Position numbers and translations under genes: made by a program. The notes below the pieces were generated by a model. The model ran no database searches. It was not told where the DNA came from and was given only the letters and a program-made list of their open reading frames with translations. Source: Erythrobacteraceae bacterium Alg239-R51 (GTDB taxonomy: Bacteria; Pseudomonadota; Alphaproteobacteria; Sphingomonadales; Sphingomonadaceae). From it: 64,000 nt of DNA. Position 1 is the first letter of the stretch; every line of letters starts with the position of its first letter. Of this stretch, positions 1 through 64,000 are shown one piece after another. Where the stretch lies: NCBI GenBank assembly GCA_947331495.1, contig CAMZOI010000002.1, positions 1 through 64,000 of the forward strand. The letters run 5' to 3'.

Positions 1-663
<663 letters not shown>

Positions 664-720
664 GAACCGACCTTCTTCGTCTTGAATGTCGCGGTGAACT
701 GAGGGGGGAGGCCTAACACG

Positions 721-2994
721 ATGTTGAAATCATACTTGCGCCTTCCCCTGCTGCTCCTGCTCTCCCTTGCCGCTTTGGCAACCGGTCTTTCCGGCGCCTT
801 GCGGGGTATCGAAAACGGAGTGCAGAACCTGTCCTTCGCCGCTCGCCAACATGACGCGAGCGGTCAGTTGCATATCGTGGAAATGGATGCGGCTAGCGTC
901 GCTGAAATCGCGCGTTGGCCTTGGGCTCGCAGCCATTATGCAAGGCTAATCGAACGTCTGGATGCAGCCGGCGCGCGGTCCATCACCTTCGATGTCGATT
1001 TCTCGTCGGCGTCCGATCCTACGGAGGACGCAGCCTTGGCTCGCGCCTTGATCAGATCGAAGGCGATTGTGACACTACCAACGTTCGGACAGCATGCCGG
1101 GGCCTCAGGCGACCGACAGCTCGACTCCTTGCCGATCCCCGCATTGCGTGAGCATGTGATACTTGGCTCGGTCTCGGTTCTGCCCGACCGTGATGGCTTC
1201 GTAACTGCCATGCCCTTGGGCACGATTACGGATGGCGTCCCAAGGCCATCTCTCTCGGCACAGATCGCGAAGAGGTCGGGATCAACGGACGCCTTCTTCC
1301 CCATCGATTATAGCGTTGATCCTTCGACTATTCCCCGTCACAGTTTCCGAGCGGTCGAGAGCGGGCGCTTCGATCCCAACGCAATCCGCGGCAGGGACGT
1401 CCTGATCGGAGCGACCGCCATCGAGATGGGCGATCGCTACGCAACACCGAGATACGGTGTGCTACCCGGCGTGGTCGTCCAGGCACTGGCTGGCGAAACC
1501 CTCTATGGCGGCGTACCGAAATTCGGCGGATGGATGCCGGCGCTGCTGCTCGCCGCCTTCCTTGGCTATGTCGTGCTGCGCCTCGAAAACAACGGTGCCG
1601 TTCTCTTCGCTCTGGCGTTGGGTTGGCTTTTGTTGTTCGTCCTTCAATATTACGCATTCGACGTCTGGATGGTCAGCCTCGAGATCGTTCCCGGGATGAT
1701 GCTGGTGTTGCTGGCAGCCTCTGCGCAGATCGCGCTGATGCTTCGCGCAGTGAGCCGGGCCAAGATGCTGGTCGACAGCGAGAGTGGCATGCCCAATCTC
1801 CGCGCCATGGAGTTGCAGGTGGCGCCGAGTAACCGCTTCGTGGTTGCAGGTATGATCGAGGAATTCGATACCATCAGATCGGTCATCGAGGCGACCAATG
1901 TGGGCACGTTCATGAACCGTGTGGTCGAGCGGCTTCACTCGCATGGTCAGGACGCTACGGTCTTCCGGATCGACGACCGCGTGCTGGCTTGGGAAACAGA
2001 AACGGATCATCAAGCCTTACAGGAGCAGCTTGCAAGTCTCAGAAAGGCCTTGCGGAAGCCGATCGAGATCAGTGGACATCGGATAGACGTCGCGATGCGA
2101 TTCGGAATAGCGGAAGCTGGCGGTATTGCCGACGCAGGTCATGCCGCAAGCATAGCCTTGCGTGAAGATCTGCCATGGCACCTCCACAAAAGCGCTGAAC
2201 GCGAAGCGATGGAGCAGCAGATTTCTCTGATGGGTGAGTTGGACGAAGCCATCAGCAAGCGTGAACTGGAGGTTCTTTATCAGCCGAAGCTTGATCTCAG
2301 GTCGAACCTTGTGACCAGCGTCGAAGCACTGATCCGTTGGCATCACCCTATTCGCGGCTATCTGCGGCCCGACAGCTTCATACCCTTGGCGGAACAGACG
2401 GATCGTATTGCCGATCTGACACTGTTCGTGCTCGAACAGACCGTGGCGGATCTGGCGCGATGGTGCGCGAACGGCACCGTATTGAAGGCTGCGGTCAATA
2501 TTTCGGCACGGCTGATCGTGTCGCCGGAATTCATCGCATCAGCCGAACATCTGATTGAACAATCTCGAATACCTCGCGACCGGCTTATCTTCGAAGTGAC
2601 CGAGTCGGCCACCTTGACCGATCCGGAAGCAGCAGTTGCGGCGCTTCATAAATTCAGCCAATTGGGCATCGAGATCTCGATGGACGACTACGGCACGGGC
2701 CAAGCATCGCTTACCTATTTGCGGAACCTCCCGCTCACCGAACTCAAGATCGACCGCAGTTTCGTGCAATATGCTCATATCGACAAGAACGATGCGCTCC
2801 TTGTCCGCTCCACGGTCGAACTGGCGCATTCCTTCGGGTTGCGGGTCGTCGCCGAAGGGGTGGAGGAAGCGGAATGTCTCGCTTTCCTGCGTTCGATTGA
2901 TTGCGACCTTGCCCAAGGGTACTTCATCGGCAAACCGATGCCGGCCGATCAGCTGAACAGTTTTTCTTTCGATCAGCTATCGCGCGCTGCTTAG
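721..2994 (+). CDS. CHASE2 sensor protein with degenerate GGDEF and EAL (c-di-GMP phosphodiesterase) domains
   Basis: A 757-residue membrane signalling protein. An N-terminal hydrophobic segment (about 5-27) precedes a CHASE2-like extracytoplasmic sensor (about 30-265). Three transmembrane helices follow (about 270-345), then a GGDEF-like region whose signature is lost (FRIDDRVLAW where GGDEF is expected). An EAL domain occupies about 505-745. Key EAL residues are kept: EALIRW near 533, the Asn of NISARL, the Glu of EVTES, DDYGTG near 654, Lys in LKIDRSF, AEGVE near 710 and QGYFIGKP. It should therefore be able to hydrolyse cyclic di-GMP in response to an outside signal; activity is inferred. 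The ATG follows a strong GGGGGAGG ribosome site. The preceding acidic repeat gene is a likely partner. Confidence 0.9.
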   Translation: MLKSYLRLPLLLLLSLAALATGLSGALRGIENGVQNLSFAARQHDASGQLHIVEMDAASVAEIARWPWARSHYARLIERLDAAGARSITFDVDFSSASDPTEDAALARALIRSKAIVTLPTFGQHAGASGDRQLDSLPIPALREHVILGSVSVLPDRDGFVTAMPLGTITDGVPRPSLSAQIAKRSGSTDAFFPIDYSVDPSTIPRHSFRAVESGRFDPNAIRGRDVLIGATAIEMGDRYATPRYGVLPGVVVQALAGETLYGGVPKFGGWMPALLLAAFLGYVVLRLENNGAVLFALALGWLLLFVLQYYAFDVWMVSLEIVPGMMLVLLAASAQIALMLRAVSRAKMLVDSESGMPNLRAMELQVAPSNRFVVAGMIEEFDTIRSVIEATNVGTFMNRVVERLHSHGQDATVFRIDDRVLAWETETDHQALQEQLASLRKALRKPIEISGHRIDVAMRFGIAEAGGIADAGHAASIALREDLPWHLHKSAEREAMEQQISLMGELDEAISKRELEVLYQPKLDLRSNLVTSVEALIRWHHPIRGYLRPDSFIPLAEQTDRIADLTLFVLEQTVADLARWCANGTVLKAAVNISARLIVSPEFIASAEHLIEQSRIPRDRLIFEVTESATLTDPEAAVAALHKFSQLGIEISMDDYGTGQASLTYLRNLPLTELKIDRSFVQYAHIDKNDALLVRSTVELAHSFGLRVVAEGVEEAECLAFLRSIDCDLAQGYFIGKPMPADQLNSFSFDQLSRAA

Positions 2995-3261
2995 AGTTTA
3001 CTAGTATGGCATTAGCCTTCTCGACACTTTCAATAGGCCCAACCCAACGCACCGCGATCTCGAAACTTCTCTGGCGTTTCGAGAGTTGGGTCTGTTTCTC
3101 TGCGAAGCAATGCCGACAAAGCGTCTTGCAATTGATTTGGGCACTACAGCGCGCGCTGCTCCGGTAAAATCAGTTATGGAGAAGCTAGCAGAAAGAATAC
3201 GGAACGTAATTTTTGACCTCATGTCCTGATTATATCGGCGAAGAGACTGCTACACGGTTAG

Positions 3262-4001
3262 AACCAACTTCCGTTTTTCCATCAAGATGTAGGAACGAGA
3301 CGCTACCATTATTATGAAACGCGGCGCGATCTGGACAAGTCAAGCGAGCCAGCCAGCACCAGATATTCGATGGCATCGCTCGACCGCCATGTGATCCTTG
3401 AACTTCGCGCCCTGCTTGCAGATGAACATCGGCTTCGGCGCTTATCCAGCAGAGAAGACGGTGCGGTACTCGAGAAGCTCCTTGCAAACGCAGCCACTAT
3501 GAGCGCCAAGCTGGGTGAACGCGCAGAGCAGAGAATCGCACTGGTTGAACTGCTGGCCGAGATCGGAATTGCGAAAGTCACATCGAGCTTCTGATAAAGA
3601 CTGATGTGCTCACTGGACCTGGCGATGACGATCTGTGGCGCTACAAAATCGAGCTACCAACTCGCAAGCCGTTTCGCGACTCGAAGCTCTGCATCGATGC
3701 AGGCAATGCAAATAAACCGGAGCCCGATCGATCCATGACCCGCCTGCTTCGAGAGGCGAGGCGCGCATGCGAATTGGTTCTTGCCACATCCGAGACATCG
3801 TTACGCGAAATCGCCAGGCGCGAAGGACGATGCAGGAAGAACCTCACACAGCTCGTCAAACTCGGATGGATCAGTCCGCGCATCGTAGAAGCGATCTTGG
3901 ATGGCGCGCAGCCCGGGCATCTAAACACAAGAGTCCTGCTCTCAGGAAATCTGCCATTGAGCTGGCGCGAGCAAGAAACGATGGTTGGCCTGCGCGTCTG
4001 A
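3262..4001 (+). pseudogene. Serine recombinase (resolvase/invertase family) remnant, C-terminal part, frameshifted
   Basis: Two overlapping frames together read like the end of a large serine recombinase. The first (3262-3594) has RRYHYYETRRDL, resembling the RRYRYYVS-type motif after the zinc ribbon, then a helical stretch ending in a stop. The second (about 3585-4001) continues with ELLIKTDVL and a C-terminal domain containing SLREIARREG, LTQLVKLGWISPRIVEAILDG and LPLSWREQ, close to the usual tail of these proteins. One frameshift near 3570-3590 joins them. The catalytic N-terminal serine domain is missing; upstream bases 2995-3260 are AT-rich (two 60-base lines counted at 42-52% G+C) and show no gene. 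A probable leftover of an integrated element beside a tRNA gene. Similarity was judged by eye. Confidence 0.65.
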
Positions 4002-4022
4002 ATGGTCGATCGCCTATTTGCC

Positions 4023-4050
4023 GCCCGTCCAAAATTGAGGCGGGCTTTTT
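4023..4050 (+). terminator. Rho-independent terminator after the recombinase remnant
   Basis: Arms GCCCGTC (4023-4029) and GGCGGGC (4039-4045) pair over 7 bp including one G-U, followed directly by five T (4046-4050). It lies 22 bases after the stop of the recombinase remnant. Confidence 0.6.
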
Positions 4051-4210
4051 CGTCGCGGAGACTTTCGGAAGAATTAGGTCGGTTTGGGCAGGAGTGGTCT
4101 GGTCTCCTCGCCTCAGTGTGTGATGTCGCCGGCGCCTGGCGCGCAGAACTGCGGGCTTGAAGCCTCGAGGATGAGGAGATACCGTGAAAACAGTTCGCTG
4201 AAAGACTGTT

Positions 4211-4297
4211 TGGTGCGGTCGAGAAGACTCGAACTTCCACGGCCTTTCGGCCACAACGACCTCAACGTTGCGCGTCTACCAGTTCCGCCACGACCGC
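4211..4297 (-). tRNA. tRNA-Leu (anticodon GAG)
   Basis: Read on the minus strand, the acceptor arms GCGGTCG (4297-4291) and CGACCGC (4221-4215) pair perfectly, followed by discriminator A and encoded CCA (4213-4211). The anticodon arm is CAACG-TTGAGGT-CGTTG, giving GAG. A long variable arm with GGCCGAAAGGCC-like pairing and a T arm with GTTCGAGTC are present, as in class II leucine tRNAs. It reads codons CUC/CUU. The recombinase remnant lies just beyond its 3' end, a common integration site. Confidence 0.95.
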
Positions 4298-4349
4298 ACT
4301 CAGTCCAGTTTCGGGTGCCGCAAAAGCGGATCCCGCAGGTAGGAGCGCG

Positions 4350-4378
4350 CCACTAGCAGCGGCATTGCAGCCTCGCAA
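4350..4378 (-). promoter_or_regulatory. Possible promoter of tRNA-Leu
   Basis: On the minus strand TTGCGA (4378-4373) and TAGTGG (4355-4350) are separated by 17 bases and followed by a GC-rich GCGCGC discriminator, about 50 bases before the tRNA. It fits a sigma-70 stable-RNA promoter only loosely. Confidence 0.3.
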
Positions 4379-4426
4379 GCAACTTTATCCGCAGACGCGT
4401 TGCTTGTCGGGGCGACCCTGCCAACG

Positions 4427-5266
4427 TCAGCGCGGTGCCCAGCCGATGTCGGCAAAAACAGCAGATCGGGGCACATCGGTCACGGCCTCGTTGATCGTCA
4501 CCTCTTCGCCGGGGGCAAGGCTGTTCTGGGGGGGCTGGACCACCCAGCTATAAACCTGGCGCTCGCGCTGATCGCGCAGAACGATGAGGATCGGCGGGAC
4601 GTCGCGCGTTTCACGGGCCGTGTTCGTGACGACGATCCGCGCGCCGAAGAACTCCGTCCCGTTTGGCAAGGTACGTCGTTCCTGCTCCTCTACCGGAAAT
4701 TCGAGCTGGAGGTCGGGTTGCGCGGCACCGAAGAGCGGTTTGGAAATCGGTATCCATTCGGGCAGCCCAGCGTAATTGACTGCAACCACCGTACCGAGCG
4801 CGACCATTGCGAACACTCCTGCCGCCACCGTCCACATTTTTGTCATGTTGCGCCTTGGGCTGAACGGCGGCGCATGGTCGAAGCGCGAGATTTCGTTCTC
4901 GTTTCTCGGTTCGGGCGGCGGTGGAAGATCCTGCTGCACGTCGCCGTAAGGCGGCTCTGTTTCGTCGAAATCTGGCTTTTTCCGCCCATCGGCACGAGCA
5001 CCTGAATCGCTTCGGACCGGCTCGTTCCGTGGCGGCTCATCAATGGCAGCGGGTTGGGACGAGACAGTTTCGCGCGCGGGTGGGGCAGGTGGTTGCGGCG
5101 GTTCGGAAGAAGAGGCTTCCGGTTGCTCTTCGACCGATCCTGTATCCGGCCCGTCCTGAAACCAGCTGTGCTTGCATTTTGCACAACGCACGGTCCGCCC
5201 TTCCATACCAATTGCGCTGTCAGGCACGACGTAGCGTGTGGAACAGGCGGGGCAGGCGATGATCAT
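4427..5266 (-). CDS. Zinc-ribbon (MJ0042-type) membrane protein with DUF3426-like C-terminus
   Basis: 279 residues. The N-terminus has a zinc ribbon: CPAC at residues 5-8 and CAKC about 20 residues later, in the MJ0042 pattern. A Pro/Glu/Ser-rich, probably disordered stretch follows (about 40-140), then one transmembrane helix (about 145-167) and a beta-rich outer domain of about 100 residues ending in FADIGWAPR. This architecture matches alphaproteobacterial proteins annotated as zinc-ribbon / DUF3426; their function is not established. It is divergent from ftsE with 157 bases between the starts, a neighbourhood often kept in Sphingomonadales. The ATG at 5266 places the zinc ribbon at the extreme N-terminus, as in relatives. 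Confidence 0.85.
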   Translation of the reverse strand: MIIACPACSTRYVVPDSAIGMEGRTVRCAKCKHSWFQDGPDTGSVEEQPEASSSEPPQPPAPPARETVSSQPAAIDEPPRNEPVRSDSGARADGRKKPDFDETEPPYGDVQQDLPPPPEPRNENEISRFDHAPPFSPRRNMTKMWTVAAGVFAMVALGTVVAVNYAGLPEWIPISKPLFGAAQPDLQLEFPVEEQERRTLPNGTEFFGARIVVTNTARETRDVPPILIVLRDQRERQVYSWVVQPPQNSLAPGEEVTINEAVTDVPRSAVFADIGWAPR

Positions 5267-5423
5267 GGTGATAAAGGCCTTAAGGGGCCTGGCGAATCAC
5301 CACAAGCGATTGGCTTGTTCGCAACCGCGACAGCGCACTTTTTTCCACACCGAAGCGCGGTTATAGACTCTTCTGGACCATGGTGGGCACGCACAGTCTC
5401 GATTTTTCGCAGGAAGCGACACG

Positions 5424-6149
5424 GTGAGCGCGCCGGAGGGTGAAATCGTGCAGTTCGACAATGTCGGGCTGCGTTACGGCACCGAGCGGGAGATCCTGTC
5501 GAACGTCTCCTTCACGCTGTTCTCCAGCCGGTTCTATTTTCTCACCGGTGCGAGCGGTGCCGGAAAGACGTCCCTGCTCAGACTGCTTTATCTGGCGCAG
5601 CGGCCCTCGCGCGGTGCGATCCGGATGTTCGGCACCGATGTCATCACGCTTCCGCGCGAAAAACTGCCGGCCTACCGGCGGCGCATGGGCGTGGTGTTCC
5701 AGGATTTCCGCCTCGTCGGCCATCTTTCGGCCTTCGACAATGTTGCCTTGCCCTTGCGTGTTTCCGGTGTCCGCGAAGCCGATCTGCGCGGCCCGGTCGA
5801 AGACATGCTCGAATGGGTCGGCCTCGCCCAGCGAGCAGATGCCAGACCGGCTACCCTTTCCGGTGGCGAACAGCAGCGCGTCGCCATCGCCCGTGCCGTG
5901 ATCGGGAGGCCGGATATTCTGGTGGCGGACGAGCCGACCGGCAATGTCGATCCCGAGATGGCTTTGAAGCTTCTGCGCCTGTTCGAGGCGCTCAACCGGC
6001 TTGGAACGACAGTCGTGGTTGCAACGCACGACGTCCAGCTCCTGCGCAAGGTGCCGGACTCGCTCATCATGCGGCTCGACAAGGGCACGCTTGCCGATCC
6101 CACGGGGGCGCTGCGTTATCCGCCTCGGCGCGACGGAGTAAGGATGTGA
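5424..6149 (+). CDS. ftsE: Cell division ATP-binding protein FtsE
   Basis: 241-residue ABC ATPase that pairs with FtsX at the division septum and controls peptidoglycan hydrolases. Walker A is GASGAGKTS near residue 41, the ABC signature is LSGGEQQRVAIARA near 145, and Walker B is ILVADEPTGN near 165, followed by the ATHD switch histidine. The start is GTG with AGGAAG about 8 bases upstream. The stop overlaps the ftsX start (ATGTGA), so the two are translationally coupled. Family and length are typical. Confidence 0.95.
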   Translation: MSAPEGEIVQFDNVGLRYGTEREILSNVSFTLFSSRFYFLTGASGAGKTSLLRLLYLAQRPSRGAIRMFGTDVITLPREKLPAYRRRMGVVFQDFRLVGHLSAFDNVALPLRVSGVREADLRGPVEDMLEWVGLAQRADARPATLSGGEQQRVAIARAVIGRPDILVADEPTGNVDPEMALKLLRLFEALNRLGTTVVVATHDVQLLRKVPDSLIMRLDKGTLADPTGALRYPPRRDGVRM

Positions 6150-7078
6150 AGAAACCGCCGGTGGTAACGCGCGCGGTCGAACGTGGCCTGTCGCCGTTTC
6201 GCGGCCAGCGCGCTGCCCACGTCCTTCCCCGGGCGCGGCTGGGCGGGCCGATGCCCTGGGTCATCGCGATCATGGTGGCGCTCACGGTTATTGCGGCAGG
6301 CGGCGGACTGGCGCTTGGAAATCTGGCTGATCGGGCGCGCGGCGATCTTGCTGGCAGCGCTACCGTCCAGATCGTCGAAGCCGACGACCGGGACCGTGAG
6401 CGGCAAGCCGCAAGCGCGGTCACGCTTCTTTTGAACGAACCCGTGGTGACCGAGGTTCGCCGGGTGCCACCCGAAGAAGTCGAAGCGCTTATTGAACCGT
6501 GGTTGGGCAGTGGAACGGCAAGCGAAGCGGTGCCGATACCGGCTCTGATCGATCTGCGATTGCGTACCGATGCTTCCGAGCAGGCGTTGCAGGTCTTGAG
6601 CGATCGGCTGGTAGAAGTCGCGCCGGACGCGCGTATCGACGCCCAATCCGACTGGCTGGCCCCGGTTCTGGGTGCTCTTTCCTCGTTGAAATGGATGGCA
6701 TTTGCCCTGATCGCGTTGCTGTCCTTTACTGGTGCTGCGGCAGTGTGGCTCGCGGCACGCAATGCCCTGGGATCGAACCGGGACACGATCGAGATCGTCC
6801 ATTTGCTTGGCGGCAGCGACAACCAGATCGCCCGTATTTTCCAGCGCTCCATTCTCCTCGATGCGCTTGTCGGCGGACTGCTTGGACTACTTGTGGGCGG
6901 GCTGGGCGTATGGTTGCTCGGGGCCCAATTCGCTGCACTTGATTCGGCGCTGGTGGCTGGTGGGGGACTGGCGGCCGTTGACTGGCTGGTCCTGGTGACA
7001 GTCCCGCTGGTCGCCATGGGAATTGCCGTCTACACGGCGCGCATGACCGTGCTGTCTTCGCTCAGGAGAATGCTGTGA
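6146..7078 (+). CDS. ftsX: Cell division permease FtsX
   Basis: 310 residues from a GTG at 6146 that overlaps the ftsE stop; a longer upstream reading in this frame is spurious because it would run through ftsE. The layout is the FtsX one: N-terminal cytoplasmic stretch, first transmembrane helix (about 36-57), a periplasmic domain of about 110 residues, then three helices (about 175-205, 235-262, 278-300). It anchors FtsE and passes ATP-driven movement to murein hydrolases outside. A ribosome site GGAGTAAGG lies just upstream. It overlaps the next gene by 4 bases (GTGA). Confidence 0.93.
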   Translation: MKKPPVVTRAVERGLSPFRGQRAAHVLPRARLGGPMPWVIAIMVALTVIAAGGGLALGNLADRARGDLAGSATVQIVEADDRDRERQAASAVTLLLNEPVVTEVRRVPPEEVEALIEPWLGSGTASEAVPIPALIDLRLRTDASEQALQVLSDRLVEVAPDARIDAQSDWLAPVLGALSSLKWMAFALIALLSFTGAAAVWLAARNALGSNRDTIEIVHLLGGSDNQIARIFQRSILLDALVGGLLGLLVGGLGVWLLGAQFAALDSALVAGGGLAAVDWLVLVTVPLVAMGIAVYTARMTVLSSLRRML

Positions 7079-7605
7079 TACTGCGTTTTCTCGCAGCGAT
7101 CGTGCTCGTCTATGCGTTCGGGTTTCTCGGATTTGCCGTGTCCCTGCCAGAACCGTTGGCCGAACAGGAAGCGGATGCGGTGATAGTGCTGACGGGAGGC
7201 GCCGGACGGATCGACCGAGGCTTGCAAACGGTCGAGAGCGGGCTGGTGAAACAGATGTTCGTATCCGGCGTCGACCCCGAAGTGAAACCGCGCGAATTCG
7301 CTGTCGAATTCAACGTCCCGCGTCAGACGATGGATTGCTGCGTCAAGCTGGGATATCTCGCGGTCGACACGCGCTCCAACGCGGGGGAGGCGGCGCAATG
7401 GCTGAAGGAAAACGAGTTCACATCCGTGCGCCTGGTGACGACCGACTGGCACATGCCCCGGGCAAGTTCCGAATTTGCCGAGACGGTACCTGCGGATATA
7501 CGCGTGTATCAGGACGCGGTAATATCCAATCCGGATCTCGCGACGCTCTATCTCGAATACAACAAGCTGCTCCTGGCTGCGATCTCGCAAGGTCTGCCGG
7601 TCTGA
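7075..7605 (+). CDS. YdcF/ElyC family (DUF218) membrane protein
   Basis: 176 residues with one N-terminal membrane helix (about 4-22) and a DUF218 domain starting ADAVIVLTGGAGRIDRGLQ, followed by VSGV and a conserved TRSNAGEAAQW segment near residue 100. The TTDWHMPRA motif near 122 is also typical. Family members such as ElyC affect envelope and peptidoglycan precursor homeostasis; a biochemical activity for this protein is not known. It begins with GTG overlapping the ftsX stop and ends one base before plsC, so it sits in the ftsEX-plsC operon. Confidence 0.88.
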   Translation: MILRFLAAIVLVYAFGFLGFAVSLPEPLAEQEADAVIVLTGGAGRIDRGLQTVESGLVKQMFVSGVDPEVKPREFAVEFNVPRQTMDCCVKLGYLAVDTRSNAGEAAQWLKENEFTSVRLVTTDWHMPRASSEFAETVPADIRVYQDAVISNPDLATLYLEYNKLLLAAISQGLPV

Positions 7606-7606
7606 G

Positions 7607-8293
7607 ATGGTGACGCGAACCCTCCGCAATATCGCATTCTACCTTGCCTTCTATGTGGGCTCGTTCGTTATCACATCGAGTGCGCTGATAGCCTTGTGGA
7701 TCGGTCGCGAAGCGTTCCAACGGCGGGTGCGCGACTGGTCGAACTGGCAACGCTGGTGCCTGACGCATCTACTTGGATGTGAGATCGTACTCGAAGGTAA
7801 ACCGCTCAAAGAACCGGTGCTCTATGCTGTGAAGCACGAAAGCTTTTTCGAAGCGATAGATGCGCCAACGCTGTTCGACTGTCCCAGCGTTTTCGCCAAG
7901 CAGGAACTCTTCAGTATTCCGCTTTGGGGCCGCGCGGCATTGGCTTTCGGTCTGGTGCCAGTGGCGCGCGCGACGGGTGCGAAGGCCTTGATGCAGATGA
8001 TCCGTTCGGCAAAGGCGATGCATGCCGAAGGGCGCCCGCTGGTCATTTTTCCCGAGGGCACTCGCGTTCCGCACGGGGAGGCCTGGCCATTGCAGGCAGG
8101 CTTCGCGGGCCTTTACAAGATGCTGGGGTTGCCGGTGGTTCCAGTCGCGGTGAACAGCGGGCCCGTCTATCACCGATGGCTGAAACACCCGGGTCGGATT
8201 GTCTACAGGTTCGGCGAGGTAATCCCTCCCGGCCTGCCGAGGCACGACGTTGAAGAACGGGTACGGAACGCGATCAACGCGCTCAATCCCTAG
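7607..8293 (+). CDS. plsC: 1-acyl-sn-glycerol-3-phosphate acyltransferase
   Basis: 228-residue inner-membrane acyltransferase that makes phosphatidic acid in phospholipid synthesis. After an N-terminal hydrophobic helix (about 7-28), the block I motif is KHESFFEA near residue 76, an HX4E form instead of the classical HX4D. Block III FPEGTR is near 147 and block [10 protein letters not shown] near 177. The ATG lies two bases after the preceding stop. The 3' end is convergent with hisC and their stop codons overlap by three bases. Glutamate at the block I acidic position also occurs in other alphaproteobacterial PlsC-like proteins, so activity is still expected. Confidence 0.9.
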
Positions 8294-9390
8294 CCGGCGG
8301 CCTCGGCTTCGCGCCGCAATACTGCTGCGATCTCGTCCATCTGTTCGCGCGTGCCTATTGTAATACGCAGCGCTTCTCCGAGGCCTTGGCCCGGAAGATG
8401 ACGAACCGCGTAACCGGCCTGTGCGATCGCATTGAGCGCGGTTTCCGCCGGCAACGCCCCTTCGAACAGCACGAGCACGAAATTCGCCTTGCTTGGCACG
8501 GCGCGAAGTCCGTGATTGCCGAGTGCTTCGACCTGCTCGACAAACCGTGTGCGCTCGGTCTGATTGGCTGCGCGCGAGCGGGCGACGAAATCCTGATCGG
8601 CTAGGGCCGTCTCCGCTGCTGCCTGCCCGCTATTCGTCACGTTGAACGGACCGCGAATGCGGTTGAGCGTGGCGATCAGGCCCGGTGCCCCGTTGGCCCA
8701 GCCGATGCGTTCACCCGCTAGCCCGTAGATTTTCGAAAAGGTCCGGGTGACCAGCACGTTGGCGTGGCGTGCCGCCAGTTCCAATCCTCCATCGGATTCC
8801 TCCGGCCCCAGATATTCGGCATAGGCCTGGTCAATTACCAGCAGGACGTCGGGAGCCAGGCCGGAGTGCAGTCTTTCGACTTCGCCGCGCGGCAGGAACG
8901 TGCCCGTCGGATTGTTCGGATTGGCAAGAAACACCACGCGGGTGCGGTCGGTCACCGCTGCCAGCAGGGCATCGACATCCGCGCCGTAATCGGCATCGGG
9001 CGCTTCGACCGGGGTTGCGCCGCAACGTCTTGCCGCGATATGGTAAACCGAGAAACTGTAGCGGCTGAACAGCACCTCGTCGCCCGGCCCGGCATAGCCC
9101 TGCGCGGCGAGATTGAGCAGCTCGTCCGAACCCGTGCCGCAGACGATCCGATCCGGATCGAGCCCGTGCAATGCCCCGATCGCCTTGCGCAAGTGCCGCG
9201 CGTCCGGGTCGGGATAGCGCGCCGGGTTCCGTGCTTCGCCCAGTGCCACCAGCGCCCGAGGGCTGCAGCCGAGCGGGTTCTCATTGGCGGACAGTTTGAC
9301 CAGTTCGCGCCCGTCGGCGGCTCTGGACTTGCCCGGCGTATAGGCGTGGATGCCTTCGATCCAGGGTTTGGGAGTGGGTGATTCAGTCAT
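8290..9390 (-). CDS. hisC: Histidinol-phosphate aminotransferase
   Basis: 366-residue PLP-dependent fold-type I aminotransferase of histidine synthesis (imidazole acetol-phosphate to histidinol-phosphate; some relatives also transaminate aromatic precursors). Visible marks: [10 protein letters not shown] near residue 33, [21 protein letters not shown], and [17 protein letters not shown] with the Schiff-base lysine near 219. The start is the ATG at 9390 before TESPTPKPW; the frame stays open upstream through the metX region, but that extension is antisense noise. It is divergent from metX with 93 bases between, so the promoters of both should lie there. Confidence 0.95.
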
Positions 9391-9483
9391 CGCGGATTGA
9401 GCGCATGAAAGAAAAACAGTCTTTCGACAAGCCGGGGACGAACGGATAGAGGCCAGTTTCCTCGTCACGAATTTTGGCCAGTC

Positions 9484-10575
9484 TTGAGCATTTCCACCCA
9501 GACCCTCACCTTGCCCGATCCGCTTCCGCTCGATGGCGGGGGCGAACTTGCGCCGGTCGAGATCGCTTACCAGACCTACGGTGAACTGGATCGGGACGGC
9601 TCGAACGCAATCCTCCTGTGCCATGCACTGACCGGCGATCAGCACGTCGCATCGCCGCATCCGGTCACTGGCAAGCCCGGCTGGTGGGAACGCATGGTAG
9701 GCCCGGGCAGGCCGATCGACACCGATCGTTTCCACGTCATCTGCCCGAATGTAATCGGCAGCTGTATGGGTTCGACCGGACCGGCGAGCGAGTCGCCGGA
9801 CGGCGAGCCCTATGCCATGCGCTTTCCCGTGATTACCATTCGCGACATGGTCCGCGCGCATATCGGTCTGCTCGACGCGCTCGGCATAGGCAGACTCCAT
9901 GCCGTGGTCGGCGGATCCATGGGCGGGATGCAGGCGCTGAGCCTTGCTGCCAACTGGCCCGAAAGGACCGGGCACGTGCTGGCGATCGCCACGACCAGTC
10001 GCCATTCGGCGCAGAACATCGCTTTTCACGAACTTGGGCGGCAGGCGATCATGGCCGATCCGCGCTGGAATCAGGGTGATTATTATGGCGGTCATTCGCC
10101 CGATAGCGGCCTGGCGGTGGCGCGTATGGCGGCACATATCACCTATCTTTCCGAGGAAGCACTGACCGCGAAATTCGGGCGCAACCTCCAGGACCGCGAG
10201 GTGAAGACTTTCGGGTTCGATGCCGATTTCCAGGTCGAAAGCTATCTGCGCTATCAGGGTAGCGGCTTCACGCAGCGCTTCGATGCAAATTCCTACCTCT
10301 ATATCACCCGCGCCATGGATTATTTCGACCTTGCAGAAGAGCATGGCGGGGTTCTGGCCAATGCATTCAGGGATACATCCGCGCGTTTCTGCCTCGTCAG
10401 CTTCGACAGCGACTGGCTTTATCCGACCGGCGAGAGCCGCCATGTCGTCCATGCGCTCAACGCCGCGGGCGCGCCGGTGAGCTTTGTCGAGCTTGGCGCC
10501 CCGCACGGGCATGACAGCTTTCTGCTCGATATCCCGGCGCTGGATCGCGTGGTTAGGGGTTTCCTCGATGGCTGA
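9484..10575 (+). CDS. metX: Homoserine O-acetyltransferase
   Basis: 363-residue alpha/beta-hydrolase that acylates homoserine in methionine synthesis. The oxyanion/nucleophile region is GGSMGGMQ with Ser near 145; [23 protein letters not shown] and the later FDSDWLYP (Asp near 310) and PHGHDSF (His near 341) complete the catalytic triad. GSCMGSTGP near 95 is characteristic of MetX. No ATG lies in frame upstream of the conserved region, so I use the TTG at 9484, which has no clear ribosome site; the true start could differ by some codons. It overlaps metW by 8 bases, the usual metXW pair. Confidence 0.92.
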
Positions 10576-11158
10576 ACTGCGTTCGGATCTCGCGGTCATT
10601 GCCGACCATGTCGAACCGGGCAGCCGCGTCCTCGATATCGGGTGCGGCGACGGCGCACTGATGGGAGCGCTGCGCAGACAGGGTTGCGACGTGCGCGGGA
10701 TCGAGATCGACGGAGACTGTGTCGAGCGCTGCGTCTCGCAGGGGCTTTCGGTGGTTCAGGGCGATGCCGACCGCGACCTTGCCGATTACCCCGACCGCGC
10801 CTTCGATTACGCAATCCTCAGCCAGACGCTCCAGACTGCCGCACGGCCCGATCGTATGCTCGACCAGCTTTTGCGGGTGGGTGGCCGCGCTATCGTCAGC
10901 TTTCCCAATTTTGCCCATTGGCGCACCCGGGCCGAACTCATGTTCGGCGGACGGATGCCGGTGACGAACGCCCTGCCAGTGAGCTGGTATGCGACCGACA
11001 ATATCCACCATGTCACCGTACGCGACTTCCGCGACCTGGCTCGTGAGAAGCAGGCCCGGATCGAACGCGAATGGTTTTTTTCAGCCGGTCGCTCGATCGG
11101 CAGGCGCGGGGCGAACCTTCGCGCGGAATTTGCCGTGTTCGAACTGAGCCAGCGCTAG
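10568..11158 (+). CDS. metW: Methionine biosynthesis protein MetW
   Basis: 196-residue class I SAM-methyltransferase-fold protein. Motif [10 protein letters not shown] is near residue 20, followed by [12 protein letters not shown] and the MetW-typical ILSQTLQT and [12 protein letters not shown]. The C-terminal [10 protein letters not shown] and the conserved arginine-rich end also fit. In characterised relatives MetW works with MetX, supporting acyltransferase activity. The ATG at 10568 lies inside the last codons of metX (ATGGCTGA), which gives translational coupling; the frame is open further upstream but within metX. Confidence 0.93.
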
Positions 11159-11515
11159 CTCCGCACGACCGACGGCAGCCGAGGTTTACGCTCGTGCGAA
11201 AATTAGAATAAGCGTGGCGGCGTCGTTCTATTCGTCGCGCTACCCGGAAAACCGCGCCTCTCGCCGTCCTTCGCGCCACCATCTGAGCCAGAATCCGTGA
11301 CCTTTCAGAATGCCGTTCCGTGACCTTCCGGTCGAAAGGTCACGTCGCAAATCTGTTGTGACAAGCACCTTGTGGCAAGGCCAAAGAACGTCGTCTCGAC
11401 AACAATGAAAACCGCAATCGCCTTTAGCTCAAGCGGAGGGTGTAGGAAATATGTACTCGGAGGCTCCCCGAAGGTCGGTTCCTAGTGCGTCGTCGAGAGA
11501 GACAAACGTTTTACT
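11159..11515. other. Gene-free 357-base stretch between metW and fghA
   Basis: Both flanking genes converge here, so no promoter for them is needed. The only structure I see is the inverted repeat cluster at 11297-11343. No frame on either strand looks like a gene, no tRNA-like fold is visible, and there is no clear T-run terminator. Confidence 0.6.
11297..11343. repeat. Nested inverted repeat GTGACCTTTC / GAAAGGTCAC
   Basis: GTGACCTTTC at 11297-11306 is perfectly complementary to GAAAGGTCAC at 11334-11343 (10 bp). A second near-copy, GTGACCTTCC, at 11320-11329 can pair with the same right arm with one mismatch and a 4-base loop. The right arm can therefore fold in two mutually exclusive ways. 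No T-run follows, so it is not a standard terminator. Confidence 0.7.
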
Positions 11516-12352
11516 TCAAGCTCCCAACCGCTCCGCATGCCAGACGACGTGTTCAGCCATGAAGGTCGAAATGAAATAATAGGAATGGTCGTAACCTTCC
11601 TGCATGCGGATTTCCGGCTTCATGCCCGCCTTGGCGCAGGCAAGGGACAGCAGGCCGGTTTTCAATTGCTCTTCAAGGAAGTTGTCGGCGGTGCCCTGGT
11701 CGACGAGAATGTGCTCGTGCCGCGCGCCGTCTTCGATCAGGGCGACGGCGTCATAATCGCGCCAGGCGGACATTTCGGGGCCGAGATAGCGACCCAGTGC
11801 CTTTTCGCCCCACGGCACGCGCGAAGGCGCGACGATGGGTGAAAACGCGCTGATCGAGGCAAAGCGGCCCGGGTTGCGCAAGCCGATGGTCAGTGCGCCA
11901 TGGCCGCCCATCGAATGGCCGGTGATGGCCTGGCGCGCCATGTCGACCGGGAATTCGTCCGCCAGCAGTGCCGGCAGCTCGTCCTCGACATAGCTGCGCA
12001 TGCGGTAGTGCTCGGCATACGGTTCTTCGGTCGCATCGACATAAAACCCCGCTCCCTCGCCGAAATCGTATTCATCGTCGGCGTCGGGTACGTCCTTGCC
12101 ACGCGGAGAGGTGTCCGGCGCCACGAAGACGATCCCGTGTTCGGCACAGGCGCGCCGGTATTCGCCCTTTTCCGTGACGTTCTCGTGCGTGCAGGTGAGG
12201 CCCGAGAGATACCACAGCACTGGCAGCGCCGCGCCGCTTTCGTGCGGGGGGACATAGACCGAGAAGGTCATCTCGGTGCCGGTGGTGGTCGAAGGGTGCG
12301 AGCAGACGAACTGGTCGCCACCGAAGCTTCTGTTTTGCGAAAGATATTCCAT
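11516..12352 (-). CDS. fghA: S-formylglutathione hydrolase
   Basis: 278-residue esterase-D-type alpha/beta hydrolase that splits S-formylglutathione to formate and glutathione, the last step of glutathione-dependent formaldehyde oxidation. LSGLTCTHENVTEKGEYRR near residue 50 and the nucleophile motif GHSMGGHGAL near 145 are diagnostic, and DQGTADNFLEEQL and GYDHSYYFI carry the other triad residues. The start is the ATG of MEYLSQNRSFGGD at 12352, matching relatives; the frame stays open upstream without conservation. It is the fourth gene of the minus-strand adhC-cupin-VOC-fghA run. Confidence 0.95.
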   Translation of the reverse strand: MEYLSQNRSFGGDQFVCSHPSTTTGTEMTFSVYVPPHESGAALPVLWYLSGLTCTHENVTEKGEYRRACAEHGIVFVAPDTSPRGKDVPDADDEYDFGEGAGFYVDATEEPYAEHYRMRSYVEDELPALLADEFPVDMARQAITGHSMGGHGALTIGLRNPGRFASISAFSPIVAPSRVPWGEKALGRYLGPEMSAWRDYDAVALIEDGARHEHILVDQGTADNFLEEQLKTGLLSLACAKAGMKPEIRMQEGYDHSYYFISTFMAEHVVWHAERLGA

Positions 12353-12453
12353 GCGCCCGCCGATTGCGCGGTCAGCGCGAGGGGTCAAGACAGGAGAGAC
12401 GAATGGGACCGGTGCGGTGCCAGAGCGAGAGCCCGGTCCCGTTCCTCGTCCTG

Positions 12454-12846
12454 TCAGCCGGGGCGGTGCAGGCCGCAGATCTTGTGGCCATCGAGGTCGC
12501 GGAAATAACTTAGGTGGATCGGGCCCATGGTGGTTTCGCGCAGGCCCGGCGGATCTTCGATGCTGGTGCCTCCGGCCTCTACAGCGGCATCGTGCAGTTC
12601 CTTCACCTGTTCGGGCGAATTGCACTTGAAACCGATGGTCATGCCGTTGGCGCAGGTCGCGGCCTCGCCATCGATCGGCTGACTGAGCGCCAGCACGTTT
12701 CCATCGTGCATGAAGAATACGCGCTTGGTGCCGCTGTCGGTCGTGTTGTCCATCGAACCGTCGACACCGATGACCTTCAGGACCTTCTCGTAGAAGGCCT
12801 TCGACTTGTCGATATCGTTGGTGCCGATCATGATATGGTTGAACAT
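12454..12846 (-). CDS. VOC (glyoxalase/bleomycin-resistance) family protein
   Basis: 130 residues with the vicinal-oxygen-chelate fold pattern: MFNHIMIGTNDIDKSKAFYE at the start and HLSYFRDLDGHKICGLHRP at the end. The frame continues upstream of 12846 but the ATG at 12846 has a good GGGAGAGA ribosome site. The substrate is unknown; the position between the formaldehyde dehydrogenase and S-formylglutathione hydrolase genes suggests a role with glutathione adducts or reactive aldehydes, which is inference. It is 63 bases downstream of the cupin gene and 101 bases upstream of fghA. Confidence 0.85.
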   Translation of the reverse strand: MFNHIMIGTNDIDKSKAFYEKVLKVIGVDGSMDNTTDSGTKRVFFMHDGNVLALSQPIDGEAATCANGMTIGFKCNSPEQVKELHDAAVEAGGTSIEDPPGLRETTMGPIHLSYFRDLDGHKICGLHRPG

Positions 12847-12909
12847 CGAATTTCTCTCCCTTGGGTTTCGATTCGCTACCTTAATCGGACCGAGCATCCA
12901 CGCAAGCGA

Positions 12910-13263
12910 TCAAATTTCGATCGCGGTCGTGGAGGTTTTGGGATCTCCGGTATTGGGTGCATCGGCCGGGTCCAGCATCAGTAGCCTGACCTCGCCCTCG
13001 CGCGCCACCGGCCGGTGTTCTTCCCCACGTTCGATAAGCAGCAGATCGCCAGCGCGAAGCGTTTCCAGCCGGTCTCTGAATTCGACATCGAGCACCCCGT
13101 CTATCATCACGAAGAGTTCGTCGTGGTCGTGGCTGTGCCAGTGGAACTCACCCTCCAGCCGGGCGATCCGCACCTCGTGCCCTTCGTATCGCGCGACGAT
13201 CCGGGGTGCCCAGCGTTCGCTGAAAGTGGCGAACTTCTCGTCCAGGCAGACCTTGGCGGGCAT
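12910..13263 (-). CDS. Small cupin-domain protein
   Basis: 117 residues forming a single cupin barrel. The metal-binding motif FHWHSHDHDELFVMIDG near residue 40 has the His-X-His...Glu pattern, and the second motif is near GEEHRP (about 85). The ATG at 13263 shares one base with the adhC stop (TGATG), so translation is coupled to the formaldehyde dehydrogenase gene; a much longer open frame upstream is only the antisense-free shadow of adhC. Function is unknown; it may bind a metal and a small ligand such as a glutathione adduct. Confidence 0.85.
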   Translation of the reverse strand: MPAKVCLDEKFATFSERWAPRIVARYEGHEVRIARLEGEFHWHSHDHDELFVMIDGVLDVEFRDRLETLRAGDLLLIERGEEHRPVAREGEVRLLMLDPADAPNTGDPKTSTTAIEI

Positions 13264-14372
13264 CAGTCGTAGACCACCACGCTGCGGATGCTCTCGCCCG
13301 CATGCATCAGGTCGAAACCCTTGTTGATCTCGTCCAGCGAGAGGACGTGGGTGATCATCGGGTCGATCTGGATTTTCCCGTCCATATACCAGTCGACTAT
13401 CTTCGGCACGTCGGTGCGGCCCTTGGCTCCGCCGAACGCCGTGCCGCGCCAGTTGCGGCCAGTCACCAGCTGGAACGGGCGCGTCTCGATCGTCTTGCCG
13501 GCCTCGGCCACGCCGATGATGATGGAAGTACCCCAACCCTTGTGGCAGCATTCCAGCGCCTGGCGCATGACATCGGTATTGCCGGTGCAGTCGAAGCTGT
13601 AATCGGCCCCGCCATCGAGCATGGCGACGAGGTGGGCGACGACATCGTCGACCTCTTTCGGATTGACGAAATCGGTCATCCCGAAATGCTCGCCGAATGT
13701 CTTCTTTTCCGCGTTGATATCGACGCCGACGATGCGGTCCGCACCCGCCATCTTCGCGCCCTGAATCACGTTGAGCCCGATGCCGCCGAGGCCGAACACG
13801 ACCACGTTGTCGCCGGGTTTGACCTGCGCCGTGTTGACCACCGCGCCGACGCCGGTCGTTACTCCGCACCCGATATAGCAGGTGGTGTGGAAAGGGGCGT
13901 CATCGCGGATCTTCGCCAGCGCGATTTCGGGCAGCACGGTAAAGTTCGAAAAAGTCGAACAGCCCATGTAGTGATAGACCGGCTTGCCCTTATGGCTGAA
14001 CCGCGTCGTCCCGTCGGGCATCAGCCCCTTGCCCTGCGTTTCGCGAATCGCGCTGCACAAATTGGTCTTGCCCGAAAGGCACATTTTGCACTGGCGGCAT
14101 TCGGGCGTGTAGAGAGGGATCACGTGATCGCCCTCCTTCACGCTGGTCACGCCCGGACCGACTTCGCGCACGATCCCGCAGCCTTCGTGGCCCAGCACGC
14201 TGGGGAACAGCCCTTCGCTGTCGAGCCCGTCGAGCGTATAGGCATCGGTATGGCAAATGCCTGTTGCCTTGATCTCGACCAGAACCTCGCCCGTTCGTGG
14301 GCCTTCCAGATCGAGTTCGACCACTTCGAGCGGCTTCCTGGCTTCGAAAGCGACGGCGGCGCGGGTTTTCAT
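13263..14372 (-). CDS. adhC: S-(hydroxymethyl)glutathione dehydrogenase / class III alcohol dehydrogenase
   Basis: 369-residue zinc-dependent medium-chain dehydrogenase (also called FrmA) that oxidises S-hydroxymethylglutathione with NAD+. Catalytic-zinc residues lie in [11 protein letters not shown] and GHEGCGIV; the structural zinc is held by [15 protein letters not shown] near residues 92-106. The nucleotide site is [25 protein letters not shown] near 194. [13 protein letters not shown] and the C-terminal IRSVVVYD are class III features. It is first in a minus-strand run with the cupin, VOC and fghA genes, which together convert formaldehyde to formate. Confidence 0.96.
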
Positions 14373-14467
14373 CGGCGGTGATTCTCCTGTTGCGCGGCTG
14401 GCGTAGGGAAGCGGTTGGTCGCTCGCAAGTTGCTTGCCGTTAAGCCGCGCGGGACTAGGTAAGTGCC

Positions 14468-14860
14468 ATGCACATCTTTCTCTTCGCCGCGCTCGCAGCC
14501 ACTCAGGCGCAGACGCCTCCCGTCATCGCCGCTCCGAATACGCAGATCATCGAGCGGGAAACGAACTTGGTGCCGCTCCCGGTTCAGCAGCAGACGGCCC
14601 TGCGCTGCTCGGTCGCGATGGCGCTGGCGGCCGAACGCCAGCGGCTCGGCCAGGCGGCGGAACAGGGCTGGCCCGATCTGACGACGCGGGGGCGCGAATT
14701 TTTCGTCCGGTCGCTTGCCCAATTGATGGACGACACGGGCATGAACCGAGAACGCCTCATGCTCTATTCGCGCGTGGAGGCAGCAAGTCTGAGCGAGACC
14801 GGCGCGCTCGAGGCCGTGATGCCCGGCTGCCTGCTCTTGCTCGATTCGTCGGGCCTCTAA
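14468..14860 (+). CDS. Small exported protein of unknown function
   Basis: 130 residues beginning with a short hydrophobic leader (about 1-15, ending in QAQ). The rest is helical, contains one Cys in [17 protein letters not shown] and another in [10 protein letters not shown], and has no domain I recognise. It is divergent from adhC and 72 bases before another small exported protein; both may be periplasmic and co-transcribed. Codon use is like the neighbours and the frame has a plausible start, so I take it as real. Confidence 0.7.
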
Positions 14861-14932
14861 GTTCTGTTAAGGCTGCTTTCAGCCGTTCGGAGGCACTTCG
14901 GGGCCTTCGCCAAACCATCACCGGGTACCGCC

Positions 14933-15367
14933 ATGCGTTCATATCTGCTTCCTGTCGCCGCCTTTGCTGCCTTTGCGGTGCCCGCCACCGCGCAGGAAAC
15001 GGTTTTTCCTGAACCCGCATCCGAGCCTGCGCCACTGGCGGACCTGTCGCAACGCATGTCCGATCCCGAAGCCCAGCGCGAGACCGCGCTGATGCTGCAG
15101 GCGATGACCGAAGTCCTGCTCGACGTGCCGATCGCGCCAATGGCCGAGGCTGCCGCCCAAATGGCTGGCGAGAAGGCGCAGGAGATCGATCCGGATCTGA
15201 CCTTGCGCAAGCTGGCTCCGCAAGCCGGTCGGCTGAGCGAGGAGGTTGCGCGCAATACGCCGCGGGCGATGGAAGCGATGGGCATCATGGCCCAGGGGCT
15301 TGCCGCAGCGGCACCCACCCTGAAAGGTATGCTCGTCCGCATGCGCGAAGGGCTGGCCCGCAAGTAA
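14933..15367 (+). CDS. Small exported protein of unknown function (helical, Met-rich)
   Basis: 144 residues. A clear signal peptide, MRSYLLPVAAFAAFAVPATAQ, is cut at about residue 21. The mature part starts with a Pro/Glu segment and then forms amphipathic helices rich in Ala and Met (for example AMEAMGIMAQGLAAAAPTLKGMLVRM). I do not recognise a family. It lies between another small exported protein and a GST gene, all on the plus strand. Confidence 0.72.
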   Translation: MRSYLLPVAAFAAFAVPATAQETVFPEPASEPAPLADLSQRMSDPEAQRETALMLQAMTEVLLDVPIAPMAEAAAQMAGEKAQEIDPDLTLRKLAPQAGRLSEEVARNTPRAMEAMGIMAQGLAAAAPTLKGMLVRMREGLARK

Positions 15368-15444
15368 CGACGCGGGGTTAATTTCCCGCATGAAATATCC
15401 GTTCGTGCTGCTCGCGCTGGTGGACGCAGGTGCCACACTGGTGC

Positions 15445-16131
15445 ATGAGCGCCGCTCCGATGTGGCAGCTCTACCAGTTCCCTTTATGTCCGTTCAGCCG
15501 CAAGCTGCGCCTGCTTATGGGCGAGAAGAACATCGCCTATGAACTCGTGCGCGAAAATCCCTGGGAGGGGCGCGACGAATTCTGGCAGCTCAATCCGGCG
15601 GGCCGCACCCCGGTTCTGCACGAGGGCGCGCGCGGCGTGACCTTGTCGGACAGCCAGGCGATTTGCGAGTTCCTGGAAGAGACGGTCGAGCGCAATCCGA
15701 TGATTAACGGATCGGCCGTCAACCGCGCCGAAATTCGGCGGTTGACCGCGCTGTTCGACGAGAACCTGCATGGCGATGTCACCGCGCCATTGCTGCACGA
15801 ACGGATGAAGAAACGCCTGATCTATCGCCAGCCCCCGGATTCCCGCGTTCTGCGCGAAGCAATGAAACTGGCGCATGGCCATCTCGATTATATCGACTGG
15901 CTGGTCGATACCCGTCCCTGGATCGGCGGAGCGACGTTGAGTCTGGCCGATCTTGCCTGCGCTGCGCAGATTTCGGTCGCCGACTATCTCGGGGGTATCG
16001 ACTGGAAGGGGCACGACCAGTCGCGCCACTGGTATTCGGTAATGAAGAGCCGCCCGAGCTTCCGCCCGATGCTGAGCGAGAAGATGGACGGCCTTCCGCC
16101 GCCCAAGCACTACGCCGACGTGGACCTTTAG
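15445..16131 (+). CDS. Glutathione S-transferase family protein
   Basis: 228 residues with a thioredoxin-like N-terminal half: YQFPLCPFSRKLRLLMGEK near residues 9-27 carries a Cys-Pro-Phe-Ser active-site-like motif, and the cis-Pro/glutathione-binding segment is NPAGRTPVLHEG, followed by SDSQAICEFLEE. The C-terminal half is helical with WIGGATLSLADLACAAQI, the usual N-capping box. The substrate is unknown. Two nearby in-frame ATGs (15445, 15460) are possible; I use the first. It is convergent with mutM, with one base between the stops. Confidence 0.9.
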   Translation: MSAAPMWQLYQFPLCPFSRKLRLLMGEKNIAYELVRENPWEGRDEFWQLNPAGRTPVLHEGARGVTLSDSQAICEFLEETVERNPMINGSAVNRAEIRRLTALFDENLHGDVTAPLLHERMKKRLIYRQPPDSRVLREAMKLAHGHLDYIDWLVDTRPWIGGATLSLADLACAAQISVADYLGGIDWKGHDQSRHWYSVMKSRPSFRPMLSEKMDGLPPPKHYADVDL

Positions 16132-16132
16132 C

Positions 16133-16948
16133 TCAGCGTTGGCACTTGGGGCAGAACCAGGTGCTGCGGCCGCCCTGTACGATACGCCGGATGGTTCCGC
16201 CATCGTCGCGGTGACAAGCCTCGCTCTCGCGCCCGTAAACGTCGAAACGGGTGGCGAAATATCCCAGCTCGCCATCTGGCCGGGCGAAGTCTCTCAACGT
16301 CGAGCCGCCGTCGAGGATCGATTGTTCGAGCACTTCGCGTATCGCCGGGACCAGTCTGCGCAATTGCGGCATCGTCAGCTTTCCGCCCGCCTTGCGCGGA
16401 TGGATTCCCGCTCGCCACAGCGCTTCGCACACGTAGATATTTCCCAGACCGGCCACGATCCGCTGATCGAGCAGCAACAGCTTGATTGCCTGCTTGCGGT
16501 CCTTGGTGACCGCACGCAGATGGGCCGGCGTCAAATCCGCTCCCAACGGTTCGGGGCCGAGGGCAGCGAAGGGCGGCCACAGGTCGAGGTCCGGCGCGAG
16601 CAGCAGGTCCACCGAACCGAAGCGCCGAGGATCGTTAAGCGCGAAGACATGCTCCGCCGTTTTGATCACCAGATGGTCGTGCTTGTCGTGCGTATTCGGA
16701 TCGATCCGCCAGCGCCCGCTCATGCCCAGGTGAAAGACCATGGCATGATCGCGGTCGGTATGCAGGATCCCGTATTTTGCCCGTCGCGACAGGGCCGATA
16801 CGGTTGCCCCGGTCAGCGCCTGGACGAGGTCGACCGGAAAGGGCCGCCGCAGGTCGGGCCGGTTTACGCGCACGCTGACGATCCGCTCACCCCGGAGGAA
16901 ACGGGCAAGGCCGCGCACGGTGGTTTCGACTTCGGGCAACTCTGGCAT
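16133..16948 (-). CDS. mutM: Formamidopyrimidine-DNA glycosylase
   Basis: 271-residue bifunctional DNA glycosylase/AP lyase that removes 8-oxoguanine and ring-opened purines. The mature N-terminus is PELPEVETTVRGL with catalytic Pro2 and Glu3; RRAKYGIL carries the conserved lysine near 57. The helix-two-turn-helix lies in the middle (GLGNIYVCEALWRAGIHP), and the C-terminal zinc finger has CHRDDG and the final CPKC. Length is normal. It is divergent from ubiE, as in many alphaproteobacteria. Confidence 0.96.
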   Translation of the reverse strand: MPELPEVETTVRGLARFLRGERIVSVRVNRPDLRRPFPVDLVQALTGATVSALSRRAKYGILHTDRDHAMVFHLGMSGRWRIDPNTHDKHDHLVIKTAEHVFALNDPRRFGSVDLLLAPDLDLWPPFAALGPEPLGADLTPAHLRAVTKDRKQAIKLLLLDQRIVAGLGNIYVCEALWRAGIHPRKAGGKLTMPQLRRLVPAIREVLEQSILDGGSTLRDFARPDGELGYFATRFDVYGRESEACHRDDGGTIRRIVQGGRSTWFCPKCQR

Positions 16949-17004
16949 GAGCCTGCCTCTAACACCCTTTGCGCATCCCTCAATTCCCCCTAAGGCTCGC
17001 GACC

Positions 17005-17736
17005 ATGAGCGATACAGTCTCCTTCGGTTACGAAGACATCGATGCGGACGAGAAAACCGGGCGCGTGGGCGCAGTCTTCTCGAATGTCGCGTCGAAATAC
17101 GATATCATGAACGATGCGATGTCCGGCGGGATGCACCGCTTGTGGAAGGATCGTTTTGTCAGGCGGGTCAAGCCGCAGCCTGACGAACAGATCCTCGACA
17201 TGGCGGGCGGCACGGGCGACATCGCCTTTAGGATGGCCGAACGCGGGGCGAGCGTCACCGTATCCGACATCAACCAGAACATGCTCGACGTCGGTATCGA
17301 ACGGGCCATGGATCGCGGAATCGACGGACTGGTATGGTCGCGCCAGAATGCAGAAGAGCTGTCGTTCACGAGCCGCACATTCGATGCTTACACCATCGCC
17401 TTTGGCATCCGTAACGTCACCCATACTCGCAAGGCTCTTGCAGAGGCGCACCGGGTGCTGAAATTCGGCGGACGCTTCTACTGTCTCGAATTTTCCACGG
17501 TCGAATGGCCGGGCTTCAAGGAAGCCTATGACCTGTATTCGCACAAGCTCGTGCCGAAGCTCGGCAAGGCGATTGCGGGCGATGCAGACAGCTATCGCTA
17601 TCTGATCGAATCGATCCGTCGCTTCCCCGACATGCCGGGTTTCGAGGCCATGATCCGCGAGGCAGGGTTCGAGAATACGCGCGTCGAGCCGATCATGGGC
17701 GGGCTCGTGGCGATCCATTCGGGGTGGAAGGTCTAG
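17005..17736 (+). CDS. ubiE: Ubiquinone/menaquinone biosynthesis C-methyltransferase UbiE
   Basis: 243-residue class I SAM methyltransferase acting on the ubiquinone benzoquinol ring. It starts FGYEDIDADEKTGRVGAVFSNVASKYDIMND, the family signature, followed by SAM motif I LDMAGGTGDIAFRMAERGA and the later GIRNVTHTRKALAEAHRVLK and YLIESIRRFPD. The ATG at 17005 fits family starts and follows TAAGG; an upstream in-frame start at 16969 would add an unconserved leader. It is one base from ubiB. Confidence 0.96.
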   Translation: MSDTVSFGYEDIDADEKTGRVGAVFSNVASKYDIMNDAMSGGMHRLWKDRFVRRVKPQPDEQILDMAGGTGDIAFRMAERGASVTVSDINQNMLDVGIERAMDRGIDGLVWSRQNAEELSFTSRTFDAYTIAFGIRNVTHTRKALAEAHRVLKFGGRFYCLEFSTVEWPGFKEAYDLYSHKLVPKLGKAIAGDADSYRYLIESIRRFPDMPGFEAMIREAGFENTRVEPIMGGLVAIHSGWKV

Positions 17737-17737
17737 C

Positions 17738-19300
17738 GTGGCCAAACCTGCCACGCATATCTGGCGTCTGCTCAAATGGGGACGCACGCTCGCGCGTCAT
17801 GGCGCTTTACGCGGGATCGAGAACGATCCCAATACGCCCGTTCCCGTCAAGCGGTTGGCGAGAATTGCCCGCTTCGGCACGGTCCAGCCACGCGATCCCG
17901 ACTATGCCGGGGCCTTTCGCGATATTGGGCCTGCGGCAATCAAGCTCGGCCAGACTTTGGCGACACGGCCCGACCTTGTGGGCGAGGAAGCGGCGCGGAA
18001 CCTGCTGACCCTGCAGGACGATCTGCCACCGGTTGATTTCGCGCTGATCAAGCAAAGCGTCGAATCCAGCTTCGAACAGCCGATCGAGAATCTGTGGTCC
18101 CACTTTGACCCGGTGCCCATAGGTGCGGCATCGATCGCGCAGGTCCATCGCGCGGTCACGACCGAAGGCAGGCAGGTGGCGGTCAAAGTGTTGCGCCCCG
18201 GCGTTCGCGAGCGGTTCGCCAAGGATATCCAGACCTACGAGTGGGCTGCCGCGCATCTGGAAAGCTTCGGTGGCGAAGCGGCCCGGCTGCGTCCGCGCCT
18301 GACCATCGCCAATTTCAAGCGTTGGACCAACAGTGAGCTGGACCTGCGCCGCGAGGCGGCGAGCGCATCGGAACTTGCCGAGCATATGGTCGGCACGTCA
18401 GGGTACGAGATTCCCGAGATCGACTGGGACCGGACCAATGGCCGGGTGATGACCATCGACTGGATCGAAGGCATCAAGATTTCCGATACCGAGGCACTTC
18501 GCGCTGCGGGCCACGATATGGACGAACTGGCGGGCCGTCTTGTCCTCGCCTTCCTCAAGCAGGCGATTGCCGCCGGTTTCTTTCACGCCGACATGCACCA
18601 GGGCAATCTGTTCGTGAAACCCGATGGCACTATCGCGGCAATCGATTTTGGCATCATGGGCCGGATCGACCGGCGGGCGCGCATGTGGCTGGCGGAAATC
18701 CTCTACGGTCTGACCACGGGCAATTACAGGCGTGTCGCCGAAATTCATTTCGAGGCGCAATATGTGCCGAGCCATCATGACGTGAACGACTTTGCCACAG
18801 CCTTGCGCGCGGTGGGTGAGCCGATGCGGGGCAAGCCGGTGAGCGAGCTGAGCGTTGGCCAGATGCTCGACGGCCTGTTTGCCATCACGCGCGATTTCGA
18901 CATGCAGACGCAGCCGCATCTGCTCCTGCTCCAGAAGACCATGGTGATGGTCGAAGGTATCGCGACGCAACTCAATCCGAAGATCAACATGTGGGATGTC
19001 AGCGCCCCGTATGTCCGCAGCTGGATCCGTGACGAGCTCGGTCCCGAAGCGGCTTTGGCGGATCGCATCCGCGAGGACACCGAAACCTTGTTGCGAATTC
19101 CCGAGCTGGTTCGGCGGATCGAGGAAAGCTATCCCTCCAAGGGCGGCGCGCCCGAACCCCCGCCTCTGCCGGAGGTCGAATTGATGTGGGAAAGGCGCCG
19201 CCGCAAGGAGGCGGGGCGCAGCTGGGTGGGCTATGCAGTGGCGGCAATTGGCGGGGGAGCGGCGGTTTGGCTGGCGATGGCGCAAGGTTGGATCGTCTGA
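17738..19300 (+). CDS. ubiB: UbiB (ABC1/ADCK-family kinase-like protein)
   Basis: 520 residues, starting with GTG one base after ubiE. The atypical protein-kinase-like fold is shown by the KxGQ-type region IKLGQTLATRPD near residue 67, IGAASIAQVHRA, FFHADMHQGNLFVKPDGTIAAIDFGIMG (catalytic loop and metal-binding Asp, near 285-312), and a C-terminal membrane helix (about 497-518). UbiB is an ATPase needed for ubiquinone synthesis or lipid-extraction at the inner membrane. Its last codons overlap the next gene's probable TTG start. Confidence 0.95.
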   Translation: MAKPATHIWRLLKWGRTLARHGALRGIENDPNTPVPVKRLARIARFGTVQPRDPDYAGAFRDIGPAAIKLGQTLATRPDLVGEEAARNLLTLQDDLPPVDFALIKQSVESSFEQPIENLWSHFDPVPIGAASIAQVHRAVTTEGRQVAVKVLRPGVRERFAKDIQTYEWAAAHLESFGGEAARLRPRLTIANFKRWTNSELDLRREAASASELAEHMVGTSGYEIPEIDWDRTNGRVMTIDWIEGIKISDTEALRAAGHDMDELAGRLVLAFLKQAIAAGFFHADMHQGNLFVKPDGTIAAIDFGIMGRIDRRARMWLAEILYGLTTGNYRRVAEIHFEAQYVPSHHDVNDFATALRAVGEPMRGKPVSELSVGQMLDGLFAITRDFDMQTQPHLLLLQKTMVMVEGIATQLNPKINMWDVSAPYVRSWIRDELGPEAALADRIREDTETLLRIPELVRRIEESYPSKGGAPEPPPLPEVELMWERRRRKEAGRSWVGYAVAAIGGGAAVWLAMAQGWIV

Positions 19301-20427
19301 ACGCAAGGGCAGCCCCCGACTGGGACCGCTTCGCACACTGGCGCCCCTGGCCGGCGCGGATCCTGCTCGCAGTGGTCGCGGTGCTTCTGGCTCTGGCAGC
19401 ACTGACCCCGCTTACCGCGACCATGGACGGGACGCCCTCCACCGTGCCCGATTTCGTTGCCACCACGGCAGTCGAGGATACGGAGGTCGAGCGGGACGAG
19501 GACCTGGCTTTCTATGACCGGGTCATCGAACTGATCGCCGATGGCGAAGGCTATTATGACTTCGTCGTCGAGGAACAGCGTGCGCGCAATTATCCGGTCC
19601 GCCCGGGCCTTGCCGTGCGTCTGCCGACCCTGGCCCATATCCACGCATGGCTGGGCGAGCTCGGGATGATTGCGCTGGCGATCGTCTTGCTGGGGGCAAC
19701 CGTCTGGGCATGGTGGAAGCGACTGGGCGAAGAAGCGGGGGGCGAGAAGTTCAGGCGGATCGGCGCGGCGCTGATGCTGATGGGCGGCTCGCTGGGCCTC
19801 AATCGCTATTATTTCGTCCTGCACGAACTGTGGGCCGGAATGCTTCTAGCGCTTGCCTTCGGACTGCATCGTCCGGGGCGCTGGGGGTGGGCACTGTTCG
19901 TCGCGGCGCTGGCTCTGGCGATCCGCGAGCATGCGCTTCCTTTCGTCTTGCTGCTGGGCGCCATGGCCGCATGGCGGCGCGACTGGAAGGAAGCGTCGGC
20001 GTGGGCGGCGCTGGTGGCGGTGTTTCTTGTCGCGATGTCGTGGCACCTCTCGCTGATCGCGCCACAGGTCCTGACGACCGATCGCGAAAGCCCCGACTGG
20101 CTGGTCCTACGCGGCCTGTCCGGTTGGCTCGGCAATATCGTGCTCAGTTCCAACCTGCGCTTTCTGCCGCACGAGGTGGCCGGGCCGCTGGTGCTGCTGA
20201 TGGCGCTCGGCTGGGCTGGCTGGCGCTCGCATGCAGGGACAACCGGCACGCTGCTCTACCTCGGCTACGGCCTGGCTTTCATGCTCGCCGGGCGAGCCAA
20301 CAATTTCTATTGGGGCGCGGTCGTTGCGCCGGCCATGTTCATCGGCCTCGCTTTCCTGCCGATGGCGCTTACCTCGCTATGGCGGGCCGCCAGCCCCAGC
20401 TCCGGATTGCCCACAGCAGCACGATGA
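19288..20427 (+). CDS. Integral membrane protein of unknown function
   Basis: 379 residues from the TTG at 19288; no ATG lies between ubiB and the first membrane helix, so the start is uncertain. One helix near the N-terminus (about 18-38) is followed by a roughly 70-residue outer stretch containing AFYDRVIELIADGEGYYDFVVEEQRARNYPVRPG and then seven to eight more helices, with RANNFYWGAVVAPAMF near the end. The outer stretch resembles the first loop of GT-C-type membrane enzymes, but I see no firm motif and leave the function open. The 3' end overlaps the opposing gene by 59 bases. Confidence 0.75.
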   Translation: MDRLNARAAPDWDRFAHWRPWPARILLAVVAVLLALAALTPLTATMDGTPSTVPDFVATTAVEDTEVERDEDLAFYDRVIELIADGEGYYDFVVEEQRARNYPVRPGLAVRLPTLAHIHAWLGELGMIALAIVLLGATVWAWWKRLGEEAGGEKFRRIGAALMLMGGSLGLNRYYFVLHELWAGMLLALAFGLHRPGRWGWALFVAALALAIREHALPFVLLLGAMAAWRRDWKEASAWAALVAVFLVAMSWHLSLIAPQVLTTDRESPDWLVLRGLSGWLGNIVLSSNLRFLPHEVAGPLVLLMALGWAGWRSHAGTTGTLLYLGYGLAFMLAGRANNFYWGAVVAPAMFIGLAFLPMALTSLWRAASPSSGLPTAAR

Positions 20428-20761
20428 CGTGCAACGCCTCTACGGTCATCGGTTGCCACCACCCATCATAGGTGCCTTCGACGATCAGGTTTACCAGCCG
20501 CCCGGTGAAAGCGATCGCGAACAGGGCCAGCGCAGGCAGAAGTACATCACCGCGGCGCTTCCAGGCGCCCCAGGCCATGGAGATGGCAGCCACGTAGAAG
20601 AACGCAGTCATATCTCCGCGCAAGGTCGAGCTGCCATGCGTGGTTGCCGCATCCAGTCCGAAATCATTGCCCGAAACAGAAGGATTGACGAGAAATCCGG
20701 TCCCGATAACCAGATCGAGTATCGCGCCCAAAACTATCAACGCGCTCAGAAAAAGGTGCAT
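20369..20761 (-). CDS. Small four-helix membrane protein (DUF4345-like)
   Basis: 130 residues with four predicted transmembrane helices (about 3-22, 52-68, 73-95, 104-123) and short loops containing DFGLDAATTHGSS and RGDMTAFFYVAA. The pattern is like small proteins annotated DUF4345 or as uncharacterised membrane proteins; similarity is by eye. Its last 59 bases overlap the end of the opposing membrane-protein gene. It is divergent from coaBC, about 200 bases away. Confidence 0.7.
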   Translation of the reverse strand: MHLFLSALIVLGAILDLVIGTGFLVNPSVSGNDFGLDAATTHGSSTLRGDMTAFFYVAAISMAWGAWKRRGDVLLPALALFAIAFTGRLVNLIVEGTYDGWWQPMTVEALHVIVLLWAIRSWGWRPAIAR

Positions 20762-20958
20762 GTGTTCCTCCCGTTACCCCTTTTTAAACCATAGTGCGCT
20801 ATCGCGAAGCGCACAATGTGGCGGTGCTGTACCAATCGGCAAGGCGCTGGCAATGACGGACAGGGGGCGCTAGCACGCGCGTTGATGGACATATGGGAAT
20901 GCATTTGCCGATCCGCGCCGAAGAAGGCGCTCGCCGCGGGGGACGGGGCGGCGAACAC

Positions 20959-22653
20959 ATGAGTGGTCCGAAAATTCTGCTGGTCATCGGGGGCGGCATT
21001 GCCGCGTACAAATCGTGCGAACTGGTACGCCTGATCCGCAAAGCGGGCGGCGAGGTTACCTGCGTGCTCACCGAAGGCGGGAAGCAGTTCGTCACTCCCA
21101 TGGCACTGGCGGCGCTGTCCGAAAACAAGGTCTATACCTCGTTGTTCGATCTCAAGGACGAGGTCGAGATGGGGCATATCCAGCTGAGCCGGGAGGCCGA
21201 CCTCGTGGTCGTGTGCCCGGCCACGGCGGATTTGCTCGCCAAGATGGCGGCAGGGATCGCAGACGATCTGGCGACGACCCTGATCCTCGCGACCGACAAA
21301 CCCGTGCTGACCGTACCGGCCATGAACGTGCGCATGTGGGAACATTCGGCCACGCAGCGCAACGCCGACTGGCTGCGGAAGGCGGGCGTCGCGGTAATGG
21401 AACCCGATGAAGGCACGATGGCGTGCGGCGAATTCGGCGCAGGCCGCTTGCCCGAACCGGCGGCGATCCTGTCGCGCATTGCCGAAGAACTCGATCTCGA
21501 TATCGATGTGCCCGGGTTGCCAGCTCCTGATCCTGCGCAGTTGAGCGCGCCCGAAGTTCATGAAGAGGAAGACGATCTTCCCGAGGAATTCGAACCCGAG
21601 GACGAAGCGGAAGTCCGAAGGACCGGGGGTGGACTGGGTGGTCTACTGGCTGCGATCATCCCGCGCAGCACGCCCAAACGCAGCCACGAGGACATCGAGG
21701 CCGAGCTTGAAGACTTGCCCGAGCCCGAAATGCCCGAGGCACAGGAACCTACGGACGAGCCCGCTTTCGACCCGGAGAGCGCCGGTCCCGTTCTGGCGAC
21801 GAAGGGCAAGGCATCAGCCGCTCCCCCCATCGACGCTGCCGCGATCAACCACGAGGTCGCCCGGCGGGATGAACGCGCCAGGCCACAGCCGATGGCCAGT
21901 TTCATGCAAGGTGACGAGGTCGCGTTCGAGGACTCGCCGCTTGCCGGTCAGGCTGCATTCGATCCCGACCCCGAACACCGTCCGCTCTACGGCAAGCATG
22001 TGCTGGTGACGGCAGGGCCGACGCGCGAACCGATCGATCCGGTGCGCTACATCGCCAATCGCTCGAGTGGGAAACAAGGCTTCGCGATTGCCGCAATGGC
22101 TGCCGCTGCCGGCGCGCGTGTGACCTTGGTGACCGGGCCGGTACACTTGCCCACGCCGCCGGGTGTCGACCGCGTCGATGTCGAAACCGCCGAGGACATG
22201 GCCGAGGAAGTGCGCCGTGCGCTGCCTGCCGAGATCGCGTTCATGGTTGCCGCCGTTGCGGACTGGAAGAGCCGCCACGTTGCGGGCGAGAAAATGAAAA
22301 AGCGCGGTAGCGCGCCCCCCGCGCTGATCCTGGCCGAAAATCCCGATATCCTCGCCAGCGTGGCAGCCGGGCGAAAACGCCCCGATCTTCTGATCGGCTT
22401 CGCTGCCGAAACTGAAAACGTGGTCGAGAACGCGAAGACAAAACGCAAGCGCAAGGGTGCCGACTGGATCATCGCGAACAATGTGTCCGGATCCGAAGGC
22501 GAAAGCGTGATGGGCGGCGATCTCAACCAGGTCCATGTCGTGACCTCGCGCGGCGTTGAAAGTCTGCCCGAAATGGCGAAGGAAGATGTCGCGCGCGAAC
22601 TGGTTGCCCGTGCTGCCGAAGCGCTGATCAACACCGAAGGCGACCATGACTGA
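20959..22653 (+). CDS. coaBC: Bifunctional phosphopantothenoylcysteine decarboxylase / phosphopantothenate-cysteine ligase, with long linker
   Basis: 564 residues, about 160 more than the usual 400. The CoaC half (about 1-180) has [14 protein letters not shown], the His of [10 protein letters not shown] near 72 and the Cys of [14 protein letters not shown] near 155. The CoaB half (about 344-564) has [27 protein letters not shown] and the lysine of KMKKRG near 445, then IIANNVSG. Between them lies an acidic, Pro/Glu-rich linker of about 160 residues with no recognisable fold. The enzyme makes phosphopantetheine for coenzyme A. I use the ATG at 20959; an ATG at 20893 would add a basic leader. 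It overlaps dut by 8 bases. Confidence 0.93.
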
Positions 22654-23107
22654 CCGTGTCGCAGTGGCCATCAAGCGACTGCCGCATGGTGCGGGCCTCG
22701 ATCTGCCTGCCTATGCCACCGACGGCGCCGCAGGAATGGACGTGCTCGCCGCCGAGCAGGTGACGCTTCTCCCGGGCATGCGCCACGCGGTCGCGACAGG
22801 CCTGGCTCTCGCGATACCCGAGGGCTTCGAGGTTCAGGTCCGTCCGCGTTCAGGCCTTGCCCTCAAGCACGGAATTTCCGTGCCCAACACGCCGGGCACG
22901 ATCGACAGCGATTACCGGGGCGAACTGAAGATCATCCTGATCAATCACGGGAATGACGAATTTGCGATCGCGCGCGGCGACCGGATCGCGCAGCTGGTGC
23001 TCGCGCCCGTGACGCAGGCAATCTGGAACGAGGTCGAGGAATTGGACGAAACCCCGCGCGGCGCTGGCGGTTTCGGATCGACCGGGGGCCACGCGCAGTT
23101 GGTCTAG
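22646..23107 (+). CDS. dut: Deoxyuridine 5'-triphosphate nucleotidohydrolase (dUTPase)
   Basis: 153-residue trimeric dUTPase. The five motifs are visible: [42 protein letters not shown] (catalytic Asp), [12 protein letters not shown], and the C-terminal [11 protein letters not shown]. It hydrolyses dUTP to dUMP, keeping uracil out of DNA and feeding thymidylate synthesis. The start overlaps the coaBC stop (ATGACTGA), and the coaBC-dut pair is common in proteobacteria. Confidence 0.96.
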
Positions 23108-23114
23108 CCCGACC

Positions 23115-23675
23115 CTAGAGCATCGTTCGCTGGTGGGCGACGTGAAAGCACGCGGCCGAGGCTCCCCAGATCAGCGCGAAAAATCCCAGCACGCCCCATT
23201 CAACCGCATGGCCGGGCATGGTCCACAAGCCGGCGGCGATGCCCACCCCGAATTGTCCGGCAGACAGCGCGGCCATGATCGAGCGCATCGCGGCTGGCCG
23301 AAACCATACCAGCAAACTCGCCACCACCGCGATGCCGACCAGGGCGATGAAGACCAAATTGGTCGCTTCGTCCTCGCTGCCGATCATGCCCACGGCACCG
23401 TTGATCCATACGGTCAGGAACCCGCCGAGCGCTGCGATGGCGATTCCGACCTTGTGCGGCACGTTGCGGCCGACCCTGACCGCGATTTCAGCGCCGATGC
23501 CCAAGGCCGATATAAGCACCGCGGCGAAGACGAAATCGGAGCCGGTCCAGTCGACCTCGCTGGTGAACTGCATTGCGATCGCGGGTAGCGCGAACAATGC
23601 AAGTAGCGCCCCCCATCCGGCAATGCGCCAGCCATTGAGCGAGCAGGTACGATTGTGGGTTTCGTTAGCGTTCAT
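23115..23675 (-). CDS. Six-helix membrane protein of unknown function
   Basis: 186 residues from the ATG of MNANETHN (23675); an upstream ATG at 23705 would add ten unlikely residues. Six hydrophobic helices are evident (about 17-37, 45-67, 76-96, 104-125, 132-150, 154-175). No motif suggests a substrate. It is convergent with dut (7 bases between stops) and divergent from the winged-helix regulator gene, 138 bases away, so the two may share a control region. Function unknown. Confidence 0.7.
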   Translation of the reverse strand: MNANETHNRTCSLNGWRIAGWGALLALFALPAIAMQFTSEVDWTGSDFVFAAVLISALGIGAEIAVRVGRNVPHKVGIAIAALGGFLTVWINGAVGMIGSEDEATNLVFIALVGIAVVASLLVWFRPAAMRSIMAALSAGQFGVGIAAGLWTMPGHAVEWGVLGFFALIWGASAACFHVAHQRTML

Positions 23676-23813
23676 CAGGCAAACTCCGGTTGAATTGACC
23701 CGCATCTGCTATCTTGGGCGGTGCCTGAGCGGCATGAGCAATTCGTGAGCAATACCTGAAAACCTTCCGCACCGATGTCTCATCGCATAGAGCGCAGACG
23801 GGAAGGGGTATCC

Positions 23814-24833
23814 ATGCCGACACAGGCCGACATCATGCGCTTCGATGCATTCGAACTCGATCTTTCCAACCGGCGACTGATAAGGAACGGCCAGCCAGTC
23901 GACCTTGGCAGCCGCTATTTCGATGCGCTCGTGCTGCTGGTGCGCGAAGCGGGAGAACTGGTCTCGAAAGACCGGTTCATGGACGAGGTCTGGCGCGGAA
24001 TTCCGGTAACCGACGAGGCCCTGACCCAGTGTATCCGTACACTGCGCCGGGCTCTTGGTGACGATGCCGGCAATCCGCACTATATTCAGACGGTCCCCAA
24101 ACACGGTTACCGGTTTCTTGTTCAGCCGACAGGTCCGGGCGAAGGGTCGGTGACGGGCGACAGCTATCGCCTGCCCGGGAGGATTGCCGCGGCAGGCACA
24201 CTCTCCGGGGCAATGGCCGGGGCCGCGGGTGGGCTGTTCTACGGTGTTGTCGCAAGCACTGGGGGCGGATCGACGGTCGTGGTGCTTGCAGCCCTGGTCG
24301 CTGCGCTTGGTACGCTCGGCGGCGCGGGCGTCGGGCTCGGCATGGCGAGTATCCTCGCCTGGCGCGAGCGGATCGACGTGACGCTTGTTTTTGGCGCGAT
24401 GCTGGGAGGTCTTGCGGTTGGCGCGCTGGGCAGCACCCTGGGCCGGGACGGGATCGGCTTGCTGACGGGCGAGGATATTCGGCACGTGACCGGCATGATC
24501 GAGGGATTGTTGCTGGGCTGCGCTACCGGACTGGCCGGCTGGCTGGTCCTGTCCGGTTCGCTGAAATCGCGCGCCGCGATTGCCGGTGCCTCGATCGGCC
24601 TTGGCGCTCTTGCAGGCGCGCTTGTCCATCTGGTGGGAGGAAGGTTGCTGGGCGGAAGTCTGGTTACGCTTCAGGAAAGCCTTGGCGATACCAGACTGTC
24701 CCTTGCACGCGCGGCGTCGGTGTTCGGCGAAGCCAGGTTCGGCGAGACTGCGCACCTTGTTGCTTGCGTCACCGAAGGCGCAGTGTTCGTATCCTTCGTC
24801 GCCCTAGCGCTGACGCTTGTGCGGAAAGATTGA
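23814..24833 (+). CDS. Membrane-anchored winged-helix transcriptional regulator
   Basis: 339 residues. The N-terminal 105 residues are an OmpR/PhoB-type winged helix: FDAFELDLSNRRLIRNG, DLGSRYFDALVLLVREAGELVSK, the recognition-helix region VTDEALTQCIRTLRRALGDD, and the wing IQTVPKHGYRFL. The remaining 230 residues are Gly/Ala-rich hydrophobic segments, seven or eight helices, with no sensor or kinase domain. It belongs with ToxR/CadC-like one-component regulators, although most of those have a single helix and a periplasmic domain. Start ATG 23814 follows GGAAGGGG. Target and signal unknown; the divergent membrane protein gene is a candidate. Confidence 0.85.
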   Translation: MPTQADIMRFDAFELDLSNRRLIRNGQPVDLGSRYFDALVLLVREAGELVSKDRFMDEVWRGIPVTDEALTQCIRTLRRALGDDAGNPHYIQTVPKHGYRFLVQPTGPGEGSVTGDSYRLPGRIAAAGTLSGAMAGAAGGLFYGVVASTGGGSTVVVLAALVAALGTLGGAGVGLGMASILAWRERIDVTLVFGAMLGGLAVGALGSTLGRDGIGLLTGEDIRHVTGMIEGLLLGCATGLAGWLVLSGSLKSRAAIAGASIGLGALAGALVHLVGGRLLGGSLVTLQESLGDTRLSLARAASVFGEARFGETAHLVACVTEGAVFVSFVALALTLVRKD

Positions 24834-24844
24834 AACGCACGAAA

Positions 24845-24873
24845 AAGGGCGGCCCGATCGCGGAACCGCCCTT
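24845..24873. terminator. Bidirectional rho-independent terminator
   Basis: AAGGGCGG (24845-24852) pairs with CCGCCCTT (24866-24873), 8 bp with a 13-base loop. It is flanked by an A-run on the left and CTTTT on the right, and sits between two convergent genes (regulator and DUF4136 lipoprotein), so it can serve both. Confidence 0.85.
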
Positions 24874-24895
24874 CTTTTGCAAAAGCGCCGTCAGA

Positions 24896-25594
24896 TCAGT
24901 CGATCCGCCGCACGACCTTGTCTTCAGGCTTAATCGAGATGCGGACCGTTTCACCGGAATTGCCCGGAAAATCGGTGAACATTGCATCGACCAGATTGGG
25001 CACGAGGTATTGGAGCCGGTCCGAGGTCGACATGGCCTGGGCCCTGCCTTCGAACAGTCGTTCGCCGGTCGCCGTTCGGTCGATCTTCATGTCGATGCCA
25101 CTGGTATAGACGGTGTAGCTGCGAATTTCCGGACCGCCGAACCACGGGTCGTAGAAACCGTACCCCCAGCGGCTGCCGAAAGAACGCGGATGGTAATAGC
25201 CGAGCCGCGAACGGTAGAACGGGCGATAGCCGTACCACGGGGAATAGAACGGATCGTGAAATCCGGTCGTGCGTATGCGTTCACGCCCGTTGTCGACGCC
25301 GTAATCGAAGCGGACGAGCAGCGTCGCATCGTCAGCCGAAGGTGCCTGGACGTAACCAAGGCGCGCCATTTCGGCTTCCACGAAGTCGGCATATTGCGCG
25401 AATTCGAGACCACCTGCGAGCGCGGGATCGTCAGCCACCACATAGAAGCTTTCGCCCTGCGGGGCGGGAAGCTGCGTCTGGAAGCGCGACACGTCGGCCT
25501 TGAACGGAGTTGCACAGGCGGCAAGGCCCGCGAGGAGAATCGGAACGGAGGCGAGCTTGAGCTGGCGCCCCCAACCGTGCTTGAGGCTGGTCAT
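24896..25594 (-). CDS. DUF4136-family lipoprotein
   Basis: 232 residues. A lipoprotein signal peptide ends in the lipobox LAGLAAC, with the modified Cys near residue 27. The mature part matches the DUF4136 outline: YVVADDP, a FAQYADFVEAEMARLGY helix, DATLLVRFDYGVDNG, an aromatic Tyr/Trp/Arg-rich middle (about 115-150), and a final YLVPNLVDAMFTDFPGNSGETVRI. It is expected in the outer or inner membrane leaflet facing the periplasm. Function of the family is not established. It is convergent with the regulator gene across a shared terminator. Confidence 0.88.
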   Translation of the reverse strand: MTSLKHGWGRQLKLASVPILLAGLAACATPFKADVSRFQTQLPAPQGESFYVVADDPALAGGLEFAQYADFVEAEMARLGYVQAPSADDATLLVRFDYGVDNGRERIRTTGFHDPFYSPWYGYRPFYRSRLGYYHPRSFGSRWGYGFYDPWFGGPEIRSYTVYTSGIDMKIDRTATGERLFEGRAQAMSTSDRLQYLVPNLVDAMFTDFPGNSGETVRISIKPEDKVVRRID

Positions 25595-25748
25595 AACAAA
25601 GTCCCTTTCGAACGGGCATCTTACACGAAACTCGAAATTCGCGCATCCCGTCGTCTGCCCAGGGCAGACTGTCAGCGAATGGGCATTGTTCTACAAATGT
25701 CTGGCTGAACCCGGTTTGAATGTCCGGATTGACATTGATTGCATGATT

Positions 25749-26774
25749 TCAGATGCTTCGGCCGCGTACAAGGCCCAGGGCGCGGTACGTCGCATCGAGC
25801 GTGGGGCCGGCCAGTTCGCGTGCCTTGCTTGCACCCCGGGCAAGGATGGCATCCAGCGACTCGCGATCGTCCAAGAGCGTCGTGAACTTGTCCGAGATCG
25901 GTCGCAAAGTCTCGATCAGCGCTTCGCCGAGGGCGGGTTTGAACGCACCGAAACCCTCGCCTCCGTGGTCGCGCAGAACTTCCTCGATGGTCTGCTCTTT
26001 CAGCGCGGCATAGATGGTTACGAGGTTCAGCGCCTCTGGCCGGTGCGTCAGCCCGGCTTTTTCGCATGGCAGCGGCTCGGGATCGGTCTTGGCCTTCTTG
26101 ACCTTCTTCATGATCGTCTCGGCATCGTCCGACAAATTGATCCGGCTCATGTCCGACGGATCGGACTTGCTCATCTTTGCGTCACCGTTGCGCAGTGACA
26201 TGATCCGCGCGGCCTGAGGCGGCACGATCGCGTCGGGCAGGGTAAACACGGGTGCGTCTTCGGAAGTGAAATCATTGTTGAATTTCTGCGCGATGTCGCG
26301 AGCGAGTTCGAGATGCTGCTTCTGATCCTCGCCCACGGGAACGTGGGTCGCCTGGTAAAGCAGCACGTCGGCGGCTTGCAGGACGGGATAGCCGAACAGC
26401 GCGACCGACTGCCCCTCCCGGTTCTTGCCGGCCTTGTCCTTCCACTGGGTCATGCGGTTGAGCCAGCCCATCCGGGCGGTCCCACCCAGCAGCCATTGCA
26501 GCTCCGCATGCGCGGGTACCTGCGCCTGGTTGAAGAGAATGGAGCGTTGCGGATCGATACCGCAGGCCACCAGCGCGGCGGTCATCTCCAGCGTGCCCTT
26601 GTGCAGGTCCGCGGGATCGTGCGGCTGACTGATCGCATGCAGATCGGCGAGGAAGAACAGGCACTGGCCGTCCTCGCTCAACTGGTCCTGCATCGCCACC
26701 CAGTTGCGGATTGCGCCGAGGTAATTGCCGAGGTGGAGATTGCCGGTGGGCTGGATGCCGGAAACGACGCGCAT
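25749..26774 (-). CDS. trpS: Tryptophan-tRNA ligase
   Basis: 341-residue class I aminoacyl-tRNA synthetase. The HIGH-type motif is PTGNLHLGNYLGAI near residue 9 and the KMSKS loop is DAKMSKSDPSD near 202. The tryptophan-pocket DLHAIS and GYPVLQAADVLLYQ are also in place. The start is ATG at 26774, sharing one base with the murJ stop (TAATG), so it is translationally coupled downstream of murJ. Length is typical. Confidence 0.97.
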   Translation of the reverse strand: MRVVSGIQPTGNLHLGNYLGAIRNWVAMQDQLSEDGQCLFFLADLHAISQPHDPADLHKGTLEMTAALVACGIDPQRSILFNQAQVPAHAELQWLLGGTARMGWLNRMTQWKDKAGKNREGQSVALFGYPVLQAADVLLYQATHVPVGEDQKQHLELARDIAQKFNNDFTSEDAPVFTLPDAIVPPQAARIMSLRNGDAKMSKSDPSDMSRINLSDDAETIMKKVKKAKTDPEPLPCEKAGLTHRPEALNLVTIYAALKEQTIEEVLRDHGGEGFGAFKPALGEALIETLRPISDKFTTLLDDRESLDAILARGASKARELAGPTLDATYRALGLVRGRSI

Positions 26775-28345
26775 TAGGGTGCTTTCTTCTTCGTGAGGGC
26801 GGCGATCCGGTACCGGTCGATGGCACCGATGGCGAAAGCCACGCCGAAATAGACTGTCGCGGCGCACAGGACGAGCACCGCCAGGGCCAGCAGCCGGGCC
26901 ACGAGGCCCGCAGTGTACCAGCCGGTAAGCAGATCGCGAGCGAACCACAAGGCGGCTCCCATCGCGGCGGCGGCAAGCAGTTGCCGGGCAATCCGCAAGA
27001 CCAGTGTTACCGGCGCGCGGTAATGTCCGCGCGCGAGCATGACGATATAGAGGAACGCAACATTGATCCACGCACCGATCACGCTGGCCGCGGCGACTCC
27101 GATAACGCCGTATCGTTCGAGAAAGGCGATGTTGAAGGACACGAACACGCCGAGCGAGATGAACGCGGCATAGACGGGCGTGCGCGTGTCTGCACGCGCG
27201 TAAAAATTGGGCACCAACACCTTGACCAGCACGTAGGCCGGCAGGCCCAGCACCAGGACGCCGAGCACGCCGCCGGAAATGATCGCATCCTCCACGCTGA
27301 ACCGGCCGCCCTGGAAGATCATCGTCACGAACGGCACCGCGCAGATCGCCATTGCCACTGCCGCCGGGATCGTCAACAACATCGACAATTCGATCGCGTC
27401 GGACTGGATCCGGTCGGCGCCGTCCTTGTTGTTGCTGCCCACGAACTTGCTCAGCGTCGGCAGGATTGCCGTGCTCAGGGCAATGCCGATGATGCCAAGC
27501 GGAAGCTGGTTCAGCCGGTCGGCATAGTTCATGTAGCTGACCGAGCCGCTGGCCAGCTGATTGAGAAAGTACAGCTGGACGAGCGTGTTGATCTGGTACG
27601 CCCCGCCCCCGATTGCCGCTGGCAGCGCGATGATGGACAGGCGTTTGACCTCCGGTGTTATGCGGGGCCAGAGCAGTTTGGGCCGAAAGCCTTCGACCCG
27701 GATCCAGTAATACAGCCAGGCCAGTTGCATGACGCCCGCCCCGGTCACGGCCCAGGCGATGCCGTAGGTGACCTGTTCCACGCTGGCCCCGGTTTCGTTC
27801 ATGAAGAACTCCCCGCCCAGCAGCGCTGCGATCAAGACAAGGTTGAGAATGATCGGGAAGCTTGCGCCCGGCGCAAAGCGACTGACCGAGTTCAGCATCC
27901 CGGTGAACAGGGTCACCAGACTGACCAGCAAAATATAGGGAAACATGATCCGCGCGAAATCGACCGCCATGTCGAAATTGCCGGGATCGACCGGTTTTTC
28001 CGACAGCACCCAGATTACGCCCGGCATGGCCAGTTCCAGAACGGCGCAAAGCAGGATCAGGACCGGCAGAAAGACGCTCAGCACATCGTCGGAAAAACTG
28101 CGCGCGTCTTCCAGCCCGCCCTCGCCATGAAGGCGCTTGGAGAACATCGGCACGAAAGCTGCCGAAAAGGCTCCTTCGGCGAACAGGCGGCGGAAAACGT
28201 TGGGAATGATGAATGCCTGGAACCAGGCATCGGTCACCGCATTCGCCCCCAGCACGCGGCTGAAGATCATTTCGCGCGCCATGCCGGCCACGCGGCTGAC
28301 CATGGTCAGCCCGCCAATGGTGCCGACATGCCTGAGCAGGCTCAT
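26774..28345 (-). CDS. murJ: Lipid II flippase MurJ
   Basis: 523-residue polytopic membrane protein of the MOP superfamily that moves lipid-linked peptidoglycan precursor across the inner membrane. It begins LLRHVGTIGGLTMVSRVAGMAREMIFSRVLGANAVTDAWFQAFIIPNVFRRLFAEGAFSAAF-type sequence (arginines near 18, 24 and 52 are conserved in MurJ), followed by about fourteen helices. It is coupled to trpS downstream by a TAATG overlap, a known alphaproteobacterial order, and lies 28 bases after secB. Confidence 0.96.
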   Translation of the reverse strand: MSLLRHVGTIGGLTMVSRVAGMAREMIFSRVLGANAVTDAWFQAFIIPNVFRRLFAEGAFSAAFVPMFSKRLHGEGGLEDARSFSDDVLSVFLPVLILLCAVLELAMPGVIWVLSEKPVDPGNFDMAVDFARIMFPYILLVSLVTLFTGMLNSVSRFAPGASFPIILNLVLIAALLGGEFFMNETGASVEQVTYGIAWAVTGAGVMQLAWLYYWIRVEGFRPKLLWPRITPEVKRLSIIALPAAIGGGAYQINTLVQLYFLNQLASGSVSYMNYADRLNQLPLGIIGIALSTAILPTLSKFVGSNNKDGADRIQSDAIELSMLLTIPAAVAMAICAVPFVTMIFQGGRFSVEDAIISGGVLGVLVLGLPAYVLVKVLVPNFYARADTRTPVYAAFISLGVFVSFNIAFLERYGVIGVAAASVIGAWINVAFLYIVMLARGHYRAPVTLVLRIARQLLAAAAMGAALWFARDLLTGWYTAGLVARLLALAVLVLCAATVYFGVAFAIGAIDRYRIAALTKKKAP

Positions 28346-28373
28346 CGCCGAGCCGTCCTACGCGACGAAGCGC

Positions 28374-28907
28374 TCAGGCGTTGCCTGCGGGCGGGTTCGC
28401 GCCTTCGCCCTTGTCCTGCTGCGCGCGCGCGGCGAGCTGCTGCTGGTAGAGCGCGCTGAAATCCATCGGATCGAGCATCAGCGGCGGGAAGCCCGCATCG
28501 CGGCTGGCATCGGCGATGACCGCGCGGGCGAAGGGGAACAGCAGGCGCGGCGCTTCTGCGAACAGGAAAGCGTGCGCGTGTTCGTCCGGCAGGTTGCGAA
28601 TGCCGACGAGGCCGCAATAGGCCAGGTCGATGAGGTACAGGTTGCCCTGGCTGGTCTTGGCGGTGCAGGTAATCTTCAGCGTGACTTCGTGCACATCGTC
28701 GCCGACCGCATCGGAACCGATGTTGAACTGCACATCGAGCTGGGGTTGCTCGTTCCACTGATAGCATTTGGGCGCGTTGGGATTCTCGACCGAGAGATCC
28801 TTCACATATTGCGAGATCAGCCCGACCTGGGGCTGATTGTCAGCACCGTTTCCGCCATTGTTCGCGTCGGGATTGATGTCGGTGAGGATGTCGCCTTCGT
28901 CAGCCAT
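28374..28907 (-). CDS. secB: Protein-export chaperone SecB
   Basis: 177-residue tetrameric cytosolic chaperone that keeps preproteins unfolded and hands them to SecA. The SecB core is present: ISQYVKDLSVENPNAPKCY, LDVQFNIG, EVTLKITCTAK, YLIDLAYCGLVGIRNLPDE, LLFPFARAVIADASRDAGFPPLMLDPMDF. The N-terminal 25 and C-terminal 25 residues are low-complexity extensions. It is divergent from a Tim44-like gene, the usual alphaproteobacterial neighbourhood. Confidence 0.96.
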   Translation of the reverse strand: MADEGDILTDINPDANNGGNGADNQPQVGLISQYVKDLSVENPNAPKCYQWNEQPQLDVQFNIGSDAVGDDVHEVTLKITCTAKTSQGNLYLIDLAYCGLVGIRNLPDEHAHAFLFAEAPRLLFPFARAVIADASRDAGFPPLMLDPMDFSALYQQQLAARAQQDKGEGANPPAGNA

Positions 28908-29147
28908 GATGTTCGCTTTCCAGATAGACTTCGTCTTGCGCGGCGTTTTCCGCTCGATCGCGCGGGGGTTCGGTGCGCGCGCCTAGCACCGTGGACGGCG
29001 CGTAGCAACGTGCGTGCCGCATTGCGCATCCCGTTCGTCGCAGGAACATTGCCGGTTTGTAATTCATTCCTATCTAGGGCAAAAGGAAGCGCCCGGTTTC
29101 ATACGGAATTGCCGGGCAGGAATCGACACCAGCAGGTATTTGCGCAC

Positions 29148-29801
29148 GTGATAACGGAAATCGTCATCCTCGCCATGATCGCCGCCTTTCTCGGGCTGCG
29201 TCTCTATTCGGTCCTCGGCCGCCGATCGGAACACGAGGAGGAAGTGATTCCTCGCCGGTTCGAGCGCAAGGAGGCATCCGAACAGGATATCGAACCGGCG
29301 CGTACCGTTCGTCAGCCGGTGGCTGTGCGTTCTGCCGACGAGCGGGCGCCGATCAACGAAAGTGGCGTGCGCGCCATCGCCGCAGCCGATCCCGATTTCG
29401 ACCTGCTTGCTTTTCTCGAAGGTGCGAAGGCGGCTTACGGCATGGTCCTCGAAGCGTTCTGGCAAGGCGACAAGGACACTTTGCGCGAACTGGCCGACGA
29501 TGATGTCTATGAAAGCTTCGCCGGCGCCATCGACGCGCGCGACGAAGCGGGGGAAACGCTCGACAATCGTCTTATCCGGATCGAAGATGCCACGGTGCAT
29601 TCGGCCGAACTGGACGGGCGGATGGCGCGCATCACGGTCCGCTTCGTGGCGGACATCGCCGCGGTGACGCGCGACAAGGATGGCAATGTTGTGGCCGGGT
29701 CGCTCGACGATGCGGTCGAAAGCCGCGATATCTGGACCTTTACCCGCAATGTCGATGCGGACCAGCCCAATTGGAAACTCGACGAGACGGACGAGGGCTG
29801 A
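29148..29801 (+). CDS. Tim44-like (TimA) membrane-anchored protein
   Basis: 217 residues from a GTG at 29148. One N-terminal transmembrane helix (about 2-21) is followed by a charged linker and a Tim44-like domain (about 75-212) with DFDLLAFLEGAKAAYGMVLEAFWQGDKDTLRELADDDVYESF and a final SRDIWTFTRNVDADQPNWKLDET. Mitochondrial Tim44 is a membrane-import motor tether; bacterial homologues are inner-membrane proteins of unsettled function. The frame is open far upstream but that part lies over secB and murJ. It forms a run with mltA and an Smr gene. Confidence 0.9.
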   Translation: MITEIVILAMIAAFLGLRLYSVLGRRSEHEEEVIPRRFERKEASEQDIEPARTVRQPVAVRSADERAPINESGVRAIAAADPDFDLLAFLEGAKAAYGMVLEAFWQGDKDTLRELADDDVYESFAGAIDARDEAGETLDNRLIRIEDATVHSAELDGRMARITVRFVADIAAVTRDKDGNVVAGSLDDAVESRDIWTFTRNVDADQPNWKLDETDEG

Positions 29802-29827
29802 CCGCCCGCATCTGACGGGGGAGGGTC

Positions 29828-31021
29828 ATGCGCAGATTTGCAATCGCCGCGGCAATGTTCGCGCTCGCGGCCTGCACGGGCATCGTTCCCGATGCGCAGC
29901 CGCCACAGACCGCGCTCCCTGTTCCTGCGCCTGTCATCCCCGCGCCCACCGCGGCCCAGGCCGAATTCACTCGTGGCCCCGCTGTCGAGCAATTGGCATT
30001 CGGGATTGGCGATGCCGCCAGTGCCCTGTCCTCGTTCCGTGAATCGTGCCCTGCCATTCTATCGCGCTCCGATGCGAGCGGGATGACGCAGACGCCCGAC
30101 TGGCAGCCATCCTGTCAGGCCGCCGCCAGCTGGCCGATATCCGATGCGCGCGATTTCTTCGCCAGCTATTTCGAAACCGTTCGGGTGCGCGACGGCGCAG
30201 CCTTTGCGACCGGCTATTTCGAGCCCGAGATACGCGCCAGCCTCACCCGCGAGGCGGGTTACGACGTTCCCGTCTATGCGATGCCATCGGACCTTGTACG
30301 AGCGTGGCCAGCCGATATGCCGATGGCCGAACGCGAAGGCCGCCCGCCGCTCGGCCGCTACGACGAGAACGGGAATTTCGTCCTGTATTACGAGCGCGCG
30401 CAGATCGAGGCGGGGGCGCTGGAAGGCCGCGTGCCGGTGATCGCTTGGGCTGCCGACCCGGTCGAGTTTTTCTTCCTCCAGATCCAGGGCTCGGGCCTGC
30501 TGCGCCTGCCCGACAATTCACTGATGCGGATCGGCTATGCAGGGCAGAACGGGCGCGAATATGTCGGCATCGGCAGCGTCATGCGCGAACGTGGGCTGCT
30601 CGGCGACGGTCCCGGCCAATATGCAGGCTCGATGCAGGGCATCATGCAGTATATCCGGGAAAATCCCGAAGAGGGGCGCGAATTGATGCGGCTCAACAAG
30701 AGCTGGATTTTCTTCCGCAAGCTTGAAACCGATGGACCGCTCGGCTCGCTCGGCGTTCCCGTCCGCCGCGAAGCGTCGGTGGCGGTCGACCCGGATTACG
30801 TGCCCTATGGCGCGCCGGTATTCCTCGACATGGACCGCGACGTCGCTGACGGACTGTGGATCGCGCAGGATACGGGCGGCGCAATCAAGGGGGCGAACCG
30901 GTTCGACACGTTCTGGGGCAATGGCCAGGACGCGCGGGAAATCGCCGGCGGGATGAGTTCGCGCGGTTCCGCCCTTATACTCCTGCCCAAGGGTACTGTT
31001 CAACGCCTCGACCGGCGATGA
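29828..31021 (+). CDS. mltA: Membrane-bound lytic murein transglycosylase A
   Basis: 397 residues. The lipoprotein signal ends in ALAAC with the lipidated Cys near residue 16. The MltA domain covers about 110-270 (TGYFEPEIRASLTREAGYDVPVYAMP, FFLQIQGSGLLRLPD) and the C-terminal 3D domain ends GGAIKGANRFDTFWGNG near 350, carrying the catalytic aspartates. It cleaves glycan strands to 1,6-anhydro ends in the periplasm. A strong GGGGGAGGG ribosome site lies upstream; the stop overlaps the next start (ATGA). Confidence 0.95.
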   Translation: MRRFAIAAAMFALAACTGIVPDAQPPQTALPVPAPVIPAPTAAQAEFTRGPAVEQLAFGIGDAASALSSFRESCPAILSRSDASGMTQTPDWQPSCQAAASWPISDARDFFASYFETVRVRDGAAFATGYFEPEIRASLTREAGYDVPVYAMPSDLVRAWPADMPMAEREGRPPLGRYDENGNFVLYYERAQIEAGALEGRVPVIAWAADPVEFFFLQIQGSGLLRLPDNSLMRIGYAGQNGREYVGIGSVMRERGLLGDGPGQYAGSMQGIMQYIRENPEEGRELMRLNKSWIFFRKLETDGPLGSLGVPVRREASVAVDPDYVPYGAPVFLDMDRDVADGLWIAQDTGGAIKGANRFDTFWGNGQDAREIAGGMSSRGSALILLPKGTVQRLDRR

Positions 31022-31566
31022 GCGCGCCGCGAGGACTTAGCGCGGACGAGGCAGCCGCCTGGGAAAACCTCGTCGCGACGGTGACGCCTATTCACCGGGG
31101 CAAATCGAAAACTCCGCCAGGAACGGTCGCGCCCGCGAAGACGGCGCAACCTGCCTCCATGCGACAACCGGTGGCCCCTCCGGCCAGGTCCGAACCTGCG
31201 CGTGCGACCGCGAACCCTCCCGGGAATCTGGACGGGCAATGGGATCGTAAGCTCAAGTCGGGCGCCATCAGCCCCGACATCACGCTCGACCTCCACGGGC
31301 ACACTCTCGACGCTGCCTATGATCGTCTGATGGGTGGTGTCGCCCAGGCCCGTGCGATTGGTGCGCGCACCATCCTGCTGGTGACCGGCAAGCCACGCCC
31401 GGTCGATCCGGCCGATCGCGGCGTCAGGCGCGGGGCAATTAGGGCCAAGGTGCTCGACTGGCTCGCGGCGTCGAGCCATCATTCCGCCATCGCCGCTATC
31501 CGCCGCGCCCATGTCAGACACGGTGGAGACGGCGCGCTCTACATCGTACTCAAGCGGACGAGATGA
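31018..31566 (+). CDS. Smr/MutS2-type endonuclease-domain protein
   Basis: 182 residues. A basic, Pro/Ala-rich N-terminal half (about 1-75) leads to a small Smr domain (about 86-182) with LDLHGHTLDAAYDRL, ILLVTGKPR and the closing HGGDGALYIVLKRTR. Stand-alone Smr proteins bind branched or nicked nucleic acid and some cut it; for alphaproteobacterial copies the target is unknown. ATG at 31018 overlaps the mltA stop. It is the last gene of the Tim44-mltA-smr run. Confidence 0.92.
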   Translation: MSAPRGLSADEAAAWENLVATVTPIHRGKSKTPPGTVAPAKTAQPASMRQPVAPPARSEPARATANPPGNLDGQWDRKLKSGAISPDITLDLHGHTLDAAYDRLMGGVAQARAIGARTILLVTGKPRPVDPADRGVRRGAIRAKVLDWLAASSHHSAIAAIRRAHVRHGGDGALYIVLKRTR

Positions 31567-31682
31567 TTGTTTTACAACAATTGTCAGGTCCGGCCTGTCC
31601 GCAGATTAATTTTTTCCTACCATCGCAACTCTAGCTTCGCCGCTCCGTTGAGGGCTTGTTCTTCAAGCAGATGGAGTGGACC

Positions 31683-33776
31683 ATGAGCGACGATTTCGAT
31701 CTTTCCGAAGGTGGCGTGAACCATCAGAAGCCGCGCGGCGACGATGACGTGATGACGACCGCGCAGGGCCACCCGATCGCGGACGACCAGAACTGGTTGA
31801 CCGCCGGACCGCGCGGGCCGCAATTGCTCGAAGATCATATCGCGCGAGAGAAGATTTTTCATTTCGACCACGAGCGTATTCCCGAACGCGTCGTTCACGC
31901 TCGCGGCTACGGGGTGCATGGTCATTTCGAACTGACCAAGGCGATCCCGCAATATTCGCGCGCGAAAATCTTCACCGAAGAAGGGGTCAGGACGCCGACC
32001 TTCACCCGTTTTTCAACGGTCGCCGGTAACAAGGGGTCGCCCGATCTGGCACGCGACGTGCGCGGCTTCGCCACCAAGTTTTATACCAAGGAGGGGAATT
32101 GGGATCTGGTCGGCAACAACATCCCGGTCTTCTTCATCCAGGACGCGATCAAGTTTCCCGATCTGATCCACGCGGCCAAACCGGCACCCGACCGCGGCTT
32201 TCCGCAGGCGCAGACGGCACACGACAATTTCTGGGACTTCATCTCGCTCAGTCCGGAATCGATGCACATGGTCATGTGGATCATGTCCGATCGGGCAATT
32301 CCGCGCAGCTTCCGCTTCATGGAAGGGTTCGGCGTTCACACATTCCGCCTCGTCAACGACGAGGGCAAGTCTCACTTCGTGAAGTTCCACTGGAAACCGA
32401 GACTGGGGCTCCAGTCGGTCATCTGGAACGAAGCGTTGAAGGTGAACGGCGCGGACCCCGACTTCCATCGCCGGGACATGTGGGATGCGATCGACGCCGG
32501 CGATTTTCCGCAATGGGATCTCGGTATCCAGGTTTTCGACGACGAGTTTGCCGAGCAGTTCGAGTTCGACGTGCTCGATGCAACCAAGATCATTCCCGAA
32601 GAGCAGGTCCCGGTCGAGATCATCGGGACGCTCACCCTCGATGCCAATGTCGACAACTTCTTTGCCGAAACCGAGCAGGTTGCCTTCTGCACGCAGAACA
32701 TCGTGCCAGGTATCGATCATTCCGACGACCCTCTGCTGCAGGGACGCAATTTCAGCTATCTCGATACGCAATTGAAACGTCTCGGCAGTCCGAACTTCAC
32801 CCATATTCCGATCAATGCGCCAAAATGCCCGGTTCGTCATTTCCAGCAGGACGGGCACATGGCCATGCACAATCCCAAGGGGCGGGCCAATTACGAACCC
32901 AATAGTTGGGGCGAGGGCGACGGATCGGAGGAAAATCGCGGACCGCGCGCATGCCCCATGCGTGGCTTCGAATCCTATCCGGCAGAAATCGCCGGGCCGA
33001 AAGTCCGCGTGCGAAGCGAAACTTTCGCCGATCATTACAGCCAGGCCCGTCAGTTCTACATTTCGCAAACGCCCGTCGAGCAAACCCACATGGCGAACGC
33101 TCTGACCTTCGAACTTTCAAAGGTCGAACGCATGAGCATTCGCAAGCGCATGATCGGACATCTTCGTCATATCGATGACGGGCTGGCGCAGGAGGTTGCC
33201 GATGGCATCGGTCTGCCTGAACTGCCCGACAAGGTTCCGTTCGCCCGCAAGCCGATCACCGATCTGCCGGAAAGTCCGGCGCTATCGATCCTCAAGAACG
33301 GGCCGGACAGCTTCAAGGGCCGCAAGCTCGGCATCTATATCGCCGAGGGTGCAGATGCGAACATCGTGAAAGCGTTGCAGAAGGCGGCCAGGGATGTCGG
33401 CGCCATGGTCGAAATCGTCGCGCCTCATGTCGCCGGTGCGAAGTTGTCGGATGGCAGCATGATGGAAGCCGACGAGAAGATCGATGGCGGCCCATCGGTA
33501 ACCTACGATGCGGTCGCGGTGGTGATGGATGAAAGATCCGCCAAGCGTTACAATACCGACAAGCCGAGCATCGATTTCGTCAACGATGCCTTCGCTCACG
33601 CCAAGTTCGTGGCGTATGTTCCCGGCGTAAAGCCGCTCTTCCAGACAGCGGGCGTGTGGGACTGGATGGACGATGGCTTCGTCGATATTTCCTCCGGCGA
33701 GCAAGCCTGCAAGACATTCATCGAGAAGTGCGCGAAATTGCGTTACTGGGATCGTGAAAGCGTAAAGCAGGACTGA
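31683..33776 (+). CDS. katE: Large-subunit (HPII-type, clade II) catalase
   Basis: 697-residue cytoplasmic haem catalase. The catalytic His region is [15 protein letters not shown] near residue 71, the distal Asn region is [18 protein letters not shown], and the proximal haem tyrosine is in [15 protein letters not shown]. The extra C-terminal domain of large catalases is present from about residue 550 ([21 protein letters not shown]), a flavodoxin/DJ-1-like fold. It removes high hydrogen peroxide levels, often in stationary phase. The start at 31683 follows GGAG by 6 bases. The gene is convergent with katG across a strong stem-loop. Confidence 0.96.
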
Positions 33777-33838
33777 TCGGTTGCGGCGGCGCGGTCGCGA
33801 CGACCGTCTGCCCCCTGCAATTGAGTCAGACAAACAAA

Positions 33839-33864
33839 AGCCCCCGGCATCGCTGCCGGGGGCT
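33839..33864. terminator. Rho-independent terminator between katE and katG
   Basis: AGCCCCCGGCA (33839-33849) pairs perfectly over 11 bp with TGCCGGGGGCT (33854-33864) around a TCGC loop. On the minus strand it is followed by TTTTGTTTG, so it is best as the katG terminator; on the plus strand the T content after it is weak but the hairpin is strong. Confidence 0.9.
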
Positions 33865-33890
33865 CCTTGCTTACCCGAAGGCTCAACGCC

Positions 33891-36107
33891 TTACTTGTGG
33901 TATTTGCTGTAGGTCAGATCGAAGCGGTCTGCTTCCATGACCTTCGTCCAGGCATTGACGAAGTCGCGGACGAACTTTTCCTCATTGCCGTTCTCGGCAT
34001 AGACTTCGGCCACGGCGCGCAACTGCGAATTGGAGCCGAAGACGAGGTCGGTGCGCGTGGCGCGCCACAGTTCCTCGCCCGAACTACGGTCCTTGCCGAT
34101 GAACTCCTCGTCGCCTTTCTCGTCGACCACTTCCCACAGCGTGCCCATGTGCAGCAGGTTGGTGAAAAAGTCGTTCGAGAGCACACCCGGACGATCGGTC
34201 AGCACGCCGATATTGTGACCGTGATCGGCATGTTCGCTGACCGCGCCAAGCGCGCGCATTCCGCCGAGCAGCGCAGTCATCTCCGGGACCGACAGGCCGA
34301 GCAGATGCGCCCGGTCGATCAGCATGTCCTCGGTCTTCACATTCGCTTTCGTCTTGAGGTAATTGCGGAACCCGTCGGCAAAGGGCTCCAGCGGCTCCCA
34401 GCTTTCGGCATCGAACTGGTCCTCGGTCGCATCGCCGCGACCGGTCGAGACCCGTACATCGACCTTGAAACCACCATCGCTGGCTGCCTTCTCGATTGCC
34501 GCCGCACCCGCAAGCACGATCGCATCGGCCATCGACAGATCGCCGCGCAACTCGTCGAGCTTGCCAAGAACCTTGCCGAGCTCGTCCGGGTCGTTGACGG
34601 GCCAGTTCCTGATCGCGTCGAAGCGGACATGCGCGCCGTTCGCGCCGCCGCGGTGGTCCGAATTGCGGTAGGTCGAGGCCGAGGCCCAAGCCGCCTTGAC
34701 CAGTTCGCGAACCGAAAGACCGCTATCCAGCACCTTCGACTTGAAGGTCGATACGTCGCTGTCCGAAGCCTGCTTGCCGGCCGGAACCGGGTCCTGCCAG
34801 ATCAGGTCCTCGCTCGGCACGTCGGGTCCGAGGTAACGGACCTTGGGGCCCATGTCGCGGTGTGTCAGCTTGAACCACGCGCGCGCGAACGCATCGTCCA
34901 GCGCCGCCTGATCATCGCGGAAGCGTTCGGAAATCTTGCGATATTCCGGATCGCGCTTCAGCGCCATGTCGGCCGTGGTCATGATGGTGGGGACCTTCTT
35001 GTTCGGGTCCCGCGCATCCGGTGCCATGTCGGCCTCTTCGGGGTCGATCGGCGTCCACTGCTTGGCGCCGGCGGGGCTTTCCGTCAGTTCGTATTCGTAT
35101 TTGAACAGCAAGCGGAAATAATCGCCGCCCCATTGGGTGGGGTTGGGCGTCCAGGCGCCTTCAATGCCGGAGGTCGTGATGTGACCCTTGCCGATTTCTT
35201 CGGGATCGGTCAGCCAGCCGAAGCCCATCGTATGCAGGTTCTCGCCCTCGGGCGCTTTCCCGAACGTGTCCGCCGGAGCCGCGCCATGGCATTTGCCGAA
35301 TGCGTGACCGCCAGCCGTCAAGGCGACTGTTTCCTCGTCATTCATCGCCATGCGAGCGAAGGTTTCGCGCATGTCGCGCGCCATCCCCTCGGCATCGTGC
35401 GGATTGCCGCCCGGCCCTTCGGGATTGACGTAGATCAGGCCCATCTGGATCGCGGCGAGCGGGTTTTCGAGCGCCTTGCCCTCGTCGGGAATGATGCGGG
35501 TTTCGACGCCTTCGTCGACCCACTCTTCCTCGGTGCCCCAATAGACCTTCTCGGGTTCGAACACGTCCTTGCGACCGCCGCCGAAGCCGAACACCGGGCC
35601 ACCCATGCTTTCGATCGCGACGTTTCCGGTCAGCACGAACAGGTCGGCCCAGCTGATGTGACGTCCATATTTCTGCTTGATCGGCCATAGCAGGCGGCGC
35701 GCCTTGTCGAGATTGCCGTTGTCGGGCCAGGAATTGAGCGGGGCGAAGCGCTGCTGCCCGCTCGATGCGCCGCCGCGGCCGTCGCCGGTGCGATAGGTGC
35801 CCGCCGCGTGCCACGCCATGCGGATGAAGAAGGGGCCGTAATGACCGTAATCGGCCGGCCACCACTCCTGGCTGTCGGTCATCAATGCCTCGATGTCGGC
35901 CTTGAGCGCCTTGTAGTCGAGTGCGTTGAAAGCTTCGCAATAATCGAAATCCTCGTCGAACGGATCGACGCGCCGACCGTCTTCGGTCAGGATTTCCAGA
36001 TTGAGCGTATCGGGCCACCAGTCCCGGTTCGTCCGTCCGAGCAGGGCGCGCACACCGCCATCTCCCTGGAACGGGCAGCCACTCATTTCACCTGTTTTCG
36101 CATCCAT
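33891..36107 (-). CDS. katG: Catalase-peroxidase KatG
   Basis: 738-residue bifunctional haem catalase-peroxidase. The distal site is [14 protein letters not shown] near residue 103 (Arg, Trp, His); the Tyr of the Met-Tyr-Trp adduct is in [13 protein letters not shown], and the proximal His is in [13 protein letters not shown] near 266. The second, haem-free duplicated domain fills the C-terminal half. It starts at ATG 36107 with a GGAGAG ribosome site 8 bases upstream. It removes hydrogen peroxide at high rate and sits between katE and ahpF. Confidence 0.97.
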
Positions 36108-36303
36108 CGGTCATCTCTCCAAAGTCTAGACTCGCTGTTATGACAGGCAGGATGCGCCATGGATAGTGATGCGTCCAATCGATTAATTGCGTTGGATTGA
36201 TTGCCTGTGCCGATTGCGGGACGAACCGTGTGCGCACGTCAGAAAGCGCCGCCGCCGGATCTCGGCAGCGACGCTTTCCTCATTCATGGCAGGCCAAGGC
36301 GGT

Positions 36304-37893
36304 TTAGGCGGCTTTCGCGATCACTTCCGCCGGTTCGGTGCGGATCAGGTAATCGAAGGCGGACAGTCCGGCTTTCGACCCTTCGCCCATCGCGACCACG
36401 ATCTGCTTGTACGGCACATCGCTCACGTCGCCCGCGCCGAACACGCCCGGCAGGTTGGTGCGACCTTCCTCGTCGGTTTCGATTTCGCCGAAGCGTGTCA
36501 GCGCAAGGCCGCTGTCCTGCAGCCATTCGGTGTTGGGCACGAGGCCGATCTGGACGAACACGCCCTCGAGGTCGAGCGTCCTCTCGGCACCGCTTTCGCG
36601 ATCCTTCAGCCGCAATCCTTCGACCTTGCCGTTCGCGCCGATGATCTCTGTCGTCTGGCCATTGGTAACGATGTCCACATTGGCGAGCGAACGCAGCTTT
36701 GCCTGCAACACCTCGTCCGCGCGCAGCTTGCTGTCATATTCGATCAGGGTGACGTGGCCGACGATCTTGGCGAGGTCGATCGCCGCCTCGACGCCCGAAT
36801 TGCCGCCACCGACAACGGCAATCCGCTTACCCTTGAACAACGGCCCATCGCAATGGGGGCAATAGGCCACGCCCTTGTTCCGGTATTCCGCTTCGCCGGG
36901 TACGCCGAGATTGCGCCAGCGCGCCCCGGTCGCGAGAATGAGGCTGCGGGCCTTCAGCGTGCCGCCATTGCCCAGCTCGACCGTGTGCAACCCGCCTTCC
37001 TGCTCTGCCGGAACCAATTTCACCGCTTTCGACAGGTACATCACATCAATGTCGTATTCGCCGACATGCCGCTCCAGCTCGCCGGCCAGCTTCGGCCCTT
37101 CGGTATAGGCGGTGCCGGGCAGGTTCTCGATACCCAGCGTATCGTGCAGCTGACCGCCGAACCGTTCCGCCGCGATACCGGTGGTGAAGCCCTTGCGCGC
37201 CGTGTAGATCGCCGAGGCTGCGCCTGCTGGGCCCCCGCCGATCACCAGCACTTCGAACGGATCCTTCGCGGAGAGTTTTTCAGCCACCTTGGCCTCGCTG
37301 CCCGTGTCGAGCTTCGCGAGCACTTCGGCCAGTTCCATCTTGCCGTTGAAGAACGGTTCGCCGTTCAGGAACGTGGCTGGCACGGCCATGATGTCGCGCG
37401 CGTCCACTTCCTCCTGGAAAGTTCCGCCCTCGACCAGCGTGGCGGTCACGCGCGGATTTTCGAGCGCCATCAATGTCAGCGCCTGCACCACGTCAGGGCA
37501 ATTGTGGCAGGACAGCGAAAAATACATCTCGAAATTGAAATCGCCTTCCAGCCCGCGGACCTGTTCGAGCAGATCGGCATCGATCTTGGGCGGGTGACCG
37601 CCTGCCCATAGCAGGGCGAGCACCAGCGAGGTGAATTCGTGCCCCATCGGCAGGCCAGCGAAGCGTACCCATTTTTCCGCATCGCTCGCGCGGCGGATGA
37701 CGAAGCTGGGCTTGCGCTCATCCGTGCCGTCGAAGCTGGCGCTGACCATGCCGTGCAGCGCGGAAATCTCTTCGAGCAGTTCGCGCGTCTGGCGCGATTT
37801 TTCGCCATCCCCAAGCGATGCGACCAGTTCCACCGGCTCGCGAAGATTCGCAAGATAGGTTTCCAGCTGTTGCGTGAGATTGGCGTCGAGCAT
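36304..37893 (-). CDS. ahpF: Alkyl hydroperoxide reductase subunit F
   Basis: 529-residue NADH-dependent flavoprotein that reduces AhpC. The N-terminal domain carries the disulfide CHNC near residues 128-131; the FAD site is [17 protein letters not shown] near 213, the thioredoxin-reductase-type active disulfide is CPHC near 343-346, and the NAD-binding [14 protein letters not shown] follows. The ATG at 37893 (MLDANLTQQ) is the family start; the frame is open 15 codons further up. It is 157 bases downstream of ahpC, across a strong terminator-like hairpin. Confidence 0.96.
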
Positions 37894-37938
37894 GGCGCAC
37901 TCCGGTTGTCGAAATGGGGGGATGGGGATGAAAATCAA

Positions 37939-37978
37939 AAGGCCCGGGGCGGGGGGAGGGAGGAATGCCCCGGGCCTT
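37939..37978 (-). terminator. Terminator/attenuator between ahpC and ahpF
   Basis: GCC-rich arms AAGGCCCGGGGC (37939-37950) and GCCCCGGGCCTT (37967-37978) pair perfectly over 12 bp with a 16-base loop. On the minus strand the hairpin is followed by TTTTGATTTTC. It lies between the ahpC stop and the ahpF start, so transcripts from the ahpC promoter should largely stop here. Confidence 0.88.
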
Positions 37979-38050
37979 CCAGCGACCCGAGTTAACCTCG
38001 GGCTCTTGTGCTGTGGGCGTCAACGCGCCCTGTTCGTCAAGCGTTCCCGG

Positions 38051-38617
38051 CTAGATCTTGCCGACAAGATCAAGCGACGGGGCAAGCGTTTCGCTGCCTT
38101 CTTCCCAGGCCGCCGGGCAGACCTGGCCGGGGTTGGCGCGGACATATTGCGCGGCCTTGATCTTGCGGGCGAGTTCGTTGGCATTGCGGCCCACGCCTTC
38201 GCATGTCTGTTCCATGATCTGGATGACGCCATCGGGATCGACCACGAAGGTGGCACGGTCGGCCAGCCCGACGCCTTCGCGCAGCACGTCGAAATTGCGT
38301 GCAAGAACGTGGTTCTGGTCACCCAGGAACGGGAATTTCAGCTTGCCGATCTTCTCGGACGTGTCGTGCCAAGCCTTATGGCTGAAATGGGTGTCGGTCG
38401 ACACGCCATAGACTTCGACGTCCATCTTCTGGAGCATATTGTACTGCTCGCCCAAGTCTTCGAGTTCGGTCGGGCAGACGAAGGTGAAATCGGCCGGATA
38501 GAAGAAGAAGACCGCCCACTTGCCCTTCACGTCTTCGTCGGTGACTTCGAAGAAGTCCTGGCCAGCCTGGAACGCGGTGGCGGTGAACGGTTTGATCTGG
38601 CTTCCGATGATACCCAT
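38051..38617 (-). CDS. ahpC: Alkyl hydroperoxide reductase subunit C (peroxiredoxin)
   Basis: 188-residue typical 2-Cys peroxiredoxin that reduces hydrogen peroxide and organic peroxides. The peroxidatic Cys is in [13 protein letters not shown] near residue 47, and the resolving Cys in [11 protein letters not shown] near 167; the [10 protein letters not shown] active-site arginine neighbourhood is present. It starts at ATG 38617 with GGAG about 6 bases upstream. AhpF, encoded downstream, recycles it. Regulation by a peroxide sensor is expected from the family, but I could not identify an operator with confidence. Confidence 0.97.
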
Positions 38618-38792
38618 GGTTTTCTCCGTTGTTCGGGTTGAAACTCGTGGGTGTCAGATAGGGAGTGTAGCACTGCACAAAAGCGGGTTTGTGCGATTGC
38701 TGGCATCGGAATTTTCTATCAGTCTATTGGAACTTTCGGAATGCGCAACGCAATCCCAGAAAAGTTGCAAATTACGCAATCGAGGTGCGTTG

Positions 38793-39392
38793 TTAGTTGA
38801 GCAACAGGGCCATATTCACCCGCCCCGTACCCGAGCGGATCAGCCCGATCGCCCGGGCGGCGGCAGCCGACAGGTCGATTACGCGGTTGCCGTGGTAAGG
38901 CCCGCGATCATTCACCCTGACCACCACGCTTTCGCCGTTGCGCGGATTGGTCACGCGCACCTTGCTACCCAGCGGGAGCGTCCGGTGCGCCGCGGTCAAC
39001 TTGTTGGGATCGAACTTCTCGCCTGTTGCGGTCGGATTCCCGGCCAGTTCATTGCCGTAATAGCTCGCATCGCCGCTGCCCATGGGGCTTTCGGAAGCCG
39101 AGGGTGTCGGGTCGGGACTTGCCGCCCGCTCGCCGGACGTTGCGCGGAACGGATCGAGGGCGGAAACCGGCTGGGCGTCCACGCTTGCGATCCCCTTGCC
39201 GAGCCGGACTGTATCGGGCGAGCCCTGTTCATGCCATAACGCCCCGCCAAGCGCCGTCGCGAGCGCAGCCAGCGCGGCGGCGCTTACGACAAGCAGCTGC
39301 CTCTGCGATTTCAGGCGCATGAAGGCCTGCAAACGCTCGCGGCGCGTGGGCATGGTATGGTCTAAATTGCTGGTTTGGTTCTGTTCCCTCAT
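38793..39392 (-). CDS. RlpA-like double-psi beta-barrel lytic transglycosylase
   Basis: 199 residues. One N-terminal membrane helix (about 33-53) rather than a lipobox is followed by a Ser/Pro/Glu linker and a double-psi beta-barrel domain (about 108-190): ASYYGNELAGNPTATGEKFDP, AAHRTLPLGSKVRV, and VVVRVNDRGPYHGNRVIDLS. These are the RlpA motifs including the catalytic Asp of NDRGP. It probably cuts naked glycan strands at the septum. AAGG lies four bases before the ATG at 39392; the ATG at 39353 lacks a site. Confidence 0.9.
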   Translation of the reverse strand: MREQNQTSNLDHTMPTRRERLQAFMRLKSQRQLLVVSAAALAALATALGGALWHEQGSPDTVRLGKGIASVDAQPVSALDPFRATSGERAASPDPTPSASESPMGSGDASYYGNELAGNPTATGEKFDPNKLTAAHRTLPLGSKVRVTNPRNGESVVVRVNDRGPYHGNRVIDLSAAAARAIGLIRSGTGRVNMALLLN

Positions 39393-39467
39393 GCCCTTAC
39401 AAGCGATGAGCGCATACCGATGTTCCGAATTGGCCGGGCGGTGCCGTGAACCGTGCCGTTCAGGCGG

Positions 39468-40535
39468 TCAGCCGCATTGGGCCCGGTGGAGCAGTTTGTG
39501 ATCCGCCAGGACCAGCGCCATCATTGCCTCGACCACAGGCGTCCCGCGAATGCCGACGCACGGATCGTGACGGCCCTTCGTGCGCACCTGGGTGGCTTTC
39601 CCGTCGCGGGTAATGCTTTCCACCGGGGTCAGGATCGAACTGGTGGGCTTGAAGGCCACGCGGCAGGCGACCGGCTGGCCGGTCGAGATGCCGCCTGCAA
39701 TGCCGCCCGCATGATTGGCGGCGAATTCTGGACCGTCTGGACCCGGTGACATTGCATCGGCGTTCTGTTCGCCCGTCAGCCGTGCGGCGTCGAAGCCGTC
39801 GCCGATCTCGACGCCCTTGACCGCATTGATGCTCATCATGCCTGCCGCCAGATCGCTGTCGAGCTTGGCATAGATCGGCGCGCCCCACCCGGCTGGAACG
39901 CCGCTGGCCACGCATTCGACCACCGCGCCGAGCGAGGAACCGGCCTTGCGCGCATTGTCGATCAGGCCCTCCCAGCGCTCCGCAGCCTCTGCGTCGGGGC
40001 ACCAGAAAGGATTGCGGCCGATTTCCTCCGGGTCGAAATTGGCCGGGTCCGCCTTGTCGCCGCCGATTTCGGCGACATAGCCGAGGATGCTCGCTTCGGG
40101 GATGATCAGCCGCGCCACCGCGCCCGCCGCCACGCGCATCGCCGTCTCGCGCGCCGAGCTACGCCCGCCGCCGCGATAATCGCGAAAACCGTATTTCGCG
40201 TCATAGGCATAATCGGCATGGCCGGGGCGATAGGTATTGGCGATCTCGGAGTAATCCTTGGAGCGCTGGTCGGTGTTCTCGATCAAGAGCGAAATCGGCG
40301 TGCCGGTCGTCCTGCCCTCGAACACGCCGGACAGGATGCGCACCGCATCGGGTTCCTTGCGCTGCGTGGTGAACTTGTTCTGCCCCGGCTTGCGCGCGTC
40401 GAGGAAGGGCTGGATGTCGTTTTCCGCCAGTTCGAGCCCGGGCGGGCACCCGTCGACCACCGCGCCAATGGCTGCGCCGTGGCTCTCGCCCCAGGTGGTG
40501 AAGCGCAGCACGCGCCCGAAGGTGTTCCAGCTCAT
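39468..40535 (-). CDS. aroC: Chorismate synthase
   Basis: 355-residue FMN-dependent enzyme that makes chorismate from EPSP, the last shared step of aromatic synthesis. Signature segments: [18 protein letters not shown] near residue 15, [29 protein letters not shown] near 105, and [13 protein letters not shown] followed by [27 protein letters not shown] at the end. Length is standard. It is divergent from ruvA, 80 bases away. Confidence 0.97.
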
Positions 40536-40615
40536 GGCTGCGCTTCATGCCCGCAATTGTGGGCGCAAGTCCATTGCGACTGGACCAAAACTGTCTTGTG
40601 GCCCAAGAACAAATC

Positions 40616-41227
40616 ATGATTGCGAAGCTTAAGGGCCTGCTCGACGAAACCGGTTCCGACTGGGCGGTGATCGATGTCGCGGGCGTCGGCTACCTCGTCC
40701 ATTGTTCGTCGAAGACTCTCGCCGCCCTGGGCGATGCAGGCGAAGCGTGCACGGTCTATACCGATCTACAGGTTTCGGAAAACGACATGCGCCTGCTCGG
40801 GTTCGCCGAGGCGGCGGAGCGCGACTGGTTCCGCCTGCTTACGCAGGTGCAGGGGGTGGGCAGCAAGGTCGCGCTTGCAATCCTGTCCGCGCTCTCCACC
40901 GGCGAAGTGCAGCAAGCCTGCGCGAACGGCGATGCGGCAACGGTCGCCCGAGCCCAGGGCGTCGGACCGAAGCTGGCGAGCCGGATCGTCAACGAGTTGA
41001 AGGAAAAGGCGGGCGCACTGCCCGGCAGCGGATATTCCGGGGACAGTGTCACAAGTGTCAACACCCCCGCCGGAAAAACCAGCGCCGATGCGGTTAGCGC
41101 GCTCGAAAACCTCGGTTTCAAATCCGCCGTGGCCGCGCGCGCAGTGGCGACGGCGCAGGGCGAACTGGGAGACGGCGCGAGCGAGGGCGAACTGATCCGG
41201 GTGGCATTGAAGAGGGCGGCGGGGTGA
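40616..41227 (+). CDS. ruvA: Holliday junction branch migration protein RuvA
   Basis: 203 residues starting MIAKLKGLLDE, the family start; the frame is open upstream without conservation. Domain I beta-barrel (about 1-62), domain II helix-hairpin-helix pair (GVGSKVALAILSALS and GVGPKLASRIVNELK, about 72-130), a linker, and domain III (about 152-203; DAVSALENLGFKSAVAARAVATA). It binds four-way junctions as tetramers and loads RuvB. Its TGA overlaps the start of an inserted GIY-YIG-like gene rather than ruvB. Confidence 0.97.
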   Translation: MIAKLKGLLDETGSDWAVIDVAGVGYLVHCSSKTLAALGDAGEACTVYTDLQVSENDMRLLGFAEAAERDWFRLLTQVQGVGSKVALAILSALSTGEVQQACANGDAATVARAQGVGPKLASRIVNELKEKAGALPGSGYSGDSVTSVNTPAGKTSADAVSALENLGFKSAVAARAVATAQGELGDGASEGELIRVALKRAAG

Positions 41228-41793
41228 TGTCGAGTTACGAAGACGAGGGCCATTTTTTCGAGACTTTTGGCCCTTTCCTCATTCCATTAACAGATGGCCG
41301 AGTCAGTCGGCCACCCGCAAAATGGTGGGACGAAATAGTCGATCAAAATCACGACGTTTCACGTGCAATTGGTTGTTATATGTTCGTGATGGGCAATGCC
41401 AACATCAAGCCCTGGTACGTGGGCAAAACTGTTAACTCAGCTGGGTTTCGCGAAGAAGTTTTCACGGAGCATAAATGCGATCATTACAATTGGGTGCTTG
41501 AAGAAGGATACAGAGGCCCAGCTCAACTATACTTATTTCCTAAAATAACGCGGCCATTTGATCAGGAATGGCGCTTTTCGCGCGGACATTCGAACAGCGG
41601 CTCTATTGAATGGCTAGAGCGTACGTTGATGGGCATGGCTTTTTCTCAAAATCCAGAGATAGCGAATAGTCGGGATTTGACCTATTTTCGAACTGTACAT
41701 GTCCGTGGGATTCTAGGTCGCGCACCTAAAGGCAAGAGGACGGGCCACATCGCGAAAGCGCGTCATGCCTTGCTCGGTGAGAAGCCACATTGA
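41227..41793 (+). CDS. GIY-YIG-like putative nuclease gene between ruvA and ruvB
   Basis: 188 residues of unknown family. Residues 49-51 read GCY and 64-67 YVGK, 12 residues apart, followed by Arg75 and His82 in [10 protein letters not shown]. Glu128/Glu131 in SIEWLERTL and Asn147 in NPEIANSRD complete the spacing of a GIY-YIG nuclease core (catalytic Tyr, Arg, metal Glu, Asn). The N-terminal 45 residues and a basic C-terminal tail are extra. Two 60-base lines inside it count 45% and 48% G+C, against 72% in a ruvB line, so it is probably acquired. A GTG three bases earlier (41224) could also start it. Both ends overlap neighbours as TGATG. Fold assignment is by eye. Confidence 0.72.
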
Positions 41794-42818
41794 TGACCGA
41801 ACCCGTCCCCCTCCACGCGCCTGATCGGCAGCCGGAAGATCCGGATGCGGCGCTACGGCCTAAGAGCCTCTCCGAGTTTGTTGGGCAGAAGGCTGCGCGC
41901 GAGAATTTGCGCGTGTTCATCGAGGCAGCCAAGGGCCGCGGCGAGGCGATGGACCATGTATTGTTCTTCGGCCCGCCCGGCCTTGGCAAGACCACGCTGG
42001 CGCAGATCGTCGCGCGCGAGCTTGGCGTGGGGTTTCGCGCCACCTCAGGCCCGGTCATCGCCAAGGCGGGCGATCTTGCCGCACTGCTGACCAATCTCGA
42101 ACCCAACGACGTGCTCTTCATCGACGAGATCCACCGGCTTAATCCGGTGGTCGAGGAAGTGCTCTACCCGGCGATGGAGGACCGCGCGCTCGACATCATC
42201 ATAGGCGAGGGACCCTCGGCGAGGAGCGTCAGGATCGATCTGCCTCCTTTTACCCTCGTTGGCGCGACCACGCGGCAGGGCCTGCTGACCACGCCGCTGC
42301 GCGATCGCTTCGGCATCCCCGTGCGGCTCAATTTCTACACCGAGGATGAATTGCTGCGGGTGGTGACGCGCGGAGCGGGACTCCTCGACATGGGTATCGA
42401 CGAGGGCGGGGCGCGTGAAATCGCCCGGCGTTCGCGCGGGACGCCGCGTGTCGCAGGCCGGCTGATGCGCCGGGTGCGCGATTTCGCCAGCGTGCTGGGC
42501 GAGCCGACTGTCACCACCAGGGTCGCCGACGAGGCGCTGACCCGGCTCGAAGTCGATTCGCTCGGCCTCGACGCGATGGACCGGCGCTATCTCACCATGA
42601 TCGCGACCACCTACAAGGGCGGGCCGGTGGGGGTGGAAACGCTCGCGGCGGGACTGTCCGAACCGCGCGACACGGTGGAAGAGGTGATCGAGCCTTATCT
42701 CATCCAGCTTGGCCTGATCGCCCGTACCGCGCGCGGACGGTGCCTGAATGATGGCGGCTGGGTCCATCTCGGCCTTCCGCAATCTGGCAAGCCGCAGACA
42801 GATATGTTCGACAAGTAA
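41793..42818 (+). CDS. ruvB: Holliday junction branch migration DNA helicase RuvB
   Basis: 341-residue AAA+ motor. Walker [13 protein letters not shown] near residue 61, Walker B FIDEIHRL near 109, sensor 1 [21 protein letters not shown] near 155 with the arginine finger, sensor 2 [16 protein letters not shown] near 212, and the C-terminal winged helix ([23 protein letters not shown]). It drives branch migration with RuvA. The ATG at 41793 shares one base with the stop of the inserted gene. Confidence 0.97.
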
Positions 42819-43035
42819 GGTCTTGTTGCGCGTGTAGCCTCGCCGGGAACGGTCCCGCAACGGGACGTGTCGATTGGAACTCTCGCTTTTGTGCTGGAAG
42901 TCGCCTTCCTTCATGCCGATACGGAAATGAATCGTATGCGATTCCATCGGAAAGGGTTCGCAGAAGAAATAACGGATGTTTTGGGACAGCGGATTGCCGC
43001 CTTTCCTTAGGGGTTCGGAACAGGAATTCGAAGCA

Positions 43036-44238
43036 ATGTCAGTCAAATCAGCCTTAGCCAAATTATCGGCCACCGCGGCAGGCGGTGCGTTGCTGGCGGG
43101 CGGTGCGGTTCACGTTGCCGAGAAACCGATTACCGACAATCCGCAGTACAAGACGAAACAGGTCAAGGCGGTCAAGCAGGTCAAGGCGCAGCCGCGCGCC
43201 ATACCGAGCCGCCCGGTCCAGCGCGCGCGCAGCATTCCGCGCCAGATCGAATGCGTTCCTGCCGAATCGCCGGCTGCGATCAACAATCCGAACAATATCT
43301 GTCCGCCTGTTTACCGCCAGGCGATGGCGCCCGTTCCCGTACCGCCCTTGCCGCAGGCCGCTCCGGTCGTCGCCGGCGGCGCGACGCGATCCATTCCGGC
43401 TCCCAGCTATGGTGGGGGCGGCGGTTTTGGTGGCGGCTTCGGCGGTGGGTTCTTCGGTGGATTTTTCAGCGGGTCGGGCGGCGGCGGCAGCGTCGTGGTG
43501 AATTCGACGACCACCACGGGCGGCACCGTGCCCGATATCGACATCGACGTATCGACCTCCACTTCCAGCGGCGGAACTTCGACATCGACGTCGACCGGCG
43601 GCAGTTCGACATCCAGTTCGACCGGTGAAGTCTCGACCACCACGGGGGGGAGTTCCAGCTCGACTTCCACGGGCGAGGTTTCGACCAGCACATCGTCCTC
43701 GTCGAGCACCGGTTCGGTTTCAACGTCCACGGGCACGGTTTCGACATCTACGGGGGGCGTCTCGACATCTACCGGTGGCGTATCGACCTCCACCGGTTCG
43801 GTTTCCAGTTCAACGGGCCAAGTCAGCACCACGACGACCAGCTCATCCTCGGGCGACGTGTCGTCGTCGACGGGATCGGTGACCAGCACCAGTTCATCCT
43901 CGGGCGACGTCTCGTCTTCCTCCTCGACATCGGGCGATGTCTCGAGTTCGACATCGACTTCGACCTCTGGTGACGTCTCGAGTTCGACATCGACATCGGG
44001 TGACGTTTCCACAAGCACGTCGACCTCGGGCAACGTGACGTCGAGCACCAGCTCCTCGTCCTCGACCAGCACGTCCTCTTCGACCAGCACGTCCAGCTCG
44101 ACTTCCTCGAGCACGTCGTCAAGTTCGGGAAGCAGCAGCGGCACCGAAGTTCCTGCACCGCCGATGATGGCATTGTTCGGCCTGGCCGCCGCCGCGGTCC
44201 TGGGCCGTCGCAAGTTCCGAATTAAACGCGGCGCCTAA
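43036..44238 (+). CDS. Ser/Thr-rich secreted protein with PEP-CTERM-like sorting tail
   Basis: 400 residues. An N-terminal export-type helix (about 6-26) is followed by a basic/Pro segment, a Gly-rich stretch (about 128-155), and about 210 residues made almost only of Ser and Thr with Gly-Asp-Val and Gly-Gly-Val interruptions in short repeats. The end, VPAPPMMALFGLAAAAVLGRR, has the shape of a PEP-CTERM / exosortase sorting signal: VPxPP, one hydrophobic helix, basic end. The Ser/Thr region could be a glycosylated stalk. The function is unknown and the closest family was not identified. An AGGA lies about 10 bases before the ATG. Confidence 0.8.
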   Translation: MSVKSALAKLSATAAGGALLAGGAVHVAEKPITDNPQYKTKQVKAVKQVKAQPRAIPSRPVQRARSIPRQIECVPAESPAAINNPNNICPPVYRQAMAPVPVPPLPQAAPVVAGGATRSIPAPSYGGGGGFGGGFGGGFFGGFFSGSGGGGSVVVNSTTTTGGTVPDIDIDVSTSTSSGGTSTSTSTGGSSTSSSTGEVSTTTGGSSSSTSTGEVSTSTSSSSSTGSVSTSTGTVSTSTGGVSTSTGGVSTSTGSVSSSTGQVSTTTTSSSSGDVSSSTGSVTSTSSSSGDVSSSSSTSGDVSSSTSTSTSGDVSSSTSTSGDVSTSTSTSGNVTSSTSSSSSTSTSSSTSTSSSTSSSTSSSSGSSSGTEVPAPPMMALFGLAAAAVLGRRKFRIKRGA

Positions 44239-44270
44239 GCCGATCTCCTAACGGCAAGGGCTGGCGCAGA

Positions 44271-44306
44271 AAGGGCGGCACCTCCGAACATGGGGGTGCC
44301 GCCCTT
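44271..44306. terminator. Strong rho-independent terminator after the Ser/Thr-rich gene
   Basis: AAGGGCGGCACC (44271-44282) pairs perfectly over 12 bp with GGTGCCGCCCTT (44295-44306). CTCTTGTT follows on the plus strand. It lies between two convergent genes (Ser/Thr-rich gene and acnA). Confidence 0.85.
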
Positions 44307-44328
44307 CTCTTGTTCGTTCCGATCTAAA

Positions 44329-47004
<2,676 letters not shown>

Positions 47005-47148
47005 GCGCGCGTGCGTCCTTTCTGAAGAAAAGTGTCACCCGACCAATGGTCAAGGCGACGAAATGTGCCGCGCACCTGCGCCCAGATGCGCCAAAAATCA
47101 AGTCCGGTTCACGTTTCGGACAGGTGTATCGAACGCAGCATACGCGAC

Positions 47149-48054
47149 TTAGACAGGGCTCTGCTCGGGTTTTGCGTGGCGTGGGCCGGACGCTGCGATC
47201 CAGCAGCCGCTGACGATGCACAGCGTCCCCAGCACCGTCGTCCAGGTGAGCGCTTCGCGGAAGAACAGCCAGCCGAACAGGGCGGCCCACAGGAACCCGG
47301 AATATTCGAGCGGGACGAGCACTTGCGTTTCCGCGCGCGCATAGGCCCAGGCGAGGGTCATCGCGCCGATCACCGTAAGCGCAGCTGCTGCGGCAAGGGC
47401 GCCCCAGTCCGCCATTTCCGGAACGACCAGCAGAAAGGGCGCGACGAGGCCAAGCACGATAGCCGAGACGCCCGAATGGAACGCGGCAATCTCACTTGGT
47501 CCGGCGAGTTGCGATTGCTGGCGGATGATGATGAAATTGTACGCATAGAGCAGCGCGGAAAACAGGATCGCAACAAGCCCGAGGGCGGTATCGGTATCGA
47601 AATTGCTACGCCCGATCTTGCCGCCGACAATGATCAGCGTGCCGAGAAAGCCGAGTGCGGAAGCGATGACCGCCGGTTTGCGAATGGTCTCGCCAAGCAG
47701 GATTCGCGCAAGATAAAGTGCGATCAGCGGCGCGATGAAGCTGATTGCGATCGCTTCGGCGATGGGCAGCTTGGTCAGCGCGAAAAAGAAGCTCAACCCC
47801 ATGAATGTTGAGACCAACCCGCGCAGAAGATGCAGCCGCAAGACGTTTCGTCTGGGCCACCGCCCTCCGCGAACGAGCCAGATCGGCACGGCAATCCCCG
47901 TTCCGAGGACCGACCGCAGCCACGTTGCGCTCAGGGCGCCGATTGCCAGGGCAGCGCCCTTCATGAAGGCATCCATCAGGGAAAGGCAGGCGATCCCGAC
48001 CACCGCCAGGAAAATCGGCGCGAGTCCGCGAACGGAGGCAGGGTAGGCATCCAT
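47149..48054 (-). CDS. EamA/DMT-family transporter
   Basis: 301 residues from the ATG of MDAYPASVRGLAP (48054); the frame is open upstream without conservation. Ten hydrophobic helices in two five-helix repeats are visible, each an EamA domain (first with MDAFMKGAALAIGALSATWLR, second from about 150), and GAMTLAWAYARAETQVLVPLEYSGFLWAALFGWLFFRE is typical of the second repeat. The substrate cannot be told. It is divergent from an L,D-transpeptidase gene. Confidence 0.9.
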   Translation of the reverse strand: MDAYPASVRGLAPIFLAVVGIACLSLMDAFMKGAALAIGALSATWLRSVLGTGIAVPIWLVRGGRWPRRNVLRLHLLRGLVSTFMGLSFFFALTKLPIAEAIAISFIAPLIALYLARILLGETIRKPAVIASALGFLGTLIIVGGKIGRSNFDTDTALGLVAILFSALLYAYNFIIIRQQSQLAGPSEIAAFHSGVSAIVLGLVAPFLLVVPEMADWGALAAAAALTVIGAMTLAWAYARAETQVLVPLEYSGFLWAALFGWLFFREALTWTTVLGTLCIVSGCWIAASGPRHAKPEQSPV

Positions 48055-48198
48055 GCCATCGGCGTAACGATGCAATTCGAACGGGTCACGCAGGATCGGC
48101 AATTCAGGACTGCGAAAGCCGGGATATTGGAGAATGCTTTCGCAAAGAGTATGAATAGGACTGCTCGCACGATCGGTGCGGCGTAACTGGTGGACCAA

Positions 48199-49650
48199 AT
48201 GACTTTCAGACGCATTCTTTTCGGCACGGCTGCAAGCGCGGCATTCGTGGCAACTGCGACGATGGCGCAGGATCGGGCTCCGGAGGATTTGCTGCCTTCC
48301 GAGCCGGAGGCCGTGCAGGAAGATCTGCCCGATTATTCGGTTGACGCGCCCGAGACTGTCCCGGTCCGCGATCCGCGGTCGCGAACGTCACGAAACGTCG
48401 ACAACAGTTTCGGCGACATCGAGATGCAGTCGGGCGAAGTGGTCCAGCCCCTGCCGGTGTTGGTGCGCGAATGGAGCGTGCCGCAAGCCGGGAAACTGCT
48501 CGCTTTCATTCCGACGGTCGAAGCCGAAGGTCTGCGCCCGCAGGACTATCGGGCCGAAGAATTGCGCGCCGCGATTGCAGCGGGACAGGGTACCGAACTG
48601 AACGAACTCGCAAGCGAAATCTTCGTCTGGCTGGTCGAGGATCTGCGCGACGGACGCACGCCGATGGACGCGCGCCGCCAATGGTTCGTGGTCGATCCCG
48701 ATCCCGATGTGCTGCCTACCCACCGCCTGCTCCAAACCGCTGTCGAAAGCGGCGATGTCGCGGGTACGCTGACCTCGCTGAACCCGGTTTCGCCGGATTA
48801 CGCTAGGTTGAAAGCCGAACTCGCCAGAACGAGCGATCCGGCGAAGCGCAAGCTGATCCGCGCCAATATGGATCGCTGGCGCTGGCTCGGGCAGGATCTC
48901 GGCAAGAAATACCTGCTGACCAATGTGCCGGAATACCAGCTGCGGCTGACGGTCAATGACAAGATCATCAAGAACTATCGCGTGGTGGTGGGCAAGCCGG
49001 GACGCACGGCGACCCCGCAACTGGCCGAGACGGTCGAAGCGGTCATCTTCAACCCGACATGGACGGTGCCGCAATCTATCGTCAAAGGCGAAGGTCTGGG
49101 TGCGAAGGTTCTGAACAATCCCGGATGGGCGCGCGCAAACGGCTATACGGCGACCAAGGGCGCCAATGGCTGGGTCAGCGTCGTGCAGCAGCCCGGGCCC
49201 GGCAACTCGCTCGGCCTCATGAAGCTCGACATGCCCAACGAACACGCGATCTTCCTGCACGACACGCCGGCCAAGCACCTGTTCGCCAATGCCGACCGCG
49301 CTCTCAGCCACGGGTGCATTCGCGTTCAGGGTGCGCGCGAACTGGCGATGACGATGGCGATATTGGGCAATGCTTCCAGCCGCGAGGAAATCCCGGCAGT
49401 TCAGGACGAGGTGAAGCACATCACCACCGGCCGCGATTACACGCGCTATCCGATGAAGGACCAGTGGCCGGTCTATATCACCTACTTCACCTACGGCGTC
49501 GACGTGGATGGCGAGCTACGCAAATTCGCCGATATCTACGATCGCGATGCCCCGGTTCTCGCCGCCCTCGATTCTCCCCGCCAGCGCGACCGTGCGCGCG
49601 AGACGAGCGAAGAGGTGATCGAGATCGTCGACGATCTGCAGACGACTTAA
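48199..49650 (+). CDS. L,D-transpeptidase of the YcbB type (YkuD domain)
   Basis: 483 residues. A signal peptide ends at about 23 (ATMAQ). An N-terminal SCP-like/scaffold region (about 40-240) precedes the YkuD domain (about 250-400) with FNPTWTVPQSIV and the catalytic motif HDTPAKHLFANADRALSHGCIRVQG, Cys near 372. The layout matches the YcbB/LdtD group that makes 3-3 peptidoglycan cross-links. The ATG at 48199 is preferred over a GTG three codons upstream. It converges with a second transpeptidase gene of another family, 9 bases apart. Confidence 0.92.
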   Translation: MTFRRILFGTAASAAFVATATMAQDRAPEDLLPSEPEAVQEDLPDYSVDAPETVPVRDPRSRTSRNVDNSFGDIEMQSGEVVQPLPVLVREWSVPQAGKLLAFIPTVEAEGLRPQDYRAEELRAAIAAGQGTELNELASEIFVWLVEDLRDGRTPMDARRQWFVVDPDPDVLPTHRLLQTAVESGDVAGTLTSLNPVSPDYARLKAELARTSDPAKRKLIRANMDRWRWLGQDLGKKYLLTNVPEYQLRLTVNDKIIKNYRVVVGKPGRTATPQLAETVEAVIFNPTWTVPQSIVKGEGLGAKVLNNPGWARANGYTATKGANGWVSVVQQPGPGNSLGLMKLDMPNEHAIFLHDTPAKHLFANADRALSHGCIRVQGARELAMTMAILGNASSREEIPAVQDEVKHITTGRDYTRYPMKDQWPVYITYFTYGVDVDGELRKFADIYDRDAPVLAALDSPRQRDRARETSEEVIEIVDDLQTT

Positions 49651-49659
49651 CTGGCGACG

Positions 49660-50367
49660 CTAGTAAACGCCCGGATTGGTCCGTTCGAAGGTGCCGCCGT
49701 TCTCGTTGCGGAGCAACGTCGTTTGCAGGACGGGCGGGGTGACCTTGCTGCCGTTTTCGGCGATGCCGTAGCTACCGGCCACGAGCAGGCGCCCGCCGGA
49801 CAGGTCGATCAGCGCACGGTCGAACTGTTCGGGGCCCATCGCGAAACAGCCGTTCGAGCGTCCGAGCCGACCCCAGCGTTCGACATGTTCGGGCCGGGCG
49901 TATTGCGCCTTGTGCATCACGATCGCGCGCGGCAGGGCGTTCGAATTGGTCGGGTCAAGGCCGTCGAGGCGGATCGACGTGCCGAACTTGCCGACATACC
50001 AGCTGCGCGTCATGTACGCGCCCTGGCTGGTCGCGTTTGACCCCTCGATGTTCGAATAGCGCTTCAGCCACCCGTCATGCTCGCGGTCGGAGCCGTCGCC
50101 ATGGCTGACATGATAGCTCTCGACGCGATCGTTGACGACATCGACGAAATGAAACCGGCGCTGCGAGGAATGCAGGCCGAAATCGGCAATACCGACGATA
50201 TCCCTGCGCCAGATACGGTCGCCCGCGCGCTGTAGTTCTGCCCGTGCCAGGGCCAGAAGCTGTGCATCCCGGCTTCCGACGGGCGGGGTCTGCGCTCCGG
50301 CACGCATCGGCAGGGCGGCCACCGCGGTGGCCAGAAGCGAGGATCTGAGGAGGTCGCGACGGTTCAT
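49660..50367 (-). CDS. Murein L,D-transpeptidase catalytic-domain family protein (YkuD_2 type)
   Basis: 235 residues. A twin-arginine-like leader MNRRDLLRSSLLATAVAALP runs to about residue 25. The catalytic part has FHFVDVVNDRVESYHVSHG, the conserved SNATSQGAYMT, AIVMHKA and GRSNGCFAMG with the nucleophile Cys near 172. It belongs to the YkuD_2 family of periplasmic L,D-transpeptidase-like enzymes. The ATG at 50367 is used; a TTG two codons upstream also opens the frame. It converges with the YcbB-type gene. Confidence 0.88.
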   Translation of the reverse strand: MNRRDLLRSSLLATAVAALPMRAGAQTPPVGSRDAQLLALARAELQRAGDRIWRRDIVGIADFGLHSSQRRFHFVDVVNDRVESYHVSHGDGSDREHDGWLKRYSNIEGSNATSQGAYMTRSWYVGKFGTSIRLDGLDPTNSNALPRAIVMHKAQYARPEHVERWGRLGRSNGCFAMGPEQFDRALIDLSGGRLLVAGSYGIAENGSKVTPPVLQTTLLRNENGGTFERTNPGVY

Positions 50368-50427
50368 GGCCAATTCGATAGCACGCGCGGGCTGGCGTCG
50401 CCATGAACGAGCGCCATGCCGTGCAAT

Positions 50428-51000
50428 TCAATCGCCCAGCATCATCCGGTCGCCTTCTATGCGCACCGGATCGATGGTCGCCAGGAAACTTTGGCCGAGG
50501 AGCGAGATACCAAGACCTTCGGGTATGACGACCGCCCTGATGTCGCGCGCCACGTGACCGTTCAGTTCCACCTCATCGAGGATGACTTGCACGCCCCGCA
50601 CCGGACCTGACGCGCCCTGTGCCACGACGCGGATATCGGCTGGCGACCAGTAAAGTCCGATCGCTTCGGCATCCGGTCCGGTGAGCGCGATCATGCTTGC
50701 GCCCGTATCGACAAGAAAGCCGAGCGGCATGCCGTTGACATTCGCCTGCGCATAGAAATGTCCATCCGGCGCGCGAGGCAGGGCGACCGTGCCGGCGTTC
50801 CAGGCGGCGAATGCCGCGCTGCGTGCGCTCGCGGTTCTCGGCATGTCGGCTGACGGTGCGGCGCTCTCGCTTTCGGCAATCTCGCTGGCCTCACTACTTG
50901 CCGAATCCAACGCGCCGCCCGGCACGAATGCCGCGCCGATAAAGGCCAGCAGTCCGATAGCAAGGAGCAGCATTTCGCGCATCGTCGCATGGTGCGCCAT
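50428..51000 (-). CDS. Retropepsin-like aspartic protease (TIGR02281-type)
   Basis: 190 residues. An N-terminal hydrophobic helix (about 9-26) anchors or exports the protein, followed by an Ala/Ser/Glu linker. The protease domain (about 70-190) has FLVDTGASMIALT with the catalytic Asp near 97, and the second conserved block GISLLGQSFLATIDPVRI. Such proteins form dimers like retroviral proteases; the substrate is unknown. It is the second gene of a minus-strand run with the YkuD_2 gene. Confidence 0.9.
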   Translation of the reverse strand: MAHHATMREMLLLAIGLLAFIGAAFVPGGALDSASSEASEIAESESAAPSADMPRTASARSAAFAAWNAGTVALPRAPDGHFYAQANVNGMPLGFLVDTGASMIALTGPDAEAIGLYWSPADIRVVAQGASGPVRGVQVILDEVELNGHVARDIRAVVIPEGLGISLLGQSFLATIDPVRIEGDRMMLGD

Positions 51001-51078
51001 CGAGCTTAATTTCGCGTAAAGCCCGATCTTACAGGGTCGACGGCGCTGTCTTGCGATGTTCGGACAACGGCCGCATCC

Positions 51079-52218
51079 TTATTCCGCTGCTTCGGCATGC
51101 GGATCGAAGGCCGTCGCTTCGCCTGCTTCGATCTGGGCGGCCTTGGCCTCCACCAGGTCCACGATGTGATCGAGCATCCTCTCGCTCTCCACGTGGTGAT
51201 CGGTCACGCCCGAGAGGAACACCATGTGCTTGCCTGCCCCGCCGCCGGTGATCCCGATATCGGTCTCGCGTGCTTCGCCCGGCCCGTTGACGACGCAGCC
51301 GAGGACCGAGAGGCTCATCGGTGTCTTGATGTGTTCGAGCCGCTTTTCGAGCGCCTCGACCGTACGGATGACATCGAAACCCTGGCGCGAGCACGACGGG
51401 CAGGAGACGACCCGGACGCCGCGCGTGCGCAAACCCAGCGCCTTGAGCATTTCGAAGCCGACGCGCACTTCCTGTTCCGGTTCTGCCGAAAGCGAGACCC
51501 GGATGGTGTCGCCGATGCCGGCCCATAGCAAGCTGCCCATGCCGATGCTCGATTTAACCGTACCGCCGATCAGGCCGCCTGCTTCGGTGATACCGAGATG
51601 CAGCGGACAGTCGACGGCTTCGGCCAGCCCATGATAGGCGGCGACAGCAAGGAAGACGTCGCTGGCCTTCACCGCGACCTTGTATTCGTGGAAATCGTGG
51701 TCCTGCAACAGCTTGATGTGATCAAGCGCGCTTTCGATCAGCGCCTCGGGGCACGGCTCACCATATTTTTCCAGCAGATCCTTTTCCAGGCTGCCGGCAT
51801 TCACCCCGATGCGGATCGCGCAGCCATTGGCCTTGGCCGCGCGGACAACCTCTGCGACGCGTTCCGACTTGCCGATATTGCCCGGATTGATCCGCAGACA
51901 GGCGGCGCCCTTGTCTGCCGCTTCGAGGGCGCGTTTGTAGTGGAAATGGATGTCGGCGACGATCGGTACGTTTGCCGCGCGCGTGATCTGGTCGAAGTTC
52001 GCGGTCGATTCCGCCGTGGGGCAGGACACCCGGATGATATCCGCGCCCGCATCTTCACAGCGGCGGATCTGATCGATCGTCGCGCCGACATCTTCGGTCG
52101 GCGTGTTGGTCATGGTCTGAACCGTAATCGGCGCATCGCCACCCACCGGGACGTTGCCGACCATGATCCGGCGGGACTGGCGGCGCTCGATCGTGCGCCA
52201 GGGGCGAATTGCACTCAT
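51079..52218 (-). CDS. ispG: 4-hydroxy-3-methylbut-2-en-1-yl diphosphate synthase
   Basis: 379-residue flavodoxin-dependent [4Fe-4S] enzyme (GcpE) of the non-mevalonate isoprenoid pathway. N-terminal TIM barrel begins [37 protein letters not shown]; cluster cysteines are in SCPSC near residues 273-276 and CVVNGPGEA near 308. The length is standard. It is divergent from the ZntB-like gene. Confidence 0.96.
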
Positions 52219-52402
52219 ATTAAGGGGCCATGGGCTGACTGGTGGAACATTTGAACCACTGTCCAGGCGCTGGACGACTGGGCAGGCGATAGCCTGGCAT
52301 ATGGGGCAAAAGCTGCAGGAATGCGACCCGTTTCGTGCAGCGGCTCATACGCTGTGTGGCGGGAGTAGGAAATCGCGACCATTTGCGGCATGAACCGCAC
52401 CC

Positions 52403-53419
52403 ATGACCGAAGCCTTCGAACCGACCGATGCCACGGATGCCGAAACCGACGATCCTCTCCTGTTCGGGCGCGTGCTCGACGGGCGTGGTGGCGGGCGCCC
52501 GATCGAGTGGGCCGAGGCGCAAGGCTGGGTTCCCGAAACGCCGGACGAGGTGATGTGGCTGCATCTGTGCCGCACGAAACCTGGCGTGCAGGAGTGGATC
52601 GAGACCCATCTCGGCGCGCCCGAGCCAACCGCGGAATTGCTGACCAGCGACCAGACCCGCCCGCGCGCCTTTCGCGATGGCGAGACGCTGGTAGGCACAT
52701 TGCGCGGTATCAATTTCAATCCCGGAGCCGAGCCGGAGGACATGATTTCCATGCAGCTGTGGAGCGACGGGCGGCGGCTGGTCACCCTGCGCCGCCATCC
52801 GTTGCAAACCCCGCGCGAAGTCCTGGCGGCCATCGATCGCGGCGACGGACCGCCCGATGCCGGGGCGACGATCACGCTGCTGGCCGAGCTGCTGATAGCG
52901 CGCATGAGCCAGTCGATCGTCGACATGAACACGGTGCTGGACAGGTTGGAGGATGACGACCCGGACGAGCATGCCGAGCGGATGCTGAGACAGATATCGG
53001 CTATCCGGCGCAACTGCCTCGCCCTGAAGCGCCACATGGCCCCCCAGCACGAAGCGCTGGAACAGATCAGCCGCGATGCGCCGGTCTGGTTCGAGGACCA
53101 CGATCGGCGCGAGATCGCGGAAAGCATCGCCCGTCTGCGCCGCTATCTCGACGATATCGACATCAGCAAGGAAAGTGCCGTTGTCCTGCAGGACGAATTG
53201 CGCGCCCGCAGCCTCGCCAGCAGCGAGCACGCGACCTACATGCTGACCATCGTGGCGGGCATCTTCCTGCCGCTCGGATTTCTTACCGGCCTGCTGGGCA
53301 TCAATGTCGGCGGAATGCCCGGGATGGACGATCCCGATGCGTTCTGGGTGGTCGTGACCCTGTGTGGCCTGCTCCTCGTCGGCCTGCTCGTCGTATTCCG
53401 CCGCCTGCGCTGGCTGTAG
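52403..53419 (+). CDS. ZntB/CorA-family divalent cation transporter
   Basis: 338-residue homologue of the CorA superfamily. A large cytoplasmic N-terminal domain (about 1-265) with a long helix and LRRHPLQTPREVL, then two membrane helices (about 275-300, 308-330). The pore motif is GINVGGMPGMDD, GIN where CorA has GMN, and fits ZntB-like members that move zinc. Direction and ion are not shown by the sequence. It starts at ATG 52403 and is convergent with a DUF885 gene, one base apart. Confidence 0.9.
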   Translation: MTEAFEPTDATDAETDDPLLFGRVLDGRGGGRPIEWAEAQGWVPETPDEVMWLHLCRTKPGVQEWIETHLGAPEPTAELLTSDQTRPRAFRDGETLVGTLRGINFNPGAEPEDMISMQLWSDGRRLVTLRRHPLQTPREVLAAIDRGDGPPDAGATITLLAELLIARMSQSIVDMNTVLDRLEDDDPDEHAERMLRQISAIRRNCLALKRHMAPQHEALEQISRDAPVWFEDHDRREIAESIARLRRYLDDIDISKESAVVLQDELRARSLASSEHATYMLTIVAGIFLPLGFLTGLLGINVGGMPGMDDPDAFWVVVTLCGLLLVGLLVVFRRLRWL

Positions 53420-53420
53420 C

Positions 53421-55199
53421 CTAGCTTGCCGCCGCCTTCTGGGCTGGGATGAACTCCTCGCGCACGGCTTTCGCCATCAGTTCCAGGGGGATGATGCCCT
53501 GGCTGAGGAGAAAGTCATTGAACGCGCGTTCGTCGAAGCTTTCGCCCAGAGCGACTTCGGTTTCCGTGCGCAGATCGATCAGTTTGCGATAGCCGTAGTA
53601 ATAGCTGCCCGCCTGGCCCGGCATGCGATACTGGTAGCGGTCGAGTTCCTGCTTCACCATGCCCGGCGAAAACAGGGCCTCTTCGCGCAGCACACGCTCG
53701 GCATCCTCTCGCGTGATCATGCCCAGATTGAGCATCGGATCGAGGAAAGCCCGCGCGGCACGCAGCAGACGGAATTGCTGTGCGACGAACTGCCCCTCGA
53801 TCGGTTCGTGGGGCAGCATTTCCGCCTCTGCATATAACGCCCAGCCTTCGACGTTCGTGCTGTTGAAGGCGTAGAGCAGGCGGGCGAGGCTGACGCCCTG
53901 TTCGACCAGCGCGGCGAACTGCATCTCGTGGCCGGGGCGCGCCTCGTGCGCGCTCAGAGTCCAGCTGGCGGCGGGAAAGTTGAAGTCGTCATAGGCATCC
54001 TCGGCCGATGCGGTCGGATTGCCGGTGGTCAGCACGAATGTGCCCTGTTCACCGGTATTGCCGATCAGCCGCGGGGGGCGCATGTGCGGCGCAGGTTGCG
54101 CAGCGCTTTCCGCCGCCGACGCGATACGCATCGACAGCTCGTATTCCGGCAGGTCGACGATATTCTCCTCGCGGATTTTGTCCTCGAGCTGGCGGTTCAC
54201 ATCGCGATAATATTCCTCGATCGAATCGTCGGGGATCGAGCGTTCCTTCAGCCTGCGCATGACCGATGCGTAATCGGTTTCGGCCCACCCGTTCTTCGCC
54301 GCGATCTGCGGCGCCAGCGCTTCCATTTGCGCGCGGATTTCATAGAAGCCGCGCCGTGCCTCGCGCATCGTGTCCTGCGGATCGGCATCGATGCCGAAAT
54401 TGCGACGGTTCAGCGCGTAAAGTTCCGGGGGGAGGCGTGGATCGGTGCGGGCCAGCGGCAGAACCGTCTCGCGCGTCCAGTCGGCGTAGTCGGCGAACTG
54501 TTCGTCCATCGCATCGAGCGCTTCATCCGCACCCGCGATGGCGTATTTTTCGAACAGCTCGCGAATTCCCGCAGCAAAAGTCGGGATCTTGTCGATCGAT
54601 TCGCGCACCTCGACGATATACGGCCCCAGTTTGCCCTCGCCCCGGCTGGCCTCGAAGCGGCGCTTCGCCAGCTCCGTCATTGGTTCGGTATTTGGCGCCG
54701 TGCCGGTATAACGTTGCAGCAATTCCAGCGCTTTTTCACGACGCTGTTCGGCGGTCTGGTCCGACAAAAGCTGACCGACCGAATAGAAGATCGCCTGCGG
54801 CACTTCGGAAAATTCGACCAGGGCTTCGCGCTCGATCACGATGCCTTCGATGCGTCGATCGAGCGCATCGATCAGGATCTCGAGATCCTGTCTGACGTAG
54901 GGATTGCTTTCGCGCCCCAACGCATCGGCGAAGTCGGCGCGCAATTCGCGTGCACCGGCAAGATAGCGTTCGTCCCGGTCGAGCGACATGTCGTTTACAA
55001 GACCGTCATACTCCTCATAGCCTGCCGACGACGCCCCGGTCGGAAAGAATTCCGCTTCGAATGCGATCAGCCTTTGCGTATAGTTGTTGCTGGTTTCCAC
55101 CCATTGCGGCGTCGGACGCGTCTCGGCCTGCTCCTGAGCGGACAGGGGCGCGAGCGGTAGGGCGACGGCAAGGGCAATGGCAGCGGCGAAAGTCTTCAT
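53421..55199 (-). CDS. DUF885 metalloprotease-like exported protein
   Basis: 592 residues. The signal peptide MKTFAAAIALAVALPLAPLSAQ ends at about 22; a longer upstream reading adds no conserved sequence. DUF885 fills the rest, with NFPAASWTLSAHEARPGHEMQ carrying the HExxxxH-type zinc motif near residue 416, and NVEGWALYAEAEMLPHE with the next ligand near 450. Related enzymes are M32-like carboxypeptidases. The protein is expected in the periplasm; substrate unknown. Confidence 0.9.
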   Translation of the reverse strand: MKTFAAAIALAVALPLAPLSAQEQAETRPTPQWVETSNNYTQRLIAFEAEFFPTGASSAGYEEYDGLVNDMSLDRDERYLAGARELRADFADALGRESNPYVRQDLEILIDALDRRIEGIVIEREALVEFSEVPQAIFYSVGQLLSDQTAEQRREKALELLQRYTGTAPNTEPMTELAKRRFEASRGEGKLGPYIVEVRESIDKIPTFAAGIRELFEKYAIAGADEALDAMDEQFADYADWTRETVLPLARTDPRLPPELYALNRRNFGIDADPQDTMREARRGFYEIRAQMEALAPQIAAKNGWAETDYASVMRRLKERSIPDDSIEEYYRDVNRQLEDKIREENIVDLPEYELSMRIASAAESAAQPAPHMRPPRLIGNTGEQGTFVLTTGNPTASAEDAYDDFNFPAASWTLSAHEARPGHEMQFAALVEQGVSLARLLYAFNSTNVEGWALYAEAEMLPHEPIEGQFVAQQFRLLRAARAFLDPMLNLGMITREDAERVLREEALFSPGMVKQELDRYQYRMPGQAGSYYYGYRKLIDLRTETEVALGESFDERAFNDFLLSQGIIPLELMAKAVREEFIPAQKAAAS

Positions 55200-55326
55200 G
55201 GTCGGTCCCCTCGAATACGTGGGACAGAGCCTGCAGCGTGGACCATACCGTGGCAAGCAGCTTATCGACGAGCGTGTCTGGACTATGGATCGACGACGGT
55301 TTGGCCGCAAACGCATCCCTGCAGCT

Positions 55327-56289
55327 TCAGGTGTCGAAGCGTTCGCCGACCATGTCCTCGCTCATTGCCCAAAGCCTGTCGGCCTTGTCCGGATCGATTG
55401 CATAGCTGCGCACGCCACCCGAGGCGCTCTCGTCGTCCTGGTCGGCCACGTTGCAATCCTCGCAATAGAGCCCGCCATTGCCTTCGAGCTCTTCCGTCGT
55501 GGCGACCCAGCACGTGGTGGCGGCACCTTGCGGTATTGTCTTGAAGCCCTGCGGTTCCTCGCCGCTTGCTTCGGCGTTCTTGCGGATACGCTCCATCAGG
55601 TTCGCGACGTCTTGCTCGGAAAGGTGTCGCCCGAGATTGGTCTGAATGCCGCCGGGGTGCAGGGCATAGGCATGGATGCCCTTGTCCGACAGACGCTGCT
55701 CCAGGCCGACGGCAAACAACACGTTCGCGGTCTTCGACTGACCGTAAGCCTGCCATTTTTCATAGTCGCGGTTTTCGTAGTTCGGATCGTCGAAATGCAC
55801 TTCGTCGATATGGTGCCCCCGGCTCGACAGGTTCACGATCCGGGGTCGCTCGCCCTTTTCGAGCAGCGGGACAAGGCGATTGGTGAACAGGAAATGCCCG
55901 AGATGGTTGGTGCCGAACTGCATTTCGAATCCGTCTCCGGTGCGGTCGAGCGGGCAAGCCATGACCCCGGCATTGTTGATCAGAATGTCGATGCTGTCGA
56001 AGCGTTCGTTCGCCTCGTCGGTTGCGTCGCGAATACTCTCGAGCGAGGCGAGATCGCAAACCAGCGTATCGACACTGGCAACGGTTTTCTCGGTAATCTC
56101 TTCTGCGGTTTGCGAAAGTTTGGTGGCATCCCGGCCCGACAGGATCACATGGGCGCCCCTGGCCGCCATCGCCCGGGCGGTTTCCTTGCCCAGACCCGAA
56201 TAGCCGCCGGTTATCAGAACCGTTCGGCCCGTCAGATCCTTGCCTGCCAGCACGTCGTCCGCGGTGCTCTCGAAACCGAAATCGCTCAT
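55327..56289 (-). CDS. Short-chain dehydrogenase/reductase
   Basis: 320-residue Rossmann-fold SDR of the extended/retinol-dehydrogenase-like group. The nucleotide motif is TGGYSGLGKETA near residue 26, NNAGVMACP near 95, VNLSSRGHH with the catalytic Ser near 155 and YGQSK with Tyr/Lys near 180. The ATG at 56289 follows GGAGG by about 10 bases; an ATG at 56310 could add seven residues. Substrate unknown. It lies between the DUF885 and CmpX-like genes. Confidence 0.9.
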   Translation of the reverse strand: MSDFGFESTADDVLAGKDLTGRTVLITGGYSGLGKETARAMAARGAHVILSGRDATKLSQTAEEITEKTVASVDTLVCDLASLESIRDATDEANERFDSIDILINNAGVMACPLDRTGDGFEMQFGTNHLGHFLFTNRLVPLLEKGERPRIVNLSSRGHHIDEVHFDDPNYENRDYEKWQAYGQSKTANVLFAVGLEQRLSDKGIHAYALHPGGIQTNLGRHLSEQDVANLMERIRKNAEASGEEPQGFKTIPQGAATTCWVATTEELEGNGGLYCEDCNVADQDDESASGGVRSYAIDPDKADRLWAMSEDMVGERFDT

Positions 56290-56334
56290 CCTCGCCAGTC
56301 CTCCGTCCATGTCTTACATAGGTTAACCTGAAAA

Positions 56335-56366
56335 AAGGGGCGCAGGAATACAACCCTGCGCCCCTT
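56335..56366 (-). terminator. Rho-independent terminator of the CmpX-like channel gene
   Basis: AAGGGGCGCAGG (56335-56346) pairs perfectly over 12 bp with CCTGCGCCCCTT (56355-56366), loop 8 bases. On the minus strand it is followed by TTTTTTCAGG, 31 bases after the channel-gene stop. Confidence 0.9.
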
Positions 56367-56396
56367 CTCCTCCCCCGAGAAACCGGAGTGTATCGT

Positions 56397-57650
56397 TTAC
56401 GCGCCTGGCGGCAGCGGATCGTCGCTCTTGGAAGCCGCCGACTTGCGCGCGGCCGGCGTCTTGCCGGTCGTCGTGGTCGAGGTTCCGCCAAGATCGCTGT
56501 CCATCTGTTCAAGCTTGCGCCCGGCCCAGTCACGTCCGCCCAGGCCGAATGCCAGAGCGCCGGCGACTGCGACACCTGCGATCAGGATCGTCAGGACGTT
56601 GGCCGGGATCATGCCACCGATGCCGGTGAACTGCAGGCCCATGAAGACGAACAGGATGATCGTCGCCCAGCGCACGATGGTCGCCGCGGTGCCTTCGCCG
56701 CTGTCGCCGCCGATAAGGCGGGCGAGTAGGTTGGCGATGAAGAAGCCGAAAGCGATGACCACCGCACCGAAGATCACGCGTCCGCCCAGTTCGAGCAATT
56801 GATCGAGAATCTCGGTGAGTTCAGGGAAGCCGAGCAGCCGAGTTGCAGCGATGGCGAAGAACAGGATGATGGCCACCTGCACCACCCTGGCGATGATCGA
56901 CGAAGCGGTGGTGCCGCTGCCGACCATGCCAGTTTCGGACAAGGCACGGTCGACGCCGAGGCCGGGCAGCACTTCCTTGAGGATCTGCACCACGAAACGG
57001 CTGATGAGATAGCCGATGCCGAGCAGGATGGCCGCACCGATGATCCGCGGTATCGCATCGAATATCATCCGCAGCATGTCCGAAGCAGGTTCCGAGATAC
57101 TGTCGATGTTGAGCGCGTCGAGCGCCATGATCGCCACGAAGATGACGATGATGGCATAGACGATGGTCGCAATGGTCTTGCTGATCGCACTGTTGCCGGT
57201 GACATTGTCCACCCCGCCGCGATTGGCCCACTTGTCGAGATCGACCGTCTGCAACGTGGTCAGGATCAGGTCGCGCACGATGCGCGCAACCATCATGCCG
57301 ATGAAGAAGATCAGCCCGGCGCCGACCAGGTTCGGAATATACTCGACCACGTTTTCGAGCAAGCTGTCCACCGGACCGGCGACCGAGCCGAGGCCCAGCA
57401 CGGTCAGGATGATGAGCAGACCGAACAACCAGATCAGCAGTCCGACGATCTTGCCCAGGGATTCGCCCAGCGAACGGCCGTTGGCGGTATGCCGCTGGAA
57501 AAACGAGATATTGTCCACCAGCTTGGCGAACGCCCATTTCGCGGCCCGCGCCAATGCCCAGGTTATGATGAGAACGATCAGCGCAAGGCCGATCTTTTCG
57601 AGCACGTTCATGGCGACGTCCTCATCGAAGCGATAATTACCGATACGCAT
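56397..57650 (-). CDS. CmpX-like mechanosensitive channel-family membrane protein
   Basis: 417 residues with repeated transmembrane-helix blocks of the TM_helix type. About ten helices are visible, and the repeated patterns VVARIVRDLILTTLQTVDLD and RFVVQILKEVLPGLGVD show internal duplication. The end has GALAFGLGGRDWAGRKLEQM, as in CmpX relatives, then a low-complexity tail. CmpX proteins affect membrane stress and c-di-GMP-linked behaviour in Pseudomonas; here function is inferred from family. ATG 57650 has a GGGGAGG site 8 bases upstream. Confidence 0.88.
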   Translation of the reverse strand: MRIGNYRFDEDVAMNVLEKIGLALIVLIITWALARAAKWAFAKLVDNISFFQRHTANGRSLGESLGKIVGLLIWLFGLLIILTVLGLGSVAGPVDSLLENVVEYIPNLVGAGLIFFIGMMVARIVRDLILTTLQTVDLDKWANRGGVDNVTGNSAISKTIATIVYAIIVIFVAIMALDALNIDSISEPASDMLRMIFDAIPRIIGAAILLGIGYLISRFVVQILKEVLPGLGVDRALSETGMVGSGTTASSIIARVVQVAIILFFAIAATRLLGFPELTEILDQLLELGGRVIFGAVVIAFGFFIANLLARLIGGDSGEGTAATIVRWATIILFVFMGLQFTGIGGMIPANVLTILIAGVAVAGALAFGLGGRDWAGRKLEQMDSDLGGTSTTTTGKTPAARKSAASKSDDPLPPGA

Positions 57651-57763
57651 TGAACCGGCCTCCCCGTTTGGTTTCTATTACATGAACGGCTAACACGTGA
57701 TTCGCGGATATACAAAGCCTGTTTGGGGATTGAGTGGATAATTACCGCTGCTATGCCTTGCGC

Positions 57764-58858
57764 ATGAGAGAGGTTTTCGTCCGTTTCACCTGCGCGGTTG
57801 CCGCGCTGTCGATCCTGTTTGCCGGTCCGGCCCTTTCGCAGGACCGGGACGAGGACGGCGACCGCTGGTCGCTCGCAATTCACGGCGGGGCGGGCACCAT
57901 CGCGCGCCAGAACATGACGAGCGAACAGGACGCGGCCTATCGCGTAGCATTGCAGCAGGCGCTCGATGCAGGTGCCGCGGTGTTGCGCGAAGGCGGCGAT
58001 GCGCTGGACGCGGTCGAGGCGGTAATCGTGCTGCTGGAAGACGATCCGAAATTCAACGCCGGGCGCGGCGCGGTGTTCACCTGGGACGGCGGGCACGAAC
58101 TCGACGCTTCGATCATGGACGGGCGCAACCGCGATGCCGGGGCCGTCGCGGGCGTGACCGGCATTCGCCACCCGATCCGGTTGGCGAGGCTGGTGATGAC
58201 CGATAGCCCGCATGTCATGCTGGCAGGCGAGGGCGCGGAAGAATTCGCCGCCCAGCATGATCTGGAAACCGTGTCGCCCGACTGGTTCGACACCGATTTC
58301 CGTCGCGAGGCGCTCGAGCGGATGAAGGCGCGCGAGCTTTCCGCGCTCGATGTCGACGTCAAGTTCGGCACGGTCGGTGCCGTGGCGCTCGACAGGAACG
58401 GCAATCTCGCCGCGGGAACCTCCACCGGCGGCATGACCGGCAAGCGCTGGGGCAGGGTCGGTGATGCACCGATAATCGGCGCGGGCACCTACGCCGACAA
58501 CCGCAGCTGTGCCGTATCCGCGACGGGCTGGGGCGAATACTTCATCCGCGTTGGCGTGGCGCACGAGATTTGCAGCGAAATACGGCAGATGCGAGTAGCG
58601 GAACAGGTAGATTGCGCAGGAACTGGCGAAGATGTTGTATTTCGGGAATGCTGGAGCGTTCCCGAGATCGAAGCCGATGAGGTTCAGGCCATCGCGGACG
58701 CGGTGATGGAGGACGTGCAGCACCTCGGCGGCGATGGGGGCGTCATCGTGGTGTCCCCCGAAGGACACGCGATCTTCAGTTTCAACACGGCGGGAATGTA
58801 TCGCGGCCGCGCGACCGGCAGCGGCGTGAACGAAGTCGCGATCTACGGCGACGAATAA
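57764..58858 (+). CDS. Exported isoaspartyl peptidase / plant-type L-asparaginase
   Basis: 364-residue Ntn-hydrolase precursor. The signal peptide runs to about residue 26 (FAGPALSQ). AIHGGAGTI begins the family core; AVEAVIVLLEDDPKFNAGRGAVF and DASIMDGRNRDAGAVAGV follow. The autocleavage and nucleophile Thr is in FGTVGAVALDRNGNLAAGTSTGG near 203, and RVGDAPIIGAGTYAD is also conserved. It hydrolyses isoaspartyl dipeptides or asparagine in the periplasm. ATG 57764 is preferred over a GTG at 57734 because it gives a clean signal peptide. Confidence 0.92.
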   Translation: MREVFVRFTCAVAALSILFAGPALSQDRDEDGDRWSLAIHGGAGTIARQNMTSEQDAAYRVALQQALDAGAAVLREGGDALDAVEAVIVLLEDDPKFNAGRGAVFTWDGGHELDASIMDGRNRDAGAVAGVTGIRHPIRLARLVMTDSPHVMLAGEGAEEFAAQHDLETVSPDWFDTDFRREALERMKARELSALDVDVKFGTVGAVALDRNGNLAAGTSTGGMTGKRWGRVGDAPIIGAGTYADNRSCAVSATGWGEYFIRVGVAHEICSEIRQMRVAEQVDCAGTGEDVVFRECWSVPEIEADEVQAIADAVMEDVQHLGGDGGVIVVSPEGHAIFSFNTAGMYRGRATGSGVNEVAIYGDE

Positions 58859-58898
58859 GTCTAGCCTCAAGCAGCGAAGCGGTAGGCCCAAAAACCTC

Positions 58899-59792
58899 CT
58901 AGCCGCGCTTTCGTGCCTGCGCGTAGCTGCCCAGTATGCGCACCGAATTGCATTGGAACGCCAGCTCGTCGAGCGCTGTATCGACGCGCGGCTCGCCCGG
59001 AACGCCTTCGATATCAGCGTAGAACATGGTCGCCGCGAAGCTCGCGCCCTTCTGGTAGCTTTCCAGCTTGGTCATGTTGACGCCGTTGGTCGCGAAACAA
59101 CCAAGCGCCTTGTAGAGCGCGGCGGGGATGTTCTTCACCTCGAACACGAATGTTGTCATGGACTGAACACCGCTCAAAGCGGCCGGATCAAGCGTATGAT
59201 TCGCAAGCACGACGAACCGCGTGGTATTGTCGTGCGCATCCTCCACCGCGTCCTCTATTATCTTCAAGCCGTAGAGTTCCGCCGCCATCGGCGGGGCGAG
59301 CGCGGCGATCAGCGGATTGTTGGCTTCCGCCACGAACGCCGCCGCGCCTGCCGTGTCGGCATGGCTCATCGGGACGATTCCGCGCGTTCGCAGAAATTCG
59401 CGCGACTGCCCCAAGGCCTGGGGATGACTGTAGGCCGCCTCGAACGGTCCCTCGCCAAGCGCCATCAGCGCATGGGTAATCCGCATGAAATGCTCCGCCA
59501 CGATCGCCAACCCGCTTTCGGGCAGCAGGAAATGAATGTCGGCCACGCGCCCGTGCTGCGAGTTTTCGATCGGGATCATGGCGCACCCTGCCCGACCCTG
59601 TTTTACCGCGTCGAGAGCGTCTTCGAAACCGAGGAACGGCAGCGGCAGGGCTTCTGGTGCGAACTGCATCGCCGCCTGGTGCGAGTTCGACCCGGGGGCA
59701 CCGCCAAACGCGATGGCGCGCCCGGGGTCGTCGGCTGCGGCGGCGCGCATGGTATCGACCATGGCGAGAGCGGGTTGGGCGAAGTTGCGCAT
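58899..59792 (-). CDS. pheA: Prephenate dehydratase
   Basis: 297-residue monofunctional enzyme converting prephenate to phenylpyruvate for phenylalanine synthesis. The catalytic domain (about 25-205) has AFGGAPGSNSHQAA, MIPIENSQHGRVADIHFLLPE and the TTRF motif in EDAHDNTTRFVVL near 188. A C-terminal ACT domain (about 215-290; TTFVFEVKNIPAALYKALGCFATNGVNMTKLES) gives phenylalanine feedback control. It is divergent from the cytochrome c gene. Confidence 0.96.
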   Translation of the reverse strand: MRNFAQPALAMVDTMRAAAADDPGRAIAFGGAPGSNSHQAAMQFAPEALPLPFLGFEDALDAVKQGRAGCAMIPIENSQHGRVADIHFLLPESGLAIVAEHFMRITHALMALGEGPFEAAYSHPQALGQSREFLRTRGIVPMSHADTAGAAAFVAEANNPLIAALAPPMAAELYGLKIIEDAVEDAHDNTTRFVVLANHTLDPAALSGVQSMTTFVFEVKNIPAALYKALGCFATNGVNMTKLESYQKGASFAATMFYADIEGVPGEPRVDTALDELAFQCNSVRILGSYAQARKRG

Positions 59793-59926
59793 GGAACCGA
59801 GCTGCTACGGGGCGCTTTAAGCTATCGCAAGCGCTATTGCGCATGCCGCACTTGCACCTTTGCCCAGCCCGCACTAGAGCGGCGCGCAACCGTAAGACCA
59901 GCAGATTTCTCGCGAGCTTTCACGCA

Positions 59927-60631
59927 ATGGACGATCGTTTTAATACCGCCGCCGGATGGGTGCTCTTTTCCGGCATCGTTGCGCTTGGCGCCTCCATCGT
60001 CAGCGGCATGGTGTTCCACGCCGACGACCACGAATTCCCCGAAGGAGAGGAGTTCGGCTATTTCGTCGAGGCAGCCGAGGAAGAAGGCGGCGCTGACGCG
60101 GGGCCGGATCTCGGCACGCTGCTGGCCAATGCCGACGCCTCTGCGGGCGAAGCGGTGTTTGCCAAATGCACGGCCTGCCACACGATCGAGCAGGGCGGGG
60201 CGAGCGGTATCGGCCCGAATCTCTATGGAGTGATGGGTAGCGCAATCGGCGCCCATGCCGCAGGTTTCGCATACAGTTCTGCGCTGGCCGAAAAGGGCGG
60301 TTCCTGGACGTGGGAAAATATGGACGATTGGCTGCAAAGCCCGCGCGGTTTCGCCAGCGGAACCAAGATGAGCTTCGCTGGTCTGTCCGATCCGGAAGAC
60401 CGCGCGAACGTGATGGAATATCTTGCCAGTTTCGGCGGCGCACCGGCCAAGCCCGAACCAGCTGCTCCGGAACCCGAAGTTGATGGCGATGCGCCCGGTG
60501 CTGGGCCGGGGCCGACAGAAGGCGTTCCGGCAGAAGCTCCTGAAGCGGCTGGCGCGATGAGCGCCGACCAGCCTGTCCCGTCGTCCAATGCGGCGACCAG
60601 TACCGATGGCGCGACCAAGGTCGGCGACTGA
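59927..60631 (+). CDS. cycM: Membrane-anchored class I cytochrome c
   Basis: 234 residues. An uncleaved N-terminal helix (about 8-28) anchors the protein in the inner membrane, facing the periplasm. The haem site is CTACH near residue 82 in FAKCTACHTIEQGG, and the axial Met is in SGTKMSFAGLSDPEDRANVMEYLASF near 147. A C-terminal tail of about 65 residues, rich in Pro, Ala, Glu and Ser, follows. It resembles CycM, which passes electrons from the bc1 complex to cytochrome oxidase. The frame is open upstream over pheA but the ATG at 59927 is the family start. Confidence 0.92.
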   Translation: MDDRFNTAAGWVLFSGIVALGASIVSGMVFHADDHEFPEGEEFGYFVEAAEEEGGADAGPDLGTLLANADASAGEAVFAKCTACHTIEQGGASGIGPNLYGVMGSAIGAHAAGFAYSSALAEKGGSWTWENMDDWLQSPRGFASGTKMSFAGLSDPEDRANVMEYLASFGGAPAKPEPAAPEPEVDGDAPGAGPGPTEGVPAEAPEAAGAMSADQPVPSSNAATSTDGATKVGD

Positions 60632-60662
60632 GATTCGGTCCTCGAGAGGGCCAGCGCATCGC

Positions 60663-61322
60663 TCAGCCCTTGAATCCCTGGGCGACCACGTACCATTCAC
60701 TAGATCCCCTGCGGCTGGCGGGCGGCTTGGCGTGCTTCACCGTGCGAAAATGCTGCTTCAGAAGCTTGAGCAGATCGCTGTCCGTGCCACCGGCCAGAAC
60801 CTTGGCAAGAAAGGCACCGTCCCGTGCGAGGTTTTCGATAGCGAACCAGGCGGCCGCTTCGACAAGACCCATTGTTCGCAAGTGATCGGTCTGCTTGTGG
60901 CCGACCGTATTGGCGGCCATGTCGCTTAATACGAGATCGGCTTTGCCGTTGAGCGCCTTTTCCAGCGCGATTTGCGCATCATCCTCCATGAAATCCATCT
61001 GGAAGATCGTGACACCTTCGATCGGCTCGACTTCGAGCAGGTCAATGCCGACGATCGATGCGTTCGGGATTCGCTTGCGGGCGACCTGGCTCCACCCGCC
61101 CGGCGCAATACCAAGATCGACTACCCGCTCCACACCTTTGAGAAGGCCGAATTTCTCGTCTAGCTCGATCAGCTTGTAAGCCGCGCGGCTGCGATAGCCC
61201 TCCGCTTTGGCCTGCTTCACGTAAGGGTCGTTCAACTGGCGCTGCAGCCAGCGGGTCGAGCTGGCCGAACGCTTCCTGGCGGTTTTCACGCGCGTATCGC
61301 GGTCCTTGCCCGAACGCGCCAT
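60663..61322 (-). CDS. rlmE: 23S rRNA (uridine-2552-2'-O)-methyltransferase RlmE
   Basis: 219-residue FtsJ-family SAM methyltransferase. A basic N-terminus (about 1-30) is followed by YVKQAKAEGYRSRAAYKLIELDEKFGLLKG with the first catalytic Lys, motif I VVDLGIAPGGWSQVA near 68, VLSDMAANTVGHKQTDH with the catalytic Asp near 132, and the final lysine-glutamate residues in FRTVKHAKPPASRRGSSEWYVVAQGF. The ATG shares one base with the ppx stop (TAATG). Confidence 0.95.
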   Translation of the reverse strand: MARSGKDRDTRVKTARKRSASSTRWLQRQLNDPYVKQAKAEGYRSRAAYKLIELDEKFGLLKGVERVVDLGIAPGGWSQVARKRIPNASIVGIDLLEVEPIEGVTIFQMDFMEDDAQIALEKALNGKADLVLSDMAANTVGHKQTDHLRTMGLVEAAAWFAIENLARDGAFLAKVLAGGTDSDLLKLLKQHFRTVKHAKPPASRRGSSEWYVVAQGFKG

Positions 61323-62524
61323 TACAGGTTTGCCTCGTTCACGTTCTGCAGCGCCGTGCGGCTGCGCTCGCTTTCGATTTCCGCAGCCATCAGGCTGCGC
61401 AGAATACCCTCGCGGATGCCGCGATCGGCCACGCCGAGTTGCACCGCGGGCCAGATATCGAGAATCGATTCCAGAATCGCGCAGCCGGCAATGACCAGAT
61501 CGGCGCGATCATTGCCGATGCACGGCAATTGGCGCCGGTCATGTCCGCTCATCCGCGACAGCCGCGAAGAAATATCGCGCATCGCCTGCGAAGGCACAAT
61601 CAGTCCGTCGACCGCGCGCCGGTCATATTGCGGAAGTTCCAGATGCAGGCTGGCAAGCGTCGTGACCGTCCCGCTCGTGCCGAGCAAACGGACCGGTTCC
61701 GTGCCTTGCGCGGATTTGCCGATCCGCTGCGCGAACCTGGCGAAGCTGCGGGCAACGGTCCTGCGCATCTGCAAATAGCGATCGAGCCGCGTCGCTTCGG
61801 TCTCGTCCGACCCGCCGACCGTGTCCGTCAGCGAGACGACGCCCCAGGGCACGCTCAACCAGTCGACGATCCGCGGGACCTTGAGGCCGTCCTCGACCTC
61901 CACCAGCACCAGTTCGGTCGACCCGCCGCCAATGTCGAAGATAATTGCCGGGCCCGGTCCTTCCTCGAGCAGGACATGGCAGCCGAGCACGGCGAGCCGC
62001 GCTTCTTCCTGGGCGGAGATGATGTCGAGCACGATCCCGGTTTCCTGTCGCACGCGGTCGATGAACTTCGGTCCATTCGCCGCGCGCCGGCAGGCTTCGG
62101 TTGCGACCGAGCGGGCCAGGCGGACGTTGCGACGGCGCAGCTTTTCGGCACACACCTGAAGCGCGGCCAGGGTACGGTCCATCGCTTCGTCCGAGAGCCG
62201 ACCGCTGGCGGCCAACCCTTCGCCGAGGCGAACGACGCGGCTGAACGCATCGATAACGGTAAAGTTTTCGCCGCTTGGCCGGGCGATGAGTAAACGGCAA
62301 TTGTTCGTGCCGAGATCCAGCGCGGCGTAGGCCTGCCGCGAGTTGGCCCGCGGGGCGGAGGAACTGGATGTCGATGCGGATGCGCGGCGACGCGCGTGCG
62401 CGCCGCTCGGCTTTCCGTCGGGCCGGGAAGGGCGCTTGTAGCGGAAATCGGCTACCTTGCCGGACTTGCCGCCCTGTTGTGTCCCGTGCCCCCTTGTCGT
62501 GTCCGGCGGAGGATGATCCGCCAT
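61322..62524 (-). CDS. ppx: Ppx/GppA-family exopolyphosphatase / guanosine-pentaphosphatase
   Basis: 400 residues. A basic, low-complexity N-terminal 60 residues precede the actin-like ATPase fold: DLGTNNCRLLIARPSG near 69, the signature FDIGGGSTELVLVEV near 192, and VRLLGTSGTVTTLA near 270. The family degrades inorganic polyphosphate and/or pppGpp, so this is a stringent-response or phosphate-store enzyme. It is coupled to rlmE downstream, an arrangement common in alphaproteobacteria. Confidence 0.93.
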   Translation of the reverse strand: MADHPPPDTTRGHGTQQGGKSGKVADFRYKRPSRPDGKPSGAHARRRASASTSSSSAPRANSRQAYAALDLGTNNCRLLIARPSGENFTVIDAFSRVVRLGEGLAASGRLSDEAMDRTLAALQVCAEKLRRRNVRLARSVATEACRRAANGPKFIDRVRQETGIVLDIISAQEEARLAVLGCHVLLEEGPGPAIIFDIGGGSTELVLVEVEDGLKVPRIVDWLSVPWGVVSLTDTVGGSDETEATRLDRYLQMRRTVARSFARFAQRIGKSAQGTEPVRLLGTSGTVTTLASLHLELPQYDRRAVDGLIVPSQAMRDISSRLSRMSGHDRRQLPCIGNDRADLVIAGCAILESILDIWPAVQLGVADRGIREGILRSLMAAEIESERSRTALQNVNEANL

Positions 62525-62637
62525 AAGTTCAGGAGCTTTCTGTTTTCCTCCCGCGCAAATTCATCTCGCACGGGGACTTGCTCGCGATGCTAGCGGTGAA
62601 GCGCGGTCCCGGCAAGGCCCGGGCTGCGAACACGGGC

Positions 62638-62666
62638 TTGACCTCGAGCGCGCGTAAAACTAAGTG
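62638..62666 (+). promoter_or_regulatory. Probable promoter of tRNA-Gln
   Basis: TTGACC (62638-62643) and TAAGTG (62661-62666) are spaced exactly 17 bases, followed by a GC-rich discriminator (CGCCC), about 50 bases before the tRNA. The -35 matches the alphaproteobacterial TTGAC box; the -10 is weaker. Confidence 0.45.
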
Positions 62667-62715
62667 CGCCCCCTTCCGATCAGCGCGGCCGCGCCCGCGC
62701 TCTGATCCAGGATGA

Positions 62716-62789
62716 TGCCCCGTCGTCTAATGGTAAGACTACGGACTCTGACTCCGTCAATTGAGGTTCGAATCCTCACGGGGCATCCA
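62716..62789 (+). tRNA. tRNA-Gln (anticodon CTG)
   Basis: The acceptor arms TGCCCCG (62716-62722) and CGGGGCA (62779-62785) pair fully, followed by discriminator T and encoded CCA (62787-62789). The anticodon arm is ACGGA-CTCTGAC-TCCGT, giving CTG. D-loop with GGTAAGACT and T arm with GAGGTTCGAATCCTC are intact. Total 74 bases, no insertions. Confidence 0.96.
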
Positions 62790-63127
62790 GTTTTCTTCAG
62801 CATGAACGGGTCAGAACTTTTGGCCGAGGGTTACCTACCTGTCTGATCCCTGTCTCACCGTGATCGGCCGACTGCGGTGCATCCGCGAAAACCCGCTAAC
62901 TTGCTTCGCGGGTTCGGGTGCGCTAATTCGCGTCAGCTTCGACTTCATGACCAGTCACTCGAAGTCTCCTGGCGGGAAACCGCCCTGTAAAAGTTTCCGC
63001 GCGGAGCCAGTCGTTTCCGTTGCTCCGCATTCATCGTCTTTCCCACTCGTATAAGCTTAAGTTAATGTTCTACCCTGCTTAGGCGGGGCTCATCTTTCCC
63101 CCATGAAAAGGCTAAGGCATCGTGCCG
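62790..63127. other. Gene-free 338-base stretch between tRNA-Gln and the TolC-family gene
   Basis: No frame here looks like a gene. A 7-bp stem-loop, AACCCGC (62890-62896) with GCGGGTT (62908-62914), is visible without a T-run. The stretch must hold the promoter of the TolC-family gene, but I cannot point to its boxes. No copy of the tRNA 3' end, as an integration site would leave, was seen. Confidence 0.5.
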
Positions 63128-64000
63128 ATGTGGGATCCCGCACCGCGCTGGCCGAGCACAAACAAGGTGGTTGTTTTGAAAGCAACGCATGTGCCCGCAC
63201 GATCTCAACGGGCGTTTCGGAAATTCGTGAACCGCAAGACCTTTGGGTATGCAGGCCTGCTGACCGCGTGTCTTGCCGGGACGGCTGCGGCTCAGGACGT
63301 AATTTACGGTCCGCCTGCTCCCTTGGAGCTTCAAACGCCTGACGCGCCGCTTCTGGCACCGCCGCCGGCTATCCCGCCGCAATTGGGCGAAAGCGCACAT
63401 GAAGCGGTCGAATCCTACCCTGCGATACGGGCCGCCGAGGCAACGATCCAGGCTACGAACGCCGACGTGAGGGCTGCAAAGTGGTTGCGGTTTCCCAGCG
63501 TCAGTGTTGGCGGTCGCCTGGATGACGACCGACTTGGCAGATTTTCTCCGCAGATACAGGTTCAACAACCGATCTGGGCGGGGGGCAGCATAACCGCGTC
63601 GATCGAACGAGCCGAGGCCGGCCGGGCGGTGGCAGGCGCCCGTCTCAGCGAGACGGTGGAAGATCTGGCGCTGCAGACGTTGAACGCGTTCTATGAGATT
63701 GTTCGCGCGACCAAACAGGAAGCGATACTCAGGGACAGTCTCCTTGAACATCAGCGCCTGGTCGAATCCATGGAGCGGCGCGTAGAACAGGAAGTGAGCC
63801 CCCGATCCGACCTGGAACTGGCAAGCTCGCGGGCGGCGCAGGTCCAGCAGCAACTAAGCCTGACGATCGCGCAACGATACACGAACCGTCAGCGGCTGGC
63901 CGAACTTACCGGAAATGCGGATTTTGAGCTTGATTCAGTTCCGGAGTATTCGCCCGTCCTCCATCACCCCCCGACCGATGCCGCGGTGGTGCAGGCAATC
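63128..64000 (+). CDS. TolC-family outer membrane efflux protein, 3' end outside window
   Basis: The first 291 codons of a longer gene. After a signal segment (about 37-52, AGLLTACLAGTAAAQ) and a Pro-rich stretch comes a TolC/OEP helical region: EAVESYPAIRAAEATIQATNADVRAAKWLRFPSVSV, QPIWAGGSITASIERAEAGRAVAGARLSETVEDLALQTLNAFYEIVRA and VEQEVSPRSDLELASSRAAQVQQQL, the typical coiled-coil repeat with a porin strand between. Such proteins are outer-membrane channels of tripartite exporters. The start is uncertain: ATG 63128, or TTG 63176, which has a good AAGGTGG site. The partner pump would lie downstream. Confidence 0.9.
   Translation, partial: MWDPAPRWPSTNKVVVLKATHVPARSQRAFRKFVNRKTFGYAGLLTACLAGTAAAQDVIYGPPAPLELQTPDAPLLAPPPAIPPQLGESAHEAVESYPAIRAAEATIQATNADVRAAKWLRFPSVSVGGRLDDDRLGRFSPQIQVQQPIWAGGSITASIERAEAGRAVAGARLSETVEDLALQTLNAFYEIVRATKQEAILRDSLLEHQRLVESMERRVEQEVSPRSDLELASSRAAQVQQQLSLTIAQRYTNRQRLAELTGNADFELDSVPEYSPVLHHPPTDAAVVQAI

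Follow-up and report, generated by a model that had tools for sequence, protein, structure and literature searches.

Our analysis of a 64,000-nucleotide stretch of DNA from Erythrobacteraceae bacterium Alg239-R51 (the whole stretch is called the window below) showed that a gene for a 188-residue, predicted GIY-YIG-like protein lies exactly between ruvA and ruvB, and that in the GTDB family of this organism the ruvA-ruvB junction is an accessory-gene slot, peculiar to it among the families measured. We read the gene as horizontally acquired, mobile GIY-YIG-like nuclease cargo in this permissive slot, which most likely acts on mobile-element DNA and is not a part of RuvAB, and we give this reading a probability of about 0.53.

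The gene between ruvA and ruvB

The first-pass annotation had placed an AT-rich gene between ruvA and ruvB, and the ORF coordinates together with the RuvA and RuvB matches bear this position out (Table 1). Directly 5' of the gene, ruvA matched the Pfam families RuvA_N (1.7e-19) and RuvA_C (7.9e-9), and the window RuvB is 89-95% identical to the RuvB of 17 congeners. The ORF of the inserted gene is intact, its stop and start codons overlap with those of its neighbours at both borders, and the insertion leaves the two conserved genes unbroken, as it does in two further carriers, G153 and G961. The gene would be read from the ruvAB message, and translation coupled through the overlapping stops and starts would keep RuvB made.

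Table 1. Features of the ruvA-ruvB region, in window coordinates
Feature	Coordinates	Strand	Basis
GIY-YIG-like gene, 188 aa (ATG 41227, TGA 41791-41793)	41227..41793	+	ORF, family alignments, model
ruvA, upstream flank	40616..41227	+	RuvA_N, HHH_5, RuvA_C matches
ruvB, downstream flank	41793..42818	+	identity to congener RuvB; flank comparison
TGATG shared by ruvA stop and gene start	41225..41229	+	sequence
TGATG shared by gene stop and ruvB start	41791..41795	+	sequence
Codons 49-51, GCY, variant GIY half-motif	41371..41379	+	22-member alignment
Codons 64-67, YVGK, YIG half-motif	41416..41427	+	22-member alignment
Codon 131, conserved Glu (candidate metal ligand)	41617..41619	+	21/22
Codon 142, conserved Asn	41650..41652	+	21/22

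The 5-base TGATG at both borders is visible by eye; a repeat scan, which covered direct and inverted words of at least 8 bases within 60 bases of the two borders, found none. An intron was rejected, since no Rfam intron was found in 40500-42900, and a promoter and terminator scan of 40500-42000 was uninformative. We also scanned for GTTC-N7-GTTC, which we take to be the alphaproteobacterial LexA box. The best such site in the window has one mismatch and lies about 200 bases upstream of ruvA, an exact box stands between ruvC and ruvA in G961 (L059:733-747), and upstream of ruvA at other loci an exact box was seen at 5/67 and a box with at most one mismatch at 25/67; none of this is counted as evidence for any reading. 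Downstream of ruvB, positions 42976-44238 encode a Ser/Thr/Gly-rich low-complexity protein with a C-terminal hydrophobic tail, presumably of the sorting-signal type.

A GIY-YIG-like family without a name

The window protein gave no match to Pfam, PHROGs, NCBIfam or PADLOC even at E 10. A scan of GTDB contigs with this single protein found no relative and a profile search did; two candidates, L034 and L035, were dropped as relatives, as they match a phage protein with a shared PFDQEWRF stretch. Family alignments were built with 20 members and then with 22. None of the 20 scored better than E 0.02 against Pfam, NCBIfam or PHROGs, none carries a DNA-binding module recognised by Pfam, and PF01541 was matched neither by the window protein at E <= 10 nor by any of the 20 at E <= 1. 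By sequence, the family profile matched no PDB chain (best E 0.14), and PADLOC models gave no convincing match among the 22 members (best E 0.039, for one member). No published report of this protein family or of a ruvA-ruvB slot was found in PMC titles and the starts of abstracts, for several topics among the best matches only (e.g. the best 15 of 129). As far as the libraries searched go, the protein family is undescribed, as the first-pass annotation supposed of the system; the kind of element is not, lone GIY-YIG-type nucleases being known as mobile cargo.

In the 22-member alignment, GIY-like and YIG-like half-motifs are separated by about 10 residues and fall on two strands of the model described below: G49, Y64, V/I65 and G66 are found in 22/22 members and Y51 in 21/22, and position 50 is Cys in 16 and Ile in 3 of the 22. 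A conserved Glu and Asn follow in the C-terminal part (E131 and N142, Table 1; N147 in 20/22), and further conserved columns are E77 (20), K83 (19) and G161 (22 of 22). Position 75 is R in 6 members, K in 7 and another residue in 9, so that the canonical Arg after YIG is not conserved. All the residues singled out at first pass (GCY 49-51, YVGK 64-67, R75, H82, E128/E131 and N147) are at the positions claimed, and conservation was found for Y51, Y64, E131 and N147 but not for R75 or E128, with H82 being His in 15/22. PMC1564403 gives GIY, YIG, a central Arg and a C-terminal Glu as the marks of the GIY-YIG superfamily, and according to PMC2630997 the Arg of the Hpy188I family is not strictly conserved and may have shifted its position.

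An AlphaFold2 model built from 14 sequences (mean pLDDT 86, pTM 0.86) has strands at 49-55 and 61-67, helices at 74-77 and 81-92, a strand at 99-108 and a helix at 124-141 that carries E131. The structure prediction recommended in the first-pass annotation gave a divided answer. When the model was compared with the PDB by Foldseek, ranks 1-7 and 9 were all GIY-YIG enzymes (UvrC N-domain, T4 EndoII, Hpy188I), but the matches are weak, the best of them (UvrC N-domain) having E 0.077 and probability 0.38, with none at E 0.001, and ranks 8, 10 and 11 are proteins unrelated to GIY-YIG. Against BFVD the first match has no name, and the named ones, also weak, include EndoII and several GIY-YIG proteins.

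Compared with the GIY-YIG superfamily (UvrC N-domain, I-TevI, T4 EndoII, Hpy188I, Eco29kI), the window family thus has in common the half-motifs on neighbouring strands, a later Glu helix and an Asn, but lacks the conserved Arg after YIG and a PF01541 match, and has an N-terminal G-P-F and C-terminal G161/G169 of its own. Because the canonical Arg is not conserved and the fold matches are weak, GIY-YIG-like is the safe name for what alignment and model suggest, and we do not claim strict membership; the GIY-YIG-like core proposed at first pass is supported by the half-motifs, the Glu and Asn and, weakly, by the model's PDB ranks. The gene would encode a single-domain, GIY-YIG-like putative endonuclease, for which catalysis is not assured, given the lack of a PDB sequence match, the weak Foldseek matches and the Arg that is not conserved. 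The same Arg and the same weak matches would suit a decaying or catalytically dead passenger, but the ORF is intact and the two Tyr, the Glu and the Asn are kept in 20-22 of 22 members across several phyla, and we regard a dead passenger as the least likely of the readings weighed here.

PD-T4-3 is a single-gene system. The window family likewise consists of a lone GIY-YIG-type protein, and the PD-T4-3 structure 9u75 appears at Foldseek rank 20 with a very weak E of 0.62, but the window family is absent from PADLOC models. PMC10952713 lists PD-T4-3 as a defence system with a GIY-YIG domain.

Sporadic distribution and neighbours of relatives

Comparing ruvAB loci in related genomes for presence or absence of the gene, as proposed at first pass, showed that it is sporadic and absent from all congeners drawn. 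A search with the window protein matched 2/147 genomes (its own and one distant). Profile searches matched 4/396 genomes in the order, 4/385 in the class and 5/397 in the family, 1/121 in the genus of G153 (g58), 1/7 in that of G961 (g395) and 2/227 among G961 relatives; these draws overlap, include the carriers and are all samples except the 1/7 draw. In no draw did another genome of the window's genus match. Members within the window's GTDB family number seven (G000, which is the window's own genome, G153, G961, G371, G1017, G867 and L048), 3/7 being in the ruvA-ruvB slot; G867 is the plasmid gene again (see below), and NCBI labels L048 as a Sphingomonas MAG contig.

The relatives as a whole are scattered. 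Alphaproteobacteria, other phyla, one plasmid and IMG/VR contigs are the sources of the 22 that were aligned, and the GTDB contigs among the relatives carry the labels Shinella, Komagataeibacter, Acidobacterium, Singulisphaera, Desulfovibrio and others. A search of 72,556 plasmid records gave one match, a Polymorphobacter megasporae plasmid (37%), and 50,697 phage records gave none with four different queries.

On IMG/VR contigs, relatives stand beside terminase (L033), head-morphogenesis (L054), tape-measure (L055) and portal/scaffold genes (L156, L157), the neighbours of the first three and of L156 being named by PHROGs and those of L157 read from its like arrangement. All of the viral-contig relatives (5/5) are antisense to the adjacent late structural genes, a placement like that of moron or segD-type genes. 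The putative phage link of the family rests on these five metagenomic or predicted viral contigs. A defence-gene scan, which covered 10 hand-picked neighbourhoods, located the Shinella relative (L044) near DarT/DarG and an integrase, the Polymorphobacter plasmid relative (L036) near a PDC-M65B match, and the relatives of L051 and L045 near a mad3-like match and an integrase, respectively. At the same time, several relatives adjoin core genes, with miaB, rodA, aroC and others named by reading. For example, the relative at L048:971-1513 has 51.8% G+C, overlaps a miaB-like gene of 72% G+C at the end of the latter and precedes a phoH-like gene; with gene names assigned by reading, L048 is a second putative instance of a core operon being entered.

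The ruvA-ruvB junction as an accessory-gene slot

In G153 and G961 the order is ruvC-ruvA-gene-ruvB, the gene being of the same GIY-YIG-like family and in the same orientation. The borders differ: the window has TGATG on both sides, while in G153 the gene is bordered by a 14-base spacer and ATGA, and in G961 by GTGA and an 8-base spacer.

We surveyed ruvA-ruvB junctions at loci L003-L020, L040 and L061-L120. Within the family, 79 loci were considered, from 18 genomes of the window's genus (its own included), 60 hand-picked genomes, mainly one per genus from the listed matches, and G153; at two of them (L012, L118) ruvA was beyond reach and the gap unmeasured. The gap exceeds 300 bp at 60 of the 77 measured loci, is 101-300 bp at 3 and at most 100 bp at 14, and in the window's genus 20/20 gaps exceed 300 bp. 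The 39 loci from other alphaproteobacterial families (11 from the RuvB comparison that gave the congeners and the 28 best RuvB matches of another draw) gave 37 measurable gaps, all of -7 to 64 bp and hence 0/37 above 300 bp. Fisher's test for 60/77 against 0/37 gives p 3.7e-17, uncorrected for relatedness. Of the two remaining loci from the other families, L149 stops 234 bp short of ruvB, and in L026 no ruvA was detectable in the 1.5 kb upstream of ruvB, which makes L026 a possible exception to the closed junction outside the family. The premise of the first-pass annotation that ruvA and ruvB are normally adjacent thus fits the class outside the family (37/37 measurable loci) but not the inside of it (60/77 above 300 bp).

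Cargo was typed by tblastn in 65 slots of at least 100 bp (L012 and L059 added), with Pfam names taken from one representative each. The slots hold DsrE-like proteins (32), PF01541-type GIY-YIG proteins (16), GFA (6), ParE (4), the GIY-YIG-like family of the window gene (3) and ABM (2), and 11 hold none of the types sought. A group recognised by eye as membrane proteins accounts for 6 slots, and two further kinds of small membrane protein account for 6 and 2; among the former 6, the one in L016 came to light only when its own minus-strand ORF was used.

In the window's genus the slot is usually occupied by a DsrE-like protein that has an apparent signal peptide (17/21), and the window's slot lacks it; DsrE-like loci are L004-L015, L017, L018, L061-L063 and others. 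ParE-type toxin matches occur in the slots of L094, L099, L110 and L113, and a similar small gene adjoins in L110 and L113. The second GIY-YIG type, PF01541, is unrelated to the window family and fills 16/65 slots (L005, L007, L008, L013, L017, L018, L067, L069, L070, L072, L082, L085, L086, L089, L095 and L107), several of these genes having reading frames with HPELVSGS/LNLFQHP-type repeats beside them. We take these PF01541-type proteins to be UPF0213-like. They too are GIY-YIG-type proteins between ruvA and ruvB, in other genomes, but one representative matches PF01541 at 4.3e-14, 15/16 are on the minus strand, and they are not alignable with the window family (hhalign E 0.34, showing no kinship between the two). 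Within the 64-kb window itself, neither a DsrE-like or PF01541-type slot gene nor an HPELVSG-type repeat word is present.

These results bear on the suggestion, made at first pass, that the protein is an adopted partner of RuvAB that nicks or resolves branched DNA. Slx1 is structure-specific. Sharing an apparent message with ruvA and ruvB, with stop/start overlaps on both sides, would be consistent with such a partner, as would the presence of the same clade in the operon in three genera and the inclusion of the Slx family in the superfamily (PMC1564403). But the carriers are one genome in each of the three genera, no congener matched, conservation of the gene with ruvAB across relatives was not found in the genome draws, the stretches read around relatives outside the slot revealed no link to ruvAB, and many unrelated genes occupy the slot. 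Moreover, RuvC is present in 20/20 genomes tested, including all three carriers, so there is no resolvase gap to fill and replacement of RuvC by the 188-residue protein is ruled out. The suggestion is not supported, and we consider it improbable, only a dead passenger ranking lower.

Base composition and origin of the gene

The low G+C noted at first pass was confirmed: the gene has 48.3% against 65.8% in ruvA, 66.1% in ruvB and 62.2% in the whole window, and of 6344 windows of 567 bp taken in 10-base steps none was as low (0/6344; lowest 48.5%). Only at 2741-3557 does the window again come within 3 points of this value. In the three slot carriers (window, G153, G961) the gene has 48.3, 45.8 and 48.0% G+C against 66.1, 69.9 and 70.1% in ruvB.

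The three slot members form one clade (support 92/88, just under the star threshold of the tool), which could suggest an ancient slot occupant, vertically inherited and lost in most lineages. A host-like grouping of G153 with G961 was not rejected (AU p 0.29, with three slot rows only), and the window-G961 identity of 49% for the 188-residue protein is not far below the 56% of RuvA. However, the gene is AT-rich in all three GC-rich hosts, many losses would be required, and the nearest pairs differ, being G153-G961 for RuvB (87%) and window-G961 for the 188-residue protein (49%). Because of the foreign composition and the sporadic presence, separate acquisitions are favoured over a single old origin with losses, and we find the ancient occupant improbable.

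Right up to the insert, ruvA and ruvB have a native look. Over the 500-600 block, at the 3' end of ruvA, identity of the window sequence is 0.72-0.85 to congeners against 0.60 and 0.64 to the other two carriers, and in the first 100 bases of ruvB the values are 0.63-0.86 against 0.66 and 0.68, congener L020 (0.63) being here as distant from the window as the two carriers are. Since the window's ruvA and ruvB ends are congener-like, there is no trace of flanks from G153 or G961, and flank exchange with them is ruled out. Nor was a donor-like co-conversion tract seen at ruvAB when the flanks were compared with congeners and G153/G961, a comparison in which an old or close donor would leave no sign.

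The most interesting rival reading is a free-standing homing endonuclease, which would cut ruvA, ruvB or the junction in empty genomes and be copied in by repair. One clade in the same junction in three genera, each time in the orientation of its neighbours, is what homing would produce, and the T4 GIY-YIG seg genes are likewise lone genes between conserved genes, several of which cut a neighbour (PMC2988022). The antisense position of the viral-contig relatives among late genes also recalls segD as described there. In contrast to the seg genes, however, the window family has no recognised DNA-binding module (20 members, Pfam) and no co-conversion tract at ruvAB, where the flanks stay congener-like up to the insert; the Rfam search for an intron was negative, and a slot that takes many unrelated genes makes targeting unnecessary. 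We judge homing unlikely, though it ranks first among the alternatives. Next below it comes the possibility, also unlikely in our view, that the slot members are a new GIY-YIG-like clade adapted to the ruvA-ruvB junction, which enters repeatedly by cutting the junction or its flanks and rides the repair operon; if so, a nuclease would be produced along with the very branch-migration motor by which its cuts would be repaired.

Probable mobile cargo in a repair operon

Mobile nuclease cargo, acquired horizontally into an operon-internal slot of this GTDB family, remains our preferred reading. The first-pass annotation had offered a mobile nuclease that entered the operon, and the horizontal origin is supported by base composition, sporadic distribution and relatives on a plasmid, on IMG/VR contigs and near defence genes; the nuclease part is GIY-YIG-like only. 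The cargo would most likely act on mobile-element DNA, perhaps in defence or in competition between elements. Against this reading stand the 0/50,697 phage records, the single match in 72,556 plasmid records, the want of a convincing PADLOC match and the core-gene neighbours of several relatives, as well as the window gene's own neighbours, which are ruvA and ruvB.

The analysis adds to the GIY-YIG-like proteins a family without a name, with a predicted altered active site, that occurs in several phyla and on virus-derived contigs. Of the new facts, the slot is the most useful: the junction of a core repair operon can serve as an accessory-gene slot in one family and be closed in the others measured. 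How an operon takes up foreign genes and stays intact thereby becomes a testable question.
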